From: Ruminococcus sp.
GTDB lineage: Bacteria > Bacillota > Clostridia > Oscillospirales > Ruminococcaceae
Assembly: GCA_017397925.1 (NCBI GenBank)
Contig: JAFQHO010000006.1
Span: 32,719 to 96,718 of the forward strand
Direction: 5' to 3'
Length of the DNA: 64,000 nucleotides
The position numbers and the translations under genes were made by a program. How positions within the stretch are numbered: the stretch's first letter is position 1; every line of letters begins with the position of its first letter. Below, piece after piece: positions 1 through 64,000 of the stretch. The notes beneath the pieces are model-generated. The model was not told the origin of the DNA and searched no databases. It was given only the letters and a program-made list of their open reading frames with translations.

Positions 1-2
1 AT

Positions 3-3000
3 AAATTGACAGATGCCATGAAGTACAAGAAGAATGGCGAAGTATACACCATAACACTTAACGAAGCTTCAAACTGGACAGGTGCTTTCGAGGATGTTGA
101 GGTAAAGTATCTAGATGAATCTGACGGAAAATACAAGGATTATTACTATTACATCAAGGAAGCAACCATTGAAAACTATGCAACAACATATGAAACTAAA
201 CCCGATGGTACATTAATTGTAAATAATACTCTTGAAACAGTAGAAATTCCTGTTCAAAAGCATTGGGCCAATGATACCGGTCAAGAGATTGCGTATCCGG
301 AAAACATTACAGTTCAGCTTCAGATGCTTGTTGACAATGACGGTTCAGGTCCTGCAATTCCACAATGGGAGGATGTTCCTGATAAGTTACTTACTTTAAC
401 ACAGGCAGGCGAATGGAAGGGAACTTTCAGTGGTCTTGCCAAAGGTCATTCCTATCGTGTTAAGGAAGCTTCTGTAAAGATAGGTTGGCAGGTTGATGAT
501 AGCCTTACGGATATTGTTACAGTAGATGAAAATGGTAATATCAGTGAGCAGAAAGGTTCAGTTGATAACACTCTTGAAATCACAAATAAACCCCAGGCAG
601 AAAACCTTTCTAACCTGGAAATTCAGAAGTTGTGGGATTCATATGAGAACTTACCTGATTCAATCAAAGTAAGATTATTCCGAAAGACTCTATACGCAAC
701 ATATCCAATAGGTCAGCCGGCTACAAGTGTTACAAATGAGGATGGTTCAGTTACTGTAGGCGTTCAGGATGACTACGCAAGACTTCTCCAATATTCGCTC
801 TACTTCTACGACGCAAATATGTGTGGCGATACTGCGGCAGAAAACAGTGCAATAGCATGGCGTGGTGATTGTCATACAGACGATGAAATAAAGGGTGGCT
901 TCCACGATGCAGGTGACCATGTAATGTTTGGTTTACCACAGGGTTATTCAGCATCAATGCTTGGATGGAGCTTTTACGAATTTAAGGACGCATATGACGA
1001 ACTTAATCAGACAGAACATATTAAGAAAATTACTGAACATTTCTGTGACTTCTTTGTTCAAGCTGCTCATTTTGTAGACGGGAACGAAGAAAATGCAATA
1101 TCTGAAATCCTTGTTCAAAAGGGTGCAGGAAATCCTGACCATCAGTACTGGGGACCTCCCGAAAACCAACCTTCTCGAAACGATTCAGTAACATTAACTG
1201 ATGACGGAAGAGGTGCAACAGGCTGGAATAACGGTCAATGGACTCTTGATAATGAAATGTTCTGGACAAGTAGCGGCGGTGATATAGCAGCTGAATATGC
1301 AGCAGCTCTGGCTCTTGCTTACTTGAATTTCAATGATGGTTCTGATAAGTATAGTAATTATCTCGCAATGGCAGAAAAGTTTTATCAGTTTGCACAGGGA
1401 AAAGGTGTACTTGACGATTGGGGTATTAACAAGGACGAACTTGCAACGATACAGCAATATCCCGGTTTCTATAAATCTGATGGAGCTGATGATGACAGAG
1501 CTTGGGCAGCAGGTTGGTTATACTTAGCGACGGGCAGAAATAATAATGATTACAAAACAGCTTGTTTCAATCTTGATAATGATGTTGGAAGCTGGGCATT
1601 CAGCTGGAATGACGTTAAACTTGCAGCTGCTTGTGTAAGCGCTCATGTTAATAGTAATGATAAAGCTGACCCATGGAAAAAGGTAAGAGAATACGTTAGC
1701 GGTAAAGCCGGTGATGGTTTTTACCGCCCCGAAGCTAATAATTGTTGGGGTACTGCAAGATATAATGCGGCATTACAGATGGCGGCTCTTGCTTTAACTA
1801 AAAACGATTCACAGTCTGATTATAAAAACTGGGCAAAAGCACAGATGGCTATGATTCTTGGTAATAATAATTGGAACGGCGGAAAATCAGTTTGCTTGGT
1901 AACAGGCTTCGCTGAAAACTCTGCTAAGTATGCACACCACAGAGCTGCTTCAGGTTGGCAGAGCCTTGAGGAATATAAAAATCCTGCTCATACAACTTAT
2001 GCTGCAGATAGTCAGACGTTAATCGGTGCAATGGTTGGTGGTCCGTACTTCGGAGCTCATACTGATGCTCAAATGACGAATTACGGTCATAAAAATCTTT
2101 TAGAATCTCATAATTATCTGGATGACCTCCACGACTACTGCTGTAACGAAGTTGCTCTCGACTATCAGGCAGGTCTTGTAGGTGCAGCAGCAGGTCTTTA
2201 TCACTTCTTTAAAACCGGTAGTACGTTTGAAATCCCAGGCAATAGCATTGAAACACAGTATGTAACTGCTTCTGCTGCAAGTATTCCGACATTGTTAATG
2301 GGGCCACAGGTGGTTTCAATGCAGAAAACTGCGGTTAGTGTGTTGGCAGCTGGAGATGAAATGTGCTATCCTGCGTTAGAAGCTGGTGAAGCTAAGCATG
2401 TATTCCAAAATAAAGACGGTGATTCAAAGACTTACTCTGGTACAATTTATGATAATGTTACAAGAATAGAAATTGATCTCGGTTGTTCAAACAGTAGCAA
2501 AAATGTTTGGAATGATGATTTCGGTGGTATGGAATTTGAATATACAGAGATTGAATCAAATGGAAATTCAAAATCTGTAAATACAGGTTGGATGCAAAAT
2601 CCGTCAAATAATGGCGGCTTTTCACGAATGCGCTCTATATCATTTGATGAACCTAAGACCATTTCTCAATTAAGATTTCATAATGTAAAATGGTGGAATG
2701 GTGGCGATAATATAATTATTGAAGAAATTCGTTTATATTATGAATCATCAGGTCCCTCAATAAGCTCACCAAAATCAACAATAGCAGTTGGCGATAGCAT
2801 GACACTTACCTACAGTGAAGCTGGTGTTACTCCAAATTGGAGCGTTGATGATACTAATTTAGCAACAATTGATAGTAACGGTCAACTTACAGCAAAGGCT
2901 GCAGGAACAGTTGTAGTTACAGCAAATGAAGCTACTAAGAATATTATCATTGAAGAGCTTGAAATCGGCGGTAGCGAAACAATGAAAAAAGACAGCACAC

Positions 3001-4772
3001 AAGAACTTACAATCAACAGTATTAACGGAATAAGCGGTTTTACTTGGAATTCAAGTGATACAAATGTTGTTGAGGTAAATGGAGGTGTTGTAACAGCTAA
3101 GGCTGCAGGTACGGCAACAATTACAGCTACTAATAACGGTTATACCGATACGTTTGATATAACAGTTGTTGATATTCGCTCTGTGACAATTAATGTTAAT
3201 CAGGCATTAAATATTCATAATGGTCCAAAAGAACATACTATTAAATTTGCTAATAATGACGAACCAATATTTAATGGCAATGAAAAAATTATGAATATTA
3301 TAGTGAATTTAAGTGCATCCGGTAACATTAGTACAACTCAGGGTTTATACAGACTTAAGGTAAAACCTGGTACTGGAAATAATCAGGAAAAAGATAAACA
3401 CGAACAAACAAATCAAACATTCAATATAACAATTACCGACGGTAAAGGATCACATAAGATTAATACAAGTGAAATTAATGATATTGATTTAACAAAGGAT
3501 GGACAGTTTGAATTTGGTTCTTGGTACGGTAATCCTGCAGATATTACAATTGATAGCATAGTTATTGAGTATATAATTGACCGTAGGATTACATCCGATA
3601 AGGACACAGTAATGGTTAAACTTCCTGTTAATTTCACTGCGGTAGGCTTTGCGGATAACACAACGTGGACTGTTACCGATGAAAGTGGTACACAGATAAA
3701 TGTTGACAACGCAACAGGCACAGCATTTACATTCACACCAACTGCTGTTGGCACTTATACAATCACAGCAACTGATGAAGGAGGCTCTTTACAAAAAATT
3801 ATAACAGTAACACCATACGAGTTGAAATTTGAAGATAACACTACAGAAAAGGCGTTCACACTTCGTAAAAACAACAGCTTAGATATTGATTTCAATGTCG
3901 AAAGCGACCAGGTAAGCATTACCGAAGTGGATACCGAGTACTTGATAATTAATGGAACAACAGTCAGCGTAAAAGATGATACTCCCGTTGGTACGATAAT
4001 TCACTTCCGGGCAGAGTATATTGGTGATAACAACGCTACTACATTCGCTCTATTAAGGAATGGAAGTGGTTCAGTAGTAACCGGTACAATTGAAGTTTTA
4101 GAAGAATTACAAATCACAGCAGAAGATTTAATTTATAACGGTGAAACAATTGAGCTTTCTGCTAATGGCGATGTTAACTGGTCGATAGAATCAGGTGAAG
4201 AATACGCTTCACTTAACGGCAATAAGCTTACAGGTATCAAAAAGGGTACAGTTGTAGTCAAAGCAACAGACCAAACAGACGGCTCAACAGCTACAATTTC
4301 AATTGCAGTAAAAATCGGAGCAGTTGGTCCCGGATTTGATATATCTAAGGGATATGAGCCTGTACTGGTTGATGGAAAAGAAGTAATCGATATCTTAGCT
4401 TCAGAAGATTGGACAAAGAAAATCACCAATTTAGAGATTAAGGACTCGGACGGCAATTACTATATGTATTTCTTTGCTGAATGTGATCAAACAGGTAAAT
4501 TGATAAGTGGCGGTTCAGGCGACCAGATCGCAGGTAAAAACGGGGCTTGCTTTGTTCCTCTTGAATATCAAAACGGCACAGTACTTACACAAGGCATTTC
4601 CACAGGGCTTTCTGTAAAGAATTCACTTGCAGTTGAAGCTCAAGGCACTCTCCCCTCCACCGGCGGAAGCGGAGTGACGACATATTATTACTTAGGAGGT
4701 GTAATCATGCTTCTGAGTATAGCCGGGTTCACAGGTCTTAAGCGACGTGATAGAAAGCGTCGTAAAGAATAA
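3..4772 (+). CDS. LPXTG-anchored CNA-B adhesin/pilus protein carrying a GH9 cellulase domain (5' partial)
   Basis: The reading frame is open to the left edge, so the N-terminus and signal peptide are missing; 1,588 residues are visible, numbered from the codon at position 6. Order: CNA-B-type beta repeats (about 1-225), a glycoside hydrolase family 9 catalytic domain (about 255-745), a beta-rich carbohydrate-binding-like segment (about 820-915), two Big_2 Ig-like repeats (about 920-1055), a second beta-rich segment, further Ig-like domains, and a sortase signal LPSTG (1549-1553) followed by a hydrophobic helix and a basic tail. GH9 signatures are GGFHDAGDHV (D301, D304), HHRAASGW, and NEVALDY with the expected acid E715, so the enzyme looks intact. 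GH9 enzymes hydrolyse beta-1,4-glucans such as cellulose. It heads the pilus operon, so it is probably a pilus tip or ancillary subunit displaying a cellulase. No dockerin is seen. A wall-anchored enzyme outside the pilus is the alternative. Confidence 0.85.
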   Translation, partial: KLTDAMKYKKNGEVYTITLNEASNWTGAFEDVEVKYLDESDGKYKDYYYYIKEATIENYATTYETKPDGTLIVNNTLETVEIPVQKHWANDTGQEIAYPENITVQLQMLVDNDGSGPAIPQWEDVPDKLLTLTQAGEWKGTFSGLAKGHSYRVKEASVKIGWQVDDSLTDIVTVDENGNISEQKGSVDNTLEITNKPQAENLSNLEIQKLWDSYENLPDSIKVRLFRKTLYATYPIGQPATSVTNEDGSVTVGVQDDYARLLQYSLYFYDANMCGDTAAENSAIAWRGDCHTDDEIKGGFHDAGDHVMFGLPQGYSASMLGWSFYEFKDAYDELNQTEHIKKITEHFCDFFVQAAHFVDGNEENAISEILVQKGAGNPDHQYWGPPENQPSRNDSVTLTDDGRGATGWNNGQWTLDNEMFWTSSGGDIAAEYAAALALAYLNFNDGSDKYSNYLAMAEKFYQFAQGKGVLDDWGINKDELATIQQYPGFYKSDGADDDRAWAAGWLYLATGRNNNDYKTACFNLDNDVGSWAFSWNDVKLAAACVSAHVNSNDKADPWKKVREYVSGKAGDGFYRPEANNCWGTARYNAALQMAALALTKNDSQSDYKNWAKAQMAMILGNNNWNGGKSVCLVTGFAENSAKYAHHRAASGWQSLEEYKNPAHTTYAADSQTLIGAMVGGPYFGAHTDAQMTNYGHKNLLESHNYLDDLHDYCCNEVALDYQAGLVGAAAGLYHFFKTGSTFEIPGNSIETQYVTASAASIPTLLMGPQVVSMQKTAVSVLAAGDEMCYPALEAGEAKHVFQNKDGDSKTYSGTIYDNVTRIEIDLGCSNSSKNVWNDDFGGMEFEYTEIESNGNSKSVNTGWMQNPSNNGGFSRMRSISFDEPKTISQLRFHNVKWWNGGDNIIIEEIRLYYESSGPSISSPKSTIAVGDSMTLTYSEAGVTPNWSVDDTNLATIDSNGQLTAKAAGTVVVTANEATKNIIIEELEIGGSETMKKDSTQELTINSINGISGFTWNSSDTNVVEVNGGVVTAKAAGTATITATNNGYTDTFDITVVDIRSVTINVNQALNIHNGPKEHTIKFANNDEPIFNGNEKIMNIIVNLSASGNISTTQGLYRLKVKPGTGNNQEKDKHEQTNQTFNITITDGKGSHKINTSEINDIDLTKDGQFEFGSWYGNPADITIDSIVIEYIIDRRITSDKDTVMVKLPVNFTAVGFADNTTWTVTDESGTQINVDNATGTAFTFTPTAVGTYTITATDEGGSLQKIITVTPYELKFEDNTTEKAFTLRKNNSLDIDFNVESDQVSITEVDTEYLIINGTTVSVKDDTPVGTIIHFRAEYIGDNNATTFALLRNGSGSVVTGTIEVLEELQITAEDLIYNGETIELSANGDVNWSIESGEEYASLNGNKLTGIKKGTVVVKATDQTDGSTATISIAVKIGAVGPGFDISKGYEPVLVDGKEVIDILASEDWTKKITNLEIKDSDGNYYMYFFAECDQTGKLISGGSGDQIAGKNGACFVPLEYQNGTVLTQGISTGLSVKNSLAVEAQGTLPSTGGSGVTTYYYLGGVIMLLSIAGFTGLKRRDRKRRKE

Positions 4773-4818
4773 ACGCAAAACGAACAAAGGCAAATCACAC
4801 GAAAAGCAAACAATGAAA

Positions 4819-4850
4819 GGGGAGGGCGTGTATAGGCTCACGCTCTTCCC
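4819..4850 (+). promoter_or_regulatory. Intercistronic GC-rich hairpin
   Basis: GGGGAGGGCGTG pairs with CACGCTCTTCCC around an 8-base loop. There is no good T-run, so it is more likely a processing/stability element or partial attenuator between the adhesin and the major pilin than a full terminator. The pilin has its own strong ribosome site (AAAGGAG) 34 bases downstream. Confidence 0.55.
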
Positions 4851-4883
4851 GAAACCGAAAAATTATTTTAAAGGAGAATTATT

Positions 4884-6788
4884 ATGAAAAAAACTAACAA
4901 AACTTTTAAGAGATTCGCAGCCATCACTTCCGCTTCACTTTTAGCAGCTTGTGCTGTTGCTCCAGCTTTTACATCTGCTGAAGACAAACCATTCACTATT
5001 ACAGTTAATGAGACAGAAACAGGACATGAGTATTCTGCTTATCAGATTTTTAAAGGTACTGTAGACGGAAACACAATGACAGGTATTACATGGGGCGACG
5101 GAGTAAACTCAGCTACAGTTACTGGTGCAAATAACGATTTAATTGATGAGCTTAACGCATTAACAATTGGTACCCCAGATATTTTTGAAGGATTAAGTGA
5201 TGCAGCATCAGTTGCTAATGCAATTTCACAGCTCGCAAATGGTGATTCTAATGTATATGGTGATCTTGATAAGGTAGCTACTGTTTTTGCAAAGTATGCG
5301 GCTACTGCTAAAGCAACATCTTCATACGCTGAAAGCAAATATACATTGAGTTTTACAAATTCGGATGATGCTGATAAAGGTTATTATCTCGTACTTGATG
5401 GAGAAAAAGGTGATGGTTCCAAAGCTATATCAAAGTATATCCTTAAAGTTCTAGGTGATTCTGAAATAACTGTTAAAAAAGACGCTCCTGAGGTAATAAA
5501 GAAAATCAAGGAAAATGATTATAATGGTGACACGCCAACATTTGATGGCGAAGAAATGTCAACCGATGTTGGATATAACGATACAGCTGACTATTGTATA
5601 GGTGATTATGTTCCATTTAAGCTTTATGGTTCATTACCTTCAACACTTGGAAATTATGAAAAATATAAGTATGTGTTCCATGATACAATGGACGAACAGT
5701 TTGGTAACCCAGAAAATGTTGTAGTAAAAATTAAGGTTGAAGGTACATGGTATTATGTTAAAGAAGTTAACACTATAGCTGATGCTACTGGATATAAGAA
5801 AACTATAGCAGAAAATAATAATGATATGGATATTAGCTTTGCAGATATTAAAAATGTTAATCTTTATACGGATGCAGAATGTACTACGCTGGCTGTGACT
5901 GGAGGAACTTCACCTGTTGCAATAAGACCTAATGCTAATAGCATAGTAACAGTTGAATATGATGCTCAGCTTAAATCTAGTGCAGAGTTAGGTACTCCAG
6001 GTCAGAAAAATGCTGTTAAGCTTGAATATGCATATAATTCAAACTATAGATTTGAGGGCGATGGTATTGGTGATGATGATGCTGAGGAAGAGTATAATGA
6101 AACACCTACAACTGAAACACCTTTTGATACTGTTATCGCTTTCACATATCAGCTCGATTTAACAAAGGTTGATGGCAAGAATCCGGACAAAACACTTAAG
6201 GATGCTAATTTTGTACTTAGAAGAACTGTTGATACCGCAACACAGTATGCTGTACTTGAGGGCAGCACAATCGTAGATTGGGTAAGTCCAACTGGAACAG
6301 TTACGATAGATACTGATGCAGGTACAATTGCTTCTTCTGCTGGATGGACACCTGTTAACTCAACTGAAGAAGGTTTAGTTCCAACAGTTGTAACAACTCC
6401 CGAAGATGGTAAATTCAGCTTTATCGGATTAGATGCTGATGAATATGAACTCGTCGAAATAAAGGCACCATCAGGATACAAGATTCCTGAAACAGGTAAG
6501 GTATTTGCTCTTGAAGTTGAAGCTGATACATCAAACTCTCAGAACGATTCTGCTATAGATGGTACTGAGTTAATATCATTAACATTGAACGGCACAGAAG
6601 GAAAATTGGCTGATGGTAATTTAGAAACTGGCGTTCTTGCTACACAGATTACCAATACATCAAGCGCAGAACTCCCCGGCACTGGTGGTATCGGTACAAC
6701 AATCTTCTACCTTGGCGGTGGTGCAATGGCTGCAATCGGCGGCATTTACCTCATTTCCAAGAGAAGAATGAGAAAGTCTGAGGAATAA
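4884..6788 (+). CDS. Major pilin, isopeptide-forming LPXTG fimbrial protein
   Basis: This 634-residue secreted protein has a Sec signal peptide (basic start, then a hydrophobic stretch ending near residue 32 at FTSA), pilin-type beta domains, and a C-terminal sorting signal LPGTGG followed by a membrane helix and the tail KRRMRKSEE. An E-box-like motif YELVEIKAPSGYK near residue 525 is typical of CNA-B/SpaA domains that form internal Lys-Asn isopeptide bonds. Size and domain make-up fit the shaft subunit of a sortase-assembled pilus, polymerised by the class C sortase encoded directly downstream. The ATG follows AAAGGAG with 7-base spacing. The order adhesin, pilin, sortase C, minor pilin, sortase is typical of Firmicute pilus islands. 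The pilin-motif lysine was not firmly assigned; VKKDAPEV near residue 196 is a candidate. Confidence 0.88.
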   Translation: MKKTNKTFKRFAAITSASLLAACAVAPAFTSAEDKPFTITVNETETGHEYSAYQIFKGTVDGNTMTGITWGDGVNSATVTGANNDLIDELNALTIGTPDIFEGLSDAASVANAISQLANGDSNVYGDLDKVATVFAKYAATAKATSSYAESKYTLSFTNSDDADKGYYLVLDGEKGDGSKAISKYILKVLGDSEITVKKDAPEVIKKIKENDYNGDTPTFDGEEMSTDVGYNDTADYCIGDYVPFKLYGSLPSTLGNYEKYKYVFHDTMDEQFGNPENVVVKIKVEGTWYYVKEVNTIADATGYKKTIAENNNDMDISFADIKNVNLYTDAECTTLAVTGGTSPVAIRPNANSIVTVEYDAQLKSSAELGTPGQKNAVKLEYAYNSNYRFEGDGIGDDDAEEEYNETPTTETPFDTVIAFTYQLDLTKVDGKNPDKTLKDANFVLRRTVDTATQYAVLEGSTIVDWVSPTGTVTIDTDAGTIASSAGWTPVNSTEEGLVPTVVTTPEDGKFSFIGLDADEYELVEIKAPSGYKIPETGKVFALEVEADTSNSQNDSAIDGTELISLTLNGTEGKLADGNLETGVLATQITNTSSAELPGTGGIGTTIFYLGGGAMAAIGGIYLISKRRMRKSEE

Positions 6789-6857
6789 GTTAAAATATAA
6801 CATTATTAAATCGGAATAGAAAACATAAACTAACTAAAGGCTAATTAACCTAATTAT

Positions 6858-6885
6858 GCCGCCGACGGTGAAAGCTGTCGGCGGC
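6858..6885 (+). promoter_or_regulatory. Strong hairpin between pilin and sortase C
   Basis: GCCGCCGAC pairs perfectly with GTCGGCGGC around a 10-base loop, with no T-run after it. It probably protects the abundant pilin message or lowers read-through into the sortase gene, whose SD (GGGAGG) begins six bases after the stem. Confidence 0.6.
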
Positions 6886-6901
6886 CATTAGGGAGGATCC
6901 C

Positions 6902-7789
6902 ATGAAGAAAAAAATCAATAAAGCAAGCTTATTTACAACAATATTTTTTACATTAATGCTGTTCGTGGGAGTCTCCGTGATGCTTTACCCAATCGTAAGC
7001 GATTGGTGGAACTCCAAGGTACAAAGCCGAGCAGTTGCCAACTATGAAGTGGCAGTTGCCAATATGGACACAAGCAGAACAGACAGAATGATTGAAAAGG
7101 CAAATGAGTATAACAAGAAAATCGCCCGACTTGAAGCACCTTTCGTGGATTTCGACAAGGTTGCGGGCTATGACTCAATCCTCAATATTTCAGGTACGGG
7201 AGTTATGGGCTATATTTCAATTCCTGTAATTCAGGTTGAATTGCCTATCTACCACGGCACAAGTGAAGAAGTTCTGAATATTGCCGCAGGTCATCTCGAG
7301 GGTTCATCCCTCCCAGTAGGCGGAGCGAATACCCATTCAGTAATATCCGCCCACAGAGGATTGCCCTCAGCACGACTTTTCACCGACCTTGACAAAATCG
7401 AAAAAGGCGATGTATTCACAGTCAACATTCTCGACCGAATTTATACCTATGAGGTTGAGGAAATACTCATTGTAGAGCCTCACGAAATTAACACGCTTTC
7501 AATTATCCCCAACAGCGATTATGTAACACTTATGACTTGTACCCCCTACGGTATCAACACACACCGTTTGCTGATACGCTCACACCGTATCGAAACCGTG
7601 TACAAGAAAGAGTACAGAGTTGTTGCGGAAATGGTAAAAATTGACCCTATGCTTGTAATTCCGTTTATCTGCGCTCCATTTGTATTAATACTGGTGTGCT
7701 ATTGGGTATTCGGCGGCAAGCGTAAACCGAAATCACCACGAGAAATTGCAGCACGTCTGATACTGGACGGAAGGGAGGTTGTAAAATGA
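6902..7789 (+). CDS. Class C (pilin-polymerising) sortase
   Basis: This 295-residue membrane transpeptidase has an N-terminal membrane helix (about 10-32), a sortase beta-barrel, and a C-terminal membrane helix (about 248-270) with a basic tail; the second helix is typical of class C. Catalytic residues are visible: His in SAHRG (about 151), Cys in TLMTCTPYGINTHR (about 212) and the following Arg. Class C sortases cleave the LPXTG signal of the shaft pilin between Thr and Gly and join it to a lysine of the next pilin, building the covalent pilus outside the membrane. The gene follows the pilin, and its stop overlaps the ATG of the next gene (ATGA), indicating translational coupling. The ATG is preceded by GGGAGG. 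Confidence 0.93.
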   Translation: MKKKINKASLFTTIFFTLMLFVGVSVMLYPIVSDWWNSKVQSRAVANYEVAVANMDTSRTDRMIEKANEYNKKIARLEAPFVDFDKVAGYDSILNISGTGVMGYISIPVIQVELPIYHGTSEEVLNIAAGHLEGSSLPVGGANTHSVISAHRGLPSARLFTDLDKIEKGDVFTVNILDRIYTYEVEEILIVEPHEINTLSIIPNSDYVTLMTCTPYGINTHRLLIRSHRIETVYKKEYRVVAEMVKIDPMLVIPFICAPFVLILVCYWVFGGKRKPKSPREIAARLILDGREVVK

Positions 7790-8910
7790 CAACAGCGAGA
7801 AAAAGAATCGGCGCTGTGCTAATAGTTACAGGTATGATGATTATGTTCTGCCTTAGCTGTATGTGTACTGTTGCCTCGGCTAAAACAAATGGAACGCTGA
7901 CTCTTATATGCGAATGTGAAAATCAGCCTGTAAAAGGCATAGATTGGAGTCTTTACCGAATCGGCTCTTATGACGGAGAAAAAATTATTCTTGAAGGTGA
8001 ATTTGCAAATCTTCCTGTTGACATGAGAGATCTTTCCGCCTCAGGACTTGCAGATGCTGCATCAACTCTGGACGGCTATGCCTGTGTTTACAAGTATAAA
8101 ACAACGGATACTGCAAAAACTAAAAAGGACGGCACAGTTCAGCTTAAATTTGATGAAGCAGGAGCGTATCTCATAGTTGGAAGTTATGTCGTAGACGGTA
8201 ACACAAGATATTATCCAACTCCTGCAATTTTCATTCTTGACCCTGAAAAGGAAACTGAAACAACTATATATCCAAAAATTAAAAAGGATGACGTTGTTGA
8301 CGGCGGAATAAATGAATATCATCTTATGAAAATCTGGAATAACGAAGATGATGAAAATGCTGTATATACTGAAATCATAGTAGATATTTACCGTGATTCA
8401 AAGTATTATAAAACGGTAACTCTTTCTAAAGAGAATAACTGGAGTTATTTTTGGGAATCAGATGAGTATCATAAATGGACAATGATTGAACGCAAGATTC
8501 CGAAAGAGTACGCTGTAATTTACAGAGAAAACGGCAAGCAGTATATAGTTGTCAATGTATACGTTCCTGATTTTGATTTTGACTGGGAATTGAATTTCCC
8601 ACCTCCTGTAGCCGAGGAGCAGACAACTACAACTACAACCGATGTTACAACAACAGACGGTACAACAGCTGAAACTACTACAACAGCAACTGAAACTACA
8701 ACTACAACAGAAGATATCGCTGCACAGGCTTCAAAAACAACAACTCAAACAACACAAAAAGTTACAACCAAGAAAACTACCACAACAAGCAAGCTTCCGC
8801 AGACGGGACAGTTATGGTGGCCTGTGCCTGTAATGGCAATTGGCGGTCTTGTACTTGTTGCAACAGGTGCGAGAATAATCAGCGGTTCTAAGAGGGACGA
8901 AGATGAATAA
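7786..8910 (+). CDS. Minor/basal LPXTG pilin with Thr-rich stalk
   Basis: This 374-residue secreted protein has a signal peptide ending near residue 33 (VASA), two CNA-B/SpaA-like beta domains (about 35-265), a Thr-rich, low-complexity stalk (about 275-340), and a sorting signal LPQTG (about 341) with a membrane helix and the tail SGSKRDEDE. A Pro-rich patch (FPPPVAEEQ) precedes the stalk. Size, single stalk and position between two sortases fit a basal pilin that is moved to the cell wall to anchor the shaft. The Thr stalk is written in ACA/ACT/ACC codons and is a slippage-prone trinucleotide tract. Start overlaps the end of the class C sortase gene, and its stop overlaps the start of the next sortase. 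Confidence 0.82.
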   Translation: MTTARKRIGAVLIVTGMMIMFCLSCMCTVASAKTNGTLTLICECENQPVKGIDWSLYRIGSYDGEKIILEGEFANLPVDMRDLSASGLADAASTLDGYACVYKYKTTDTAKTKKDGTVQLKFDEAGAYLIVGSYVVDGNTRYYPTPAIFILDPEKETETTIYPKIKKDDVVDGGINEYHLMKIWNNEDDENAVYTEIIVDIYRDSKYYKTVTLSKENNWSYFWESDEYHKWTMIERKIPKEYAVIYRENGKQYIVVNVYVPDFDFDWELNFPPPVAEEQTTTTTTDVTTTDGTTAETTTTATETTTTTEDIAAQASKTTTQTTQKVTTKKTTTTSKLPQTGQLWWPVPVMAIGGLVLVATGARIISGSKRDEDE

Positions 8911-9547
8911 AAAACACGGATTATTTTGTGTAGTACTTGGGACATTGCTGCTAATAGCGGCAATGTCCCTTGTTTTCTACAACAGGCATGAAAATAAAAA
9001 AAGCGGTGAGGCTGCGGAAACGGTTCTAATGGAGCTTGTGGAGGTAATTCCTGCACAGCCGCCAACTGAGCCGCCTACGGAAATTCCTACAGCAGGGGAT
9101 ATTCTTGCAGAATATGACATTGAGCCTACGACTGTTCCCAAAGAGGAAACAACAGTTGTAATCGCTGAAAACGGCTATATCGGAATAGTGAAAATTCCCG
9201 ATTTACAGCTTGAACTGCCGGTTATGAGCGATTGGAGCTACCCGAAGCTGAATATTGCACCCTGCCGATACAAGGGAAGTGTAGCCGAGGGAGATATCAT
9301 CATAGCGGCACACAACTATTGGTCACATTTCGGCAGATTGTCGGAGTTGGGCGGCGGTGAGGTGTTCACATTCACCGAGGCTGACGGCACAGTTCACAAA
9401 TACGAGATTACGGAGATTATCCAGCTTGACGGCAGGGATATTGAGGGTATGGATTTCGGCTCTGCGGAGTCGTGGGATATGACGCTGTTCACCTGTACTC
9501 TCAGTGGTCAGAGCAGAGTTACTGTTCGAGGTGTTGAAATAGAATAA
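8903..9547 (+). CDS. Second sortase, single-membrane-helix type (class A/D/E-like)
   Basis: This 214-residue protein has one N-terminal membrane helix (about 6-24), a Pro/Thr/Glu-rich linker (about 45-80) and a compact sortase domain. Catalytic His lies in AAHNYW (about 136) and Cys in LFTCTLSG (about 197), followed by QSRVTVR with the conserved Arg. It lacks the C-terminal membrane helix of class C, so it is probably the housekeeping-type enzyme of the locus that transfers the basal pilin, and with it the finished pilus, to peptidoglycan. The exact class cannot be fixed by eye. It overlaps the preceding pilin gene by 8 bases and is followed directly by a strong terminator, marking the end of the pilus operon. 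Confidence 0.85.
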   Translation: MNKKHGLFCVVLGTLLLIAAMSLVFYNRHENKKSGEAAETVLMELVEVIPAQPPTEPPTEIPTAGDILAEYDIEPTTVPKEETTVVIAENGYIGIVKIPDLQLELPVMSDWSYPKLNIAPCRYKGSVAEGDIIIAAHNYWSHFGRLSELGGGEVFTFTEADGTVHKYEITEIIQLDGRDIEGMDFGSAESWDMTLFTCTLSGQSRVTVRGVEIE

Positions 9548-9548
9548 C

Positions 9549-9588
9549 AAAAATCCCCTGTGTCGGAAAATCCGATACGGGGGATTTT
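9549..9588 (+). terminator. Rho-independent terminator of the pilus operon
   Basis: AAAATCCCC and GTCGGA pair with TCCGA and GGGGATTTT to form a long near-perfect stem directly after the sortase stop codon, ending in a T-rich arm. It may act in both directions. Confidence 0.85.
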
Positions 9589-9720
9589 GATTATATTGCA
9601 TCAAGTGATAATAATGTCTTTTTAGTTCTCGGTAGGTGTGAATGTATATTGAATTTTAGATTATATGGCTACTATAATGAACGTTATTATTTGGTTAAGA
9701 TGATCAAGATAGTCGATTCA

Positions 9721-10347
9721 TTAAGTAGAATCGCTATGTTTAGCTCTTTTTGTGAGAATAGAAATAATTTCGCTAACAACGGCGATGAACTCTGAATTAG
9801 TTGGATAACTTGTATAATTCTCTGTGTTGCAGCCAAATAATTTGTTTATGGATACTTTGTCATTTCTGTTCCATGCTGTTTTTATAGCGTGACGGATTGC
9901 TCTTTCAACATTAGTAGGCTTGGTATTATAAATTTTAGCAATGCAAGGGTACAATTTCTTAGTAACACCGTCAAGATACGTTGAATCCGCAACACATTCA
10001 AGAATGGCTGAACGAAGATATTTATAACCTGCCATATGTGCTGGAACACCGGCTTGTCGTATAAGGTTCGTGGTTAAAAGTTCTACGTCATTTTCATACA
10101 TCTGATTTTTGATATTGTCGATGATATCGTCATATTTCGGATTACTTATTTCAACACACGATGCGTTGTTTTCAACAAGTTGTTGAAAGAGTTTTTCTGC
10201 ACTTGTTTCTAAAATAATAAATTGTGGACAATTTGTTTCATTTGTTATGAGTGGTTTAATGACATTTGATGAAGCGTTTAGCTCTAAAAAGCTTTTGAAT
10301 TTTGCTAGAAAGACTTCGTTATTGTGTACAATTGCAATTTTAAGCAT
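9721..10347 (-). CDS. Spo0A-like DNA-binding protein with degenerate N-terminal half
   Basis: This 208-residue protein has a C-terminal half (about 95-205) that closely matches the Spo0A effector domain: GVPAHMAGYKYLRSAI, then VERAIRHAIKTAWNR, the recognition-helix region, and PTNSEFIAVVSE near the end. The N-terminal half starts like a response regulator (MLKIAIVHNN) but lacks the acidic pocket and phospho-acceptor Asp and is shorter than a receiver domain, so phosphorelay control is unlikely. Spo0A domains bind DNA boxes related to TGTCGAA. The start was chosen for the GGGAGGTG six bases upstream. It lies alone on the - strand between the pilus operon and the accessory block. It might regulate the neighbouring pilus or element genes; that role is inferred from position only. 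It is not the main Spo0A. Confidence 0.8.
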   Translation of the reverse strand: MLKIAIVHNNEVFLAKFKSFLELNASSNVIKPLITNETNCPQFIILETSAEKLFQQLVENNASCVEISNPKYDDIIDNIKNQMYENDVELLTTNLIRQAGVPAHMAGYKYLRSAILECVADSTYLDGVTKKLYPCIAKIYNTKPTNVERAIRHAIKTAWNRNDKVSINKLFGCNTENYTSYPTNSEFIAVVSEIISILTKRAKHSDST

Positions 10348-10486
10348 ATTATTCACACCTCCCACTTTGTAAAAATAAGTTATTTATAACAGTGAAGTTA
10401 TAATAAATGTAAGCCCCAAAAATGAACAATCAATTTGTAGCCACATAATCTACTATAAGAGGGTAAAAAGCGAGTGTCAGAAATAC

Positions 10487-10558
10487 ACAATAAGTGAAAC
10501 AGCCGTACATGTGAGCGATGTAATGTCATTGCTTCTGTACGGCTATTTCACTTATTGT
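10487..10558. repeat. Long inverted repeat / 72-base hairpin
   Basis: A 23-base arm (10487-10509, beginning ACAATAAGTGAAA) is repeated inverted at 10536-10558 with one mismatch, around a 26-base loop. It lies downstream of the ATPase gene on the - strand and could be its terminator, but the stem is unusually long and T-poor at its end. A MITE or other small mobile remnant is the alternative. Confidence 0.6.
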
Positions 10559-10613
10559 AACTTTTTGCTTATTTAGTTTGAGTGTGTCAAATAATAGACA
10601 GCAAGTGGATTTA

Positions 10614-12209
10614 TTATGAGTTATAATTGAATTTTTCTATATTACAGCTATGCTCTTTTGCTTTTTCATCATAATTAATACCAACCAGAAGAATATCGCC
10701 GCCGTAATTCTGAATCGAATCACAGTAGCCTTTTTCTTTAATCTGCTCAATTGCACCGCCTGCGGAATGATTCCATTTCAGCTCAATTAACAGTGCAGGC
10801 TTGCGGGATTTCTTCTTCGGGAAGAACAGAATATCTGCATACCCCTTGCCACTCGGTAATTCCTGAAATGTTGTGTAATCGTCCACTCTGCTTACATAGG
10901 CAAGCATAATGACCATTCTGAGGGCTTGCTCGTTGTTGTAGAACTGCGATGTGGTATAATACTGATGTGCAAGCTGAATTCGCTTTGCAACCTCGTCACC
11001 ATCCATACGGAGAGTGGCTTCAATCAGTTTGTCGGATTCCTGTATCAGATTCGCAAGCTCAGGTCTGCTGCTGTTTCTTGTCGTGCGGAGGAACTCCTCA
11101 CGCACTTCTTCATTCGGAATATATACTGAACGTTCTTCACCATTATACGCCAAATAACCGAGATGCACAAGCAACGTCAGAACATCATCACGGGATTTGA
11201 TGGTTACCATATCATTCTGGAATGTTTTAGTGTCAATCTTCACAGAACCGCCAGCCAGCATTTCCGCAAGTGAGTCCTTGACTTTATCGTAATTGATGTC
11301 AATATATAATAAAAGCGATTCATAAGTTTCAGTTTTTGTCCAGTAACTGCCGAATTCTCCGTTATTCATGGCATTAATCACAGAATTGGGGCTATAAACA
11401 GACTTCACACGATTAAAGGAATATCCATCATACCAACGCTTGCATTCATCAAAGTCCATATTATAACGCTCACACAAATCCTGCACTTCATCTTCGGTGA
11501 AACCGATATACTCCGCCAACCTATATGGCTGAACCATTGTATATTCATCAAAATTATTTAATGCAGACTGTGTACCATATTTCTTGATGGGTAAAATACC
11601 TGTAATGTACGCAAACTTGATGAAGGCATCGGATGACGCATTTTTAAACATACCACGGAGAAAGTTCACATATTCTGCCTGAATTTTTTCGTTATCCTTG
11701 TCTTCACGGAACAGACAATCCCATTCATCGATGATGACGATGAATTGTTCTCCAATACGAATGAAAATATCACCCAATGCTCTTGGCAGGATTGTTTCAG
11801 TTTCAGAAAGAATCCCCGGAAACACTTCACGCAATTCATTGATAATCACAGTCTGCATATAGGATACAACTTCTGGCATTTTGTTATCATTATGCACAAT
11901 GCTGCGAAACTCCTGCATATCAATAAATATAACTGTATTTTTATTCAACTCATCCTCAAAGGTCGGCAGTCCCGCAATTTTCAGCTTTGAGAAGATTTCT
12001 CTGGAATCGCAGCCTTTACTGTAATATGCTGTCAGCATATGCGCCGCTATGGACTTTCCGAAACGGCGCGGTCGGCTGAAACAGATGAGCGGACGCATTC
12101 TTCCGATTCTGTTATTTGTAAATTCAATTAAACCGGATTTGTCAACGTAGGTGTCATCTCCTGCAACAATCGCAAATGCCTTATTTCCGGGATTTACATA
12201 CTTTCCCAT
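10614..12209 (-). CDS. AAA-ATPase-like protein with C-terminal PD-(D/E)XK nuclease domain
   Basis: This 531-residue protein belongs to the widespread AAA-ATPase_like/DUF1703 family. The N-terminal half has an atypical Walker A (SRPRRFGKSIAAHML, about 45-60) and Walker B IIDEWD (about 165). The C-terminal part ends in a nuclease-like core with GYADILFF and LLIELKW, giving the D...ExK pattern of PD-(D/E)XK enzymes. The family is common in gut Bacteroidetes and Clostridia; its function is not established, and defence or mobile-element roles have been suggested. The start was moved to the ATG ten bases after GGAG because a GTG three codons upstream sits directly on the ribosome site. It has its own promoter and is separated from the restriction gene pair. 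Confidence 0.82.
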   Translation of the reverse strand: MGKYVNPGNKAFAIVAGDDTYVDKSGLIEFTNNRIGRMRPLICFSRPRRFGKSIAAHMLTAYYSKGCDSREIFSKLKIAGLPTFEDELNKNTVIFIDMQEFRSIVHNDNKMPEVVSYMQTVIINELREVFPGILSETETILPRALGDIFIRIGEQFIVIIDEWDCLFREDKDNEKIQAEYVNFLRGMFKNASSDAFIKFAYITGILPIKKYGTQSALNNFDEYTMVQPYRLAEYIGFTEDEVQDLCERYNMDFDECKRWYDGYSFNRVKSVYSPNSVINAMNNGEFGSYWTKTETYESLLLYIDINYDKVKDSLAEMLAGGSVKIDTKTFQNDMVTIKSRDDVLTLLVHLGYLAYNGEERSVYIPNEEVREEFLRTTRNSSRPELANLIQESDKLIEATLRMDGDEVAKRIQLAHQYYTTSQFYNNEQALRMVIMLAYVSRVDDYTTFQELPSGKGYADILFFPKKKSRKPALLIELKWNHSAGGAIEQIKEKGYCDSIQNYGGDILLVGINYDEKAKEHSCNIEKFNYNS

Positions 12210-12238
12210 ACGGCACACGCTCCTTTCCTATTATTGAT

Positions 12239-12267
12239 ATTATACCATAAATTTTACGTTATTGCAA
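12239..12267 (-). promoter_or_regulatory. Promoter of the AAA-ATPase gene
   Basis: On the - strand, TTGCAA is followed by 17 bases and TATAAT, with TGG directly before the -10 box (extended -10). It lies 30 bases upstream of the ATPase start. Confidence 0.75.
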
Positions 12268-12270
12268 GGG

Positions 12271-12498
12271 TTATGAGCAGAGATGTTTCTCAATCACCAT
12301 CATAATCTCATCAAGCCTTTTCTCACCAACACCCTTGATACCGCCGATTTCTTTTCTCAGCTCATCAATGTCAAGCGTAGCTTCGCTTGCGTCCTGCATC
12401 ACATTGTTATAATAATTCGTGAGGAAGCTCTGCATTTCTTCACGAGTCATGCCTTTGATTTTCTTGTAAGTCGCTCTGTCAAGCATTTTTTCTGCCAT
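12271..12498 (-). CDS. Small helix-hairpin-helix protein paired with the restriction enzyme
   Basis: This 75-residue protein has a C-terminal helix-hairpin-helix motif (IGGIKGVGEKRLDEIM, about 50-65), a non-sequence-specific DNA-binding fold, after a mostly helical N-terminus. The start at 12498 has GAGGTG upstream and lies 8 bases after the stop of the MmeI-like gene, so the two genes form an operon. An upstream in-frame ATG would extend it into the restriction gene but has no ribosome site. The pairing suggests a DNA-binding accessory or control factor for the restriction-modification enzyme; this is inference. Confidence 0.65.
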   Translation of the reverse strand: MAEKMLDRATYKKIKGMTREEMQSFLTNYYNNVMQDASEATLDIDELRKEIGGIKGVGEKRLDEIMMVIEKHLCS

Positions 12499-12506
12499 GC
12501 TGCACC

Positions 12507-15287
12507 TCATTCTGTTAATTTGCGATACATCCCCATAAGCTCCGCCACGCACTCGCTCTCGGTGATATTCCTTGCAAAGCCATACGCCTGCATCACGGCG
12601 AAGTCATTTGCCTGATGAGCCTTACGGAGTTCGGGCGGCATAGTAAGTTCATCGTAGAGGTCGGCGAGGGAGCAGTCGGGGTATTTCGCTCTTGCGTCGA
12701 GGATTGCCTGTGCGGTCTGCTCGATTTTCACTTTCTGTTCGGGGGTGGGGTTGCACCATGGGAAGTTGTTGTAGACGATGTTTATAGAATAGCGATAGTC
12801 GCTTTTTAATCTTCCGCAGACAGTACGCATCCAAGACATATGAACATTAGACGTAAGAACACCGAAATGATAAATTGTTGCATTTGGTACAAATGAAGCA
12901 GCATTGCTTGCTATTACATCTTTGTTTACATATCCTATTGGTATATATCGTCTGTTTTCAGATGATGTCGCAGGAACTAAAATATAATCTGTTTCTGGCT
13001 GTTTTATCTCCATAAATCTTGTTGGATAATCCGCAAATTTACGTGTTGCTTCTTTTACGCTTTCCAAACGAAAATTTCTTACCGCTTCTACCCTTTCACG
13101 AACTAATGGCATACTTCTTAAATCACTTGGAGGGCATTTAATTAACCACAAGCACCAACGAGGATGATTGTTTATGTAATCATCAGAGCCTACAAATGCT
13201 CTGAAATATTTAGCGGATTTAGGCTCTTTCTTTATAAATTCATCTTTTTCCTCGCTTGTAAATATTAAATGCCCACCTTCAACGGGTTTTCCGCCACTTG
13301 ACATTTTAGGAACATCACAAATAGGTTTAGATTGAGTTTCAACAAATACATTTACGGCATCAACAAGGAAAGGATTGATATTCTCCACAACCTTAACCGC
13401 ACCATTATCAAAAATTTGTTTCTGAGCGTTGTTTTCAGCAATACTGAAACCAACAATTACAACGTGGACGTGTGCCTTTAAGCTTGCTTCGCTATCCCAA
13501 CGGAAAGTGCGATGTGCAAAATCAATATGAATGCCGAAACGCTCAAAGAGTGGTTTCCATGCACCTGCAACCTGTTCGCCCTGTGTGATACTGTTTGTGG
13601 AAACAAAAGCCGTGCGGATTGCGGTATTCTCCATAAGCTGTGCCGCCTTGAAATACCAGCCCGCCACATAGTCAATCTTGCCTGCGGTCTTATAGGGTTT
13701 TCCCTTGTCATCCACATAAACACAAAGAATGTCGTTCTTCTGGTCTTTTGTCTGCAATGAATACCCCACAAACGGCGGATTACCCATAATATAATTCAGC
13801 TCATTTTTAGGCACAACGCTCTCCCAATCCACACGAAGCGCATTGCCCTCCACAATATTGGCATAGCTTTTCAGCGGCAGAAAATCAAGGCTCATCTGCA
13901 CGATTTCCTCGGTTTCCTTCATCATCTGACTTTCCGCAATCCACAACGCAGTTTTCGCAACCGTCACCGCAAAATCGTTGATTTCAATACCGTAGAACTG
14001 CCCGATTGATACCTTAATCGGACTGAAATCGCCGTCACCAAACATCATCTGTCCTTGATTCAGCTCATAGAGAATATCATTTTCAAGTCGGCGCAAGGAA
14101 ATATAAGTTTCCGTAAGGAAGTTTCCGCTTCCGCAAGCAGGGTCAAGGAATGTAAGTGTGCTGAGCTTTTTCTGAAAATCATCCAGCTTATTCTTGCGGA
14201 CATTCGACTGTTTTGCCTCCTTGATTTCCTCAAATTCAGCCTTTAACTCATCAAGGAAAAGTGGGTCGATAACCTTGTGGATATTCTCAATGGAGGTGTA
14301 GTGCATACCGCCGCTACGACGAGTTTCGGGGTTGAGAGTTGATTCAAAAACCGCACCGAAAATAGTCGGGGAAATCTCCGACCAGTCGAAGTCTTCACTT
14401 GCATTTTCAAGAAGAACGCTCATAATTTCTTCCGTGAAATTTGGGATTTCAATGTTCTCGTCAGCGAACAAACCGCCGTTGACATAAGGAAATTCAGAGA
14501 GTGCCGTTTCGTCATAAGGGTCACGCTCGTTAATTGGTGTATCAAGAATTTTGAACAGCTCAATCAAAGCCTTACGCACCTGTTTCACATCAAAGGCTTT
14601 CAGATAATCATGGAACATCTGATGCTTGCCGAAAATACCTGCGTCTTCTGCATAAAGGCAGAAAACAAGACGCACGCAGAGGATATTGAGGCTGTGCAAA
14701 GATTCCGCAGAATCGGGGTTTTTATACTGCTTGATAAGTGCGTCATAAAGCTTGCCAACAAGCGCACCCGCCTCCAAAGAAACACGCATTTCACTTTTCA
14801 AAAGCTCGCTACCTGTGTCAACAAGGAATTTCAGACGGTAGGCTTCTTTCGGCAGGTCTTTGAGGAAAATCTGCTCCGGCTCAGCGTTAGGCTTACTCAT
14901 ATTATAAATGAGGATTTCGGTGAAGTTTGAAACAATAATCCACTTTGCTTTTTCCTCATAGGGAAGATAGCTGTTGTAACGGAATGCCTGTCCGTAAGGT
15001 GTGAGGTTTTCGCCATCAGACTGGGTAGCAGTACGGCGTAGAGAAATATGGGATCCTTTCTGCTCAATAAGAACTTTTGTTGAAGGGATATATCCGTCAA
15101 TATATTTCTGATTTTTCGCCACAATAACAGGCTTTTCAAACTCAATTATCGAAGTAGGGTCGTCTACGCCCAGAACCTTGCCGAGCAGGTCGAGCCAGTA
15201 ATGCTGGGTTTCCTGTTTTTCGTTGCCTTTGTCTTTCCAGTATTCAGCGAATTTCTTTGCTGCGGATTTTTGTTCTTTTTCGGTCAT
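12507..15287 (-). CDS. MmeI-like type IIL/IIG restriction-modification enzyme
   Basis: This 926-residue single-chain enzyme joins endonuclease and adenine methyltransferase. The N-terminus has a PD-(D/E)XK site (YIDGYI about 63, then LIEQKG about 74), followed by a helical linker. The methyltransferase core has motif I DPACGSGNFL (about 380) and motif IV NPPFVG (about 500). The C-terminal part should be the target-recognition domain. Such enzymes methylate one strand of an asymmetric site and cut unmethylated DNA at a distance, so no separate methylase is needed. A start 19 codons upstream exists in the sequence, but the ATG at 15287 has AGGAGAA at good spacing and matches the family N-terminus. 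Its presence next to a prophage suggests exclusion of other phages. Confidence 0.88.
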   Translation of the reverse strand: MTEKEQKSAAKKFAEYWKDKGNEKQETQHYWLDLLGKVLGVDDPTSIIEFEKPVIVAKNQKYIDGYIPSTKVLIEQKGSHISLRRTATQSDGENLTPYGQAFRYNSYLPYEEKAKWIIVSNFTEILIYNMSKPNAEPEQIFLKDLPKEAYRLKFLVDTGSELLKSEMRVSLEAGALVGKLYDALIKQYKNPDSAESLHSLNILCVRLVFCLYAEDAGIFGKHQMFHDYLKAFDVKQVRKALIELFKILDTPINERDPYDETALSEFPYVNGGLFADENIEIPNFTEEIMSVLLENASEDFDWSEISPTIFGAVFESTLNPETRRSGGMHYTSIENIHKVIDPLFLDELKAEFEEIKEAKQSNVRKNKLDDFQKKLSTLTFLDPACGSGNFLTETYISLRRLENDILYELNQGQMMFGDGDFSPIKVSIGQFYGIEINDFAVTVAKTALWIAESQMMKETEEIVQMSLDFLPLKSYANIVEGNALRVDWESVVPKNELNYIMGNPPFVGYSLQTKDQKNDILCVYVDDKGKPYKTAGKIDYVAGWYFKAAQLMENTAIRTAFVSTNSITQGEQVAGAWKPLFERFGIHIDFAHRTFRWDSEASLKAHVHVVIVGFSIAENNAQKQIFDNGAVKVVENINPFLVDAVNVFVETQSKPICDVPKMSSGGKPVEGGHLIFTSEEKDEFIKKEPKSAKYFRAFVGSDDYINNHPRWCLWLIKCPPSDLRSMPLVRERVEAVRNFRLESVKEATRKFADYPTRFMEIKQPETDYILVPATSSENRRYIPIGYVNKDVIASNAASFVPNATIYHFGVLTSNVHMSWMRTVCGRLKSDYRYSINIVYNNFPWCNPTPEQKVKIEQTAQAILDARAKYPDCSLADLYDELTMPPELRKAHQANDFAVMQAYGFARNITESECVAELMGMYRKLTE

Positions 15288-15315
15288 AGCTGTTCTCCTA
15301 TCCGATATAAAATAA

Positions 15316-15388
15316 GGCTCAGAACAGCGTTCCGTCTGAGCCATTTTTTCTCATATACAATTATACCATATCCGGGTGGGATTTTCAA
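15316..15388 (-). promoter_or_regulatory. Promoter and leader hairpin of the MmeI-like gene
   Basis: On the - strand, TTGAAA (15383-15388), a 17-base spacer and TATAAT (15360-15365), preceded by TGG, form a near-consensus promoter. The transcript would start near 15353 and immediately contain a hairpin (GGCTCAGA, 11-base loop, TCTGAGCC; 15316-15342) followed by a T-rich stretch, before the SD. The hairpin may attenuate restriction expression or end read-through from the YolD operon. On the + strand the same stem is followed by six Ts, so it may terminate both ways. Confidence 0.65.
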
Positions 15389-15407
15389 GTATCTTGATGC
15401 AATCATT

Positions 15408-15812
15408 TCATATCTCTGCTACCTCCACAATCTTCCCCACAGGCAGTTCAAAACCGTCCGTGAAGACATAGCACCTTGTATCCTCTCTGAAATATTTAAA
15501 TGTTCCCTCATAGCTCGCATATCTGCCGCCGGCTTTCTTTTTGTCCGGTTCAAAATAACAGACCCGAAGCCGTACCTGTTCGTATTGATAGTCAAGAAGG
15601 GCGTATAGCTTTGCATTCAGCTTGTCACGCTCCTCTTCTGTCAGAATACGCTTCCTCTCGGTTTCTCTGCCTGCCTCCGCAATCTTATCTTCATGACCAT
15701 CAAGCGCCTTGAACGATGAAAATTTCGCTGCCCTGCTGTCAGCCGACATCGGCATATGCTGTGATGAAACATGATGCGGATGCGTGAGAATTTCTTTGTA
15801 TATAGCCCTCAT
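15408..15812 (-). CDS. YolD-like protein
   Basis: This 134-residue protein belongs to the YolD-like family, small proteins regularly encoded next to Y-family polymerases of the UvrX/YqjW type in Firmicutes and their phages. It has the expected charged middle section with LTEEERDKLNAKLYAL and a C-terminal beta half ending in ELPVGKIVEVAEI. The start at 15812 is preceded by AGGAGGTG; an upstream ATG in frame lies inside the polymerase gene. It overlaps nothing and follows the polymerase by 10 bases, so it is the last gene of the SOS-type operon. By analogy it probably supports or regulates the error-prone polymerase. Confidence 0.8.
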   Translation of the reverse strand: MRAIYKEILTHPHHVSSQHMPMSADSRAAKFSSFKALDGHEDKIAEAGRETERKRILTEEERDKLNAKLYALLDYQYEQVRLRVCYFEPDKKKAGGRYASYEGTFKYFREDTRCYVFTDGFELPVGKIVEVAEI

Positions 15813-15822
15813 AGAACACCTC

Positions 15823-17286
15823 CTATGCTCTGTGACCGCCAATCTGCATATTACGTTCCCTTGCCGTTGACTCCTCCAGATAACTGCTACCCCTCAATAT
15901 TGCATTTTTCCCGAATCTGTCCTTGATTTCAAGCAAGGCCTTCTGCACGGACTTTTCATGGGCAAGCTTCTTTTCCTTGATGAGTCGTTCTCTTTCAAGT
16001 GCTTCCACATCGCTGAACATATCATACTGGATATACTCTTCTTCAGTTTCCGTCTCAGGGATAATCTGATTCAGGCTGATACCGATTTTTCGTATATACA
16101 ATTCTTTATCTGCTTTTTCATAAAATAGACGCGTGAAAATATCCGTTAGCTCTCGATTGGACGATGTTGCTTTTATCTTCCTTGTAACCGTTGTCTGCTT
16201 CGGCATTCGTCTGTCATAAGCATCATTGGTCCATTGACCGCTGTAACCGTCATATACATTTCCGCCGTCATAGCTAATATACAAGGAAACGCCACCTGCC
16301 GCATACTCTTTTGCAGCCATTCTCAGTACAAGCGATTCCACCATTTCCTTTAGGACAGTAATCGCCTCATCGAAAGTATATGCTCTTGACAGCACCTGAC
16401 TTGTACTGATGGATTGAGATTTCGGCTTTCTTTTCTTGATATCTGCAATCGTACAGGTCTCCCAACCCCAGGCGTGGTCAATTATCATTTCAGCATCTAT
16501 GCCGAACTGCTTGTACAGCACCTCCTCATCACGAAGCGACTGGAGACAGATATCACCCATATTATACAGACCAAGCTCCTGTAGTCGAGAATTTGTACCC
16601 TTTGCCAACTGCCAGAAATCCGTCAGTGGCGTATGCTCCCACAGTTGTTCACGATAGGACAACTCATCAAGTTCTGCGATACGGACGCCATCCTCATCGG
16701 CAGGCATCTTCTTTGCAATAATATCCATTGCCACTTTACATAGATACATATTTGTTCCGATTCCTGCCGTAGCGGTGATACCCGTTTCCTTCAGTACATC
16801 ACGCACTACCGTCATCACAAGATCATGTGGGGTCATGCGATAGGTATTCAAATATGGCTTGATGTAAATAAAAGCCTCATCGCAGGAATACACATGGATA
16901 TCCTCGACAGAGAAATATTTTAGGAAAACAGAGTAAATTCTTGCACTGTAATCCTCATAGAGTGCCATCTGCGGCGGTGCAGTAAGATAATCAAGTCTGA
17001 GCCCGCAATCGGCAATCAGCTCACTTCTGAAACAGCTTGTTCCTGTAAAGCTCTCCGTCACTTTCAATCTCTGTCGGTTAATATTTTCAACTGTCTGCAC
17101 TACTTCAAATAAGCGTGGTCTACCGGGAATACCGAAAGCTTTCAACGCAGGTGATACTGCAAGACAGATTGTTTTTTCAGTACGACTTTCATCCGCTACA
17201 ACAAGATTTGTATCAAGCGGATTCAGGTTTCTTTCAACACATTCCACCGATGCATAAAATGACTTCATATCAATCGCTGCGTACAT
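15823..17286 (-). CDS. Y-family (UvrX/UmuC-like) translesion DNA polymerase
   Basis: This 487-residue enzyme starts with the palm signature MYAAIDMKSFYASVEC, which contains the first catalytic Asp, and has the second acidic motif CDEAFIYI (about 140) in the order expected for Y-family polymerases. A helix-hairpin-helix-like thumb region and a little-finger domain follow. It copies past damaged bases with low fidelity. Within its operon it follows a LexA-like repressor and an ImmA-like gene and precedes a YolD-like gene, so it is likely induced on DNA damage at the same time as the prophage. ATG has GGAGGA just upstream. UvrX of SP-beta and similar phage enzymes are the nearest described relatives. 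Confidence 0.9.
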   Translation of the reverse strand: MYAAIDMKSFYASVECVERNLNPLDTNLVVADESRTEKTICLAVSPALKAFGIPGRPRLFEVVQTVENINRQRLKVTESFTGTSCFRSELIADCGLRLDYLTAPPQMALYEDYSARIYSVFLKYFSVEDIHVYSCDEAFIYIKPYLNTYRMTPHDLVMTVVRDVLKETGITATAGIGTNMYLCKVAMDIIAKKMPADEDGVRIAELDELSYREQLWEHTPLTDFWQLAKGTNSRLQELGLYNMGDICLQSLRDEEVLYKQFGIDAEMIIDHAWGWETCTIADIKKRKPKSQSISTSQVLSRAYTFDEAITVLKEMVESLVLRMAAKEYAAGGVSLYISYDGGNVYDGYSGQWTNDAYDRRMPKQTTVTRKIKATSSNRELTDIFTRLFYEKADKELYIRKIGISLNQIIPETETEEEYIQYDMFSDVEALERERLIKEKKLAHEKSVQKALLEIKDRFGKNAILRGSSYLEESTARERNMQIGGHRA

Positions 17287-17300
17287 TCATATTCCTCCAA

Positions 17301-19160
17301 TCAATATTCTGTTTCCTCCACCAGAGGCTTAAAGCCCGCACTGGTCATTGCAAAATTAAAATCATCAATATCTCTGCCAAAAAGTGCATATACGCATCTG
17401 GTAATAAAACGTTGCTCTACTGTTTGGTATGTGCAGTATCCTGCCTTTTCAGTCAAGTCAATGACAAGATCCGGCGTCGGACAAAGCGTCATGCCAAGTG
17501 CTGTAGCGTCATAATAGCAAGGATGCTGACGCTTCTGCTCATTGCTGTTTGCAATACGGTCAACACGGGATTTTGCGATATGCGACACAAGGGATATTAC
17601 CAGATTGGAATATTTTTTCTTTTTCTTGTAATATACAAAAGCGTCAAAAAATGTATCCGGCACTCGACCGACCTCTGCACGGCTCTCTTTTATTTCTGCA
17701 AGAAGATCCTGATAATATTCCGTGGAATGATGATACTCCGGCTCTTCAGATGAAGCCTTATTCAGCACTCCCGATATATACGGCGTATCAGAGCTGCGGT
17801 GACAGACCTCGAAAAGCAGACAGCATTCATTCAGATGTGCATGTGCATAACCAGTAAGCATCAGCTTTCCATCTACTGATGCCACATATTTTTCGTCACG
17901 AATACACAAATGGCTCTCGACATAAATGTATCGCCCTGATGTCAGCAGTTTGTCAAAATCTGCATTTCTTTCTGCTTCTTCCATCAATCCTATCAGCGGT
18001 ACTGTATACGTTGTATTAATCGGGATATTGGCATCTGCATGAAAATGTGGAACATATCTTCCATCTGCATATTCCAACACACCCTGTGCCTGAAAGCCAA
18101 GCTCCTGCATACGATGCTTGGTCATATCAACAGACGCATCAAAAAAATCCGCTAACGCCCTTATCGTTCTCTCCATTTGTACCTCAAGAGAAAAATCCGT
18201 ATAAAACGCAAGATATTCCTTTGCTTTTGCAACAAACGTTTCCTCCGGCATCAGAACTCTTGGAGTCAGTCTTGCGGCTTGTTGCTCCATAAGGCGGACG
18301 CAGAATGCGGCTTCATTATTCTGGAGAAAATCTTCAAACGATTGCCCCGCATACTCCTCCATTCTTTCACAATACGCCTTTTGCAGGTCAAAGAACAGAT
18401 AATGCTCAAATGCATGAATACATTCATGGATAATGGCGGTTCTGACGCTGCCTCCGTATTTCTTACAAGCTTCCTTGTCTATGAGGATTGTGTTTTCTTC
18501 TATTTCCTCAATATACACATCTCCGTTTTCATTATACAGTTTCAGTATCGCTTTTGAAAAAATAATTTTTCCTTGTACAGAGCTATCTGCGGATAATCGG
18601 ACATATCGGATTGAATAGCCCATAGCCTTTGCAAGTGATTCAGCGTCTACACGATAGGACTTTTCAAGTACATCCGGCTGAAATTCGGAAAGTATTGCTT
18701 TTGCTTCCGCTTCAAAATTACTCAGCCATGGTATAAGATGCAGCGTCATATCGCTATGCGGCGCGTCAGTGCTGTTGTATATATCAATATTTTGAAACAG
18801 AGATGTACCCTCTTTTACGTCGTACTGACCAGGAACGATATACCACTCAGATACAGTAATACAGCCGGAAACGGTCGCTACAGAAAAAATCACTTGGATA
18901 ACGCTGCTGAATCTGAATGTCCGATTGCTTATTCTGTTTAGACGGATTGTTTTGAATTCAATATCCTGAACGCAAATATCCTCATATACATACTTATTCA
19001 ATTTCCCCAAGGGTAGCGTTTTCTTTTGAAGGAGAACATATATCAGATACTTGTATTCATCCTTGTACTCCGCTTCGTGCATCTCCCTGAATGTAATAAT
19101 AGGAGAAGAAAAGCGTGGATCAAATTCAGTTCTTTCGTCTGCTTCATAAAGATATTTCAA
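17301..19160 (-). CDS. Long ImmA/IrrE-type metallopeptidase protein
   Basis: This 619-residue protein carries a zinc-metallopeptidase motif IIHECIHAFEH (HExxH, about residues 241-251), with downstream acidic residues as in ImmA/IrrE peptidases. These enzymes cleave or release phage and ICE repressors after DNA damage. At 619 residues it is several times the size of a typical ImmA; the N-terminal 150 residues and the C-terminal 250 have no family I recognise. It starts with TTG, the only sensible start after GAGGTG; the nearby ATG runs straight into a stop. It lies between the LexA-like repressor (15-base gap) and the polymerase (14-base gap). A role in inactivating the repressor or another target is inferred from family and position. 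Confidence 0.75.
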   Translation of the reverse strand: MKYLYEADERTEFDPRFSSPIITFREMHEAEYKDEYKYLIYVLLQKKTLPLGKLNKYVYEDICVQDIEFKTIRLNRISNRTFRFSSVIQVIFSVATVSGCITVSEWYIVPGQYDVKEGTSLFQNIDIYNSTDAPHSDMTLHLIPWLSNFEAEAKAILSEFQPDVLEKSYRVDAESLAKAMGYSIRYVRLSADSSVQGKIIFSKAILKLYNENGDVYIEEIEENTILIDKEACKKYGGSVRTAIIHECIHAFEHYLFFDLQKAYCERMEEYAGQSFEDFLQNNEAAFCVRLMEQQAARLTPRVLMPEETFVAKAKEYLAFYTDFSLEVQMERTIRALADFFDASVDMTKHRMQELGFQAQGVLEYADGRYVPHFHADANIPINTTYTVPLIGLMEEAERNADFDKLLTSGRYIYVESHLCIRDEKYVASVDGKLMLTGYAHAHLNECCLLFEVCHRSSDTPYISGVLNKASSEEPEYHHSTEYYQDLLAEIKESRAEVGRVPDTFFDAFVYYKKKKKYSNLVISLVSHIAKSRVDRIANSNEQKRQHPCYYDATALGMTLCPTPDLVIDLTEKAGYCTYQTVEQRFITRCVYALFGRDIDDFNFAMTSAGFKPLVEETEY

Positions 19161-19175
19161 TTGAGCATCACCTCA

Positions 19176-19781
19176 TCATTCAAAATCCTTGATACACTTC
19201 ACCAGAATCCCTTGAATTACAAAATCTTCATATAAATCTTCATATTCTTCATTTTCAGCCAGCAGATATGCTCGTCCTCGTTCTTCATCATACATCAGGC
19301 GTTTCAGTGTTGTTCCGCCATTTTTGTCAAGACCAACTACAATCTGATGATACTCAGCATGATCCTGTTTTCTTATGATAAGAAGGTCTCCGTCATCAAT
19401 TCCGGCGTCAATCATGGAAAATCCGCTTGCGCGAAGGAAATAATGCTGTCCATGTCCTAAGCATCCCTTTGGTACAGGCTTCCAGCCAAGAATAGCTCCT
19501 TCCGCAAGGGCAGGCTCTCCGCAAGCAACTCCTCCTAATTCGGGAAGCATCTCATATTCCACATCATCGTCATAATCGTGAATGACTCTTAATATATGAC
19601 GGGGTTCATACTCAATCAAGCCTTCTTTCGCCATATATGGGATATACCTCGATATAGTACCCGAATTCAGTCCTGTTTCATGAATAAGCTCTGTTTGCGT
19701 GGGCGCACGGCCGAATTCATCATTCAACGCATCTATGGCTTCCAGTATCAATTCTATTGTTTCTTGTTTTTTATGCTGCAT
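19176..19781 (-). CDS. LexA-like S24 repressor
   Basis: This 201-residue protein has an N-terminal winged-helix DNA-binding domain (about 5-65, TQTELIHETGLNSGTISRYI) and a C-terminal S24 peptidase domain. The self-cleavage site is C87-G88 (GGVACGEP), with catalytic Ser122 (ASGFSMID) and Lys160 (TTLKRLM), so RecA-stimulated self-cleavage should work. It most likely represses its own operon, which includes the translesion polymerase, and probably the rightward early genes as well, acting as a prophage repressor induced by SOS. It is the first gene of the leftward operon, behind a consensus promoter overlapped by a dyad. A host-type LexA is less likely given its position next to phage replication genes. 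Confidence 0.88.
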   Translation of the reverse strand: MQHKKQETIELILEAIDALNDEFGRAPTQTELIHETGLNSGTISRYIPYMAKEGLIEYEPRHILRVIHDYDDDVEYEMLPELGGVACGEPALAEGAILGWKPVPKGCLGHGQHYFLRASGFSMIDAGIDDGDLLIIRKQDHAEYHQIVVGLDKNGGTTLKRLMYDEERGRAYLLAENEEYEDLYEDFVIQGILVKCIKDFE

Positions 19782-19802
19782 AAAAACACCTCAATTTTCT
19801 AT

Positions 19803-19853
19803 GTGGGGTATTTACCACACTTATAGTATAGCACATACGTTTCACTTTGTCAA
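19803..19853 (-). promoter_or_regulatory. Leftward repressor promoter with overlapping operator
   Basis: On the - strand, TTGACA (19848-19853), exactly 17 bases and TATACT (19825-19830) form a near-perfect promoter. An imperfect palindrome GTGTGGTAAATACCCCAC (19803-19820) covers the start point and first transcribed bases, as expected for an autoregulatory repressor operator. Confidence 0.82.
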
Positions 19854-20059
19854 GACTAAAAATAATTCGTGTACTTCGATTTTCACGATTGCTCAAAGTA
19901 CCGATTTAAGGGGCTTTCATGATTTTTTGCTTCACTTTTCGTGATATATTTCCGGTGAAAATTTCTCTATTTTTGTTGTAATTGCACAAGTAACAAATAT
20001 AAATACAAGCAAATCTACAGCATTTTCGCTAAAATCAACTACAAAAACGCCTCAAATCT

Positions 20060-20104
20060 CACTTCGCTTTTCGAAGTGCGATATTTTTTTCGATGTGTTA
20101 TGAT
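20060..20104 (+). promoter_or_regulatory. Candidate rightward early promoter/operator
   Basis: A perfect 7-base palindrome, CACTTCG and CGAAGTG with a 5-base spacer (20060-20078), lies just upstream of TATGAT (20099-20104), a plausible -10 box. No good -35 box is seen because the palindrome occupies that place, which fits a repressed or activator-dependent early promoter. Confidence 0.45.
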
Positions 20105-20315
20105 ATACACACAGTCAAACAAACGACTGAAAACAAAAGAGCATCAAACCGCCTGATTTGCAATAGGGCGATAAGGATATGCGGAATAACAGCTTATTAG
20201 AACCTCCCATTTTTATGGGCTGACTTCATCTATTTTCTGTAAAGCTGTATCTGCATACCCGTGGATTCCTATTGTCAGATCGGGCTTTTTTGTTGCTCGG
20301 ACAAGGAGTGAAAAT
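20105..20315 (+). other. Long untranslated early leader
   Basis: About 210 bases between the candidate early promoter and the first replication gene hold no convincing ORF. They contain a small hairpin, CCCAT and ATGGG around four Ts (20207-20220), and a T-run at 20286-20291 after CGGGC. It may be an antitermination or leader-RNA region; nothing more can be assigned. Positions 19860-20055 are AT-rich with no gene. Confidence 0.4.
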
Positions 20316-20627
20316 ATGAGTCAAATCAAGCTGCTCCTCGATGTCGTCAGCGATTTACAGCATCTTGCAGACAGTCTGAAGGAATATGCACAGGCTGCTG
20401 TCAGCAATGAAAAGCTGAACATTGATGATTTTGAGGAAATCTACACATCGGAGGAAGAACCAATGCTACCGTCAGCTGAGGAAGTTCGCAGTAAGCTCGC
20501 CCGAAAGTCCCGTGAGGGCTATCAGAAGCAGGTAAGAGAACTGATTACCAAATACGGCGGCGAGAAGTTCTCCGATCTGCCTGCAACGGTGTACCCTGAA
20601 CTTCTCGCAGAACTGGAGGCGATGTGA
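20316..20627 (+). CDS. Small phage protein upstream of the DUF2800 gene
   Basis: This 103-residue acidic protein has an N-terminal helix with a heptad look (LLLDVVSDLQHLADSLKEY), an acidic linker, and a C-terminal helical part with KYGGEKFSDLPATVYPELLAELE. I do not recognise a characterised domain; small proteins of this type regularly precede DUF2800 and DUF2815 genes in Clostridial prophages. The ending resembles domains found at the C-terminus of phage single-strand-annealing or replication accessory proteins, but this is not firm. It is the first gene of the early operon, starts after AAGGAGTG, and its stop overlaps the next start. Confidence 0.7.
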   Translation: MSQIKLLLDVVSDLQHLADSLKEYAQAAVSNEKLNIDDFEEIYTSEEEPMLPSAEEVRSKLARKSREGYQKQVRELITKYGGEKFSDLPATVYPELLAELEAM

Positions 20628-21745
20628 TGAAAGCACATGCCTGGGTAGGACCTTCTTCCATTGCAAGAGTGCTTGCCTGCCCTCCTTCCGCACGATTTTC
20701 AGAGCAATTTCCCGATACGGCAAGCGATTATGCCGCTGAAGGAACTGAGGCACATGAGCTGTGTGAATATCTTGTCCGCAAGGCACTGGGAGAAAAGGTG
20801 CGAAAGCCGAAGGGAAAATTCCATTGTGAGGAGATGCAGGAATGTGCCGAGGGTTATGCCGCTTTTGTCATGGAAATGTACGAAACGGCAAAGCAGACAA
20901 CACCCGACGCAGTGCTTGTACTGGAACAGCGTGTAGATGTTTCAGAATACATCCCCGAATGTTTCGGGACGGCTGACTGTATTCTCATTGCTGACGGCAC
21001 CATGACCATATGCGATTACAAGCATGGAATGGGAGTAAAAGTCGATGCTGAAGATAATCCACAGCTGAAAACTTATGCGTTGGGTGCATTGGAGATGTTC
21101 GGTTGCCTGTATGACATTGATACAATTAAGCTGGTAATCTATCAGCCACGTATCGAAAATATCAGCGACTGGACAATTTCCAAAGCAGAGCTTCTCCAAT
21201 GGGCAGAGGAAACATTAAAACCCACAGCACAGCTTGCCTACAAGGGTGAAGGTGAATTCTGTGCAGGAAGTCACTGCCGTTTCTGTAAGGCAAAGGCTGT
21301 CTGCCGCAAAAGAGCCGAGCAGAACCTCATGCTTGCACAGTATGATTTTGCACCACCTATAGAACTGGAAAATTCGGAAATTCCGATTATTCTCTCCAAG
21401 GCAAGCGATCTGGTGGCATGGGTGAACGACATAAAGGATTATGCACTTTCACAGGCACTCAGCGGCGTCCGTTATGACGGATATAAGCTTGTGGAGGGCA
21501 GAAGCAACCGCAAGTACACTGATAAGGACGCTGTGGCGAAGGCAGTCACCGAGGCAGGCTTTAATCCATACAGCGAGCCTGAGATTCTCGGTATTACCGC
21601 TATGGAAAAGCTGCTCGGCAGGAAGAAATTTTCAGAGGTTCTCGGTCAATATATCGAAAAGCCTCATGGCAGTCCGACGCTTGTGCCGGATACGGATAAG
21701 CGTCCTGAGTACACAACTGTAAATAATGAATTTGAAGGAGAATGA
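20627..21745 (+). CDS. DUF2800 protein, RecB/Cas4-like nuclease
   Basis: This 372-residue protein is of the DUF2800 family, related to the PD-(D/E)XK nucleases of the RecB/Cas4 type. The core includes an upstream Asp-rich strand (ADCILIADGTMTICDYKHG, about 118-138) with the D...DYK pattern, followed by the QLKTYALGALE helix. A C-terminal cysteine cluster CRFCKAKAVC (about 209-218), together with an upstream Cys, suggests an iron-sulfur cluster as in Cas4/AddB. It is expected to act in phage recombination or replication-end processing with the DUF2815 protein next door. ATG at 20627 was chosen over a GTG one codon earlier because of GGAGG eight bases upstream; it overlaps the preceding stop. 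Confidence 0.83.
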   Translation: MKAHAWVGPSSIARVLACPPSARFSEQFPDTASDYAAEGTEAHELCEYLVRKALGEKVRKPKGKFHCEEMQECAEGYAAFVMEMYETAKQTTPDAVLVLEQRVDVSEYIPECFGTADCILIADGTMTICDYKHGMGVKVDAEDNPQLKTYALGALEMFGCLYDIDTIKLVIYQPRIENISDWTISKAELLQWAEETLKPTAQLAYKGEGEFCAGSHCRFCKAKAVCRKRAEQNLMLAQYDFAPPIELENSEIPIILSKASDLVAWVNDIKDYALSQALSGVRYDGYKLVEGRSNRKYTDKDAVAKAVTEAGFNPYSEPEILGITAMEKLLGRKKFSEVLGQYIEKPHGSPTLVPDTDKRPEYTTVNNEFEGE

Positions 21746-21750
21746 AAACT

Positions 21751-22311
21751 ATGAAAATGAAGAATCCAACAAAGGTAATCACAGGTCCCAAGACACGCTG
21801 GTCATATGCAAATGTATGGGAGGCAAAGGCAATCAATGACGGCAAGCCGAAGTTCAGCGTTTCTCTCATCATCCCCAAGAGCGATACCGTAACTGTTCAG
21901 AAAATCAAGGCTGCCATTCAGGCGGCGTATGACGAAGGACAGTCCAAGCTCAAGGGTAACGGTAAGTCCGTACCTCCGCTTGCGGCAATCAAGACGCCCC
22001 TCCGTGACGGTGATATTGAACGTCCGGATGATGAGGCGTATCACAATGCGTTTTTTATCAACGCCAACAGCACCACTGCTCCGCAGATTGTTGACGCTGA
22101 CCGTCAGCACATCATCGACCACAGCGAGGTGTACAGCGGCGTCTACGGCAGAGCCTCCATCAACTTCTACGCATTCAATTCCAACGGCAATAAGGGTATC
22201 GCCTGCGGTCTGGGTAATCTTCAGAAGATTGCCGACGGCGAACCCCTCGGCGGCAGAAGCAGTGCGGAGGATGATTTCGCTGATGATGAAGATGATGATT
22301 TCCTCGATTAA
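21751..22311 (+). CDS. DUF2815 single-stranded-DNA-binding protein
   Basis: This 186-residue protein is of the DUF2815 family, phage single-strand DNA-binding proteins of the T7 gp2.5-like OB-fold type. It has the typical N-terminus TGPKTRWSYANVWEAK, the central GDGDIERPDDEAYHNAFF-like segment, and an acidic C-terminal tail (DDFADDEDDDFLD) as found on SSBs that recruit partners. It follows the DUF2800 nuclease and precedes the polymerase, consistent with a replication/recombination role. The start at 21751 is spaced ten bases from AAGGAG; an ATG three codons earlier lies directly beside that site and overlaps the previous stop, so it is the alternative. Confidence 0.85.
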   Translation: MKMKNPTKVITGPKTRWSYANVWEAKAINDGKPKFSVSLIIPKSDTVTVQKIKAAIQAAYDEGQSKLKGNGKSVPPLAAIKTPLRDGDIERPDDEAYHNAFFINANSTTAPQIVDADRQHIIDHSEVYSGVYGRASINFYAFNSNGNKGIACGLGNLQKIADGEPLGGRSSAEDDFADDEDDDFLD

Positions 22312-22374
22312 GCAATAACGAATGTCGGGAGGGCGACAAACGGTACAGCCGTTCGGGTGGGAAGAAAGGTATTT

Positions 22375-24351
22375 ATGAAAGAACTGACAATAGACATTGA
22401 AACTAAAAGCGACCGTGACATTGTAAAATGCGGTGTTTACGCCTATGCAGACTCACCGCATTTTGCGGTTACACTTTTCTCTGTATCCGTTGACGGCGGT
22501 GCGGTACAGCTTTATGATTTGACGGCAGGTGATGTAATTCCTACTGAAATTCTGAAAGCACTTGCAGATGAAAGCATCATCAAACGTGCCTTTAATGTAC
22601 AGTTTGAGAGAATTTGTTTATCAAAATATCTGCAAGTGCATTATCCTAAAATCTTCAGTAGTTACAGCATTAATGAAGATACTGTTCATGATTATCTCTG
22701 CCCTCGCAGTTGGCAATGCACCATGATTCATGCAAGGTATTTAGGACTTCCTTCTTCTCTGGCACAGGTTGGAGAGGTACTGAAACTGGAACAGCAGAAA
22801 ATGTCAGAGGGAAAGGCACTCATCAAATTTTTCTGTATGCCTTATGAGTATAAGGATGGCAATCCTATTTTTCATAATACTGCCGATTATCCCGAAAAAT
22901 GGGAGCTTTTCAAGAAATATAATATCCGTGATGTGGAAGCGGAATTGGAAATCGACCGCAGACTTTCAAAATATCCTGTTCCCGACTTTATCTGGGAAGA
23001 ATTCTATCTCGACCAGGAAATCAATGACCGAGGCATTGCGGTGGATATGAAATTTGTAGAGGCCGCACTTCTTCTTGACGAACAGGCGAAAGCAAAGCTG
23101 TCGGCGGATATGCGAAGACTCACAGGAATTGAAAATCCGAACTCTGTATATCAGCTGCTTGAATGGCTGGAAAAGCAAGGCTATGCGTCGGATACGCTGG
23201 ATAAGGCAAAAGTAAAAGAACTGCTGAAGACAGCCCATGACCCTGTAAAGTCCGTACTTGAAATCCGTCAGCAGCTTTCAAAATCCTCCGTCAGAAAATA
23301 TACAGCGATGCAGACCGCCGTCTGCTCCGACCATAGGGCAAGAGGAATGTTCAGTTTTTATGGTGCAAATAGGACTGGCAGAGAAGCGGGGAAAATTATC
23401 CAGCTGCAAAACCTCCCTCAGAATCATATTCCCGACCTCACAGAAGCACGTAATACCGTCAAATATGGCTATTACGATGAAGTGGAAATGCTATATGATG
23501 ATGTGCCGGATACACTATCGCAGCTGATAAGGACTGCTTTTGTTCCTCGAAAAGGATATAAGTTTATTGTTGCTGACTTTTCTGCAATCGAAGCAAGAGT
23601 AATAGCATGGCTTGCGAGAGAGCAGTGGGTACTAGATACCTTTGCGTCCGGCGGTGACATTTACTGTGCAACAGCGTCCCGAATGTTCCATTGCAATGTT
23701 GTGAAAAACAGTGAGAACGGAGACCTTCGTCAGAAAGGAAAACAGGCAACGCTGTCATGCTCATATGGTGGTTCTGTGGGTGCATTAAAAGCGATGGGTG
23801 CTATTGAGAACGGTATGAAGGAAGAGGAACTGCAGCCGTTGGTAGACTCGTGGAGAGAAGCAAATCCAAACATTGTTAACCTTTGGTGGTCTGTTGACCG
23901 TGCTGTTAAAAAGGCTATCAAGGAAAAAAACACAACTGTAACGCACGGAATACGCTTTATTTATGAAAAGGGATTCCTGTTTATCGAACTACCATCGGGT
24001 AGACGACTTGCCTATGTAAAGCCAAAAATCGGTGAAAACAAATTCGGTGGCGAGTCTATTCATTATATGGGCATTGGTGCAAATAAGAAATGGGAATGGC
24101 TTGAAAGCTACGGTCCAAAGTTTGTGGAGAACATTGTTCAAGCAATTGCCCGTGACCTGCTGTTTTATGCTATGCAGACATTATCCCATTGCTTTATTGT
24201 TGCAACCGTGCATGATGAAATTATCATTGAAGCGAGCAAGCGTATGGCGGTAGAAGCAGTCTGCGAACAAATGGCAAGAGTACCTGCATGGGCAGAAGGG
24301 TTATTGCTCCGTGCGGATGGATATGAATGTGAATTTTATAGAAAGGATTAA
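22375..24351 (+). CDS. Phage DNA polymerase, family A
   Basis: This 658-residue polymerase has an N-terminal 3'-5' exonuclease domain (Exo I LTIDIETKS at about 4, a later YNIRDVEAE Exo III-like motif at about 182) and a family A polymerase domain: motif A DFSAIEARVIAW (about 400), the O-helix region RQKGKQATLSCSYGG (about 450) and motif C VHDEIII (about 612). It lacks a 5'-3' exonuclease, as is usual for phage replicative enzymes of this group. It synthesises phage DNA together with the primase-helicase downstream. ATG at 22375 is preferred over GTG at 22357 because MKELTIDIE is the family start and AAAGG lies just upstream. Confidence 0.92.
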   Translation: MKELTIDIETKSDRDIVKCGVYAYADSPHFAVTLFSVSVDGGAVQLYDLTAGDVIPTEILKALADESIIKRAFNVQFERICLSKYLQVHYPKIFSSYSINEDTVHDYLCPRSWQCTMIHARYLGLPSSLAQVGEVLKLEQQKMSEGKALIKFFCMPYEYKDGNPIFHNTADYPEKWELFKKYNIRDVEAELEIDRRLSKYPVPDFIWEEFYLDQEINDRGIAVDMKFVEAALLLDEQAKAKLSADMRRLTGIENPNSVYQLLEWLEKQGYASDTLDKAKVKELLKTAHDPVKSVLEIRQQLSKSSVRKYTAMQTAVCSDHRARGMFSFYGANRTGREAGKIIQLQNLPQNHIPDLTEARNTVKYGYYDEVEMLYDDVPDTLSQLIRTAFVPRKGYKFIVADFSAIEARVIAWLAREQWVLDTFASGGDIYCATASRMFHCNVVKNSENGDLRQKGKQATLSCSYGGSVGALKAMGAIENGMKEEELQPLVDSWREANPNIVNLWWSVDRAVKKAIKEKNTTVTHGIRFIYEKGFLFIELPSGRRLAYVKPKIGENKFGGESIHYMGIGANKKWEWLESYGPKFVENIVQAIARDLLFYAMQTLSHCFIVATVHDEIIIEASKRMAVEAVCEQMARVPAWAEGLLLRADGYECEFYRKD

Positions 24352-24354
24352 TGC

Positions 24355-24552
24355 TTGAGAAATAAATACAGGATTTGTGGTTCTAAAGTATATATTGAAA
24401 TGAAATGCAGAAAAGTTTGCATTATCTCTCTTGAATCATTACCGTTAGTTTTGCCCTACTTTAATACCAAAGAGGAAGCTGCAAAAGCATACAACAAAAA
24501 AGCAAAAGAACTCTTTGGTGATTTCGCTCGATTGGATCAGTATGCCGGCTGA
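24355..24552 (+). CDS. Very small AP2-like domain protein
   Basis: This 65-residue protein begins with TTG four bases after the polymerase stop, using AAAGG at the end of the polymerase gene. Its C-terminal half (YFNTKEEAAKAYNKKAKEL then FGDFARLDQ) matches the helix and end of an AP2/ERF DNA-binding domain, usually seen in plants and in homing HNH endonucleases of phages. The N-terminal beta part is present but divergent (KYRICGSKVYIEMKCRK). No nuclease is attached, so it is either a stand-alone DNA-binding peptide or the relic of an AP2-HNH homing endonuclease. Confidence 0.55.
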   Translation: MRNKYRICGSKVYIEMKCRKVCIISLESLPLVLPYFNTKEEAAKAYNKKAKELFGDFARLDQYAG

Positions 24553-24604
24553 ATTGAAATAGCACTGGTAAAGACGCACAAACAACCAATACAAAAAGTA
24601 TACA

Positions 24605-24629
24605 GACTGTCCTCCACACAAGGACAGTC
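24605..24629 (+). promoter_or_regulatory. Intergenic hairpin before the DUF4406-like gene
   Basis: GACTGTCC and GGACAGTC pair perfectly around a 9-base loop, directly upstream of the SD (GGAAAGGG) of the next gene. There is no T-run; it may influence translation or message stability. Confidence 0.5.
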
Positions 24630-24643
24630 GGAAAGGGACTAAA

Positions 24644-25072
24644 ATGGCAAGCTTATACAACTCAGAAGGCTACTTCTCACCAACAGAGCATGAAGCCTTC
24701 ACCCGAATCGAAAAGGAAGAAAGGGTGGCTGCAAAAGCCGCTGCCTTCCGCCCTATCGTTTATATCTGCTCTCCCTATGCAGGAGATGTAGAGAGAAATA
24801 CAGAAAATGCGCGCCGCTATAGCCGCTTTGCGGTAGAACAGCACTGCGTTCCCATAACACCACATATTTACTTTACGCAGTTTATGAATGATAGCATCCC
24901 CGATGAGCGTGATACAGCTGTTTTTATGAACTGGGTGCTGATGAGCAAGTGTGCAGAACTGTGGGTGTTCGGCTCGGCTATCTCAAAAGGAATGCAGGCT
25001 GAAATCGACCGTGCAAAGCGTAAGCATATGAAAATCAGATACTTTTCAGAGGAATTGGAGGAACTGAAATGA
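24644..25072 (+). CDS. Nucleoside 2-deoxyribosyltransferase-like protein (DUF4406/DUF7768 type)
   Basis: This 142-residue protein has the fold signature of nucleoside deoxyribosyltransferase-like domains: PIVYICSPYAGDVERNTENA (about 36-55), a central LMSKCAELWVFG strand-loop and a GMQAEIDRA helix with the conserved acidic residue. Enzymes of this superfamily swap or hydrolyse bases on deoxynucleosides, so it may adjust nucleotide pools or make modified bases; activity is not proven for the phage forms. Its last codons overlap the primase start (ATGA). It lies within the replication operon. Confidence 0.75.
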   Translation: MASLYNSEGYFSPTEHEAFTRIEKEERVAAKAAAFRPIVYICSPYAGDVERNTENARRYSRFAVEQHCVPITPHIYFTQFMNDSIPDERDTAVFMNWVLMSKCAELWVFGSAISKGMQAEIDRAKRKHMKIRYFSEELEELK

Positions 25073-27294
25073 AATTTACAATTTACACCGCCGATTGCAG
25101 TGGCAATCCGAAGAACAGAAGTTATCCACATGAGGTAGTTGTTACATCGACTGCCGACTTGAAAAAGGCAGTCCGCTTTGACCATGTGTGTGCAAGGTAT
25201 ACGGATAATCTCCGCAGTGAGGCGAACTTTCAGATGTCCGATGTGTATGTGCTTGACTGCGATAATACGCACAGTGATAATTCTGAAGACTGGATTGACG
25301 CTGAAAAGCTCTCGGCAATTCTGCCCGACGTTGCCTATGCCGTTGTTTACAGCCGCAGTCATATGCTCCCGAAGAATGGAAAAACGGCACGTCCGAAAAT
25401 GCATATATATTTCCCCTCCTGCATTTGCAATGACGCCACTGTGCATAAGGAACTGAAACGCCGTATTCAGCGTGAACTGTCGTTCTTTGACAGTAACGCC
25501 CTTGACGCCGCACGATTTTTCTTCGGCAGTACAGGAGATGTGGAGTGGCATGAAGGCTCTCTTTCCATTGAGGACTGGCTGCTGTTTATGAAATCGAACC
25601 GTAGCATCCCACAGGGACAGCGTAACGCCACTATGTCCCGTGCGGCGGGTCGTATTGTCAAGCGTTTTGGTATCGGTGATGACGCTCATGAAAAATTCCT
25701 TGAAAGAGCCGCTGAATGTGAGCCTCCTCTGGATGATGAAGAACTGGAAACCATTTGGCATTCCGCTTGTAAATTCGGCAAAAAAGTAGCAAAGCAGGAG
25801 GGATATGTATCTCCCGAAGAATATGGCAAACACAGTATGATACCCGATGATTTCTCTGATGTAGGAGAGGCACGTACCCTTGCGGATTGTTTCGGTGATG
25901 AACTTGTATTTACAAAAGCTACGGATTATCTTCGTTATAACGGTGTTTATTGGGAGGAAAACGAGCAGTCTGCGATTCTTGCCATGATGGAACATACCGA
26001 TGCGCAGCTTACTAAGGCGGATGAACTGGAAGCCGCGGCACTTGAAAAAATGCAGATTGCAGGTATTAACATAGAAGCGGCAATGAAAGGCGGTAAAAAG
26101 TTTGTAGATAGCTTGTCGGATGAACAACTTGATGCATATAACGCCTATGCTTTTGCAAAATCGTTCAAGGCTTATGTTATGAAATATCGCAATATGCGTG
26201 GTCTGAACAATGCCCTTGACGCGGCAAAGGCTCTTGTGCAACGGCCACCCGAAGCACTTGACAGTCAGGCGATGTTGCTGAATACACCCGGCGGCACATA
26301 TTATCTGCCCGATGGCATGGACGGCTGGAGGGCAACGGACCCTGCTGACCTGCTGACAAAGGTTACTGCCGTTGTGCCTTGTGATGAGGGTATGCAGTTA
26401 TGGATTAATGCGTTGAAGGTGTTTTTTTGTAACGATTCCCAGCTTATTGATTATGTACAGATGATATGCGGACTTTGTATTGTGGGAAAGGTGTATGTGG
26501 AATCCATGATAATCGCCTATGGTGACGGACGTAATGGTAAATCTACCTTCTGGAATGTGATTTACAAGGTACTTGGCAGTTACAGCGGAAATATGTCAGC
26601 GGATGCGTTGACAGTCAATTGCAAACGTAATGTAAAACCCGAAATGGCAGAGCTGAAGGGAAAAAGAATGATTATCGCCGCAGAATTGCAGGAAGGAATG
26701 AGGCTGAACACTTCCGTAGTAAAGCAACTGTGCAGCACCGACAGCATTTTTGCAGAAAAAAAGTTTAAAGCTCCATTTGATTTTGAACCTTCTCACACGC
26801 TGATTTTGTATACTAATCACTTGCCAAAAGTAGGTGCTTCTGATGACGGAACTTGGCGTAGATTGATAGTGATTCCATTTCATGCAAAGATACATGGGTC
26901 AGCGGATATTAAGAATTATACTCAGTATCTGATTGATAATGCGGGCGGCGCAGTTCTCAAATGGTTGATTGAAGGTGCTAAAAAGGTTATTGCGGCGAAT
27001 TATCAGATTGCGCCTCCCGACTGCGTCAAAGCTGCTATCGGTTCCTATCGTGATGATAACGATTGGATGGGTACTTTCATCAATGAATGCTGTGAGGTAG
27101 ACAAGACCTACACTGAAAAGTCAGGAGACCTCTATCAGGAGTACAGAAACTACTGTGCACAGAACGGCGAATTTGCAAGAAGTACTACGGATTTTTATGC
27201 CGCCTTGGAACAGGCAGGTTTTAGCAAAAAGAGGACAAATGCAGCACGTTATATTTGCGGTCTTAGACTAAAGAGCGACGATTTCCTTAATTGA
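25069..27294 (+). CDS. P4/D5-type primase-helicase
   Basis: This 741-residue replication protein has an N-terminal primase-polymerase-like region (about 1-200, with DVYVLDCDN and ARPKMHIYFP), a PriCT-like linker, and a superfamily 3 helicase. The helicase has Walker A GDGRNGKSTFW (about 486), Walker B-like KRMIIAAELQEG (about 535), and a sensor/arginine region ILYTNHLPKVGASDDGTWRR (about 580). Such proteins unwind the phage origin and prime synthesis. It overlaps the preceding gene and is followed by a 173-base non-coding region with a large symmetric stem-loop, a candidate binding site. ATG has GGAGG upstream. Confidence 0.9.
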   Translation: MKFTIYTADCSGNPKNRSYPHEVVVTSTADLKKAVRFDHVCARYTDNLRSEANFQMSDVYVLDCDNTHSDNSEDWIDAEKLSAILPDVAYAVVYSRSHMLPKNGKTARPKMHIYFPSCICNDATVHKELKRRIQRELSFFDSNALDAARFFFGSTGDVEWHEGSLSIEDWLLFMKSNRSIPQGQRNATMSRAAGRIVKRFGIGDDAHEKFLERAAECEPPLDDEELETIWHSACKFGKKVAKQEGYVSPEEYGKHSMIPDDFSDVGEARTLADCFGDELVFTKATDYLRYNGVYWEENEQSAILAMMEHTDAQLTKADELEAAALEKMQIAGINIEAAMKGGKKFVDSLSDEQLDAYNAYAFAKSFKAYVMKYRNMRGLNNALDAAKALVQRPPEALDSQAMLLNTPGGTYYLPDGMDGWRATDPADLLTKVTAVVPCDEGMQLWINALKVFFCNDSQLIDYVQMICGLCIVGKVYVESMIIAYGDGRNGKSTFWNVIYKVLGSYSGNMSADALTVNCKRNVKPEMAELKGKRMIIAAELQEGMRLNTSVVKQLCSTDSIFAEKKFKAPFDFEPSHTLILYTNHLPKVGASDDGTWRRLIVIPFHAKIHGSADIKNYTQYLIDNAGGAVLKWLIEGAKKVIAANYQIAPPDCVKAAIGSYRDDNDWMGTFINECCEVDKTYTEKSGDLYQEYRNYCAQNGEFARSTTDFYAALEQAGFSKKRTNAARYICGLRLKSDDFLN

Positions 27295-27335
27295 GACTGT
27301 CATTTTAGGTATTGAAAAACATCGTAAAATAGGGA

Positions 27336-27438
27336 TGTGACATTCTGTGACTATTATATCTATACTTTACGCAGGCGAGGAAAAAGTAAAAAAGTGTATA
27401 TATGTAAGGTATAGAAATGAGTATCACGGAATGTCACA
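27336..27438. other. Long symmetric stem-loop, candidate origin or control element
   Basis: Outer arms TGTGACATTCTGTGA (27336-27350) and TCACGGAATGTCACA (27424-27438) pair with one mismatch. Inner arms TCTATACTTTAC (27359-27370) and GTAAGGTATAGA (27404-27415) also pair with one mismatch, separated on both sides by equal 8-base gaps. The outer arm contains a direct TGTGAC repeat. The element is AT-rich, non-coding, and lies directly after the primase-helicase gene. No promoter was identified in it. Confidence 0.6.
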
Positions 27439-27467
27439 AGCCTTAAAAAGGTTTAGGAGATTTTTAT

Positions 27468-27695
27468 ATGATGAAACTGAATTTTTATCACTGGGTTATA
27501 AAAAGCTTTCTTGGGCATGATGCCCCTGCAGGCGCTTTAGCTTATGACATGTCAAGGGATGTCTATTTCCCGAAAGAAAATAGCTATGATGATATTTACG
27601 ATTATCTTGTATATCAGCGTGAAGCATCACAGGAATTTATTGATATTTTCAAGTCGTTATGGACTGTTTACTGCAGGGTGATGGCATATGCGTGA
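27468..27695 (+). CDS. YozE-like (SAM-like fold) small protein
   Basis: This 75-residue protein resembles the Bacillus YozE family: N-terminal FYHWVIKSFLGH, a central FPKENSYDDIYDYLVY and a C-terminal helical segment ending in SLWTVYC. The fold in YozE is a small helical SAM-like bundle; the function is unknown. It has TAGGAGA seven bases before the ATG and overlaps the start of the VRR-NUC gene by 8 bases. It follows the large stem-loop, so it begins a second part of the early operon. Confidence 0.7.
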   Translation: MMKLNFYHWVIKSFLGHDAPAGALAYDMSRDVYFPKENSYDDIYDYLVYQREASQEFIDIFKSLWTVYCRVMAYA

Positions 27696-27975
27696 AAAGA
27701 ACATTGAAATTAGCCTTCGTGATGCGGTAAAAGCTAAGGGTGGTCTTTGTTGGAAGTTTGTTTCTCCCGGCACAGTAGGTGTACCCGACCGCATTATATT
27801 GATGCCGAAAGGACAAATTGTCTTTGTGGAAACGAAAGCAACGGGTGAAAAGCCAAGAAAAATACAACTGAAGAGGCACAGACAGTTAAAAGCACTCGGC
27901 TTCCATGTTTATGTACTGGATGATAAAGAAAAAATCACAGAATTAATCTATAGGATTGGAAGTGATGAAGATTGA
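27688..27975 (+). CDS. VRR-NUC domain nuclease
   Basis: This 95-residue stand-alone VRR-NUC protein shows the PD-(D/E)XK pattern GVPDRIILM (about 30) followed by IVFVETKATGE (about 45-55) and a conserved QLKRHRQLKALGFHVYVLD. Stand-alone VRR-NUC enzymes cut branched DNA, including Holliday-junction-like structures, and occur in phage replication modules next to SNF2 helicases, as here. Both ends overlap neighbouring genes, which points to a tightly coupled operon. Confidence 0.9.
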   Translation: MREKNIEISLRDAVKAKGGLCWKFVSPGTVGVPDRIILMPKGQIVFVETKATGEKPRKIQLKRHRQLKALGFHVYVLDDKEKITELIYRIGSDED

Positions 27976-29339
27976 AGAAATTTACACCTCATGAGTACCA
28001 GAGATATGCAATCGAATACATCAAAAGTCATCCTATCACAGCCCTGTTCCTTGATATGGGTCTTGGGAAAACAGTCACAACCCTGACCGCCATCAACGAC
28101 CTGATGTATGACAGCTTTGAGGTCTCTCGTGTGCTGATCATCGCACCGCTGAGAGTGGCAAGAGATACATGGCCTGCGGAAATTGAGAAGTGGGAGCATT
28201 TAAGCAATCTGACATATTCCGTTGTAGTCGGTACTGCGGAGGAGCGAAAGGCGGCACTGCAGAAGCAAGCCGATATTTACATCATCAACCGTGAAAATGT
28301 GCAGTGGCTGATTGAAGAAATGCCCTTTGACTATGACATGGTAGTTATTGATGAGCTGAGTTCCTTCAAAAATCATCAGACCAAGCGTTTCAAGGCATTG
28401 ATGAAAGCAAGACCGAAGGTGAAACGCATTGTCGGGCTGACTGGTACACCTTCAAGCAATGGCTTGATGGATTTATATGCGGAGTTCAGACTTCTGGATA
28501 TGGGAGAGCGTTTAGGACGATTCATAGGGCAGTATCGTCTGCTATATTTTACACCCGATAAGCGTAATGGCATGGTGGTGTATTCCTACAAGCCTCTGCC
28601 CGGTGCGGAGGATGCGATATATGAAAAAATTTCCGACATAACCATTTCCATGAGGGCGAAAGACCATTTGAATATGCCGGAGCTTGTGAACTCCGAATAT
28701 GCAGTTACATTATCCGCAGAGGAAAAAGAAAAATACATGAAACTGAAAAAAGAACTGATGCTGGAGCTTCCCAATGGTGAAGTGACTGCCGCTAATTCCG
28801 CCAGTCTGAGTAACAAGCTGTCGCAGATGGCAAATGGTGCGATTTACGATGACAGCGGCGAGGTTATCGGCATTCACGACCGCAAGCTTGACGCACTGGA
28901 AGATATCATCGAGGCGGCAAACGGAAAGCCTGTACTTGTAGCGTACTGGTTTAAGCATGATTTACAGCGTATACAGGAGCGTCTGAAAAAACTGCATATT
29001 CCACACAGCACTATGGACAAGCCTGACAGTATCCGCAGATGGAATAACGGTGAAATCCCTGTTGCACTGATACATCCCGCATCGGCAGGACATGGCTTGA
29101 ATCTGCAATCGGGCGGCAGCTGTCTTGTCTGGTTCGGGCTGACGTGGAGTCTGGAGTTATATCAGCAGACCAATGCAAGGCTATGGCGACAGGGACAGCA
29201 GTCTGAAACAGTGGTCATTCAGCATATCATCGCCAAAGGCACGGTTGATGAGCGTATGATGAAGGCATTGCAGGAAAAGGATAAAACACAATCTGCATTG
29301 CTGGAGGCAGTGAAGGCGGAGTTGGAGGACATGAAATGA
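27972..29339 (+). CDS. SNF2-family DNA helicase/translocase
   Basis: This 455-residue superfamily 2 protein has motif I LDMGLGKTVTTLTAI (about 22-38), a DEAH-box variant VIDELSSFKN (about 127), motif III GLTGTPSSN (about 155), and motif VI QQTNARLWRQGQ (about 400). It should move along duplex DNA with ATP and, with the VRR-NUC enzyme, process recombination or replication intermediates. It begins with TTG overlapping the stop of the VRR-NUC gene (GGAAG upstream), and its end overlaps the next start. Confidence 0.9.
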   Translation: MKKFTPHEYQRYAIEYIKSHPITALFLDMGLGKTVTTLTAINDLMYDSFEVSRVLIIAPLRVARDTWPAEIEKWEHLSNLTYSVVVGTAEERKAALQKQADIYIINRENVQWLIEEMPFDYDMVVIDELSSFKNHQTKRFKALMKARPKVKRIVGLTGTPSSNGLMDLYAEFRLLDMGERLGRFIGQYRLLYFTPDKRNGMVVYSYKPLPGAEDAIYEKISDITISMRAKDHLNMPELVNSEYAVTLSAEEKEKYMKLKKELMLELPNGEVTAANSASLSNKLSQMANGAIYDDSGEVIGIHDRKLDALEDIIEAANGKPVLVAYWFKHDLQRIQERLKKLHIPHSTMDKPDSIRRWNNGEIPVALIHPASAGHGLNLQSGGSCLVWFGLTWSLELYQQTNARLWRQGQQSETVVIQHIIAKGTVDERMMKALQEKDKTQSALLEAVKAELEDMK

Positions 29340-29563
29340 TTAAAGCAGAGAATTCTCCGAGAAAAACAGAGACAGTTTATATGCGCCTTGCGGCTGCAAT
29401 TGTGGAGAGAGCAGTTATTGATTTCCGCTCCGCTGTAAAACACAGGGATTATGAGGAGATGGAACAGCTGAAGAAGTTCTTTACTTCGGATTGGTTTCAG
29501 ATGCTTTGCGATATTGACGGCAAGCTGATTATCAGAACTTTGGAAATGGAGGATGTGGCATGA
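29336..29563 (+). CDS. Small conserved phage protein of unknown function
   Basis: This 75-residue protein is mostly helical and mixed-charge (AAAIVERAVIDFRSAVKH then EEMEQLKKFFTSDWFQML). It overlaps the SNF2 gene upstream and the DUF1492 gene downstream. Proteins of this length and shape occur at this point of related Clostridial prophages, where a possible link to late-gene control is inferred only from position. No domain is recognised. Confidence 0.7.
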   Translation: MIKAENSPRKTETVYMRLAAAIVERAVIDFRSAVKHRDYEEMEQLKKFFTSDWFQMLCDIDGKLIIRTLEMEDVA

Positions 29564-30003
29564 CAGCAAAAGAATTATTGAATCAACCTTGGGAACTGAA
29601 TCAAAAGATAAACGATAAGCTGGAAAAGGCTGAAAGATTACGACAGGAACTGTATGGCAGAGGTGTCAATTACGATAACACTTCCCATAGTCCGAATTCC
29701 AGTACCGATGCATTGGGCAGAGCTATTGCAAGGATTGTTGATTTTCAGAAAGAAGCCGATGAAATGATTGACCGCCTTGTTGCACTGAAAATTGAGGTGG
29801 AGCATCAGATTGCAATTCTGGATGACCGCCGTTACCGCAGGATTCTTGAGGAGCGTTATTTGTTCTTCGCATCATTCGACAAGATTGCGGCAGAGCTGGG
29901 ATACAGCAAGAAGCATATCTATCGATTGCATGATGAGGCGGTAAATACCCTTGATGAAAAGTTGCGACAAAATGCGACTGGATGTCCCTTGACTGTCCAA
30001 TGA
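29560..30003 (+). CDS. DUF1492-type phage transcription regulator with sigma-like HTH
   Basis: This 147-residue protein is of the DUF1492 group. The N-terminal half is helical (ELNQKINDKLEKAERLRQEL), and the C-terminal part (about 105-140) has a sigma-70 region-4-like helix-turn-helix, EERYLFFASFDKIAAELG followed by YSKKHIYRLHDEAV. In related phages it sits at the end of the early operon and is thought to switch on late genes. A promoter with tandem TGTCC motifs begins inside its last codons, directly before the HNH and terminase genes, which fits that role. ATG overlaps the preceding gene. Confidence 0.8.
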   Translation: MTAKELLNQPWELNQKINDKLEKAERLRQELYGRGVNYDNTSHSPNSSTDALGRAIARIVDFQKEADEMIDRLVALKIEVEHQIAILDDRRYRRILEERYLFFASFDKIAAELGYSKKHIYRLHDEAVNTLDEKLRQNATGCPLTVQ

Positions 30004-30017
30004 AAATGTGATAGAAT
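29989..30017 (+). promoter_or_regulatory. Late promoter at the early/late boundary
   Basis: TTGACT (29989-29994), 17 bases and TAGAAT (30012-30017) lie at the end of the DUF1492 gene. Two TGTCC repeats (29983-29987 and 29993-29997) flank and overlap the -35 box and may be a regulator site. Confidence 0.65.
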
Positions 30018-30095
30018 ATATAATAGCAAATAATATATACAGCCTTTGTGGGAGAAATCCTGCAAGGGCTTTTCTTATACCCCAAGGAGGAAACC

Positions 30096-30449
30096 ATGCC
30101 ACGAAAATCCAAGCACCCCTGCAATCACCCAGGCTGTCCCAATCTTACGGAACAGCGATACTGTGAACAGCATAAATCCTTACACCCCGACAGACCTTCG
30201 GCTGACAGCCGTGGGTACAATAGCCGTTGGCGTAGAGTTCGTGCTGCATATCTTCGCAAGCATCCGCTGTGTGTGCGGTGCATGGCTGACGGTCTGTATG
30301 TGAAGGCGACGGTGGTCGATCACATCGTTCCTCATCGTGGCGACCAAAGATTGATGTGGGATGAGAGCAATTATCAATCCCTTTGCAAGCGGTGTCATGA
30401 TAAAAAGACATGGACGGAGGATAAAAATCCGATTTATGGCTATAAATAG
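30096..30449 (+). CDS. HNH endonuclease beside the terminase
   Basis: This 117-residue HNH nuclease has two CxxC-type zinc pairs (CNHPGCPN at about 6 and CVRCMADG around residue 66), the HNH core VVDHIVPHRG (about 80), and NYQSLCKRCHDKKT (about 95-108). Small HNH enzymes encoded next to terminase genes are needed for cos-type DNA packaging in phages such as HK97. ATG at 30096 follows AAGGAGG at ideal spacing; longer in-frame starts lack one. It is the first late gene, ahead of a terminator-like stem and the small terminase. Confidence 0.9.
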   Translation: MPRKSKHPCNHPGCPNLTEQRYCEQHKSLHPDRPSADSRGYNSRWRRVRAAYLRKHPLCVRCMADGLYVKATVVDHIVPHRGDQRLMWDESNYQSLCKRCHDKKTWTEDKNPIYGYK

Positions 30450-30570
30450 CCCCTGGGGGTCGATTTATCCCTACAGGGTAATCGGAAGAACACCGGCGCC
30501 CCCTCTCACGCAGATTTTTCAAATTTCAAACGGGGTATTGACCCCCCAGATACTAAAAATACGAATAAAT

Positions 30571-30614
30571 CCCGATAACACGGCGTTTCTACCGAAACTG
30601 TTATCGGGATTTTT
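30571..30614 (+). terminator. Rho-independent terminator before the small terminase
   Basis: CCCGATAACA (30571-30580) pairs perfectly with TGTTATCGGG (30599-30608), followed by ATTTTTT. Region 30450-30570 is otherwise non-coding and includes CCCC/GGGG runs. Confidence 0.85.
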
Positions 30615-30660
30615 TATGCTCATTTTTTGAATTTCTTTGATTTTTGGAGGTGAATAGGAT

Positions 30661-31182
30661 ATGGCGAAGGACGGTACAAACCGTGGAGGTGCAAGGCTGG
30701 GTGCAGGACGACCAAGAAAGGCTCTTGCGGATAAAATCGCAGAGGGTAAAACGGCACAGGTCATAATGCAGCCTGTGGATTTGGAATCCGTGGACACACC
30801 GCCTGTCCGTGAGTTTATGCAGGAGCTGCAGCGTGACGGCACAAAGCTGCTCGCCGATGAGGTGTACACGGAAACCTATCAATGGCTGAAAGAACGCTCC
30901 TGTGAGAAGATTGTCAGCCGACAACTGGTGGAGCAGTATGCTATGAGCATTTCCCGTTGGATACACTGTGAACAGATTGTCACGAAATTTGGATATATTT
31001 CAAAGCATCCGACCACTAACGCTGCCATAGCTTCTCCCTATGTTGCCATGTCGCAGAATTACATGAAACAGGCAAATCAAATCTGGAATCAGATTTTTCA
31101 GATTGTCCGTGAGAATTGCAGCGTGGACTTCCAGGGCAATCCACAGGACGATATGATGGAACGACTACTCAGGAGCCGATAA
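30661..31182 (+). CDS. terS: Terminase small subunit, P27 family
   Basis: This 173-residue protein is of the P27 family. The N-terminus GGARLGAGRPRK is a basic, DNA-binding AT-hook-like start common in these proteins, followed by a helical core with TPPVREFMQELQRDG and a C-terminal segment that should bind the large subunit. It recognises phage DNA to begin packaging. The ATG lies 9 bases after GGAGGTG. The large subunit gene is about 9 kb downstream instead of adjacent, because methylase and accessory genes have been placed between them. Confidence 0.85.
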   Translation: MAKDGTNRGGARLGAGRPRKALADKIAEGKTAQVIMQPVDLESVDTPPVREFMQELQRDGTKLLADEVYTETYQWLKERSCEKIVSRQLVEQYAMSISRWIHCEQIVTKFGYISKHPTTNAAIASPYVAMSQNYMKQANQIWNQIFQIVRENCSVDFQGNPQDDMMERLLRSR

Positions 31183-31194
31183 GGAGGAACTTTT

Positions 31195-31353
31195 ATGAAA
31201 TCAGCAGATGTATCTTTCTGGAGAGAACTGAAAGCCAGCAGACCTATGCTCACCAAGCAACAGTACCGCACGATTAAGGGACAGGCTGTTAAGGGTAACA
31301 TCAACGACGCCCGCCGTGGTCTGCAGAGAATTCAAAGGAGGCAGCACCGATGA
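31195..31353 (+). CDS. Small basic phage protein (52 residues)
   Basis: This 52-residue, strongly basic protein (KSADVSFWRELKASRP at the start, RRGLQRIQRRQHR at the end) has an ideal ribosome site AAGGAGG seven bases upstream. Its stop overlaps the next start (ATGA), so it is translationally coupled to the methylase gene. No known domain; the Arg/Lys-rich tail suggests nucleic-acid binding. Confidence 0.75.
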   Translation: MKSADVSFWRELKASRPMLTKQQYRTIKGQAVKGNINDARRGLQRIQRRQHR

Positions 31354-32609
31354 GAACAACAACGGATTTTCAGCTTGTCCCTACTGACAAGCTCATCCCA
31401 TATGTAAATAATGCCCGAACACACAGCAAGGAGCAGATTTTGAAACTGCGTTCTTCCTTGCGTGAGTTCGGGTTTATTAATCCTGTTATTATCGACAAGG
31501 ATTTCAACGTCATTGCAGGTCATGGTCGTCTGATGGCGGCAAAGGAAGAGGGCATTGACGAAGTGCCCTGTGTATTTGTGGATCATCTTACGGAGGCACA
31601 GAAGAAGGCCTATATTTTAGCGGATAATCGCATGGCGTTAGACGCAGGATGGGACGAGGAATTGCTCGCTGTGGAAATGGCGGAGCTTCACGACCTTGGG
31701 TTTGACCTTGCCATGACAGGTTTTGATGAAAAAGAAATCGCCGACCTGTTCAGCGACGGAACAGACAGCGAGGCGAAGGATGATGATTTCGACCTGACAG
31801 CGGCACTTGAAAAGGCAGCGTTTGTACAGCGTGGCGACATCTGGACGGTGGGCAGGCACAGGCTGATGTGTGGTGATGCAACTTCTTCCGAGGATGTATC
31901 TGCATTGATGGGCAATGTCAAAGCAAATCTCATTTTAACGGACCCGCCCTACGGAGTTTCTTTCAAGAGTTCAAGCGGGCTGACCATTCAGAATGACAGC
32001 ATGAAGAACGAGGAGTTTTATACATTCCTGTTTTCTGCATTCAAGTGTATGGCGGAACATCTGGAAAAAGGCGGTGCCGCTTATGTATTCCATGCCGATA
32101 CGGAGGGACTGAACTTCCGCCGTGCCTTTGTGGATGCAGGTTTTCATCTTGCAGGCTGCTGTATCTGGGTGAAGGACAGTCTTGTCCTCGGACGCTCCGA
32201 TTATCAGTGGCAGCACGAACCGGTGCTGTATGGCTTTATGCAGAACGGCAAGCACAAGTGGTACTCCGACCGCAAGCAGACCACCATCTGGAATTTCGAT
32301 AAGCCGAAACGCAATGCCAATCATCCGACCAGCAAACCGTTAGATTTGCTCGGTTATCCCATTGGCAATTCCACACAAGAGAACGGCGTAGTCATTGACA
32401 CCTTCGGTGGCAGCGGCTCGACGCTTATGGCTTGTGAGCAGATGAATCGTATCTGCTACATGATGGAGCTTGATGAAAAATATGCCTCTGTTATTCTGCG
32501 TCGTTATGTAGAGGACACCGGCGACAGCGAGGGTGTATTTGTGGAGCGTGAGGGTAAGCGATATTCCTATGCAGAACTTGTGAAGGAGGTTGAGCTGCCG
32601 AATGAATAA
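31350..32609 (+). CDS. ParB-like domain / DNA methyltransferase fusion
   Basis: This 419-residue protein has a ParB/Srx-like N-terminal domain (about 5-115, LIPYVNNARTHSKEQ then VIAGHGRLMAAKE) joined to a beta-class DNA methyltransferase with motif IV DPPYGVSF (about 195) before motif I DTFGGSGSTLMACE (about 350). It methylates adenine N6 or cytosine N4. Such fusions are common in Clostridial prophages and likely protect phage DNA from restriction; the ParB part may set site recognition. It overlaps the small protein upstream and the cytosine methylase downstream. DNA target not readable from sequence. Confidence 0.9.
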   Translation: MRTTTDFQLVPTDKLIPYVNNARTHSKEQILKLRSSLREFGFINPVIIDKDFNVIAGHGRLMAAKEEGIDEVPCVFVDHLTEAQKKAYILADNRMALDAGWDEELLAVEMAELHDLGFDLAMTGFDEKEIADLFSDGTDSEAKDDDFDLTAALEKAAFVQRGDIWTVGRHRLMCGDATSSEDVSALMGNVKANLILTDPPYGVSFKSSSGLTIQNDSMKNEEFYTFLFSAFKCMAEHLEKGGAAYVFHADTEGLNFRRAFVDAGFHLAGCCIWVKDSLVLGRSDYQWQHEPVLYGFMQNGKHKWYSDRKQTTIWNFDKPKRNANHPTSKPLDLLGYPIGNSTQENGVVIDTFGGSGSTLMACEQMNRICYMMELDEKYASVILRRYVEDTGDSEGVFVEREGKRYSYAELVKEVELPNE

Positions 32610-34434
32610 AATCCTAACCCTCGGTAGTTTATTTGACGGCAGCGGCACATTCCCCGTTGCAGGACTCCTGTCGGGCATTAAGCCTGTGTGGGCTTCAGAA
32701 ATTGAGCCGTTTCCCATTGCTGTAACCAGAACACGATTACCCTTTATGAAGCACTACGGTGATGTCAGTAAAATCAACGGCGCTGAAATTGAGCCTGTGG
32801 ATATTATTACATTCGGCAGTCCCTGTCAGGATATGAGTGTTGCGGGAAAACGTGTGGGACTGGAAGGCTCACGTTCAAGCCTGTTTCATCAAGCAATCAG
32901 AATTATCAAAGAAATGAGGTGTGCAACCAATGGCAAATATCCGAGATTCGCTGTGTGGGAAAATGTCGCAGGGGCTTTCTCCTCCAACGGCGGCGAGGAC
33001 TTCCGCTGCGTCCTCGAAGAATTCTGCAAGGTCAAAACCGCAGATGTATCTGTTCCTAAATCTAAAAAGTGGGAAAAGGCAGGAAGCATCGTGGGAGATG
33101 ATTATTCTATCGCCTGGCGAACATTCGATTCTCAGCATTGGGGCATTCCCCAGAGAAGAATGCGTATCTACCTTGTCGCAGATTTTGCAGGTCAATGTGC
33201 CGAAAAAATATTATTTGAGTCCGAAGGCTTGTCTGGGTATTCTGCGGAGGGCTTCAGAGCGTGGCAAGGCTCTGCCGGAGGTATTGCAGATGGCATTGGA
33301 GCAACAGGCACGGGAGTAATGTTCTCTAACCATAGCCATGATACACGATTTACGGGACCGATTGATGTTGCAGATACAGTTTCTGCAATCTATGGAACGG
33401 GCGGTAATAATCAGCCTTTCGTGGTGGAGTCGGCAGGCTTTTGCACCGAGCATTCGGCAAAGGCTCGTGGGATTGGGTTTGAGGAAGAAAAATCCCCGAC
33501 GCTCCGTGCAGGTGTTGTTCCTGCAACGCTGAAAATCAGAAGTGGCTGTGCCGGGGGTGGCAAGGGTGCTTTGATTCAGGAAGATAAATCCGCTACACTC
33601 GCTTGCAATAACGACCAGACTGTATTTGTTCCCAAAGCCTATGGCATCTGCTCCAAGCAGAGCAACTCCATGATGTCGGATAATCCCAACAGTGGATTTT
33701 ATGAAGCAGATACAGCGAAAACTATTGATACCAGCAATCAATCGCCTTGCAAAAATCAGGGCGGAATGATTGTGATTGAGGGAAACGGCAGTCGTCCCTC
33801 TCATCACGGTGATGGCTATAAGGAAAGCGAAACCATGTATACCTTAAATTGTACTGAAAACCATGCTGTTGCTTTCGGCATCGGCAGACCTGCTATGAAT
33901 CAGGGCTACAACGCACGATTCAGTTTTCAGATTGAGGAGGAAACTTCGCCGACGCTCGTTGCTTCGGGCGCAGGCGGTGTGGCTCATCCGACCTACTGTG
34001 CAAGCAAGGCTTCCTATTTCACCAGAGCCGATGAAGAAAAGGCAGGCGCACTTGTTGCTACGGATTACAAGGACCCTCCGCTGATTAATGACACCGCCGA
34101 CGGCGTGGAATATATCGTCCGCCGTTTGACTCCGCAGGAATGTGCGTTGCTACAGGGTATGCCTACATGGTGGTGTGACGGGTTGGGCATTGAAAATCCT
34201 ATCGAGGAGGAAATTGACTGGTGGGCGGATGTATTTACGGATTATAACAACGCTATCGGAAAAGAAAGTAAGCCTAAAAGCCGTAAGCAGATAGAGAAAT
34301 GGTTGAAAAATCCGTATTCCGATTCTGCTGCCTATAAATTATGGGGCAATTCTATCTCATTGTCTGTCGGGTGGTTTGTACTTGCAGGTATAGCGTATTA
34401 TGCACGGAAAATCAATCAGAATACGGAATTCTGA
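32602..34434 (+). CDS. DNA cytosine-5 methyltransferase with long insertion
   Basis: This 610-residue enzyme has the C5-methylase motifs: motif I LGSLFDGSGTFPVAG (about 5), catalytic FGSPCQDMSVAG (about 74), ENVAGAF motif VI (about 122), QRRMRIYLVADF motif VIII (about 185), and a C-terminal LWGNSISLSVGWFV motif X (about 580). Between motifs VIII and IX is an insertion of about 250 residues rich in Gly, Asn and Thr with recurrent TLxA-like segments, typical of phage enzymes of this kind and presumably part of target recognition. ATG at 32602 overlaps the end of the upstream methylase by 8 bases. The end overlaps the convergent Fic gene by 23 bases. Confidence 0.92.
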   Translation: MNKILTLGSLFDGSGTFPVAGLLSGIKPVWASEIEPFPIAVTRTRLPFMKHYGDVSKINGAEIEPVDIITFGSPCQDMSVAGKRVGLEGSRSSLFHQAIRIIKEMRCATNGKYPRFAVWENVAGAFSSNGGEDFRCVLEEFCKVKTADVSVPKSKKWEKAGSIVGDDYSIAWRTFDSQHWGIPQRRMRIYLVADFAGQCAEKILFESEGLSGYSAEGFRAWQGSAGGIADGIGATGTGVMFSNHSHDTRFTGPIDVADTVSAIYGTGGNNQPFVVESAGFCTEHSAKARGIGFEEEKSPTLRAGVVPATLKIRSGCAGGGKGALIQEDKSATLACNNDQTVFVPKAYGICSKQSNSMMSDNPNSGFYEADTAKTIDTSNQSPCKNQGGMIVIEGNGSRPSHHGDGYKESETMYTLNCTENHAVAFGIGRPAMNQGYNARFSFQIEEETSPTLVASGAGGVAHPTYCASKASYFTRADEEKAGALVATDYKDPPLINDTADGVEYIVRRLTPQECALLQGMPTWWCDGLGIENPIEEEIDWWADVFTDYNNAIGKESKPKSRKQIEKWLKNPYSDSAAYKLWGNSISLSVGWFVLAGIAYYARKINQNTEF

Positions 34435-35308
34435 AATAATTTAAATAAGCCTTGAAAACATCCTGTGCTGAAAGGCAGGTGTCAATCAAATAACCTCGTT
34501 GCTGTTCCCATTCGTGAAGCCCACGATAATAAAACATTTTATGCTTTTCATCAATAATAAACGGTGTGATGTTGTTTCTAAGGCATTCCTTGAACAGAAT
34601 CAGTCTTCCTACACGACCATTTCCGTCTTGAAAAGGATGTATGGCTTCAAATTCATAATGAAATGCAATAATTTCTTCAATGGTCTTTTCTTTTTTTGCG
34701 TTATATGAAGTGAGTAACTTACGCATCCTTTCCGAAACCTCTTCCGGTTCGGCAGTAATTCTGCCACCTACTTCATTTGGAAGCTTTTTGTAATCGCCAA
34801 CGGCAAACCAATCTTTTCGTGAATCACTTGTACCATGCTTGAGTGCATAATGCAGGGATTTTATAAAAGCTTCGCTAAGTGGCTGGGTAGCATGTTCGAT
34901 TACCATGTCAATGCAACGGAAGTGATTGACGGTTTCTACGATGTCATCAACATTCACAGCACTATTTTCTACACCGATTGTATTTGTTTCATAAATGTAT
35001 CGTGTCTGATCATGTGTCAGTCTGCTTCCCTCAATATGGTTGGAATTATAGGTCAGTTCAATCTGCACCTTATGATAAATACCGCCTTTTACTGCACCTT
35101 TCTTTTCAAATTTCAAAAAATCCAGTAATGTTTTTGGGCTGTCGCTTTTTTTGTTTTTCCGTTCAGGACGCACAGCATTTTCAGGAATATTCCAGGTTTT
35201 ACCTGTAAGAAAGACATCGGGAATTTTCCCCTCCGCACAATAATTACGGACGGTTCTTTCCGATATATTCCACTTTTCTGCGATTTCAGCTACAGACAGA
35301 TATTTCAT
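34412..35308 (-). CDS. Fic family AMPylase with N-terminal helix-turn-helix
   Basis: This 298-residue protein has an N-terminal MerR/excisionase-like HTH (VAEIAEKWNISERTVRNYC, about 4-22) and a Fic domain with the full catalytic motif HPFQDGNGRVGR (about 214-225). An inhibitory (S/T)xxxE(G/N) motif, SNHIEG (about 94-99), lies before the Fic core, so the enzyme should be self-inhibited. Fic proteins transfer AMP or related groups from nucleotides to protein hydroxyls. It is antisense to the phage late genes, has its own promoter, and overlaps the methylase end, the mark of a lysogeny-expressed cargo gene. The start was chosen for GGAGGTG seven bases upstream. A toxin-like or anti-phage role is inference. 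Confidence 0.88.
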   Translation of the reverse strand: MKYLSVAEIAEKWNISERTVRNYCAEGKIPDVFLTGKTWNIPENAVRPERKNKKSDSPKTLLDFLKFEKKGAVKGGIYHKVQIELTYNSNHIEGSRLTHDQTRYIYETNTIGVENSAVNVDDIVETVNHFRCIDMVIEHATQPLSEAFIKSLHYALKHGTSDSRKDWFAVGDYKKLPNEVGGRITAEPEEVSERMRKLLTSYNAKKEKTIEEIIAFHYEFEAIHPFQDGNGRVGRLILFKECLRNNITPFIIDEKHKMFYYRGLHEWEQQRGYLIDTCLSAQDVFKAYLNYFRIPYSD

Positions 35309-35335
35309 ACAGCACCTCCAATTTACTCTGATTAT

Positions 35336-35364
35336 ATTATACCATATCATCGGCAAAAAATCAA
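35336..35364 (-). promoter_or_regulatory. Promoter of the Fic gene
   Basis: On the - strand, TTGATT, a 17-base spacer and TATAAT preceded by TGG, located 28 bases upstream of the Fic ATG. Confidence 0.75.
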
Positions 35365-35488
35365 TAGTATTTCATCTGAAAATATGCAGTTTTTGCCGAT
35401 ACAGGAAACTTTATTTATGGTGCAGTTCTTATCGTATTATGCACAAAACAGCGGAGAATAATTCTACATTTATTCTCCGTGAAAAGAC

Positions 35489-35517
35489 TTGAATATCTGT
35501 GCGGAATGCGGTAATAT
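35489..35517 (+). promoter_or_regulatory. Cassette promoter 1 (TAATAT family)
   Basis: TTGAAT, 17 bases and TAATAT, with ATGCGG directly before the -10 box. First of seven promoters with the same layout in this prophage. Confidence 0.75.
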
Positions 35518-35559
35518 GTGTAACAACGCCGAAGGGCGATTACAACTGGAGGTTACATT

Positions 35560-36225
35560 ATGGAAATCAAATTCAACTGCACAGGCACGGAACGTAAGCG
35601 ACTGGCACAGGCAATCGGCATGATTGTGGGAGCAACTCCCGAATATCAGTTCATGCCGACCTGTGCCTACAAAATCGGACAGCACACCCTTGGCAAGAAC
35701 GGTACGCTGCATTTCACGGAAAGCCGCTGCTACACCGATGAGGTCGGCGAACTGCTGAAAGAACTAGAAGCACAGGGATTTGAAGTGGAATCCCTCGGCG
35801 AGGAAAGAAATGAACTGACCATTTCCATGCCGTTAAATTTCTTTGATGAAACGACATTTGCAAATCTGGACAGACTTCTGGAGAACAAGGGCAACCTTAT
35901 CAAACACGCCCTCGGAGCGGATTCCCTTGCCTACAACATTGAAAAGGAAACGGTGGAGTTTCCTTGGTTTACGGTTGAAACCGAAGATGACGCTGACGCA
36001 TACAGCAGATTTGTAACGGCACTCTGCGACATGGCGAAAAATCAGAAACGTATCAACAACAAGCCTGATACTTCCGACAACGAAAAATACACCTTCCGCT
36101 GCTTTCTGCTCCGATTGGGATTTATCGGGGCGGAGTACAAGACCGTGAGAAAGGTGTTATTGCGAAAATTAAGTGGAAGTTCAGCGTTCAGGAATGGGGT
36201 GAATGAAAATGCAGTTTCCGAATAA
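35560..36225 (+). CDS. Accessory phage protein with a C-terminal module shared with the amidoligase
   Basis: This 221-residue protein belongs to a family sometimes labelled virulence-related in Clostridial prophages; no function is proven. The N-terminal two thirds are alpha/beta with no recognised domain. The last 40 residues (about 176-213: KYTFRCFLLRLGFIG, EYKTVRKVLLRKLSG) closely match the last 40 of the amidoligase encoded next in line (LIRLGFVG, EFKTAREILMRNL). The shared end suggests that the two act on, or are recruited to, the same partner. It has its own TAATAT-type promoter and a GGAGG site, and overlaps the DUF4314 gene. Confidence 0.7.
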   Translation: MEIKFNCTGTERKRLAQAIGMIVGATPEYQFMPTCAYKIGQHTLGKNGTLHFTESRCYTDEVGELLKELEAQGFEVESLGEERNELTISMPLNFFDETTFANLDRLLENKGNLIKHALGADSLAYNIEKETVEFPWFTVETEDDADAYSRFVTALCDMAKNQKRINNKPDTSDNEKYTFRCFLLRLGFIGAEYKTVRKVLLRKLSGSSAFRNGVNENAVSE

Positions 36226-36442
36226 ACAGGAGCTTGCGGCTCTGCGTGAAAAATATCCGCCAGGCACAAAAATTATCCTGCACCATATGAAAGACCCCTA
36301 TCCTGTCCCCGAAGGGACGGTCGGTGAAGTTGTCAACGTTGATGACGGCGGCAATATTCATGTGCATTGGAGCAACGGCTCTACTCTTGCGGTGATTGAG
36401 GGTGTGGATGATTTCTCTGAAATCCATGTAGCGGATTGCTAA
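36209..36442 (+). CDS. DUF4314 protein
   Basis: This 77-residue protein matches the DUF4314 family: FPNKQELAALREKYPPGTKI at the start and a small SH3-like beta barrel (GEVVNVDDGGNIHVHWSNGS) as seen in many phage and ICE accessory genes. Function unknown. The start at 36209 matches the family N-terminus (M-x-FP); an ATG two codons earlier is possible. It overlaps the end of the preceding gene by 17 bases and shares its promoter. Confidence 0.78.
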   Translation: MQFPNKQELAALREKYPPGTKIILHHMKDPYPVPEGTVGEVVNVDDGGNIHVHWSNGSTLAVIEGVDDFSEIHVADC

Positions 36443-36557
36443 TCGGAGACGGATCTCCACTTTACTGTATTTTACCATACAATTGCAAGTATATCAAGGG
36501 TGTATATTACACAATGATTTGCAGAAATACAGCTGAAAAGATTGTGTAGTAATCGTA

Positions 36558-36586
36558 TTGCTATATCCTCCGAAATGCGGTAATAT
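36558..36586 (+). promoter_or_regulatory. Cassette promoter 2 (TAATAT family)
   Basis: TTGCTA, 17 bases and TAATAT with AATGCGG directly before the -10 box. It leads into a 125-base leader before the amidoligase, containing a GC-rich structured stretch around 36637-36700. Confidence 0.72.
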
Positions 36587-36711
36587 GGTATACAACGAAA
36601 GGGAACAAACCCTACGAAAACCACGAAATACGGAGGATGCCCCGAGCCGAGGCAGGATGCTGCACGAGGCGAGCGGGTATTCCGCCCAAGGATGAAAGGC
36701 GGATAAACACC

Positions 36712-37653
36712 ATGAACGCAAGAACAGCACAGCAGATTGAAAACCTCAAGAATCAGACAATCGGAGTTGAGGTTGAAATGAACAACATCACCCGCGACAG
36801 AGCCGCCAAGCTTGCAGCCGACTTCTTCGGAACAGGCAGATACCAAAACACAGCAGGCAGAAACGGCTACAGCACCTGGTCGGCTTGGGATGCACAGGGC
36901 AGAGAATGGAAATTCCAAAAGGATGTGAGCATTTCGGGATGCGACAGCGAAAAATGCGAAATGGTTACACCGATTCTTCACTACAGTGACATTGAAACCT
37001 TGCAGGAGCTTGTGAGAAAACTTCGCAAGGCAGGAGCAAAGAGCGATTACACAAGGGGCTGCGGAATCCACATTCACATCGGAGCAAACGGCCACACACC
37101 GCAGACCCTCAGAAACCTTGCAAACATCATGGCAAGCCACGAGGAGCTTCTGATTGAAAGCCTGAAAATTGACCGAGGAAGAACGGCAAGATACTGCAGA
37201 ACAGTCAATCCGAATTTCCTTGAAAAACTCAATCAGAAGAAACCCACAACCATGGCAAAGCTTGCGGATATTTGGTACGAATCCCACGGTTGCAACTACG
37301 GAAGAAACCAGCATTACAACGACAGCAGATACGCTCAGCTGAATTACCATTCGGTTTTCACCAAGGGAACGATTGAATTCCGCCTTTTCCAATTCAACAA
37401 GCCTGAAAACGGAAAGCAGAACGGACTTCACGCAGGCGAACTCAAAACCTTCATTCAGCTTGCCCTTGCACTTTCCGAAATGGCAAAGGAAGTAAGAACG
37501 GCAAGCCCCAAGAAAAGCACTTCTGAAAACAAAAAATTCTTGATGAGGACATGGCTTATCCGACTTGGTTTTGTCGGGGATGAATTCAAAACAGCAAGAG
37601 AAATTCTGATGCGAAACCTTGACGGCAACGCAGCATGGAGATTTGGAAACTAA
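36712..37653 (+). CDS. Amidoligase family enzyme (Amidoligase_2)
   Basis: This 313-residue protein matches the glutamine-synthetase-like amidoligase family: IGVEVEMNNITRD (about 16-28) carries the acidic metal-binding residues, WKFQKDVSISG follows, and CGIHIHIGANG (about 117-127) and FRLFQFN (about 222) form the rest of the active site. Such enzymes use ATP to form amide bonds between an amine and a carboxylate, and in phages are proposed to tag proteins or make small peptides. The C-terminal 40 residues are a module shared with the gene at 35560. It is followed by a gamma-glutamylcyclotransferase gene, a known partner type. ATG was chosen at the family start, after AAAGGCGG. Confidence 0.83.
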   Translation: MNARTAQQIENLKNQTIGVEVEMNNITRDRAAKLAADFFGTGRYQNTAGRNGYSTWSAWDAQGREWKFQKDVSISGCDSEKCEMVTPILHYSDIETLQELVRKLRKAGAKSDYTRGCGIHIHIGANGHTPQTLRNLANIMASHEELLIESLKIDRGRTARYCRTVNPNFLEKLNQKKPTTMAKLADIWYESHGCNYGRNQHYNDSRYAQLNYHSVFTKGTIEFRLFQFNKPENGKQNGLHAGELKTFIQLALALSEMAKEVRTASPKKSTSENKKFLMRTWLIRLGFVGDEFKTAREILMRNLDGNAAWRFGN

Positions 37654-37669
37654 GGGAATAGCCTCCTGC

Positions 37670-37728
37670 CTCCTACCTAAACCGCTACGGCGGTCTTTAG
37701 GTGGTAGAAGGGTATTTCCTTCGGAAAG
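37670..37728 (+). promoter_or_regulatory. Intercistronic stem-loops between amidoligase and cyclotransferase
   Basis: CTACCTAAACCGC pairs with GCGG and TTTAGGTGGTAG (37673-37707) around a TACG loop, followed by a short TTTCC/GGAAA hairpin (37716-37728) that holds part of the next SD. No T-run; likely processing or translational control. Confidence 0.5.
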
Positions 37729-37740
37729 GAAGAAATTATC

Positions 37741-38202
37741 ATGAAAAAATATTACCTTGCCTACGGCTCAAACCTCAATGTTCAGCAGATGCGTTATCGC
37801 TGCCCCGATGCGAAAATTATCGGAACGGCAGAAATCCCCGACTACCAGCTTTTGTTCAAGGGAAGCAAAACAGGCTCCTACCTTACCATTGAAAAGAAGA
37901 AAGGCTCAACCGTTCCCGTAGCGGTGTGGGAAGTTTCGGAGCGTGATGAACAGAGCCTTGATGTTTACGAGGGCTACCCGAATTTTTATTACAAGGCTGA
38001 AACGGAACTGCCTGTAAAACTTCTGAAAAACGGAAAAGTGAAAACGCTCCCTGCCTTTGTGTACATCATGCACGAAGAACGGCAGTTGGGCATTCCGAGC
38101 ATGGCATATTTGAAAACCTGCCTTATCGGCTACCGACACTTTGGTTTCAATCCCGAATTTCTTATGCAGGCAATTGCCGTAAGCAAAGGAGGTGTGGAAT
38201 AA
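37741..38202 (+). CDS. Gamma-glutamylcyclotransferase-like (AIG2/GGCT) protein
   Basis: This 153-residue protein has the GGCT/AIG2 signature: substrate loop YYLAYGSNLN (about 4-13), a central VWEVSERDEQSLDVYEGYP (about 61-79) with the catalytic Glu region, and a typical C-terminal YIMHEERQLGIPSMAYLKTC. Enzymes of the fold release 5-oxoproline or cyclise gamma-glutamyl amines. With the amidoligase 87 bases upstream, it would act as the reverse or finishing step of a gamma-glutamyl type tag. Its stop overlaps the start of the zinc-ribbon gene. Confidence 0.85.
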   Translation: MKKYYLAYGSNLNVQQMRYRCPDAKIIGTAEIPDYQLLFKGSKTGSYLTIEKKKGSTVPVAVWEVSERDEQSLDVYEGYPNFYYKAETELPVKLLKNGKVKTLPAFVYIMHEERQLGIPSMAYLKTCLIGYRHFGFNPEFLMQAIAVSKGGVE

Positions 38203-38405
38203 TGAAAACGGCTGATAATCAGAAAGCAGTATGCCCCAAGTGCGGTGCTGAATATTTCGGCAGACCTGCCATTTCAAGAACGGACGGAAAAACGCTGATT
38301 TGCCCCGATTGTGGTACTCGTGAAGCACTTGATTCCATTGGCATTTCCGAAAAGGAGCAGAATGAAATTCTTGCAGTAATCCATAAGCATTATAACGCTG
38401 AATAA
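38202..38405 (+). CDS. Small zinc-ribbon protein
   Basis: This 67-residue protein has two CxxC knuckles (CPKCGAEYFG at about 11 and CPDCGTRE at about 34), the layout of a zinc ribbon, then a short helical tail. It is translationally coupled to the cyclotransferase gene and precedes a strong terminator, so it is the last gene of the amidoligase cassette. Nucleic-acid or protein binding is likely; specific role unknown. Confidence 0.75.
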   Translation: MKTADNQKAVCPKCGAEYFGRPAISRTDGKTLICPDCGTREALDSIGISEKEQNEILAVIHKHYNAE

Positions 38406-38411
38406 GGCACG

Positions 38412-38453
38412 GAAACGCTCCACACTTCGATTTGTGGGGCGTTTCGGGTTTCC
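38412..38453 (+). terminator. Terminator of the amidoligase cassette
   Basis: GAAACGCTCCACA pairs with TGTGGGGCGTTTC (one G-T pair) around an 8-base loop, followed by GGGTTTCCTT. It directly follows the zinc-ribbon gene. Confidence 0.8.
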
Positions 38454-38585
38454 TTGCAAAGTTATCCCTCTTTGAAACAAGCCCCACGCAGCCCAAATAA
38501 ACGGCTCGTGTGGGGCGGCATATCATACACAATTACCCCTCCGATATTTCGCTGATGTTTGTTATGTTTATTATCCGAAATATCG

Positions 38586-38614
38586 TTGACTATATCCCTG
38601 AAATGCGGTAATAT
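38586..38614 (+). promoter_or_regulatory. Cassette promoter 3 (TAATAT family)
   Basis: TTGACT, 17 bases and TAATAT with AATGCGG before the -10 box. GCGGTA and TACCGC form a dyad across the -10 and start region (38605-38626). The 30 bases upstream recur almost unchanged before cassette promoter 5. Confidence 0.8.
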
Positions 38615-38662
38615 ACATACTACCGCAAGGCGGGAAAATAACCAAATAAGGAGAAAAAAGCA

Positions 38663-38818
38663 ATGAACGACATGAGCGAAAAGGAACTGAAAGCAATCGC
38701 AAAGAAGTATGGCAGGAACGCCGAGGAGCTTCGGGATTGTGTCCTCGACATGGAGAGCGACGGCGTCAAGGTTGACGCTACAGACCTTGAGGATATGGTT
38801 GCCAACGGCGACCTGTAA
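38663..38818 (+). CDS. Small acidic accessory protein (51 residues)
   Basis: This 51-residue helical, acidic protein (MSEKELKAIAKKYGRNAEEL then DATDLEDMVANGDL) starts after AAGGAG and is driven by cassette promoter 3. It was missed by length cut-offs but has a normal SD, sits in frame without interruption, and is followed 57 bases later by the DUF3846 gene in the same cassette. No domain recognised. Confidence 0.65.
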   Translation: MNDMSEKELKAIAKKYGRNAEELRDCVLDMESDGVKVDATDLEDMVANGDL

Positions 38819-38875
38819 GAACAACGGTGCAGCCCTTCGGGGCTGCCAACCAAAATAATATGCAAGGAGCAGAAT

Positions 38876-39232
38876 ATGAAAGTTTTGATTGTTGAGCCGG
38901 GCAAGCACCCCTATGAAAAAGAAATCGACAGCGGCCTTGAAAGCCTGCAGAAAACCGTAGGCGGATACATTGAAGCCATTTATCCCTTTGAGGATTTGGT
39001 GGCTTTGGTGTGCGATGAGGAGGCAAAGCTGAAATCCGATACGCAATGGAATCGAATCCTCGGCAGTGATGTTATCAAGGGTACATTTTTCCTTTGCGGT
39101 ATCGAGGGTGAAGAATTTACTGATTTGCCGTCCGACCTTATGGAAAAGTACAAACGGGTTTTCTGGGAACCGCAGCTGTTTATCCCGACACCCAACGGCT
39201 TGCTGCCGATTATTCTTAGGGACGCACCGTAA
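38876..39232 (+). CDS. DUF3846 protein
   Basis: This 118-residue protein fits DUF3846: MKVLIVEPGKHPYEKEI at the start, a central VGGYIEAIYPFEDLVALVCD with the family's Gly-Tyr-Ile-Glu core, and an NRILGSDVIKGTFFLCG segment. The family is common in phages and mobile elements of Firmicutes; function unknown. AAGGAGCAG lies before the ATG, and a terminator follows at 39295. Confidence 0.8.
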   Translation: MKVLIVEPGKHPYEKEIDSGLESLQKTVGGYIEAIYPFEDLVALVCDEEAKLKSDTQWNRILGSDVIKGTFFLCGIEGEEFTDLPSDLMEKYKRVFWEPQLFIPTPNGLLPIILRDAP

Positions 39233-39294
39233 GCCTCCAGAATGCCCCACATTTGCCTTAAAAGAAAAATCCGTAAACGTATCCCTTTATAATG

Positions 39295-39323
39295 CAAGCC
39301 CTGAAATCGGGGCTTGTGTTTCG
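39295..39323 (+). terminator. Terminator after the DUF3846 gene
   Basis: CAAGCCC (39295-39301) and GGGCTTG (39310-39316) pair around an 8-base loop, followed by TGTTTCG. Confidence 0.65.
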
Positions 39324-39394
39324 TTGTGTGGAATGGCATAATATACACAATAGTTAAAGTGTATTTTTGCCCTATATTCTGTAGTATTAGCCAC

Positions 39395-39423
39395 TTGCAA
39401 TAAGTCACACTATGCGGTAATAT
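39395..39423 (+). promoter_or_regulatory. Cassette promoter 4 (TAATAT family)
   Basis: TTGCAA, 17 bases and TAATAT with ATGCGG before the -10 box. CGGTA and TACCG form a 9-base-spaced dyad over the -10 and start region. Confidence 0.75.
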
Positions 39424-39479
39424 GTAACTACCGAAAGGGGAAAACCCCACGGAAAACAAACCAAACGGAGGATAAGAAA

Positions 39480-39815
39480 ATGGTAAGTTACGGAGTAGCA
39501 AAGGCAAGAGCAATGGCAAGCAAGAGAAACTGGAACGAGGAAGAATACACTTCCAAGGCAACAATCAACTGGGCGGACAACGATTACGAATACGAGCTTG
39601 AAATCGACAACGAGGATATGGACGAGGATTTCGAGGCTTGGATTGAAAAGCACGCCGAGGAGCTTGCAAGAGAGGATGCCGAGGCAAACGGCACGACCTT
39701 TGAGGAACTCATCGGAATCAGCTACGAATACGATTACATCGATGACGATGAGGTTTTCGACAGGGATTACGCCGATTGGGCAGAATCGGAATGGGAATTC
39801 AGAACGGGGAGATAA
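39480..39815 (+). CDS. Highly acidic accessory protein
   Basis: This 111-residue protein is extremely acidic after its first 25 residues (EIDNEDMDEDFEAWIEKHAE, DYIDDDEVFDRDYADWAES) with many aromatic residues, a composition like that of DNA-mimic or anti-restriction proteins, though no family is recognised. It stands alone in a cassette with its own TAATAT promoter and GGAGG site. A hairpin-rich stretch follows (39823-39910). Confidence 0.65.
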   Translation: MVSYGVAKARAMASKRNWNEEEYTSKATINWADNDYEYELEIDNEDMDEDFEAWIEKHAEELAREDAEANGTTFEELIGISYEYDYIDDDEVFDRDYADWAESEWEFRTGR

Positions 39816-39987
39816 CCTCCCCACGAGCCCCCACAGTCGCCAACACGGCGGCTTGTGAGGGATATCCCAACAAACTACGCAACGCTGAAAACGGCGGCGT
39901 TGTGGGCGATTCTGGGGCAACACGGAGCGTCGCATAATACACAATAGTTCCCCTTGATATTTGTCACATTTATTATCCGAAATACCG

Positions 39988-40016
39988 TTGACTATCCTCC
40001 GATAATGCGGTAATAT
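39988..40016 (+). promoter_or_regulatory. Cassette promoter 5 (TAATAT family)
   Basis: TTGACT, 17 bases and TAATAT with AATGCGG before the -10 box, and the CGGTA/TACCG dyad. The promoter and its upstream 30 bases are nearly identical to cassette promoter 3, indicating duplication. Confidence 0.8.
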
Positions 40017-40068
40017 ACATACTACCGAAAGCACAGAGCCTTCGGAAAACCACAAAGGAGAAATGAAT

Positions 40069-40338
40069 ATGACTTGGAAGAAACTCACAACAATGGAGCA
40101 GCTGGAAATGGACGGGTGCAGTACACAGGGAGCAGTCCTCAAATACGGAGATCACGTTCTGGTTTGCGGATTGACCTACAAAGGCTTTGAGGCGGCAATT
40201 TACGAATTCATCGATGATGAGGAAGAAACAGGCGTTTCCTATATCGAATGCCGAATCAACCTCCACACGGTTGCGCCGAAGCCCTTTGATGACGGCGGCG
40301 ACGCAATCAAATGGTGCTTTGACCAGCTTGCAAAATAA
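40069..40338 (+). CDS. Small accessory protein of unknown function
   Basis: This 89-residue alpha/beta protein (KYGDHVLVCGLTYKGFEAA then DEEETGVSYIECRINLHT) has no recognised domain. The start at 40069 lies eight bases after AAAGGAG; an ATG two codons earlier is nearly on top of the SD. It is alone in a cassette between promoter 5 and a strong terminator. Confidence 0.65.
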   Translation: MTWKKLTTMEQLEMDGCSTQGAVLKYGDHVLVCGLTYKGFEAAIYEFIDDEEETGVSYIECRINLHTVAPKPFDDGGDAIKWCFDQLAK

Positions 40339-40339
40339 G

Positions 40340-40375
40340 GCAACGCCCCTGCACAGCGGGGGCGTTGCTCTCTCA
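40340..40375 (+). terminator. Terminator after the last accessory cassette
   Basis: GCAACGCCCC pairs perfectly with GGGGCGTTGC around a 9-base loop, followed by TCTCTCAT. Confidence 0.75.
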
Positions 40376-40429
40376 TATATAGCACAATTTATGTGCATAT
40401 CTTTGTGTAAATTATTATCCCGAAACCGC

Positions 40430-40458
40430 TTGATATCGTTGTTTTTTTATGGTAATAT
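40430..40458 (+). promoter_or_regulatory. Cassette promoter 6 (TAATAT family), ahead of the packaging genes
   Basis: TTGATA, 17 bases and TAATAT with ATGG before the -10 box, followed by GTATAATGAAAG. A hairpin (AAGGTCTGC/GCAGGCCTT, 40519-40541) lies between it and the large terminase start. Confidence 0.7.
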
Positions 40459-40570
40459 GGGTATAATGAAAGAGCAATCTCTATTAAAAAATCGCCCCAC
40501 GGGGTTTCAAATATATTTCAAGGTCTGCTGATGCAGGCCTTTTATTATGCCATGAAGGGAGGTGGTGGAA

Positions 40571-40846
40571 GTGGCGAAATACAAACCGACACGATTCATG
40601 GCGGAAGATTCCAAGTACAGCAAAAAGGCTGCGGATTATGCCGTCAATTTTATTCAGTGCCTGTGCCATACAAAAGGCACGTGGGCAGGAAAGCACTTCG
40701 AGCTTCTGGATTGGCAGGAACAGATTATACGTGATTTATTTGGAGTTCTGAAACCTAATGGATACCGTCAGTTTAACACGGCGTACATTGAAGTGCCGAA
40801 AAAAATGGGAAGAGCGAGCTTGCCGCTGCCGTCGCTCTCCTGTTGA
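40571..40846 (+). CDS. terL: Terminase large subunit, N-terminal part (frameshifted)
   Basis: This 91-residue piece holds the terminase N-terminus (KYKPTRFMAED, then GKHFELLDWQEQIIRDLFG and NTAYIEVPKK) and then runs out of frame. After a run of seven As (40799-40805) the reading frame is one base short: with one more A, or a -1 slip, the sequence continues VPKKNGKSELAAAVALLL, the canonical Walker A of large terminases, into the next entry. In the given frame it reads KKMGRASLPLPSLSC and stops. GTG at 40571, 8 bases after GGGAGG, is the likely start. Cause could be a true deletion, a homopolymer sequencing error, or slippage on the A-run. Confidence 0.8.
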   Translation: MAKYKPTRFMAEDSKYSKKAADYAVNFIQCLCHTKGTWAGKHFELLDWQEQIIRDLFGVLKPNGYRQFNTAYIEVPKKMGRASLPLPSLSC

Positions 40847-42165
40847 CCTGTGGCGATGGAGAACAACGAGCGGAGGTTTACGGCTGTGCCGCAGACCGAC
40901 AGCAAGCCTCGATTGTTTTTGACGTCGCCGCAGACATGGTGCGAATGTGTCCTGCGTTAAGCAAAAGGACGAAAATTCTGACTGCTCAGAAGCGTATCAT
41001 TTATACGCCGACGAACAGCTTTTATCAAGTACTTTCCGCCGAAGCCTACTCTAAGCACGGTTTCAATATCCACGGCGTTGTGATGGATGAGCTTCATACG
41101 CAACCTAACCGAAAGCTCTTTGATGTTATGACTAAGGGCTCAGGTGACGCTCGTATGCAGCCGTTGTACTTCCTTATCACAACGGCAGGAACGGACACAA
41201 ATTCTATCTGCTATGAGGTGCATTCCAAGGCGAAGGATATCATCGAGGGCAGAAAGCACGACCCGACGTTTTATCCTGTGATTTACGGTGCAGATACTTC
41301 CGATGACTGGACTGATCCGAAGGTTTGGAAGAAGGCAAATCCAAGCCTTGACAAGACCATCGGGATGGATAAGGTTGTGGCGGCTTGTAATTCTGCCAAG
41401 GAAACTCCGGGTGAAGAAAATGCCTTCCGACAGCTGCGACTGAATCAATGGGTAAAACAAGCTGTCCGTTGGATGCCGATGGATAAATGGGATGCCTGTA
41501 AATTCAGCGTAAATGCTGAAGATTTACACGGTAGAGTTTGCTACGCAGGACTTGACCTTTCATCAACAACGGATATTACGGCATTTGTGCTTGTATTTCC
41601 GCCGACAGATGAGGACGACAAATACAGCGTTCTACCGTTCTTCTGGTTGCCCGAAGAAACGCTGTCGCTTCGTGTTCGCCGTGACCATGTGCCGTATGAT
41701 GTGTGGGAACGGCAGGGCTACCTTATGACCACAGAGGGTAACGTGGTGCATTACGGCTTTATCGAGAATTTTATCGAGGAGCTTGGCAAGATTTACAACA
41801 TCCGTGAAATTGCCTTCGACCGTTGGGGTGCAGTTCAGATGTCGCAGAATCTTGAAGGCATGGGATTTACATTGGTGCAGTTCGGGCAGGGCTACAAGGA
41901 TATGTCACCTCCGACCAAGGAACTGATGAAGCTTACCCTTGAAAAGAAAATCGCCCACGGCGGTCATCCTGTGTTGCGGTGGATGATGGATAATATTTTC
42001 ATCAAGCGTGACCCTGCCGGAAACATCAAGCCGGACAAGGAAAAATCCACAGAGAAGATTGACGGTGCCGTTGCCTTGATTATGGCACTTGACCGTGCAA
42101 TTCGTTGTGGACTTGGGGATTCTGGGGCGAGTGTTTATGATGAGAGGGATATGCTTGTCATTTAA
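40843..42165 (+). CDS. terL: Terminase large subunit, main part (ATPase/nuclease)
   Basis: This 440-residue part continues the large terminase after the frameshift: ATPase motifs follow (VVMDELHTQPNRKLFD is the Walker B region, about 76), and the C-terminal nuclease domain starts with YAGLDLSSTTDITAFVL (about 230) and ends with KIDGAVALIMALDRA (about 410), which carry the acidic nuclease residues. Together with the upstream piece it would be a normal enzyme of about 530 residues that pumps DNA into proheads and cuts it. As written the ATG at its start is not the natural start and lacks a ribosome site. It precedes the antisense Abi gene and then the portal gene. Confidence 0.85.
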   Translation: MTCGDGEQRAEVYGCAADRQQASIVFDVAADMVRMCPALSKRTKILTAQKRIIYTPTNSFYQVLSAEAYSKHGFNIHGVVMDELHTQPNRKLFDVMTKGSGDARMQPLYFLITTAGTDTNSICYEVHSKAKDIIEGRKHDPTFYPVIYGADTSDDWTDPKVWKKANPSLDKTIGMDKVVAACNSAKETPGEENAFRQLRLNQWVKQAVRWMPMDKWDACKFSVNAEDLHGRVCYAGLDLSSTTDITAFVLVFPPTDEDDKYSVLPFFWLPEETLSLRVRRDHVPYDVWERQGYLMTTEGNVVHYGFIENFIEELGKIYNIREIAFDRWGAVQMSQNLEGMGFTLVQFGQGYKDMSPPTKELMKLTLEKKIAHGGHPVLRWMMDNIFIKRDPAGNIKPDKEKSTEKIDGAVALIMALDRAIRCGLGDSGASVYDERDMLVI

Positions 42166-42194
42166 TAATTTCTTCAAAATATTATATAAATTAA

Positions 42195-42222
42195 AAAGGA
42201 GTCGGACGCATCCAACTCCTTT
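42195..42222 (-). terminator. Terminator at the end of the Abi gene
   Basis: AAAGGAGT, GGA, loop, TCC and ACTCCTTT form a stem with one internal mismatch. On the - strand it ends in TTTTTAATTT, so it mainly serves the antisense Abi gene. It may also slow late transcription on the + strand. Confidence 0.7.
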
Positions 42223-42305
42223 AGGTGTAGTCCGAAGACGTTCACCGCAATTCTATATTATATTATACCATACTCACTCAAAAAATGCAAGTATTTTTTC
42301 AAAAA

Positions 42306-43269
42306 TTACAGGAAATTTTTAAAAAGGTTCAATTTGGCTTTTGTATCCGTGAAGATGATTTTTGAATAGATATTTGTAGGCACGTTTTTTCGTAGCGTTT
42401 CATAAGCATTTTCGAATTGCTGAATAAAAGCTAAAATATCACTTTTGTTACGTTTTAGAATCTTTAACATAAATGAAACCAATATTACGTAATCGAGTAT
42501 AGAATTGAAATTAATATTTCGTAGTCTAGTTTCTGACGAAATATACGATGCGATTGCTTATTTTTCCTGTTTTGAATCGTGTGTCAAAAATAGTATTATT
42601 ATGAGCAATTGCATTTCTTAAATCTTTTAAACAGAAAACGATTTTCTCTATCATTTTTCCATCATTATCAACTGCTCTATTGATTCCAATTGAAGAAGAA
42701 ATGGCTTGGCGAGTATTAATATTAAGACAAGCAAACAGATTTCCAAATTCACCAAGACTAAGTATCTCAAATATAGCCCAAATTGGGACCGGTTCATCTT
42801 TGTCATAATAATGAACAATGATATTGTTCTTTCCGTAATCTCTGGAAATATTTCCATATACTTTATTTCTGACTGCCATTCTTTTTGAAATGGCGATTTT
42901 ATAATCATGTGTTCCAACATGATGGGATTTGTAATCGTTCAAAAGGAGGTTATATACATCTGCAAAACGTTCACTTTTTGCTTGTTTAAGAATTTCTTCC
43001 AAAGCGTAGTTCTTTATCGTCGTTTCAAGGAACATAATTTGCGGATAGAAAATAGCTTTAACCTGCATATCAAAATCATAAACCGATTGAAGTTCATTAA
43101 AGTTTGTATATGGAAGCAATGCCGTGGGAGAGTTGCAGTATCTATATCCTTTATATCCGTGAAAATATCCCATATATCTAAGTTTTCTCTTTTGTAAACT
43201 TCCAGAGATTTGGATACCTTTTTTATCACGCATATAACTCATTAGTGTATTAATACTCTTAGGTTGCAT
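42306..43269 (-). pseudogene. Abi_2 (AbiD/AbiF-type) abortive-infection protein, frameshifted near its end
   Basis: The first 247 residues (start at 43269, 9 bases after GGGAGG) match Abi_2 proteins: TLMSYMRDKKGIQISGS at the start, RKLRYMGYFHGYKGYR, and a C-terminal CLKDLRNAIAHNN with the conserved RNxxxH-like motif. Translation stops at 42526 (YFVRN). In the +1 frame it continues without a break to 42306 (RLRNINFNSILDYVILVSF onward, ending LNLFKNFL), the ending expected for the family, which would give about 320 residues. The gene is thus complete except for a single-base frameshift near 42526-42545. Abi_2 proteins block phage growth and have an RNase-type HEPN-like motif. It lies antisense between terminase and portal with its own promoter. 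Confidence 0.75.
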
Positions 43270-43322
43270 CTTTTTAGCCCTCCCTTTTACCATAATCGGC
43301 ATTATCTCCTTTAGCCAATTAA

Positions 43323-43351
43323 ATTATACCACGCTGAAGAATAAAAGTCAA
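43323..43351 (-). promoter_or_regulatory. Promoter of the Abi gene
   Basis: On the - strand, TTGACT, 17 bases and TATAAT preceded by TGG. It lies within the region just upstream of the portal SD, so the two genes are divergent. Confidence 0.75.
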
Positions 43352-43369
43352 GAAAGGATAGTGATAATT

Positions 43370-44629
43370 ATGATTATTTTCAAAGGACTATTCAAAAGCC
43401 GTGATAAGCCTACAAACAGCTACGACAGCCCGTCCTACACCTACTTCTTCGGACGAGCCCACAGCGGCAAGCGTGTCAACGACCGTACCGCCCTACAGCA
43501 TACCGTTGTGTACGCCTGTGTGAGAGTGCTGTCGGAGGCAATCGCACAGCTGCCTTTGCACCTATACCAATATACTGAAAACGGAAAAGAGCGAGTGCCG
43601 CAGCATTCGCTATATTTTTTGCTCCACGACCAGCCAAATCCCGAAATGACATCGTTCATCTTCCGTGAAACATTGATGTCGCACCTGTTGATTTACGGAA
43701 ATGCATATGCACAGATTATCCGCAACGGCAGAGGTGATGTGGTGGGACTGTATCCGCTGATGCCCGATAAGATGAAAGTAGACCGTGACGAGCATAATCG
43801 GCTGATATATATTTACAGCCGATACGATGAAGCCAATCCAAACATCAAGGAACAGGGCGATATTATTCTCCCTGCAGAACAGGTGCTGCATATTCCGGGG
43901 CTGGGTTTTGACGGTCTGGTGGGATATTCTCCCATTGCCATGGCGAAAAATGCAATCGGAATTTCCCTTGCCTGCGAGGATTACGGTGCATCGTTCTTTG
44001 CAAATGGCGCATCGCCCTCCGCTGTGCTGGAACACCCTGGGGTAATCAAAAATCCCGAAAGGGTCCGTGAGGCATGGCACAGAGCCTACGGCAGCGGAAA
44101 TGCCCATAAAACCGCAATTTTAGAGGAGGGCATGAAGTATACACCGATTTCCATTCCAAATAATGAAGCGCAATTTCTGGAAACCAGAAAGTTTCAGATT
44201 GAGGAAATCGCCCGTTTATACCGTGTACCTCTACACATGATTGGCGATTTGGAACACGCCACGTTTTCGAATATAGAAGAATTATCTCTTGAATTTACAA
44301 AATACACCCTTGAGCCTTGGATTATCCGATGGGAGCAATCTTTAATGAAAGCGTTACTATCAGAAACGGAACGAGGAAAGTATTTTGTTAAATTCAATGT
44401 GAATGGTCTTCTCCGTGGTGACTACGCAAGCAGAATGAAAGGCTACAGTGTTGGTATTCAGAATGGTTTCTTATGTCCTAATGATGTAAGAGAACTTGAA
44501 GATATGAACCTAATCCCCGAAGAAAAAGGAGGTTTCACTTACATGGTGAATGGAAGTATGACGCCACTCTCGTCGGCGGGGGCAGCTTATGCTAAAAATA
44601 TCGAGAAAAAGGAGGATAACGCAGAATGA
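43370..44629 (+). CDS. Phage portal protein, HK97 family
   Basis: This 419-residue protein fits the HK97-type portal family: VVYACVRVLSEAIAQLPL (about 45-62), a YGNAYAQIIRNGRGDV segment (about 118), the PLHMIGDLEHATFSNIE region (about 285) that is typical for these portals, and a tail with PLSSAGAAYA. Twelve copies form the head vertex through which DNA enters and exits. ATG at 43370 follows AGAAAGGA; a GTG three codons upstream is the alternative. The end overlaps the protease start (ATGA). Confidence 0.93.
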   Translation: MIIFKGLFKSRDKPTNSYDSPSYTYFFGRAHSGKRVNDRTALQHTVVYACVRVLSEAIAQLPLHLYQYTENGKERVPQHSLYFLLHDQPNPEMTSFIFRETLMSHLLIYGNAYAQIIRNGRGDVVGLYPLMPDKMKVDRDEHNRLIYIYSRYDEANPNIKEQGDIILPAEQVLHIPGLGFDGLVGYSPIAMAKNAIGISLACEDYGASFFANGASPSAVLEHPGVIKNPERVREAWHRAYGSGNAHKTAILEEGMKYTPISIPNNEAQFLETRKFQIEEIARLYRVPLHMIGDLEHATFSNIEELSLEFTKYTLEPWIIRWEQSLMKALLSETERGKYFVKFNVNGLLRGDYASRMKGYSVGIQNGFLCPNDVRELEDMNLIPEEKGGFTYMVNGSMTPLSSAGAAYAKNIEKKEDNAE

Positions 44630-45375
44630 AGAAATTCTGGAATTTCGTGAAGAACGAGGAAACCTCAGAAACGGAACTGCTCTTCAACGGTCCCATTTCG
44701 GAGGAAAGCTGGTATGGTGATGAAGTAACCCCTGCCTTGTTCCGTGATGAGCTTGCAAAGGTCAGCGGAAATCTTACCGTTTGGCTGAACAGCCCAGGCG
44801 GAGATGTGTTCGCTGCATCGCAGATTTACACCATGCTCCGCAACCATAAGGGCAAGGTTACGGTGAAAATTGACGCCCTCGCCGCATCCGCTGCGTCTGT
44901 GGTGGCAATGGCAGGTGACGAGACTTTTATCGCGCCGACGGCAATGTTGATGATTCACGACCCCGCTACAATTGCAATGGGCAACAAGTCGGATATGGAA
45001 AAGGCCATCACGCTTTTGGAGGAGGTCAAGGAATCCATCATCAACGCCTACGAAATGAAAACGCATCTCAGCCGTGCAAAAATCGCAAAGATGATGTCCG
45101 ATGAAACATGGCTGAATGCGAAAAAGGCGAAACAGCTGGGTTTTGTGGACGGTATTCTCTTTGACAAGGAGAAAATGCCGCAGGCAGAAATGGATGATGA
45201 AACACCCGATGAGAAGGACGAGGATGAAAATGAGAAAAAGCCGCCAAAGGATATGGTAAGCTTCAGCTACACGCCGTCCAGAACGGTGGCTTCTTTCATG
45301 CAGAAAGTTTCTGCAAATCCCACAGGTACACCAATCGCCCAGCTTGATAAAAGACTGGAACTGCTGAAATATTGA
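44626..45375 (+). CDS. ClpP-like head maturation protease
   Basis: This 249-residue S14-type prohead protease has the oxyanion strand WLNSPGGDVFAASQIYTML (about 46-64), catalytic Ser in ALAASAASVVAMAGD (about 87-101) and His in MLMIHDPATIAMG (about 108). It cleaves scaffold and capsid N-termini during prohead maturation. The C-terminal part is charged (DEKDEDENEKKPPKD) and could serve as scaffold. It overlaps the portal gene and lies 13 bases before the capsid gene. Confidence 0.93.
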   Translation: MKKFWNFVKNEETSETELLFNGPISEESWYGDEVTPALFRDELAKVSGNLTVWLNSPGGDVFAASQIYTMLRNHKGKVTVKIDALAASAASVVAMAGDETFIAPTAMLMIHDPATIAMGNKSDMEKAITLLEEVKESIINAYEMKTHLSRAKIAKMMSDETWLNAKKAKQLGFVDGILFDKEKMPQAEMDDETPDEKDEDENEKKPPKDMVSFSYTPSRTVASFMQKVSANPTGTPIAQLDKRLELLKY

Positions 45376-45388
45376 GGAGGATGATATT

Positions 45389-46579
45389 ATGACTATTCAG
45401 GAATTGAGAGAAAAAAGAGCCAAGGCATGGGATACAGCCCGTGATTTCCTTGACAGTAAGAGAAACGCAAGCGGTGTGCTTTCCGAAGAGGACAGCAAGA
45501 CCTATGACGCACTTGAAGCCGAGGTTGTGAATCTCGGTAAGGAAATCAAGCGTCTGGAGCGACAGGAGCAGATTGAGGCGGAAATGAGAATGCCCACATC
45601 ACAGCCGATTCTCGGCACTCCTGCAATGCCCGATAATCAGGCGAAAACAGGCATTGCATCTGCGGAATACAGCACGGCATTCTGGAATAACATCCGCAAT
45701 CGTAATTTTGCCGATATCAGAAATGATTTGCAGGTTGGCACGGATTCAGAGGGCGGTTATCTTGTTCCCGATGAATTTGAGAAAAAGCTGATTTCCGCAC
45801 TGGAGGAGGAAAATGTATTCCGTCCTCTTGCTACCAAGATTCAGACCTCAAGCGGAGACCGCAAAATCCCTGTGATTACGCAGAAGGGCGAAGCGGTCTG
45901 GATGGAGGAGGAAGAGGCATACACCCTCTCTGATGACGCTTTCGGTCAGATTGCTCTCTCCGCTTACAAGGTCGGTACTGCTATCAAGATTTCTGAGGAG
46001 CTTCTCAATGACAGCGTTTTTGACCTGCCGTCCTACATTGCAAAGGAATTTGCACGCAGAATCGGCACAAAGGAGGAAGAAGCATTTCTCATCGGTGACG
46101 GTATCGGCAAGCCTACGGGTATTTTCTCCGAAACAGGCGGCGGTCAGGTTGGGGCTACAACAGCAGGTGCGAATATTACATTTGACGATGTGCTTGAACT
46201 GTTCTATTCTCTTAAAAGTCCCTACCGCAAGAAAGCTGTATGGGTGCTGAATGAGCAGACTGTCAAGGCACTGCGTAAGGTAAAGGATAATAACGGTCAG
46301 TACATCTGGCAGCCGTCTATTTCAGCAGGTGTGCCTGATACTATTCTCAACCGTCCCTATGTGACCTCTGTGTTCGCACCCACTCCCGAAGCAGGCAACA
46401 AGGCGATTGCTTTCGGTGATTTCAGCTATTACTGGATTGCTGACCGTCAGGGCAGAAGTCTGAAACGCTTGAATGAGTTGTTTGCTATGAATGGACAGGT
46501 TGGTTTCCTTGCATCGCAGAGAGTTGATGGAAAGCTGATTCTTCCCGAAGCGGTCAAGGTTCTCACTATGAAGGGTTGA
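45389..46579 (+). CDS. Major capsid protein, HK97 fold
   Basis: This 396-residue HK97-family capsid protein has an N-terminal coiled-coil delta domain (about 1-75, EDSKTYDALEAEVVNLGKEI) removed on maturation, then the capsid core: GGYLVPDEFEKKLISALEE (about 118), KIPVITQKGEAVW, and the C-terminal RVDGKLILPEAVKVLTM. The ATG follows GAGGAGG. It comes after portal and protease in the usual order. Confidence 0.95.
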   Translation: MTIQELREKRAKAWDTARDFLDSKRNASGVLSEEDSKTYDALEAEVVNLGKEIKRLERQEQIEAEMRMPTSQPILGTPAMPDNQAKTGIASAEYSTAFWNNIRNRNFADIRNDLQVGTDSEGGYLVPDEFEKKLISALEEENVFRPLATKIQTSSGDRKIPVITQKGEAVWMEEEEAYTLSDDAFGQIALSAYKVGTAIKISEELLNDSVFDLPSYIAKEFARRIGTKEEEAFLIGDGIGKPTGIFSETGGGQVGATTAGANITFDDVLELFYSLKSPYRKKAVWVLNEQTVKALRKVKDNNGQYIWQPSISAGVPDTILNRPYVTSVFAPTPEAGNKAIAFGDFSYYWIADRQGRSLKRLNELFAMNGQVGFLASQRVDGKLILPEAVKVLTMKG

Positions 46580-46583
46580 TAAT

Positions 46584-46856
46584 ATGATTACCTTGAATGA
46601 AGCCAAAAATTACCTGCGTATCGACTACGAGGAGGATGACAAGCTCATCCTCCAATTGCTTGATACCGCAAAATTCCTCGTAAAAGATGTGGGCAGAATG
46701 GATGAGGAAAAATTCACTTGCTGTGAGGATGTGACCAGAACGGCGGTGCTTTTTGCACTCGGCTATTTATATGAAAATCGTTCAAATCCTGATTATCACG
46801 GCTTGACTATGAGCCTGCGTTCCATTTTATTTGCACAGCGTGAGGGTGTGATTTAA
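46584..46856 (+). CDS. Head-tail connector protein (gp6-like)
   Basis: This 90-residue protein matches the small HK97 gp6-like connectors: ITLNEAKNYLRIDYEEDDKL at the start and FALGYLYENRSNPDYHG at the end, both typical of the family. It forms the ring between portal and tail. Its stop overlaps the next start (TAATG). Confidence 0.9.
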   Translation: MITLNEAKNYLRIDYEEDDKLILQLLDTAKFLVKDVGRMDEEKFTCCEDVTRTAVLFALGYLYENRSNPDYHGLTMSLRSILFAQREGVI

Positions 46857-47209
46857 TGAATTTTGATGAACTGAATCAGCGAATTACAATTTTAGAGCAT
46901 CGCACCGTTGTGGATGAAATTGGGAATCACATTACAAAATGGGATGAAGTCTATTCTTGCTGGGCAAATGTGACGGTGAAAAGCTCTACCGAAACTACGA
47001 ATACGGGAGTCACCAAAGAAATACAGTCCGTGTCATTCGTAGTTCGGCAGAGCCTTTTCCTGCTATCGCTGAATGCCACCACGCATAAAATCTTGTTCCG
47101 TGGGCTTGTGTATAACATCAAATCTGTGCAGAGGGATTATCGAAGCCGAAGTTTTCTGACGATTCAGTGTGAAGTTAGAAAGGCAGGCGTTACAGATGAC
47201 TTCAATTGA
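46856..47209 (+). CDS. Head-tail adaptor (stopper) protein
   Basis: This 117-residue protein matches head closure proteins of the SPP1 gp16 type: LNQRITILEHRTVVDEIGN at the start, the SCWANVTVKSS strand and a C-terminal FRGLVYNIKSVQRDYRSRSF. It closes the connector after packaging. It overlaps the genes on both sides by a few bases. Confidence 0.9.
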   Translation: MNFDELNQRITILEHRTVVDEIGNHITKWDEVYSCWANVTVKSSTETTNTGVTKEIQSVSFVVRQSLFLLSLNATTHKILFRGLVYNIKSVQRDYRSRSFLTIQCEVRKAGVTDDFN

Positions 47210-47564
47210 CAACCTTGCCGATGAAATTATGCAGGGCTTGCAGGAATATGCGGAGCTTGCAGATGATGCTATGAAAGAAGCAGTCAAAAAAACCGCTACT
47301 TCTGTAAAAAAAGAAATTTCAGCAAATGCTCCGAAAGATACGGGTGCCTACGGCAAAAGCTGGAAAGCAACAAAGGTTAAGGAAAACAGCCACAGCTTGC
47401 AGATGACCGTTCATTCCAAAGACCACTACCGCCTTGCACATCTCCTTGAAAAAGGCCATGCAAAGCGTGGCGGCGGCAGAGTTGCTGGCAAGCCACATAT
47501 TGCTCCTGCAGAGGAAAACGGTGCAGAAATGCTTGAAAATCTCATAAAGGGGGCGTTGTCGTGA
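47196..47564 (+). CDS. HK97 gp10-like tail-joining protein
   Basis: This 122-residue protein matches HK97-gp10 family: LADEIMQGLQEYAELADDAM, then TATSVKKEISANAPKDTGAYGKSW (shown in part) and HLLEKGHAKRGGGRVAGKPH, the conserved LxxG(H)xxRxGG-type core. It joins tail to head. ATG at 47196 lies inside the end of the adaptor gene; a GTG nine codons earlier is less likely. Its end overlaps the next gene. Confidence 0.9.
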   Translation: MTSIDNLADEIMQGLQEYAELADDAMKEAVKKTATSVKKEISANAPKDTGAYGKSWKATKVKENSHSLQMTVHSKDHYRLAHLLEKGHAKRGGGRVAGKPHIAPAEENGAEMLENLIKGALS

Positions 47565-47878
47565 CCTATGAAGAAATCAACGAAATGATGGCGGAAATGG
47601 GACTGCCCTATGCATATCACCATTTTGCAGAGGGTGAAAGTCCGAATCCGCCGTTTCTGATTTTTCTTTCTCCCGGAGAGAATGTATTTTCTGCGGACAA
47701 TATTCGCTATCACAGTTTCAAACAGCTGGATATTGAACTGTACACCGACAGGAAAAATCCTGCATTGGAGGAAGAAATCGAATCTGTGCTGACTGCACAT
47801 GAGATATTTTTTATAAAAACCGAAACCTTTATAGAGTCGGAACGGCTTTATGAGGTGTTATATGAAATGGAGGTATGA
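47561..47878 (+). CDS. Tail terminator/minor tail component, small phage protein
   Basis: This 105-residue protein lies between the gp10-like gene and the major tail gene, where the tail terminator is normally encoded. It has TYEEINEMMAEMGLPYAYHH at the start and a beta-alpha end (FKQLDIELYTDRKNPALEEE), similar in layout to tail terminators. It starts with GTG overlapping the preceding stop. Function is inferred from position and shape. Confidence 0.8.
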   Translation: MTYEEINEMMAEMGLPYAYHHFAEGESPNPPFLIFLSPGENVFSADNIRYHSFKQLDIELYTDRKNPALEEEIESVLTAHEIFFIKTETFIESERLYEVLYEMEV

Positions 47879-47883
47879 GAAGA

Positions 47884-48513
47884 ATGCCTAAGAATAGAAA
47901 CAAGGTTAAATTCGGTCTGAATAACGTACATTGGGCAAAAATTACGCAGTGGGGTGTTGCTCCCGACGGCTCTCCCACTACGCCTGTATACGGCGAATCC
48001 ATCCGCTTGCCCGGTGCGGTGTCCCTTTCCATTGATGCCAATGGCGAAAATGAAAATTTTTATGCCGATGACAGCGTTTATTACGTTATCAACAACAATT
48101 CGGGGTATGAGGGTGACCTCGAAGTCGCCCTTGTTACAACAGAATTTGCAACGGAAATTCTGGGAGAAATCCTTGATAACAATGGTGTGCTTGTGGAGAA
48201 GAATGACGCAGAGCCGTCACAGTTTGCGTTGATGTTTGAATTTTCGGGAGATAAGCATAAAATCCGTCATGTCCTCTACTGCTGTACCGCAAGCAGACCT
48301 GCAACCGAGGGACAGACCAAGGAGGACTCCACCGAGGTAAAAACAGAAACGCTGACGCTCACAGCATCCGCACTTCCCACGGGACTTGTAAAAGCAAAGA
48401 CCTGTGAGGCAACCGATGAAACCGTTTATAACAACTGGTACAAAATGCCGTATAATCCCGATACTTCGGAGAAAAAGGCGGCTGCAACCACAACGACAAC
48501 AACAAAGGGGTAA
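47884..48513 (+). CDS. Major tail protein, phi13 type
   Basis: This 209-residue tail tube protein resembles the phi13 family: KVKFGLNNVHWAKITQWG at the start, the ENENFYADDSVYYVINNNSG stretch (about 58-77), and a beta-rich core. It ends in a Thr-rich tail (KAAATTTTTTKG). ATG at 47884 is ten bases after GGAGG; an ATG three codons earlier overlaps the previous stop. It forms the non-contractile tube, so the virion should be a siphovirus. Confidence 0.9.
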   Translation: MPKNRNKVKFGLNNVHWAKITQWGVAPDGSPTTPVYGESIRLPGAVSLSIDANGENENFYADDSVYYVINNNSGYEGDLEVALVTTEFATEILGEILDNNGVLVEKNDAEPSQFALMFEFSGDKHKIRHVLYCCTASRPATEGQTKEDSTEVKTETLTLTASALPTGLVKAKTCEATDETVYNNWYKMPYNPDTSEKKAAATTTTTTKG

Positions 48514-48519
48514 TGATTT

Positions 48520-48900
48520 ATGGCGATTACAAGAAATATTGAAATTGACGGGGTTGAAGTACCTTTCAGAGCGAGTGCCGCCGTGCCTCGTCTGTATCGC
48601 ATGAAGTTTGGCAGGGATATTTACAAGGACCTTGCGGAATTACAGAAAAATGTATCCGAAAGCGATGAAGAAAAATCCTCCCTGAGCATCGAGAGCCTTG
48701 AAGTCTTCGAGAATGTGGCGTATATCATGGCGAAACACGCTGCTCCCGATGATGTATCTGCTTCACCCGATGAATGGTTGGAGCAGTTTAACACGTTTTC
48801 CGTTTATCAGATTCTGCCGCAGCTCATTGAATTGTGGGGGCTGAACATCGAAACCCAGGTAGAGTCTAAAAAAAACATCGCCCGACTGACCGCCAAATGA
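48520..48900 (+). CDS. Tail assembly chaperone (gpG-like)
   Basis: This 126-residue protein matches tail assembly chaperones of Gram-positive phages: ITRNIEIDGVEVPFRASAAV at the start, RMKFGRDIYKDLAELQK, and NTFSVYQILPQLIELWGLN. It chaperones the tape measure. Near its end is a heptamer A AAA AAC in frame (48870-48876); a -1 shift there would fuse it to the overlapping ORF downstream, giving a product of about 180 residues, as in lambda G-GT. Confidence 0.85.
   Translation: MAITRNIEIDGVEVPFRASAAVPRLYRMKFGRDIYKDLAELQKNVSESDEEKSSLSIESLEVFENVAYIMAKHAAPDDVSASPDEWLEQFNTFSVYQILPQLIELWGLNIETQVESKKNIARLTAK
48870..48876 (+). promoter_or_regulatory. Programmed -1 frameshift site
   Basis: The slippery heptamer A AAA AAC lies in the correct frame 24 bases before the chaperone stop. 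The -1 frame is open into the 48897-49061 ORF up to its TAG at 49059-49061. Position and outcome match the conserved tail-chaperone frameshift of tailed phages. Confidence 0.8.
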
Positions 48901-49061
48901 CAACTCCGCTTTTTCTGCTGAGATGCAAACAGCTCGGTCTTTCTATGACCGAGCTGGATTTGCTGACGATTGGATTAATCAATGATATGTTTACGGAACG
49001 TGAAAATGACGATTTTTCGTACAAATCCCTTGCAACGCAGGAGGATTTTGATAATTTTTAG
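48897..49061 (+). CDS. Second tail-chaperone ORF (gpT-like, made by frameshift)
   Basis: This 54-codon frame (FLLRCKQLGLSMTELDLLTI, then GLINDMFTERENDDFSY) starts with ATG overlapping the chaperone stop (ATGA) and ends just before the tape measure gene. The sequence LxxLxMTxxELxxLxxGxIxDM is typical of the T part of G-GT chaperones. It is most likely translated mainly as the C-terminal part of the -1 frameshift product; independent start by coupling is possible. Confidence 0.8.
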   Translation: MTTPLFLLRCKQLGLSMTELDLLTIGLINDMFTERENDDFSYKSLATQEDFDNF

Positions 49062-49079
49062 TAGATGGGAGGTGACCAA

Positions 49080-52000
49080 ATGGCAAACAGAATCAAAGGC
49101 ATCACCGTAGAGATTAACGGCGATACTACGAAACTTTCCAAGGCTCTGGAGGGCGTTAATAAAAATATCCGCACCACGCAGACGCAGCTGAAAGACGTAG
49201 AAAAATTGCTGAAACTGGACCCGACCAATACGGAACTGCTCTCACAGAAGCATAAACTGCTTGCCGATGCGGTCACATCCACCAAGGAAAAGCTTGATAC
49301 TCTGAAAACTGCCGCAGAACAGGCAAATACTGCACTTGCCAATGGTGACATCTCCCAACAGCAATATGACGCTCTTCAGCGTGAAATCATCGAAACCGAA
49401 AATGAACTCCGCAATCTGCAAAACGAAGCCGACCGCACAAATACAGCTTTTGCAAAGCTTGAAGCGGCAGGTGCAACCATGCAGAAGGTCGGAGATAAAA
49501 TTTCGGGTGCAGGTGAAAAATTATTACCTGTAACGGCAGGTGTTGCCGCACTCGGTACAATCGCCGTGAAAACAGGTGCGGATTTCGATGCCGCTATGTC
49601 AAAGGTTGCCGCTGTATCGGGAGCAACGGGAGATGAACTTGATTCCCTCCGTGAAAAAGCTCGTGAAATGGGCAGTAAAACAAAATTCTCCGCATCGGAG
49701 GCCGCCGAAGCTATGAATTACATGGCAATGGCAGGCTGGAAAACGGAGGATATGATTTCGGGTATTGACGGCATTATGAATCTTGCCGCAGCATCTGGTG
49801 AGGAACTGGCTGTCACCTCGGATATTGTAACAGATGCATTGACCGCTTTCGGCTTAACAGCTGCCGACAGCGGTCATTTTGCTGATGTGCTTGCGGCGGC
49901 ATCTTCCAATGCCAACACCAATGTATCAATGATGGGTGAAACCTTCAAATATGCCGCACCTGTTGCAGGTGCATTGGGATTTTCCGTTGAGGATACAGCA
50001 CAGGCTATCGGACTTATGGCGAATGCGGGTATCAAGTCCACACAGGCAGGTACTTCTTTGCGTTCTATTATGACTGTGCTTTCTGGTGAGGTGAAATTCT
50101 GCGGTGATGCCCTTGGCGAAGTCACGATTCAGACCACCAATGCCGATGGCAGTATGCGTGATTTGAATGATATTCTTGCGGATTGCCGTGTTGCCTTTTC
50201 ACAGCTTTCGGAATCGGAACAGGCATCGGCGGCGCAGGCTTTGGTGGGCAAAAATGCCATGTCGGGATTTCTTGCATTGATGAACGCTGCCCCTGCGGAT
50301 ATCACAAAGCTTGAGGGAGCGATTTCTTCCTGTGACGGTACGTCGCTGAATATGGCGGAAACTATGCAGGATAATTTATCGGGACAGTTGACCATTCTGA
50401 AATCACAGCTTGAAGAACTGGCGATTTCATTCTCGGATATTTTAATGCCAGTTATCCGTTCCATTGTAACGCACATTCAAGGCTTCGTGGACAAGCTCAA
50501 TCAGCTCGATCCCAAAACAAAAGAAACCATTGTCAAAATCGCTCTCGTAGCGGCGGCATTGGGACCTCTGCTCATCGTTATAGGCAAGACCATTTCGGGC
50601 GTTGGCAGTATCGTCACGCTCGTATCAAAAGCACCTGCCGCCATTGCCGCTGTCAAGGGCGGTATTGCGGCGGTAACGGGTGCATTGGGCGTTTCTCTTG
50701 GCACAATTCTTGCCGTGGTTGCGGCGGTAGCAGCTCTTGTGGCGGCATTTGTACATTTATGGAATACCAACGATGAATTTAAGAATAACATCATCGGCAT
50801 CTGGAATAAAATCAAGGAAACTTTTTCGGGGCTTGCAGACGGCATCGTTTCAAGAGTCAACGAGCTGGGATTTGATTTTGAGAATTTCACGGAAATGCTG
50901 AAAGCGGCGTGGGATGCTCTCTGCTCCGTCCTCGCTCCCATGTTTGAGGGAATGTTCACGAATATCGCCAATATCCTCTCCGCTGTATCGGGTGTCATTC
51001 TCGGCATACTGGATATTTTTGTGGGGCTTTTCACGGGCGATTGGGAGCAGATGTGGAACGGAGTCAAGGGCATTTTTGTTTCTATCTGGGATTTGCTGGT
51101 AAACACATTCACGAATATTCTGAACGTCCTCAAAAATGTGGCAGATGTTGTGCTTGGATGGTTTGGCACTTCATGGAACGCTGTGTGGACTTCAATCAAG
51201 GACTTTTTCGTGAATATCTGGACATCCATTGTCGGCTTTTTTACGGGAATTATCACAGGTATCCGTGATTTTTTCGTCAACACATGGACAAGCATTTACA
51301 CCACGTTTACGAATATTGTAACAGCAATCCACACCGTAGCGACAACCATTTTCACAGCGGTCAAAGACTTCATCACAGGCATTTTCACAGCGATTTACGA
51401 CTTCCTTTCGCCATTGCTTGAAGCATTCCGCTATTTATTTGAAACTATTTTTCAGGCAATCCAAATCCTCATCGGCAGGGCGATGGACTGGATTTCAGAG
51501 AAAATTTCTGCAATCTGGAATGGCATTGTTTCTTTTCTCACTCCGCTGCTTGACGGCATCAAGACTGTATTTGAAACTATCTGGAATGCCATTTCTACGA
51601 AGATTTCAAGCGTCCTATCCGCTATTTCTGGGACGATTTCGGCTGTGTGGAATGGCATAAAATCGGGAATTTCAAGTGTGCTTGAAACTATCAAGAGCAT
51701 CATTTCTACGGCTTGGGATACAGTTTCTACGAAGATTTCTACCGTGCTGACCAATATCAAGACCACGGTTTCAAGCATCTGGGACAGCATCAAAACTGCA
51801 ATTTCAGAAAAAATCACAGGCATTGTCACAACGGTCAAGGATGGATTCAATCAGGCTGTGGATTTTGTGAAAGGACTTGCTTCCGATGCTTGGGAGTGGG
51901 GTTCTGATATTATCAGCGGCATTATTGACGGTATCAAGGGAATGATTGGTAATCTGACCGATTGCGTCACAGGTGTTGCCGATACTATCCGTGATTTCCT

Positions 52001-52334
52001 GCACTTCTCCGTCCCCGACAGAGGTCCGCTGACCGATTACGAAAGCTGGATGCCCGATTTCATGCAGGGACTTGCCAAGGGTATCAACAAGAGTAAAAAG
52101 TATGTCGAAAAGGCGGTATCAGGTGTTGCGGAAGCGATGAAGCTTACCATGCAGTCGGATTTGAGTTACCGTCTTAACGGCATTTCGGGTGCTGTGGTTG
52201 GCGGTGAGGGTACGACCGTGATCAATAACTACAATAACGACAACAGCCGCACAGTGAATCAGACGAATAATTCGCCTAAGTCGCTGTCACGGCTGGAGAT
52301 TTATAGGTTGACGAGGAATGCGGTGAAGCAGTAG
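49080..52334 (+). CDS. Tail tape measure protein
   Basis: This 1,084-residue protein has an N-terminal coiled coil (about 5-135), a TP901-type tape measure core (about 150-460, DFDAAMSKVAAVSGATGDEL and the AMNYMAMAGWKTEDM region), membrane-like hydrophobic segments (about 480-560), and a long stretch of amphipathic repeats rich in Trp, Ile and Thr (about 580-950, such as FVNIWTSIVGFF and VSTKISTVLTNI). A SVPDRGPLTDYESWMPDFM segment (about 980), common in these proteins, lies near the end. Length sets the tail length, about 160 nm by the usual rule of 1.5 angstrom per residue. ATG at 49080 follows GGGAGGTG. Confidence 0.95.
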   Translation: MANRIKGITVEINGDTTKLSKALEGVNKNIRTTQTQLKDVEKLLKLDPTNTELLSQKHKLLADAVTSTKEKLDTLKTAAEQANTALANGDISQQQYDALQREIIETENELRNLQNEADRTNTAFAKLEAAGATMQKVGDKISGAGEKLLPVTAGVAALGTIAVKTGADFDAAMSKVAAVSGATGDELDSLREKAREMGSKTKFSASEAAEAMNYMAMAGWKTEDMISGIDGIMNLAAASGEELAVTSDIVTDALTAFGLTAADSGHFADVLAAASSNANTNVSMMGETFKYAAPVAGALGFSVEDTAQAIGLMANAGIKSTQAGTSLRSIMTVLSGEVKFCGDALGEVTIQTTNADGSMRDLNDILADCRVAFSQLSESEQASAAQALVGKNAMSGFLALMNAAPADITKLEGAISSCDGTSLNMAETMQDNLSGQLTILKSQLEELAISFSDILMPVIRSIVTHIQGFVDKLNQLDPKTKETIVKIALVAAALGPLLIVIGKTISGVGSIVTLVSKAPAAIAAVKGGIAAVTGALGVSLGTILAVVAAVAALVAAFVHLWNTNDEFKNNIIGIWNKIKETFSGLADGIVSRVNELGFDFENFTEMLKAAWDALCSVLAPMFEGMFTNIANILSAVSGVILGILDIFVGLFTGDWEQMWNGVKGIFVSIWDLLVNTFTNILNVLKNVADVVLGWFGTSWNAVWTSIKDFFVNIWTSIVGFFTGIITGIRDFFVNTWTSIYTTFTNIVTAIHTVATTIFTAVKDFITGIFTAIYDFLSPLLEAFRYLFETIFQAIQILIGRAMDWISEKISAIWNGIVSFLTPLLDGIKTVFETIWNAISTKISSVLSAISGTISAVWNGIKSGISSVLETIKSIISTAWDTVSTKISTVLTNIKTTVSSIWDSIKTAISEKITGIVTTVKDGFNQAVDFVKGLASDAWEWGSDIISGIIDGIKGMIGNLTDCVTGVADTIRDFLHFSVPDRGPLTDYESWMPDFMQGLAKGINKSKKYVEKAVSGVAEAMKLTMQSDLSYRLNGISGAVVGGEGTTVINNYNNDNSRTVNQTNNSPKSLSRLEIYRLTRNAVKQ

Positions 52335-52348
52335 GGAAAGGAAGATTT

Positions 52349-52370
52349 CTGCCCTACAAATTGGAATTTG
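52349..52370 (+). repeat. Left inverted repeat of the glycosyltransferase cassette
   Basis: The 22-base element starting CTGCCCTACAAAT recurs inverted at 53696-53717 with 20 of 22 matches. It lies between the tape measure stop and the end of the antisense glycosyltransferase. Confidence 0.7.
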
Positions 52371-52416
52371 TCAACCACTTCAAATTTTATTTTTGCTGTC
52401 TGTTAACTTAAATAGA

Positions 52417-53628
52417 TCATCTGTTTTGATTTAATATATCAATAATGTACCCGACAGAGTACTCAAGTCCTTTTTCTTCTCTAATTTTCTCGGACAACTC
52501 CCTTACCTTCTGATAACGTTCATCATAATGTGACTGCATATCATTAATTGCTGCAACTATCCCTTCCTCTGTCAGCTTATGTCCATCAAGCGCCTTACAG
52601 GCAACACCATGCTTTTCCAACATATCAGCCTGTCCCTTTTGATCAAGGACATGTGGAACAGGGATTGAGGGAATGCCATATATCAAACTCGACGAAGCAG
52701 TTCCGAATCCACAATGGTGAATGACCATGCTGCATTTCTCAAAAAGGTAACTATGCGGTACACTTCCGACTGCGATCATGGAAGATGGTAGTTCATACTG
52801 CTTCAGTGATTTTTGAAAACCTTGGATGATTGCACGATTTCCTGTTTTTTGAAATGCCTTTACAAACTTATCAAGCTTTTCTGTCTCTGCCTTTTCCTCA
52901 AATGACATCGCTCCCAACGCTAATAAAATAGGCTTTTCACCATCATTTAAAAAGTTATCAAATTCCTCGTCCGGATGATATTCGGGCTCCTCACGATACC
53001 AAAAGCCTGTGATAATGTGCCGGTCTTCCCAATATGGGTTTCTTTCTTTAACATATTTACTGATAGGGATCAGATTGTAGTTTTTATATGTTATCTCACC
53101 GATATCTTTTGCAGGTTTAAGATTATACTTTTTACGGATCTTGTTGTATGGCTTTGCAATCTGTCTTGCAATCACCCCTCCTGTCAACTTACCGAAAAAA
53201 GACTGAGGCTTTAATTTCTGCGGTATCATCTCAGGTTGCAATGTCACATTGACGGTTGGGATTCCCAGAACCTCTGCTTCGATAGCACCCATCATAGAAT
53301 GAGATACTACGATCAGATTCTTTCCTTTGCAGGCTTCGTAAACATCATCCGTTGAGTTAACGATTATATCGAAAACGAAGTTCATAGTTTTAAGCATACT
53401 TAAAACCGGATTATTATACTTTCCTCTTATGTGTGCCGCTTCCTTATCGATATCTATGTCCGGACCGATGGGAACAAACTTGACATTACTTGATTCAATC
53501 AAACCTTTCCAACATGGATGAGAGCCTAAAACAACATCATATCCGTTTTTTGCTAATTCCTGAGCAAGATAAATATATGGTTGTATATCTCCTCTGGTAC
53601 CCATGGAAAACATCACTATTGTTTTCAT
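52417..53628 (-). CDS. Family 1 (GT-B) UDP-glycosyltransferase, antisense cargo gene
   Basis: This 403-residue GT1 enzyme has an N-terminal acceptor domain starting MKTIVMFSMGTRGDIQPYI, the glycine-rich start of sterol/macrolide-type glucosyltransferases, and a C-terminal donor domain with LLALGAMSF (about 234), AVGSVPHSYLFEKCSMVIHH (about 288) and CGFGTASSSLIYGIPSI, the HxGxGT-type donor signature with PHVLDQKGQADM. It should move a sugar from an NDP-sugar to a lipid, sterol-like compound or other small molecule. It is inserted in reverse between tape measure and distal tail genes with its own promoter and flanking inverted repeats, so it is a cargo gene likely expressed in the lysogen. Substrate cannot be read from sequence. 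Confidence 0.88.
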   Translation of the reverse strand: MKTIVMFSMGTRGDIQPYIYLAQELAKNGYDVVLGSHPCWKGLIESSNVKFVPIGPDIDIDKEAAHIRGKYNNPVLSMLKTMNFVFDIIVNSTDDVYEACKGKNLIVVSHSMMGAIEAEVLGIPTVNVTLQPEMIPQKLKPQSFFGKLTGGVIARQIAKPYNKIRKKYNLKPAKDIGEITYKNYNLIPISKYVKERNPYWEDRHIITGFWYREEPEYHPDEEFDNFLNDGEKPILLALGAMSFEEKAETEKLDKFVKAFQKTGNRAIIQGFQKSLKQYELPSSMIAVGSVPHSYLFEKCSMVIHHCGFGTASSSLIYGIPSIPVPHVLDQKGQADMLEKHGVACKALDGHKLTEEGIVAAINDMQSHYDERYQKVRELSEKIREEKGLEYSVGYIIDILNQNR

Positions 53629-53695
53629 TCCAACAACCTCGCCTTACTATTTTTCTATCTGGTGCCTACGCACTCAAATCAAAGTTTTCCGTTTC

Positions 53696-53717
53696 CAAAT
53701 TCTGATTTGTAGGGCAG
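53696..53717 (+). repeat. Right inverted repeat of the glycosyltransferase cassette
   Basis: This is the inverted partner of 52349-52370. It lies in the 5' untranslated part of the glycosyltransferase transcript. The adjacent AGGGCA/TGCCCT hairpin (53711-53727) overlaps it. Confidence 0.7.
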
Positions 53718-53740
53718 TTCTTGCCCTTTGTATACATTTA

Positions 53741-53770
53741 ATTATACCACTTCCTACCCTCCAAAGTCAA
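53741..53770 (-). promoter_or_regulatory. Promoter of the glycosyltransferase gene
   Basis: On the - strand, TTGACT, 18 bases and TATAAT preceded by TGG. It ends just upstream of the distal-tail SD. Confidence 0.7.
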
Positions 53771-53788
53771 TGAAAAGAAGGTGAAACT

Positions 53789-54643
53789 TTGTTTTTTCAG
53801 CTAATTATTGAAAACGCAGGTGGCGAACAAATCGACCTTACAACAACCGCAAATAAATACATGGTCTCTGAAATCGACGGCCTGTACCCGCCAAACGGCA
53901 CAATCAGCACATCCACCTACGCAGGAATGGACGGCAGCTATCTGAACAACGCTTTCATCGAAAAGCGAAATATCGTCATTTCCTTTGAAATGCGTGGCGT
54001 GAATATCGAAAATCGTCGTCATGCTCTGTATCGTGTGGTCAAGCCCTCACGGTACATCAAGGTGTTGTATAAGACCGCCAAAATTGACGTGTACACCGAA
54101 GGCTATGTGGAAACTTGTGCCGTGAATAATTTCGGCGGCAAGGTCAGCGGTCAGATTTCTATCATCTGCCCCGATCCGTATTTTTACAGCACATCGGCAG
54201 TTCACGCCTACTATAGCCAAATCGCAGGAGCATTCATCTTCCCGTTTCCGCTGAGTGACGAGCCGTTTCCTCTCGGTGTGTACAGCACCACGGACAATAT
54301 CACCTTGCGGAATGACGGCGATGAAACAGGCTTCATCATTCAGATTGAGGCACTCGATGTTGCTCGGACACCGACAATTTATAATGCCGACACAGGCGAA
54401 TATTTGCAGATTAAGGGCGACCTGGAAAAGGGCGATGTGATTACAATCACCACGAAAACAGGCAATAAAACCGTGACGCTTACACGAAATGGTGTGGATT
54501 CCAACATCATCAACCGACTGGTTGCAGGCTCAACGTGGCTGACGCTGTCGCAGGGGGTAAATCACTTTCATGTAACCGCCGTCCGCAATGTAAAAAATAT
54601 CCGTGTGACGCTGATTCACACGAATTCTTATCTGGGGGTATGA
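53789..54643 (+). CDS. Distal tail protein (Dit)
   Basis: This 284-residue protein fits the Dit family of Siphoviridae: GEQIDLTTTANKYMVSEIDG at the start, AFIEKRNIVISFEMRG (about 58), and VNNFGGKVSGQISIICPDPY (about 108), the N-terminal ring domain, then a beta-sandwich part (about 150-280). It forms the hub that joins tail tube and baseplate. It starts with TTG after AAGGTG; no ATG is available near the family start. Confidence 0.88.
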   Translation: MFFQLIIENAGGEQIDLTTTANKYMVSEIDGLYPPNGTISTSTYAGMDGSYLNNAFIEKRNIVISFEMRGVNIENRRHALYRVVKPSRYIKVLYKTAKIDVYTEGYVETCAVNNFGGKVSGQISIICPDPYFYSTSAVHAYYSQIAGAFIFPFPLSDEPFPLGVYSTTDNITLRNDGDETGFIIQIEALDVARTPTIYNADTGEYLQIKGDLEKGDVITITTKTGNKTVTLTRNGVDSNIINRLVAGSTWLTLSQGVNHFHVTAVRNVKNIRVTLIHTNSYLGV

Positions 54644-54644
54644 T

Positions 54645-55760
54645 ATGCAGATTGAAATTTATGATATGAGTGCAGACGGCGAAAATATCTCCATTCAGCT
54701 GACCGCCGTGTGTGACAGCTTTTCCAGTTTGCTCTGGGATGTGCAGTATTACGGCTGTGGCTCATTTGAAATCTACATTGCCGCAACACCACAAAATCTG
54801 GTTGGATTTATGCCGGGAAGAATTATCGGCAGGGATGACGACAAGGAGCATTATGGCATTATCGAAAGCGTCAAGCTTGAAACCAATGCTGAAAATGGCG
54901 ACTATCTGACCGTGACAGGCAGATTTTTAATGTCGCTGTTAAGTCGCAGAATTATTTATCCCACGCTGTCAATTACAACGCTTACAAGCTATGCAGATAT
55001 TGTAAGGCAGGCTGTATATCGCAATGCTATGGTATCGGGAAATCGCTTGATACCGTCACTTCGTCATGGTAACACCACAGGCAGCTGTTGGGAGCAAAAG
55101 GCTCGGTTGCAGGTCAGCTACGATAATTTAATGGAGTGGATTTTCAAAATCTGTGAAATTACAGGAGGTACGGCGAATATCCGTCTTGAAGAAATTTCAA
55201 GCGGAAACTACGCCTTTTTCTTCGACTTGTCGCAGGGAACGGACAGGAGCATTTTTCAGGAGGAAAACGCCCACATCGTCTTTTCCGATTCCTACTGCAA
55301 CTTGCTCACTTTTGATTACTCTGCAAATTATTCAGGGCAAAGAAATACAGCTTATGTATTCGGTGAGGGCGAGGGTACGGAGCGTAAGAGGACGATTACT
55401 TTTAACGGGAATGAGCCTGCACATCTTGACCGCTATGAAGTTTATGTGGATGCCAAGGACATTAAGCAGGAATCGCAGGAAAACGGTGAAACTGTGCAGA
55501 TTACCGATGAGGAATACATTGCTCTGCTGAATGAAAAGGGTGCGGAGCATTTTGTGTATCCCACAGAAATCACGGAGTCCACTATTGCGGTTGACGGTAA
55601 GCAGTATCAGTATAACAAGGATTATTTCGTGGGAGATTATGTGACAGTGGAACATCAGCGATTTGGCTTGATACAGCCGAAAATTCAGCTTGTGGGAATG
55701 ATTGAAAGCTATGACCAGAACGGACGTACACTTACACCTACTTTCAGAACAGGAGTGTGA
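54645..55760 (+). CDS. Tail/baseplate protein, Gp37-like (Tal-type)
   Basis: This 371-residue protein follows Dit and matches the Gp37-like/minor structural family: DSFSSLLWDVQYYGCGSFEI at the start, then GRIIGRDDDKEHYGIIESV (about 58) and ASLLSRRIIYPT-like segments with a C-terminal FVGDYVTVEHQRFGLIQPKI. It should form the tail-tip base below the Dit ring. No protease or peptidoglycan hydrolase domain is seen. Confidence 0.85.
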   Translation: MQIEIYDMSADGENISIQLTAVCDSFSSLLWDVQYYGCGSFEIYIAATPQNLVGFMPGRIIGRDDDKEHYGIIESVKLETNAENGDYLTVTGRFLMSLLSRRIIYPTLSITTLTSYADIVRQAVYRNAMVSGNRLIPSLRHGNTTGSCWEQKARLQVSYDNLMEWIFKICEITGGTANIRLEEISSGNYAFFFDLSQGTDRSIFQEENAHIVFSDSYCNLLTFDYSANYSGQRNTAYVFGEGEGTERKRTITFNGNEPAHLDRYEVYVDAKDIKQESQENGETVQITDEEYIALLNEKGAEHFVYPTEITESTIAVDGKQYQYNKDYFVGDYVTVEHQRFGLIQPKIQLVGMIESYDQNGRTLTPTFRTGV

Positions 55761-55764
55761 TATT

Positions 55765-57132
55765 ATGGCATTTTCTTACGGATTTTTCAATGCAAAAAAT
55801 ATGGACAGGGTTTACACGGCGGAGGACTTTACGAATTATCTTTCAAGCATTATCTGCAACGGTGTGTTTGACACCTACGGTGACTGCTTTTCCGTCACGG
55901 CAGGCACAGGCACGAATGTTGTCATCGGCACGGGCAAAGCATGGATTAACGGGCATTATTTCATGAGCGATGCCGATTATACCCTTGACCTCACGAAATA
56001 TGTGGATGAATCGTTGAGCCGTTATGTGATTATCGGTATCAGCTGCGATACTTCCGAGGGGGTGAGAGCCTGCAAGCTTGAAGTAAAATCGGGAACAGCC
56101 GCAACTTCTCCGACCGTCCCTACATTTACAGATACCGCAAGCAAAACACATCTCACTCTTGCGGCTGTTTACCTTGCAGGTGGTGCTAAAAATATCACAA
56201 AAATTTATGATTACCGTGCTGATGAAAAGAAATGCGGGTATGTGAAATGTATTCTGGGAAAATGCAGAGTTTCGGAAATGCTTGTGGTCATGACGTTTCT
56301 GTCACAGCAATTTGGTGATATGACGGAGAAAATTGACACTCTTCAAAGCACCGTAGATAAGCTCCAGCTGAAGGTTGACGACCTCACAGGCGACATTATT
56401 GCAACAGGTTCTCTCGGTCAGGATATTTACTACGTCCTTTACTCAAACGGTAATGTCCTCGTGCGTGGTACGGGCGAAATGTATAATTATGATACCGACA
56501 GCAATATTTCTCCGCTTCGCAATAATGATGATATTCAGACTGTTGTAGTTGATGAGGGTATCACATCTATTGGTGAATATGTTTTCGGGAACTGCCAGAA
56601 TATGGAGAAAATCACGCTGCCGACAACCTTGAAATCTATCGGCAAGGCTACATTTATGCAGGGTGACGGGTATGTTGATACGGTTTATGGATTGACAGAA
56701 ATTACAATTCCGTCAAAGGTGACGACCATTGCAGATAGTGCATTCTGGGGAACTGCTATTGAGAGCCTTACAATTCCCGAATCCGTAACAGAAATCGGTC
56801 AATACGTCTGCCGTGATTGTTCTAAGCTGAAATCCGTAACGGTGAATGGTACAGTGATTGGCGAGTATATGTTCGTCAGCTGTATCAGGCTTTCAAGCTT
56901 TATCATCGGTAAAAAACTGAAGAAAATCTGCTCCAATGCGTTCAATTACTGCTCTGCGCTGAAAACAATTACCTACGACGGTACGCTTGCGGAATGGCAG
57001 GAGATTGAAAAAAGTCCTAATTGGGACGGAAAGAGGGTTATGGACGTGGCACAATCGGGGCTTGTAAAAATTCAATGCACGGACGGATATATGGAATATG
57101 CAGATAATGAATGGAGGGAGGTAGCGGAATGA
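55765..57132 (+). CDS. Tail fibre protein with BspA-type leucine-rich repeats
   Basis: This 455-residue protein has an N-terminal virion-binding part (about 1-170, MAFSYGFFNAKNMDRVYTAE), a coiled coil (about 175-215), and a C-terminal array of at least five BspA/TpLRR-type repeats (about 265-440, ITSIGEYVFGNCQNMEKITL, ITIPSKVTTIADSAFWGTAI, SFIIGKKLKKICSNAFNYCS). Such repeats are typical of surface proteins of gut bacteria that bind host or other cells. On a phage tail they are probably the receptor-binding part. ATG at 55765 follows AGGAGTG. It overlaps the next gene (ATGA). Confidence 0.82.
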   Translation: MAFSYGFFNAKNMDRVYTAEDFTNYLSSIICNGVFDTYGDCFSVTAGTGTNVVIGTGKAWINGHYFMSDADYTLDLTKYVDESLSRYVIIGISCDTSEGVRACKLEVKSGTAATSPTVPTFTDTASKTHLTLAAVYLAGGAKNITKIYDYRADEKKCGYVKCILGKCRVSEMLVVMTFLSQQFGDMTEKIDTLQSTVDKLQLKVDDLTGDIIATGSLGQDIYYVLYSNGNVLVRGTGEMYNYDTDSNISPLRNNDDIQTVVVDEGITSIGEYVFGNCQNMEKITLPTTLKSIGKATFMQGDGYVDTVYGLTEITIPSKVTTIADSAFWGTAIESLTIPESVTEIGQYVCRDCSKLKSVTVNGTVIGEYMFVSCIRLSSFIIGKKLKKICSNAFNYCSALKTITYDGTLAEWQEIEKSPNWDGKRVMDVAQSGLVKIQCTDGYMEYADNEWREVAE

Positions 57133-58187
57133 TTAAATTTCTTGTAAAGGGACAGAGTTTGGAAATCGTGGAGCGTGAGGTTATCGCAAGCGGACAGATT
57201 GCCTTTGTTACGCTGAAATTTGCCTTTGACCATTCTTGGAAGCCGCTTCATAAGGTAATCCAGTTCACGCAGGATGATGAGAATTTTTATCGTGTGCTTG
57301 GGGTGGACGGGCTGTCCTGCTTGCTTCCCTCGAATCTTCACGCAGGGGCTGTGAGGATGACAATCGTAGGTTACGACAGCGAATCCGATACCACCGTTCG
57401 TGCAACGACAGTTCCCGTGACGCTCCATATCAGACCGTCGGGTTTTTGTGCGGAGGAATCCACGCCGACTCCCGATTTGTACGCACAGCTCATTGAAAAA
57501 TTCAAGGAGATGATTGCGGAAATGGAAACGGGTAGTAACGGCAAGGACGGCTTATCTGCATACGAACTGGCGGTGCAGAGTGGATTTATCGGTACGCTTG
57601 CAGAGTGGCTTGTTTCTCTCAAGGGTGCGGATGGCAAGGATGGAGCTGATGGTAAGAACGGTATTGACGGTAAAAATGGAGCAGACGGCATAAACGGTGC
57701 TGACGGAAAAGACGGCACAAATGGCAAAGACGGTGCAAATGGCTTATCTGCCTATGAAATTGCCGTTCAGTATGGTTTCAAAGGTACAGAATCCGAGTGG
57801 CTTGAATCCTTAAAGGGTGAAAGCGGTGATCCGATTGACGAATCGAAATTTGCAACAAATACGGCGCTTATTTATCTGCAAAACACCTTGAAAAATGATA
57901 TTTCCGCACAGCAGGAGCAGATTGACGGATTGGAAGAAGAATCCCATACGCACAATAATTCTTCCGTCCTCGATAGAATTACATCGGAAAAAATGGAGCA
58001 ATGGGATAATGCGGAGGAGCAGATTCAGAACTTCAAAATTGAGGTACAGGGAAATCTGCATAAGCATCAGAATTTGTCCGTGCTGAACAGCATTACTGCC
58101 GATTCCGTGACCGAATGGAATCGCTGTATTTCGCTGTTATCGGGAGTTGAAACAATTCTTGCAAAGGTCGTGGAGGTGAGCGAATGA
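57129..58187 (+). CDS. Baseplate/tail protein with collagen-like repeats
   Basis: This 352-residue protein has a beta-rich N-terminus (about 1-115, BppU-like: MIKFLVKGQSLEIVEREVIA), a short helical linker, two LSAYE(L/I)AVQ segments each followed by (I/K)GTxxEWLxSLKG, between them a collagen-like Gly-X-Y stretch of about 14 triplets (GADGKDGADGKNGIDGKNG and on), and C-terminal coiled coils. Collagen-like triplets make trimeric rods in phage fibres. It is part of the baseplate or side fibre, coupled to the LRR fibre gene. Confidence 0.83.
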   Translation: MIKFLVKGQSLEIVEREVIASGQIAFVTLKFAFDHSWKPLHKVIQFTQDDENFYRVLGVDGLSCLLPSNLHAGAVRMTIVGYDSESDTTVRATTVPVTLHIRPSGFCAEESTPTPDLYAQLIEKFKEMIAEMETGSNGKDGLSAYELAVQSGFIGTLAEWLVSLKGADGKDGADGKNGIDGKNGADGINGADGKDGTNGKDGANGLSAYEIAVQYGFKGTESEWLESLKGESGDPIDESKFATNTALIYLQNTLKNDISAQQEQIDGLEEESHTHNNSSVLDRITSEKMEQWDNAEEQIQNFKIEVQGNLHKHQNLSVLNSITADSVTEWNRCISLLSGVETILAKVVEVSE

Positions 58188-58837
58188 TTGCAAAATATCT
58201 TGAAGAACTGCTGAATCAGAAAGAGCGGTTGGCTGAAAATCTGCGTATCAAGGGCGTTTCGGCGGATTCATCGGAAACGCTGAATACTTTGATTCCGAAG
58301 ATACTGGAGATTACAGGCGGTATTCCCAAACGTCAGCCTGTTTTCGTTGCGGAGGAAGTTCCCGAAAAATATGCCGATACGATTTATACTATTTTCCAAA
58401 ATGGCATACAGGATTTAAGCGGATATATCCGCAATAATAAGCCGTTTTGCAATGAAAGCGGTGGGTACATCCTCAATTACAGTCAGGCAGATTTCGGCTG
58501 GGACGGATTCGTCTGTACGGGCAGTAAAATTCCGATTTCTGTGGATAAGCAGACCGCTATTGCTATGTGCTATCAGTCTGGAGTGACGGAGCGTGGTGGG
58601 ATGTATCTTATTCCCATTGCAGGCAAGGAGTCGTCGGACACGGTGCAGAATTATGTGTACACATCACTTGCCAATCGGAATTATGTGGATGTGCCGTTTT
58701 ACTGGCTGCAATGCGATGCGTTTATCACTTCCCTCGGACTTTGTGACGCTGTGCCGCCAGGGCAGTATTATATTTGTTGGCTCGGCAGGTCGAATAATAC
58801 CCATCCGCTGATAAAAAAGGTGGAGGTTATGAATTAA
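58184..58837 (+). CDS. Putative tail fibre/receptor-side protein
   Basis: This 217-residue protein starts with YLEELLNQKERLAENLRIKG then VSADSSETLNTLIPKILEI, an N-terminal oligomerisation/tail-attachment motif seen in many fibre proteins of Gram-positive phages. The rest is beta-rich, aromatic and Cys-containing (ILNYSQADFGWDGFVCTG), and no known receptor domain is recognised. It overlaps the preceding gene and is followed by the holin gene, so it is the last structural gene. Confidence 0.75.
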   Translation: MIAKYLEELLNQKERLAENLRIKGVSADSSETLNTLIPKILEITGGIPKRQPVFVAEEVPEKYADTIYTIFQNGIQDLSGYIRNNKPFCNESGGYILNYSQADFGWDGFVCTGSKIPISVDKQTAIAMCYQSGVTERGGMYLIPIAGKESSDTVQNYVYTSLANRNYVDVPFYWLQCDAFITSLGLCDAVPPGQYYICWLGRSNNTHPLIKKVEVMN

Positions 58838-58896
58838 TGTAAACGACTGCTGTGGCAGTTTTCATATATATATCATAAGCGAAAGGAGGATTTTTC

Positions 58897-59334
58897 ATGA
58901 AAGAATTCTGGACAATGACAAGGGTCTGCTTCTCGGCAATCGGAGGCTGGCTGGGCTACTTTCTCGGAGGATGTGACAACTTGATGATTGCATTAATTGT
59001 GTTTGTTGTCGCCGATTATGTCACGGGTGTGATGTGCGCTGTTATCGATAAGAAATTATCCAGCGAGGTTGGATTTAAGGGCATCTTCAAAAAGGTGCTT
59101 ATTTTTATTCTTGTCGGCATTGCGCATATTCTCGATGTGTACGTCATCGGCGGTGGCAGTATTTTAAGAACGGCTGTTATCTTTTTCTACCTGTCAAATG
59201 AGGGCGTTTCCCTTTTGGAGAATGCCGCACATCTTGGCTTGCCGATTCCGAAACAGCTGCAAACCGTATTGAAACAGCTTCATAAGAGAAGCGAAGAAAT
59301 GGAGGATGATATCAATGGCAATTCTGAAGGCTGA
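58897..59334 (+). CDS. Holin, toxin-secretion/phage-lysis (holin_4) type
   Basis: This 145-residue membrane protein has three or four hydrophobic segments (about 8-50 and 65-105) with the family signature CDNLMIALIVFVVADYVTGV (about 28-47), and a charged C-terminus (KRSEEMEDDINGNSEG). Holins of this family open the membrane so that endolysin can reach the wall. SD is GAAAGGAGG. It overlaps the amidase gene by 20 bases. Confidence 0.92.
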   Translation: MKEFWTMTRVCFSAIGGWLGYFLGGCDNLMIALIVFVVADYVTGVMCAVIDKKLSSEVGFKGIFKKVLIFILVGIAHILDVYVIGGGSILRTAVIFFYLSNEGVSLLENAAHLGLPIPKQLQTVLKQLHKRSEEMEDDINGNSEG

Positions 59335-60274
59335 TAAGACAACAACAATGAACGGTGTAACCGTCAATGAGTATTTACTCACAAACCATAATCCCAACCA
59401 TATCGCAATGCCCTCCGAATCAATGGAGGGCAAAATTATTGGTGTAACAATCCACAACACCAGCGATATTACAACGGCTAAGGGTACAACTCCTGCGGAG
59501 CAGTACACCCGTGCTACCGTAAACGGCAATATGAACGATGTTCGTGTGCATTATTATGTGGACGAAACTTGCGCTTGGCAGAATCTTCCCCATGAATTGA
59601 GTGGTTGGCACGCCGCAGACGGTGATGGTGACGGAAACCGTAAAACTATCGCAATCGAGTGCATCATGAGTGCCGCATACAACGAGGATGACAAGAAGTC
59701 CGAGGATAATGCGGCACGACTGGCGGCGGCTCTGCTGAAGCAGTATGGACTTGGAATTGACTGTCTGTTCACCCATACCCATTGGCTGAATATCAAGGAC
59801 GGCAGGACAGGTACGGTGGATGAGCTGAACACAATGAAAAATAATTATAAGATGTGTCCTCTGTATATTCTGCCACATTGGGGGGAATTCAAGACAAAGG
59901 TGCAGGCTTATCTTAATGATGATGAGTTGTACCGTGTGCGTAAGTCTTGGGAGGATGCGAAATCGCAGACAGGTGCGTTCCGTAACATCAATAACGCAAA
60001 GAAATCCTGTGCGAATGGATATTCCGTATTTGACAAGGACGGCGACGTTATTCACAGCAACGGTAAGTCCTATGCCAAGGGTGATGCTGTAACGCTGAAG
60101 GACACAACGCTCTATGCGTCCAGTACGGCGAAAACAGGTGTCAAGAAAAGCGGTACGTTCTATCTGTATGACGGCAAGGTTGTGAATGGCAGACTTCGTA
60201 TTACGAATAGTCCTAAAAACTGCGGTAATACACCTATTGGTAAGTATGTTACGGGCTGGATTGATAAAAAGTAA
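59315..60274 (+). CDS. Endolysin, N-acetylmuramoyl-L-alanine amidase (Amidase_2)
   Basis: This 319-residue endolysin has an N-terminal Amidase_2 domain (about 30-190) with zinc ligands in IGVTIHNTSD (His, about 49), and TIAIECIM and FTHTHW segments (His at about 150), followed by a C-terminal wall-binding region (about 225-319) with SH3-like strands (GYSVFDKDGDVIHSNGKSY). It cuts the amide bond between muramic acid and L-Ala of peptidoglycan. ATG at 59315 was chosen because GGAGG is nine bases upstream; the ATG at 59306 lies directly at that site. Confidence 0.92.
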   Translation: MAILKADKTTTMNGVTVNEYLLTNHNPNHIAMPSESMEGKIIGVTIHNTSDITTAKGTTPAEQYTRATVNGNMNDVRVHYYVDETCAWQNLPHELSGWHAADGDGDGNRKTIAIECIMSAAYNEDDKKSEDNAARLAAALLKQYGLGIDCLFTHTHWLNIKDGRTGTVDELNTMKNNYKMCPLYILPHWGEFKTKVQAYLNDDELYRVRKSWEDAKSQTGAFRNINNAKKSCANGYSVFDKDGDVIHSNGKSYAKGDAVTLKDTTLYASSTAKTGVKKSGTFYLYDGKVVNGRLRITNSPKNCGNTPIGKYVTGWIDKK

Positions 60275-60359
60275 ATTTGAAAATATTAGCGTTGTGCATA
60301 TGTACAACGCTAATATTTTTTCGCCTTTTATAAATTATAAATATGAAGGGAAGATAATT

Positions 60360-60548
60360 ATGTTTGAATCGCCTCTGGAAAATGCAAAACTTATGAATCG
60401 TGAAATGGATTATAATATTAATTTGATTATTTCAAAAAAATTGCTGGAATGTGGCTTAATTAATCAAGAAGAATATGACGAAATTGATACAATATTGCAA
60501 CAGAGATACGCTCCTTCTTTGTCAATCTTTATATCCGAAAATGCTTGA
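60360..60548 (+). CDS. Small SHOCT-like protein before the recombinases
   Basis: This 62-residue helical protein (MNREMDYNINLIISKKLLECG then LINQEEYDEIDTILQQRYAP) has a SHOCT-like ending (LLxxGxIxxEEY). Such short proteins are often encoded just upstream of serine recombinase clusters in Clostridial prophages and ICEs, where they may help integration or excision. SD GAAGGGAAG lies at good spacing. It overlaps cassette promoter 7. Confidence 0.65.
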   Translation: MFESPLENAKLMNREMDYNINLIISKKLLECGLINQEEYDEIDTILQQRYAPSLSIFISENA

Positions 60549-60573
60549 TAAATAGCAGTTTTAGCGGTAATAT
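60545..60573 (+). promoter_or_regulatory. Cassette promoter 7 (TAATAT family), ahead of the recombinases
   Basis: TTGATA, 17 bases and TAATAT with AGCGG directly before the -10 box. It has the same geometry as the six promoters at 35.5-40.5 kb. Confidence 0.72.
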
Positions 60574-60587
60574 AGGTGTAATCAGAT

Positions 60588-60672
60588 ATGCGGTTTAATA
60601 AGAATGGTATAGCTGAAATTTTATGTAGGAGGGACTTTAATGACAACTGAAATTAAAGTGAACATGAATTAA
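60588..60672 (+). other. Two tiny overlapping ORFs in the recombinase leader
   Basis: A 20-codon ORF (MRFNKNGIAEILCRRDFNDN, 60588-60650) contains the GGAGG site of a 10-codon ORF (MTTEIKVNMN, 60640-60672). The second has an ideal SD but is very short; it may be the remains of a longer gene or a leader peptide. Expression is unproven. Confidence 0.35.
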
Positions 60673-60705
60673 GGCATTGGTATTAATTTTAAAAAGGAGT
60701 GGCGT

Positions 60706-61965
60706 ATGAAGGAGATTATAACATTATTACCAAATGATATGAAATTAGGTAGACTTAAACGTGTTGCTGCCTATGCTAGAGTTTCTGTAGACTCTGATCC
60801 AATGTTGCATTCTTTGGATGCTCAGATTACATATTACCGCAGACTGATTCAAAATAATTCAGATTGGGAGTTAGCAGGAGTATTTGCTGACCGTGGAATT
60901 TCTGGGACAAAAGTCGAAAAAAGAGAAGCTTTTTTGGAATTAATTAAAAAATGTGAAAAAGGACAAATAGACATCATTCTTTGTAAAAGTATATCTAGAT
61001 TTGCACGGAATACTGTGGATTTATTAGAAGCTATTAGGTATTTGAAATATCTTGGTGTAGAAGTTCGTTTTGAAAGGGAACGCATAAGCACATTCAGTAA
61101 AGAGGGGGAACTGATACTGACGATTCTTGCGTCTTTTGCTCAAGAAGAAAGTCGTTCAATTTCTGAAAATGTTAAATGGGGTATGCGAAAACAATATGCC
61201 AGCGGAGAAGCTGTATCATGGAATAAGCATGTGTATGGATATCGTTATGATGATGAACTAAAACAGTATGTTATAATACCGGATGAAGCTGCTGTAGTGC
61301 GTGAAATATATGGTATGTTTTTAGAAGGAAAATCGTTTCATCAAATAGCTGCCGATTTAAACAAAAGGGGTTTTACAACTACCAATGGTTGTAATTTTGA
61401 TAAGGGTACTATCGGAAGAATTATCAGTAATGAAATTTATACCGGTGATATAATGTGGCAGAAAAAATATGTCGAAAGTTATTTAACAAAGGTAAAAAAA
61501 GTGAACAATGGTGAATTCCCTAAATATATATATCATAATTGTCATGAAGCTATTATTAAGCGTGAGGATTTTGAAAGAGCTTCAGAAATACGTAAACAAC
61601 GAAAAAATAAATATTGCAGGCATATTTTCGGATATGAATACAATTACGAATTAAACAGATATTTCATTATATCTGAAGAGGCTGAAATAATACGCTTTAT
61701 ATTCAAAATGTATCTTGAAGGGTATAATTTTGCTGAAATTGCCGTTAAAATTACAGAACTTGGAATACGAACAGTAAGAGGAAATAATTTTACCCGATAT
61801 AGCATTGGTAATATAGTACGTAATGATTTTTACGGAAATTCAGTTACTGTTGAAACAGCAGATGTGGGAGAAGCTTGTCATGAAGCGATTCTTGAGGATA
61901 TAACATATGCTAGGGTTTTAATTGAAAGGGAAAGAAGGAGCGTTCTGCAATGGAAACAATTCTAA
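60706..61965 (+). CDS. Serine recombinase A (large serine integrase family, short form)
   Basis: This 419-residue protein has the resolvase catalytic domain (about 15-165) with the nucleophile Ser in AAYARVSVDSD, DRGISGTKVEKREAF (about 62-76), and ISRFARNTVDLL, then the recombinase domain (about 185-290) including GYRYDDELKQYVIIPDEAAV. A second recombinase-like block follows (HIFGYEYNYELNRYFIISEE), but there is no zinc ribbon and no coiled coil, which normal large serine integrases carry (about 500-550 residues). It overlaps recombinase B by 16 bases, so the two are probably made together and may act as partners. Confidence 0.9.
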   Translation: MKEIITLLPNDMKLGRLKRVAAYARVSVDSDPMLHSLDAQITYYRRLIQNNSDWELAGVFADRGISGTKVEKREAFLELIKKCEKGQIDIILCKSISRFARNTVDLLEAIRYLKYLGVEVRFERERISTFSKEGELILTILASFAQEESRSISENVKWGMRKQYASGEAVSWNKHVYGYRYDDELKQYVIIPDEAAVVREIYGMFLEGKSFHQIAADLNKRGFTTTNGCNFDKGTIGRIISNEIYTGDIMWQKKYVESYLTKVKKVNNGEFPKYIYHNCHEAIIKREDFERASEIRKQRKNKYCRHIFGYEYNYELNRYFIISEEAEIIRFIFKMYLEGYNFAEIAVKITELGIRTVRGNNFTRYSIGNIVRNDFYGNSVTVETADVGEACHEAILEDITYARVLIERERRSVLQWKQF

Positions 61966-63563
61966 ATACAACGCAATGTAAAAACAAAACAGGAAGGCAG
62001 GTTACGGTAATACCCGCCATTCATAACGAGCTTTGCGCATCAAACGTAAGTGTAGCTAAGAAAATAAAAGTGGCTGCATATGCCCGTGTTAGTACTGATT
62101 ATGATGAACAGCAGTCGTCTTATGAAATGCAGGTGAATTATTATACAAAGTACATAAAAGAACACGCTGGCTGGGAATTTGTAAATGTTTATGCAGATGA
62201 AGGTGTCAGTGGTCTGAGAATAGCTAAAAGAGAATCCTTTAATTCTATGATTACTGATGCACTTGCTGGAAAAATCGATCTTATAATAACAAAATCAGTT
62301 AGTCGATTTGCAAGAAATACTGTTGACAGCTTAACAACCATACGAACCTTGAAGGAACATGGCGTTGAGTGTTATTTTGAAAAAGAGAATATATGGACGT
62401 TGGATTCGAAAGGTGAATTGTTATTGACTATTATGAGCTCCATTGCCCAAGAGGAAAGTCGTTCTATATCGGAGAATGTTCGGTGGGGTAAAAGAAAAGG
62501 TATGGAGGATGGGAAAGTATCAGTTTCGTATTCAAAGTTTTTAGGATATAAAAGAGGTGCGGATGGCGGACTTGAGATTGATGAAGAACAGGCCGTTATT
62601 GTGCGCAGAATATTCAGTATGTACTTACAAGGATATAATATAACGAGAATTGCTAAAATATTGACAGAAGAAGGAATCGCAACGCCTTTTGGTAAATCAC
62701 AATGGAAATATTATACAGTTCAGCGTATCTTGAAAAATGAGAAATATAAAGGGGACGCACTTTTACAAAAATATTATGTCGCAGATTTTCTGACAAAAAA
62801 GTTGGTGAAAAATAAGGGGGAATTGAAGCAGTATTATGTTAAGGAAAATCATGAAGCGATTATAGAACCTGAGATTTTCGACCAGGTGCAAAGGCTTTTA
62901 GCGGAAGGTGGAAAAGGAAAACGACAGTGTAGCACAAGTATTCTTTCATCAAAAATAATTTGTGGTGATTGTGGTGGGATTTATGGCTCAAAAGTTTGGC
63001 ATTCAAATGATAAATATCGTAAGGTGGTATGGCAATGCAATGACAAATTTAAAGACACTAAGTGTAGTACACCATATGTAACCGAGGAACAGATTAAAGC
63101 TTTATTTGTAAAGGCTGTAAACAGCTTAGTACGTAAGCGTGAAGAAATAATTTCAGATTACAATGATATTCTTAATGTTCAATTATCCACAGAAAAATTG
63201 GAGGAAAGACAGAAATCCATAAAATTTGAAATGGAGAAATTAGAACTTGATATAAGTAAATTGGTTGAACTAAATAATACGACTGATAAATCAGTTAGCA
63301 GTTATAAAGAAAAAAGAAATGAAATTATCAATCGTTACGACTCGTTAAATAAGCTTAACAATGATATATTAACGGAAATAAATAGTTTGACGGTACGTAA
63401 AGAAACAATAAGGCGTTTTTGGGTGAAGTTTGAGGAAATCGATTTCATATCTGAGTTTGATAGTCAGATGTGGACTTTTATGCTCGAAAAAGCAATAGTT
63501 TATAGCAAAGAAAATGTTTTATTCATTTTTCGTGACGGAAGTGAGATTTCAGTTGCATTGTAA
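61950..63563 (+). CDS. Serine recombinase B (large serine integrase)
   Basis: This 537-residue full-length large serine recombinase has a catalytic domain (about 30-185; Ser in AAYARVSTDYDEQQSS), recombinase domain (about 200-300; GYKRGADGGLEIDEEQAVIV), zinc ribbon (about 330-375; IICGDCGGIYGSK and WQCNDKFKDTKCSTPYV, four Cys), and a C-terminal coiled coil (about 400-480). Such enzymes integrate phage DNA at a short attachment site without host factors and need a direction factor to excise. It is the last gene of the element and is followed by a terminator and the lepB remnant, where attR should lie. Confidence 0.94.
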   Translation: METILNTTQCKNKTGRQVTVIPAIHNELCASNVSVAKKIKVAAYARVSTDYDEQQSSYEMQVNYYTKYIKEHAGWEFVNVYADEGVSGLRIAKRESFNSMITDALAGKIDLIITKSVSRFARNTVDSLTTIRTLKEHGVECYFEKENIWTLDSKGELLLTIMSSIAQEESRSISENVRWGKRKGMEDGKVSVSYSKFLGYKRGADGGLEIDEEQAVIVRRIFSMYLQGYNITRIAKILTEEGIATPFGKSQWKYYTVQRILKNEKYKGDALLQKYYVADFLTKKLVKNKGELKQYYVKENHEAIIEPEIFDQVQRLLAEGGKGKRQCSTSILSSKIICGDCGGIYGSKVWHSNDKYRKVVWQCNDKFKDTKCSTPYVTEEQIKALFVKAVNSLVRKREEIISDYNDILNVQLSTEKLEERQKSIKFEMEKLELDISKLVELNNTTDKSVSSYKEKRNEIINRYDSLNKLNNDILTEINSLTVRKETIRRFWVKFEEIDFISEFDSQMWTFMLEKAIVYSKENVLFIFRDGSEISVAL

Positions 63564-63610
63564 ATTGAATTATATGTTGTTATAGTAATGAGAATCAATG
63601 GCTATATATA

Positions 63611-63656
63611 ATCCTGTCAAGGCTGCGTTTATACGTTGCTTTGGCAGGATTTTTTT
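63611..63656 (+). terminator. Terminator after the recombinases
   Basis: ATCCTG pairs with CAGGAT, with further CAA/TTG pairing inside, followed by six Ts. It ends the prophage transcript before the lepB fragment. Confidence 0.8.
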
Positions 63657-63697
63657 GTTATATACAAATCAATCTGTGGCTGCATTGTATCATATAA

Positions 63698-63973
63698 TTG
63701 GCAACAACAGATTGGATTGAGATTACAGAGGACGGTACGGTATACGTTAACGGCGAGGAGCTGAATGAACCGTATATCGACGAAAAAGCACTTGGTGAAT
63801 GTGATATTGAATTTCCGTATCAGGTTCCTGAAAGCAGAATTTTCGTAATGGGCGACCATCGTTCAACATCGGTTGACAGTCGAACATCAATGGTAGGATG
63901 CATAGCTGATGAGTATATCATCGGCAGATTGATTTTCAGGGTTTGGCCTTTCAAGGCTATCAGCCCACTTTAA
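63698..63973 (+). pseudogene. lepB: Signal peptidase I (S26), 3' fragment at the element end
   Basis: The last 91 codons match the end of type I signal peptidase: WIEITEDGTVYVNGEELNEP (the beta segment after the lysine box) and the conserved SRIFVMGDHRSTSVDSRTSM box with GDxR...DSR. The catalytic Ser region and the Lys (KRV) box are absent, and a stop codon lies directly before the first TTG, so it cannot be active alone. It begins right after the prophage terminator, so it is best explained as the downstream half of a host gene cut by integration. The upstream half was not found elsewhere in the window. Confidence 0.8.
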
Positions 63974-64000
63974 TACGCAGCTGACTTGTTCAAAATCTGA

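Follow-up and report, generated by a model that had tools for sequence, protein, structure and literature searches.

Introduction

SpaA-type pili, which are built by class C sortases, carry tip adhesins, the pneumococcal RrgA-B-C system being one example. In RrgA the binding domain is itself inserted into stalk domains; neither sortase pili nor nested tip adhesins are without precedent. Type IV pili represent an assembly system unrelated to sortase pili. The ruminococcal locus described here resembles the loci of SpaA-type pili in its operon content, its sorting signals, its CnaB stalk and the position of its largest gene, which comes first among the pilin genes. It differs from RrgA in that the nested module of its giant protein is a GH9 domain (in relatives, a GDSL esterase or a CBM4_9 module), and in that the giant is several times longer.

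In the portions of the literature available to us, the attack of ruminococci on fibre is ascribed to cellulosomes, CBM37 enzymes, the glycocalyx and type IV pili. Three papers (PMC4300822, PMC3672088, PMC8092306) connect type IV pili of R. albus and R. flavefaciens with adhesion to cellulose, and their likeness to our locus would lie in the use of pili for attachment to fibre. The R. flavefaciens cellulosome, with its ScaE sortase anchor and its dockerin-bearing GH9 enzymes, likewise displays GH9 on the surface, in the same genus and through a sortase anchoring step. In contrast to it, the enzyme of the giant belongs to the anchored chain itself, in which no dockerin or cohesin was found by a Pfam scan of the full protein. 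Sortase (LPXTA) anchors are also found on five of the six GH5/GH9 endoglucanases that Bacillus cellulosilyticus secretes, which are thus held at the cell by a sorting signal although the organism has no pilin genes (PMC3617157). Fibrillar adhesins and ligand-binding modules inserted in split domains, as outlined in extracts of two papers (PMC9210967, PMC12077191), share with the giant a long stalk, a terminal adhesive domain and modules that emerge from split domains, but the giant has a catalytic module in its split domain and is encoded in a pilus operon. The Bpr_I0893-I0898 cluster of Butyrivibrio proteoclasticus, also a rumen fibre degrader, has the same gene content, namely a signal peptidase, three LPxTG proteins and two sortases, and the passages available on it mention no enzyme (PMC2914790).

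Among the titles and abstract beginnings of the matches listed in the open-licence papers searched, we found no description of a hydrolase built into the tip of a sortase pilus, a result that holds for these papers and does not establish absence from print. Sortase-anchored endoglucanases have been described (PMC3617157). Here, we analysed a window of 64,000 nucleotides from a Ruminococcus genome and propose, with a probability of roughly 0.6 for display on a pilus and enzymatic activity taken together, that it encodes part of a pilus-tip adhesin that would present a looped-out plant-wall enzyme. If this holds, ruminococci would have a further way of attacking fibre, a sortase pilus into which a cellulase or esterase is built and which combines grip and cut on one covalent chain.

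Results and Discussion

The giant gene is the second gene of a pilus operon

The window corresponds to G000:C8:32719-96718 of a 2.71 Mb draft genome in 87 contigs. An open reading frame lacking its 5' end had been reported at positions 3..4772 (+), and the whole-genome look-up confirmed it: the frame runs upstream of the window as an open frame of 3,990 codons that holds the GH9 domain. The full gene (G000:C8:25524-37490) encodes 3,988 amino acids, about 7.2 kb of it lying upstream of the window, and positions 3..4772 represent its 3' 40% (residues 2400-3988). Judging by the ribosome-binding site, the giant would start from a GTG 9 bases later than C8:25524.

The operon is composed, in this order, of the genes for signal peptidase I, the giant, the major pilin, a class C sortase, a minor pilin and a second sortase. 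The initial annotation was right that the giant belongs to a pilus operon with two sortases but not that it heads this operon, as the signal peptidase I gene comes first. The major pilin (4884..6788, +; 634 aa, LPGTG) matched RrgB_K2N_iso_D2 with 48.5 bits (cut-off 30) and the SpaH/EbpB subfamily model with 66.2 bits, under the cut-off of 95. Its residues K198, K206, N385 and E525 were kept in all 18 aligned pilins, a pattern that does not single out the acceptor lysine. The class C, pilin-polymerising sortase (6902..7789, +; 295 aa) scored 272.8 bits with NCBIfam NF033745 (cut-off 160). The product of the next gene (7786..8910, +; 374 aa), with a Thr-rich tail and an LPQTG motif, matched no Pfam family and had only NCBIfam matches under cut-off; it is probably the base pilin. 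The second sortase (8903..9547, +; 214 aa; Pfam Sortase, 47.9 bits) is left without a class.

Two bases after the last operon gene there is a terminator-like hairpin of 18 pairs (9550..9588, +). Its stem is the longest of the 4 such sites in the window, where shuffling predicted 9.2, and a hairpin of this kind is not evidence by itself. Rfam gave no match over 3.2 kb around the operon start, and promoter-like sites were no commoner than in shuffled sequence. Past the operon, an AAA-ATPase-like gene (10614-12218, -) and a large DNA-methylase-like gene (12507-15344, -) were recognised by eye on the other strand. About 8 kb upstream of the giant start, a transglutaminase-like protein with a dockerin-like C-terminus is encoded (L009:128-1342, i.e., C8:17127-18341; by eye).

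Modules of the giant protein

The GH9 catalytic domain (residues 2657-3127; 774..2186, +) scored 275.8 bits with Pfam against a cut-off of 27.7, which excludes a chance match, and the alignment covered positions 1-443 of the 444 of the profile. Solved GH9 enzymes aligned at the catalytic residues, and the alignment with them showed the motifs WRGDCH, HDAGDHV, HHR and NEVALDY. The catalytic residues listed in the initial annotation as D301, D304 and E715 are present, with the numbering one off; in the full protein they are the catalytic aspartates D2701 (906-908, +) and D2704 (915-917, +) and the acid E3115 (2148-2150, +).

The N-terminus of the giant begins with a hydrophobic segment, and a dedicated signal peptidase gene adjoins. 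A pAdhesive_15 domain follows at residues 165-596 (70.1 bits, cut-off 23.8), then a SpaA match at 2088-2166, and the best Cna_B match falls on an intact CnaB stalk domain at 2481-2562 (246..491, +; 35.3 bits). Two NCBIfam models were also matched, TIGR04215 with 52.8 bits (cut-off 29) and LPXTG_anchor with 19.7 bits (cut-off 15.9). With an adhesive domain over cut-off, stalk repeats and an anchor, the giant has the features of a fibrillar adhesin of the pAdhesive_15/choice-of-anchor A type. A model of the N-terminal domain, computed from 14 sequences, reached a mean pLDDT of 78.8 and a pTM of 0.87, and in Foldseek ranks 1-25 were all taken by ice-binding or antifreeze proteins. Two of these hits reached E ≤0.001, the best being 3e-4, and the TM-scores were low, at 0.13-0.23 by the length of the model. 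Matches came from the fold search alone, as a PDB sequence search with this domain gave nothing useful. The model thus points to an ice-binding-like fold, in agreement with the Pfam label, and such a domain at the N-terminus would complete the layout of a tip adhesin.

Two carbohydrate-binding-like segments had been proposed after the catalytic domain, of which one resembles a solved carbohydrate-binding module and the other stays without assignment. The latter is a beta-rich module (residues 3165-3327; 2298..2786, +); its assignment as a CBM was rejected after an unconvincing sequence search and a poor fold prediction (pLDDT 60). Relatives of it were found in 4 other genomes of 125, always in frames of more than 2,000 aa. 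An Ig-like Big_2 region follows (residues 3325-3465; 2778..3200, +), with the best Pfam stretch at 3407-3448. The module at residues 3473-3590 (3222..3575, +) is a weak match, at E 4e-4, to the PDB entries 4d3l, 4v1k and 4v1l, which we take to be CBM79 of an R. flavefaciens GH9, and the Pfam family DUF5620 scored 18.8 bits over residues 3490-3587, under the cut-off of 25. Relatives of this CBM79/DUF5620-like module occur in 23 other genomes. The frames that encode them span 302-936 aa, and a GH9 domain is also present in many of these.

The chain ends in an LPSTG sorting motif (residues 3949-3953; 4650..4664, +), followed by a hydrophobic stretch and a basic tail. The recovered full-length protein thus has neither a dockerin, according to Pfam, nor a different kind of anchor, either of which would have spoken against the initial annotation. 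The sorting motifs differ among giants, MPSAGG and LPEAGG being seen in others.

A split CnaB domain frames the predicted enzyme cassette

The CnaB domain that adjoins the sorting signal is split, and its two halves enclose the stretch from GH9 to the CBM-like module, about 1,280 residues long. The first half (residues 2603-2628; 612..689, +) includes K2608 of the predicted isopeptide bond, and the second (residues ~3860-3941; 4383..4628, +) includes E3892 and N3939. K2608 and W2610 are invariant across 16 giants. The beginning of the CnaB domain, a stretch like K-x-W ... L-Y-R, precedes each GH9, and its end, W...Y-x-Y-Y-x-x-E...L-S-V-x-N, lies 6-11 residues ahead of the sorting motif. When halves were searched alone, those that matched divided the Cna_B profile between them, first halves covering positions 2/3-29 and second halves 34/38-69/75; the first half of the window protein, one of three first halves tested, gave no Cna_B match by itself. 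Joined, the halves exceeded the Cna_B cut-off of 22.3 bits in all four constructs, with 28.4, 49.0 and 40.8 bits for GH9 tips and 52.4 bits for a GDSL tip.

The Lys, on one flank of the enzyme stretch, and the Glu and Asn, on the other, were found in 18/18 tips with both halves, using motif patterns picked after reading the sequences, and the spacing between Lys and Glu ranged from 633 to 1,374 residues. Similar halves flank the CBM4_9 module in three CBM4_9 tips (by eye). These sequences predict that the enzyme cassette loops out from a single stalk domain, which is probably locked by an isopeptide bond. Such a slot would be a natural site for the display of folded enzymes of ~220 to 500 residues together with their binding modules.

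Relatives of the giant and conservation of its GH9 domain

Searches with GH9 and with the N-terminal part detected a tip-type GH9 in at least 22 of the 125 genomes of the genus, among them metagenome genomes from the gut of water buffalo, sheep, roe deer, water deer and horse. In 12 of the 22 (the source genome and 11 others) a complete giant lies between the signal peptidase and pilin/SrtC genes, ten of them with all six genes; the remaining loci are cut by contig ends or unlinked to the operon. Pfam found pAdhesive_15 and GH9 together in each of the 16 giants scanned, and the N-terminal profile picked out 32 loci in the genome contigs. That unrelated genes were fused by an assembly error, a concern with a draft genome in 87 contigs, is a negligible possibility and was rejected, since the same type of giant recurs in 22 independent genomes, 12 times complete and in the operon, including that of R. 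flavefaciens FD-1. At the level of the family, GH9 was detected at E ≤1e-60 in 11/297 genomes, two of these matches being in frames of more than 1,000 aa, both within the genus; at the level of the order, the N-terminal profile was found in 7/394 genomes, five of them outside the genus.

In the alignment of the 22 tip-type GH9 domains, both D2701 and D2704 were kept in all 22, as was the Arg of the H-x-R motif (R3046), with its His kept in 20. The acid E3115 was retained in 20 of the 21 domains that reach this position, the domain of L064 ending with its contig before it. The claim that the key GH9 residues are intact was right for the giant and extends to nearly all of its relatives, in which roughly half of the GH9 residues vary between species. 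The exception, G381 (L073:1660-9411), has Gly in place of the acid Glu (NGIG instead of NEVA) and has lost the motif His, with both Asp retained; it is a probable non-catalytic derivative.

In a quick tree of 50 GH9 domains, the 22 tip domains fell on one side of a single branch (SH-aLRT 98), and the 28 free ones, mostly taken from the best matches of the genome, family and genus searches, on the other. The simplest reading of this separation is a single origin of the tip GH9s.

The module in the slot varies between operons

A further 40 regions were retrieved, centred on the top matches to class C sortase. In these and the loci described above, 30 operons had a complete giant directly between the signal peptidase and pilin/SrtC genes. 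Its module was GH9 in 12 operons, a GDSL-type esterase in 4 and CBM4_9 in 7, and the other 7 had none of the three. Seven operons had no giant between the signal peptidase and pilin genes. The Pfam tally of 18 GH9-less giants, which comprised 17 operon giants and that of L152, encoded on the other strand beside the operon (L083 was scanned separately), gave GDSL in 4 and CBM4_9 in 7. The GDS and DxxH motifs are kept in all four GDSL tips (by eye). No catalytic domain was detected in the seven tips lacking GH9, GDSL and CBM4_9, either by a PDB sequence search for two of them (L143 and L158) or by the Pfam scan for the other five.

These data bear on the question of whether the GH9 domain serves mainly for binding, recognising glucan chains with little or no turnover, in a protein that is purely an adhesin. 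The loss of the catalytic Glu in G381 and the presence of a binding module, CBM4_9, in 7 of the 18 GH9-less giants would fit such a role. However, the acid is kept in 20/21 and the Asp pair in 22/22 domains in spite of the variation of about half of the residues, and the GDSL tips retain their motifs in 4/4, so we regard pure binding as quite unlikely and favour a catalytic function of the looped-out domain.

A tree of sortases with 38 rows requires six changes to account for the 14 GH9-type operons, at least three of them forced by well-supported branches. Although the GH9 domains form one clade, these changes suggest that tips move from one operon to another or are repeatedly lost. Among the best 40 pairs of tips, those of the GH9, GDSL and other types matched at the N-terminal 50-100 and C-terminal 100-150 residues and in the CnaB repeats, and those of the CBM4_9 type at the N-terminus only. 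Over long stretches, the giants L140 and L141 share 46-50% identity; missing from L141 are ~345 residues that in L140 hold a CnaB domain split by the GDSL module. The shared design, with GH9 or another plant-wall module in related species, suggests that the pilus may both grip and cut fibre.

Several loci were unusual in their arrangement. The CBM4_9-type operons L160, L163, L165 and L168 have a separate GH9 gene ~3 kb past the minor pilin gene, which in L168 is split over two frames. In genome G135 (L081, L082, L147, L144-L146), class C sortase/pilin loci number at least four, and GDSL esterase domains are present in three giants.

Display on the pilus or at the cell wall

By analogy with class C sortase pili, we propose that the class C sortase would join the LPSTG of the giant to the first major pilin, with the adhesive domain pointing outward; the major pilin would polymerise below the giant, and the Thr-rich LPQTG protein would end at the wall. 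The isopeptide bond of Lys, Glu and Asn would close the loop of the split CnaB domain, the adhesive domain and the CBM would hold the fibre, and the looped-out GH9 would hydrolyse beta-1,4-glucan within reach. The slot itself would act as a plug-in site, used in relatives for a GDSL esterase or CBM4_9 instead. Contrary to the initial annotation, the GH9 domain would not be placed at the very tip of the pilus: about 2,650 residues of the chain lie distal to it, and the enzyme loops out of the CnaB domain that adjoins the sorting signal.

The main rival to this mechanism is direct wall anchoring, in which the second or a housekeeping sortase would link single giants to peptidoglycan as fibrillar adhesin-enzymes, while the neighbouring genes build a separate pilus. 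A chain of 3,988 residues would be long enough to reach out alone, the sorting signals vary, and Bacillus cellulosilyticus anchors endoglucanases by LPXTA although it has no pilin genes (PMC3617157). Moreover, three genomes (G302, G366 and G415, with L075, L076 and L072, respectively) encode a GH9 giant with a sorting signal away from the pilus operon. Nevertheless, 12 GH9 loci and 18 loci with other tip types have the giant placed between signal peptidase and pilin/SrtC, and another product of the operon, the LPQTG protein, would already suit attachment at the wall. We therefore consider direct anchoring unlikely, though the most serious of the alternatives, and prefer display on the pilus. 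As to the three genomes, G302 and G415 have a separate pilus operon without a giant, the operon contig of G366 ends too soon to tell, and the GH9 giant of G415 is split over two frames.

The enzyme might also act in release, trimming fibre held by the tip so that cells detach and move on rather than feed. The enzyme and the adhesive domain are on one chain, ~2,000 residues apart, and nine other GH9 matches in the genome could serve digestion; sequence, for its part, cannot separate release from feeding. We rate a release function as improbable, slightly more so than pure binding, and retain fibre attack as the preferred role of the displayed enzyme.

The putative catalytic pilus and the cellulosome

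Cohesins are encoded in the source genome (6 matches, 4 of them over cut-off), as is a GH9 whose C-terminus looks dockerin-like by eye; the pilus would therefore operate alongside a cellulosome. The contrast with cellulosomal enzymes drawn in the initial annotation thus applies to the giant, which is without a dockerin, but is not exclusive for the genome. In a study of gnotobiotic sheep, the top 15 CAZyme transcripts of R. flavefaciens by expression, taken at the level of the species, were all dockerin-encoding (PMC8092306). This counts among the points against the proposal, and a large role of the tip GH9 in vivo is thus unproven. Somewhat less probable than not, in our estimate, is the wider picture of a catalytic platform beside the cellulosome, in which GH9, GDSL esterase and CBM4_9 would be plugged into an isopeptide-locked CnaB loop and swapped between species, so that a filament that grips fibre would also edit it.

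R. flavefaciens FD-1, a cultured strain in which this route is open to test, is among the carriers of GH9 giants (ACOK01000091, 55,704 bases, G298:C29; giant at L077:2197-9609). The main text of the FD-1 genome paper does not contain the words 'sortase', 'pili' and 'LPXTG', and of the 12 GH9s accounted for in its passages, CBM3c accompanies five, CBM4 another five and an unassigned module the other two. The tip GH9 of FD-1 is circularly permuted: profile positions 42-430 match residues 1453-1841 and positions 3-44 match residues 1871-1912 (487 and 65 bits), i.e., the N-terminal piece of the domain sits after its C-terminus, ~30 residues on. Such a permutation is what insertion as a loop would allow, and the permuted domain keeps intact catalytic motifs.
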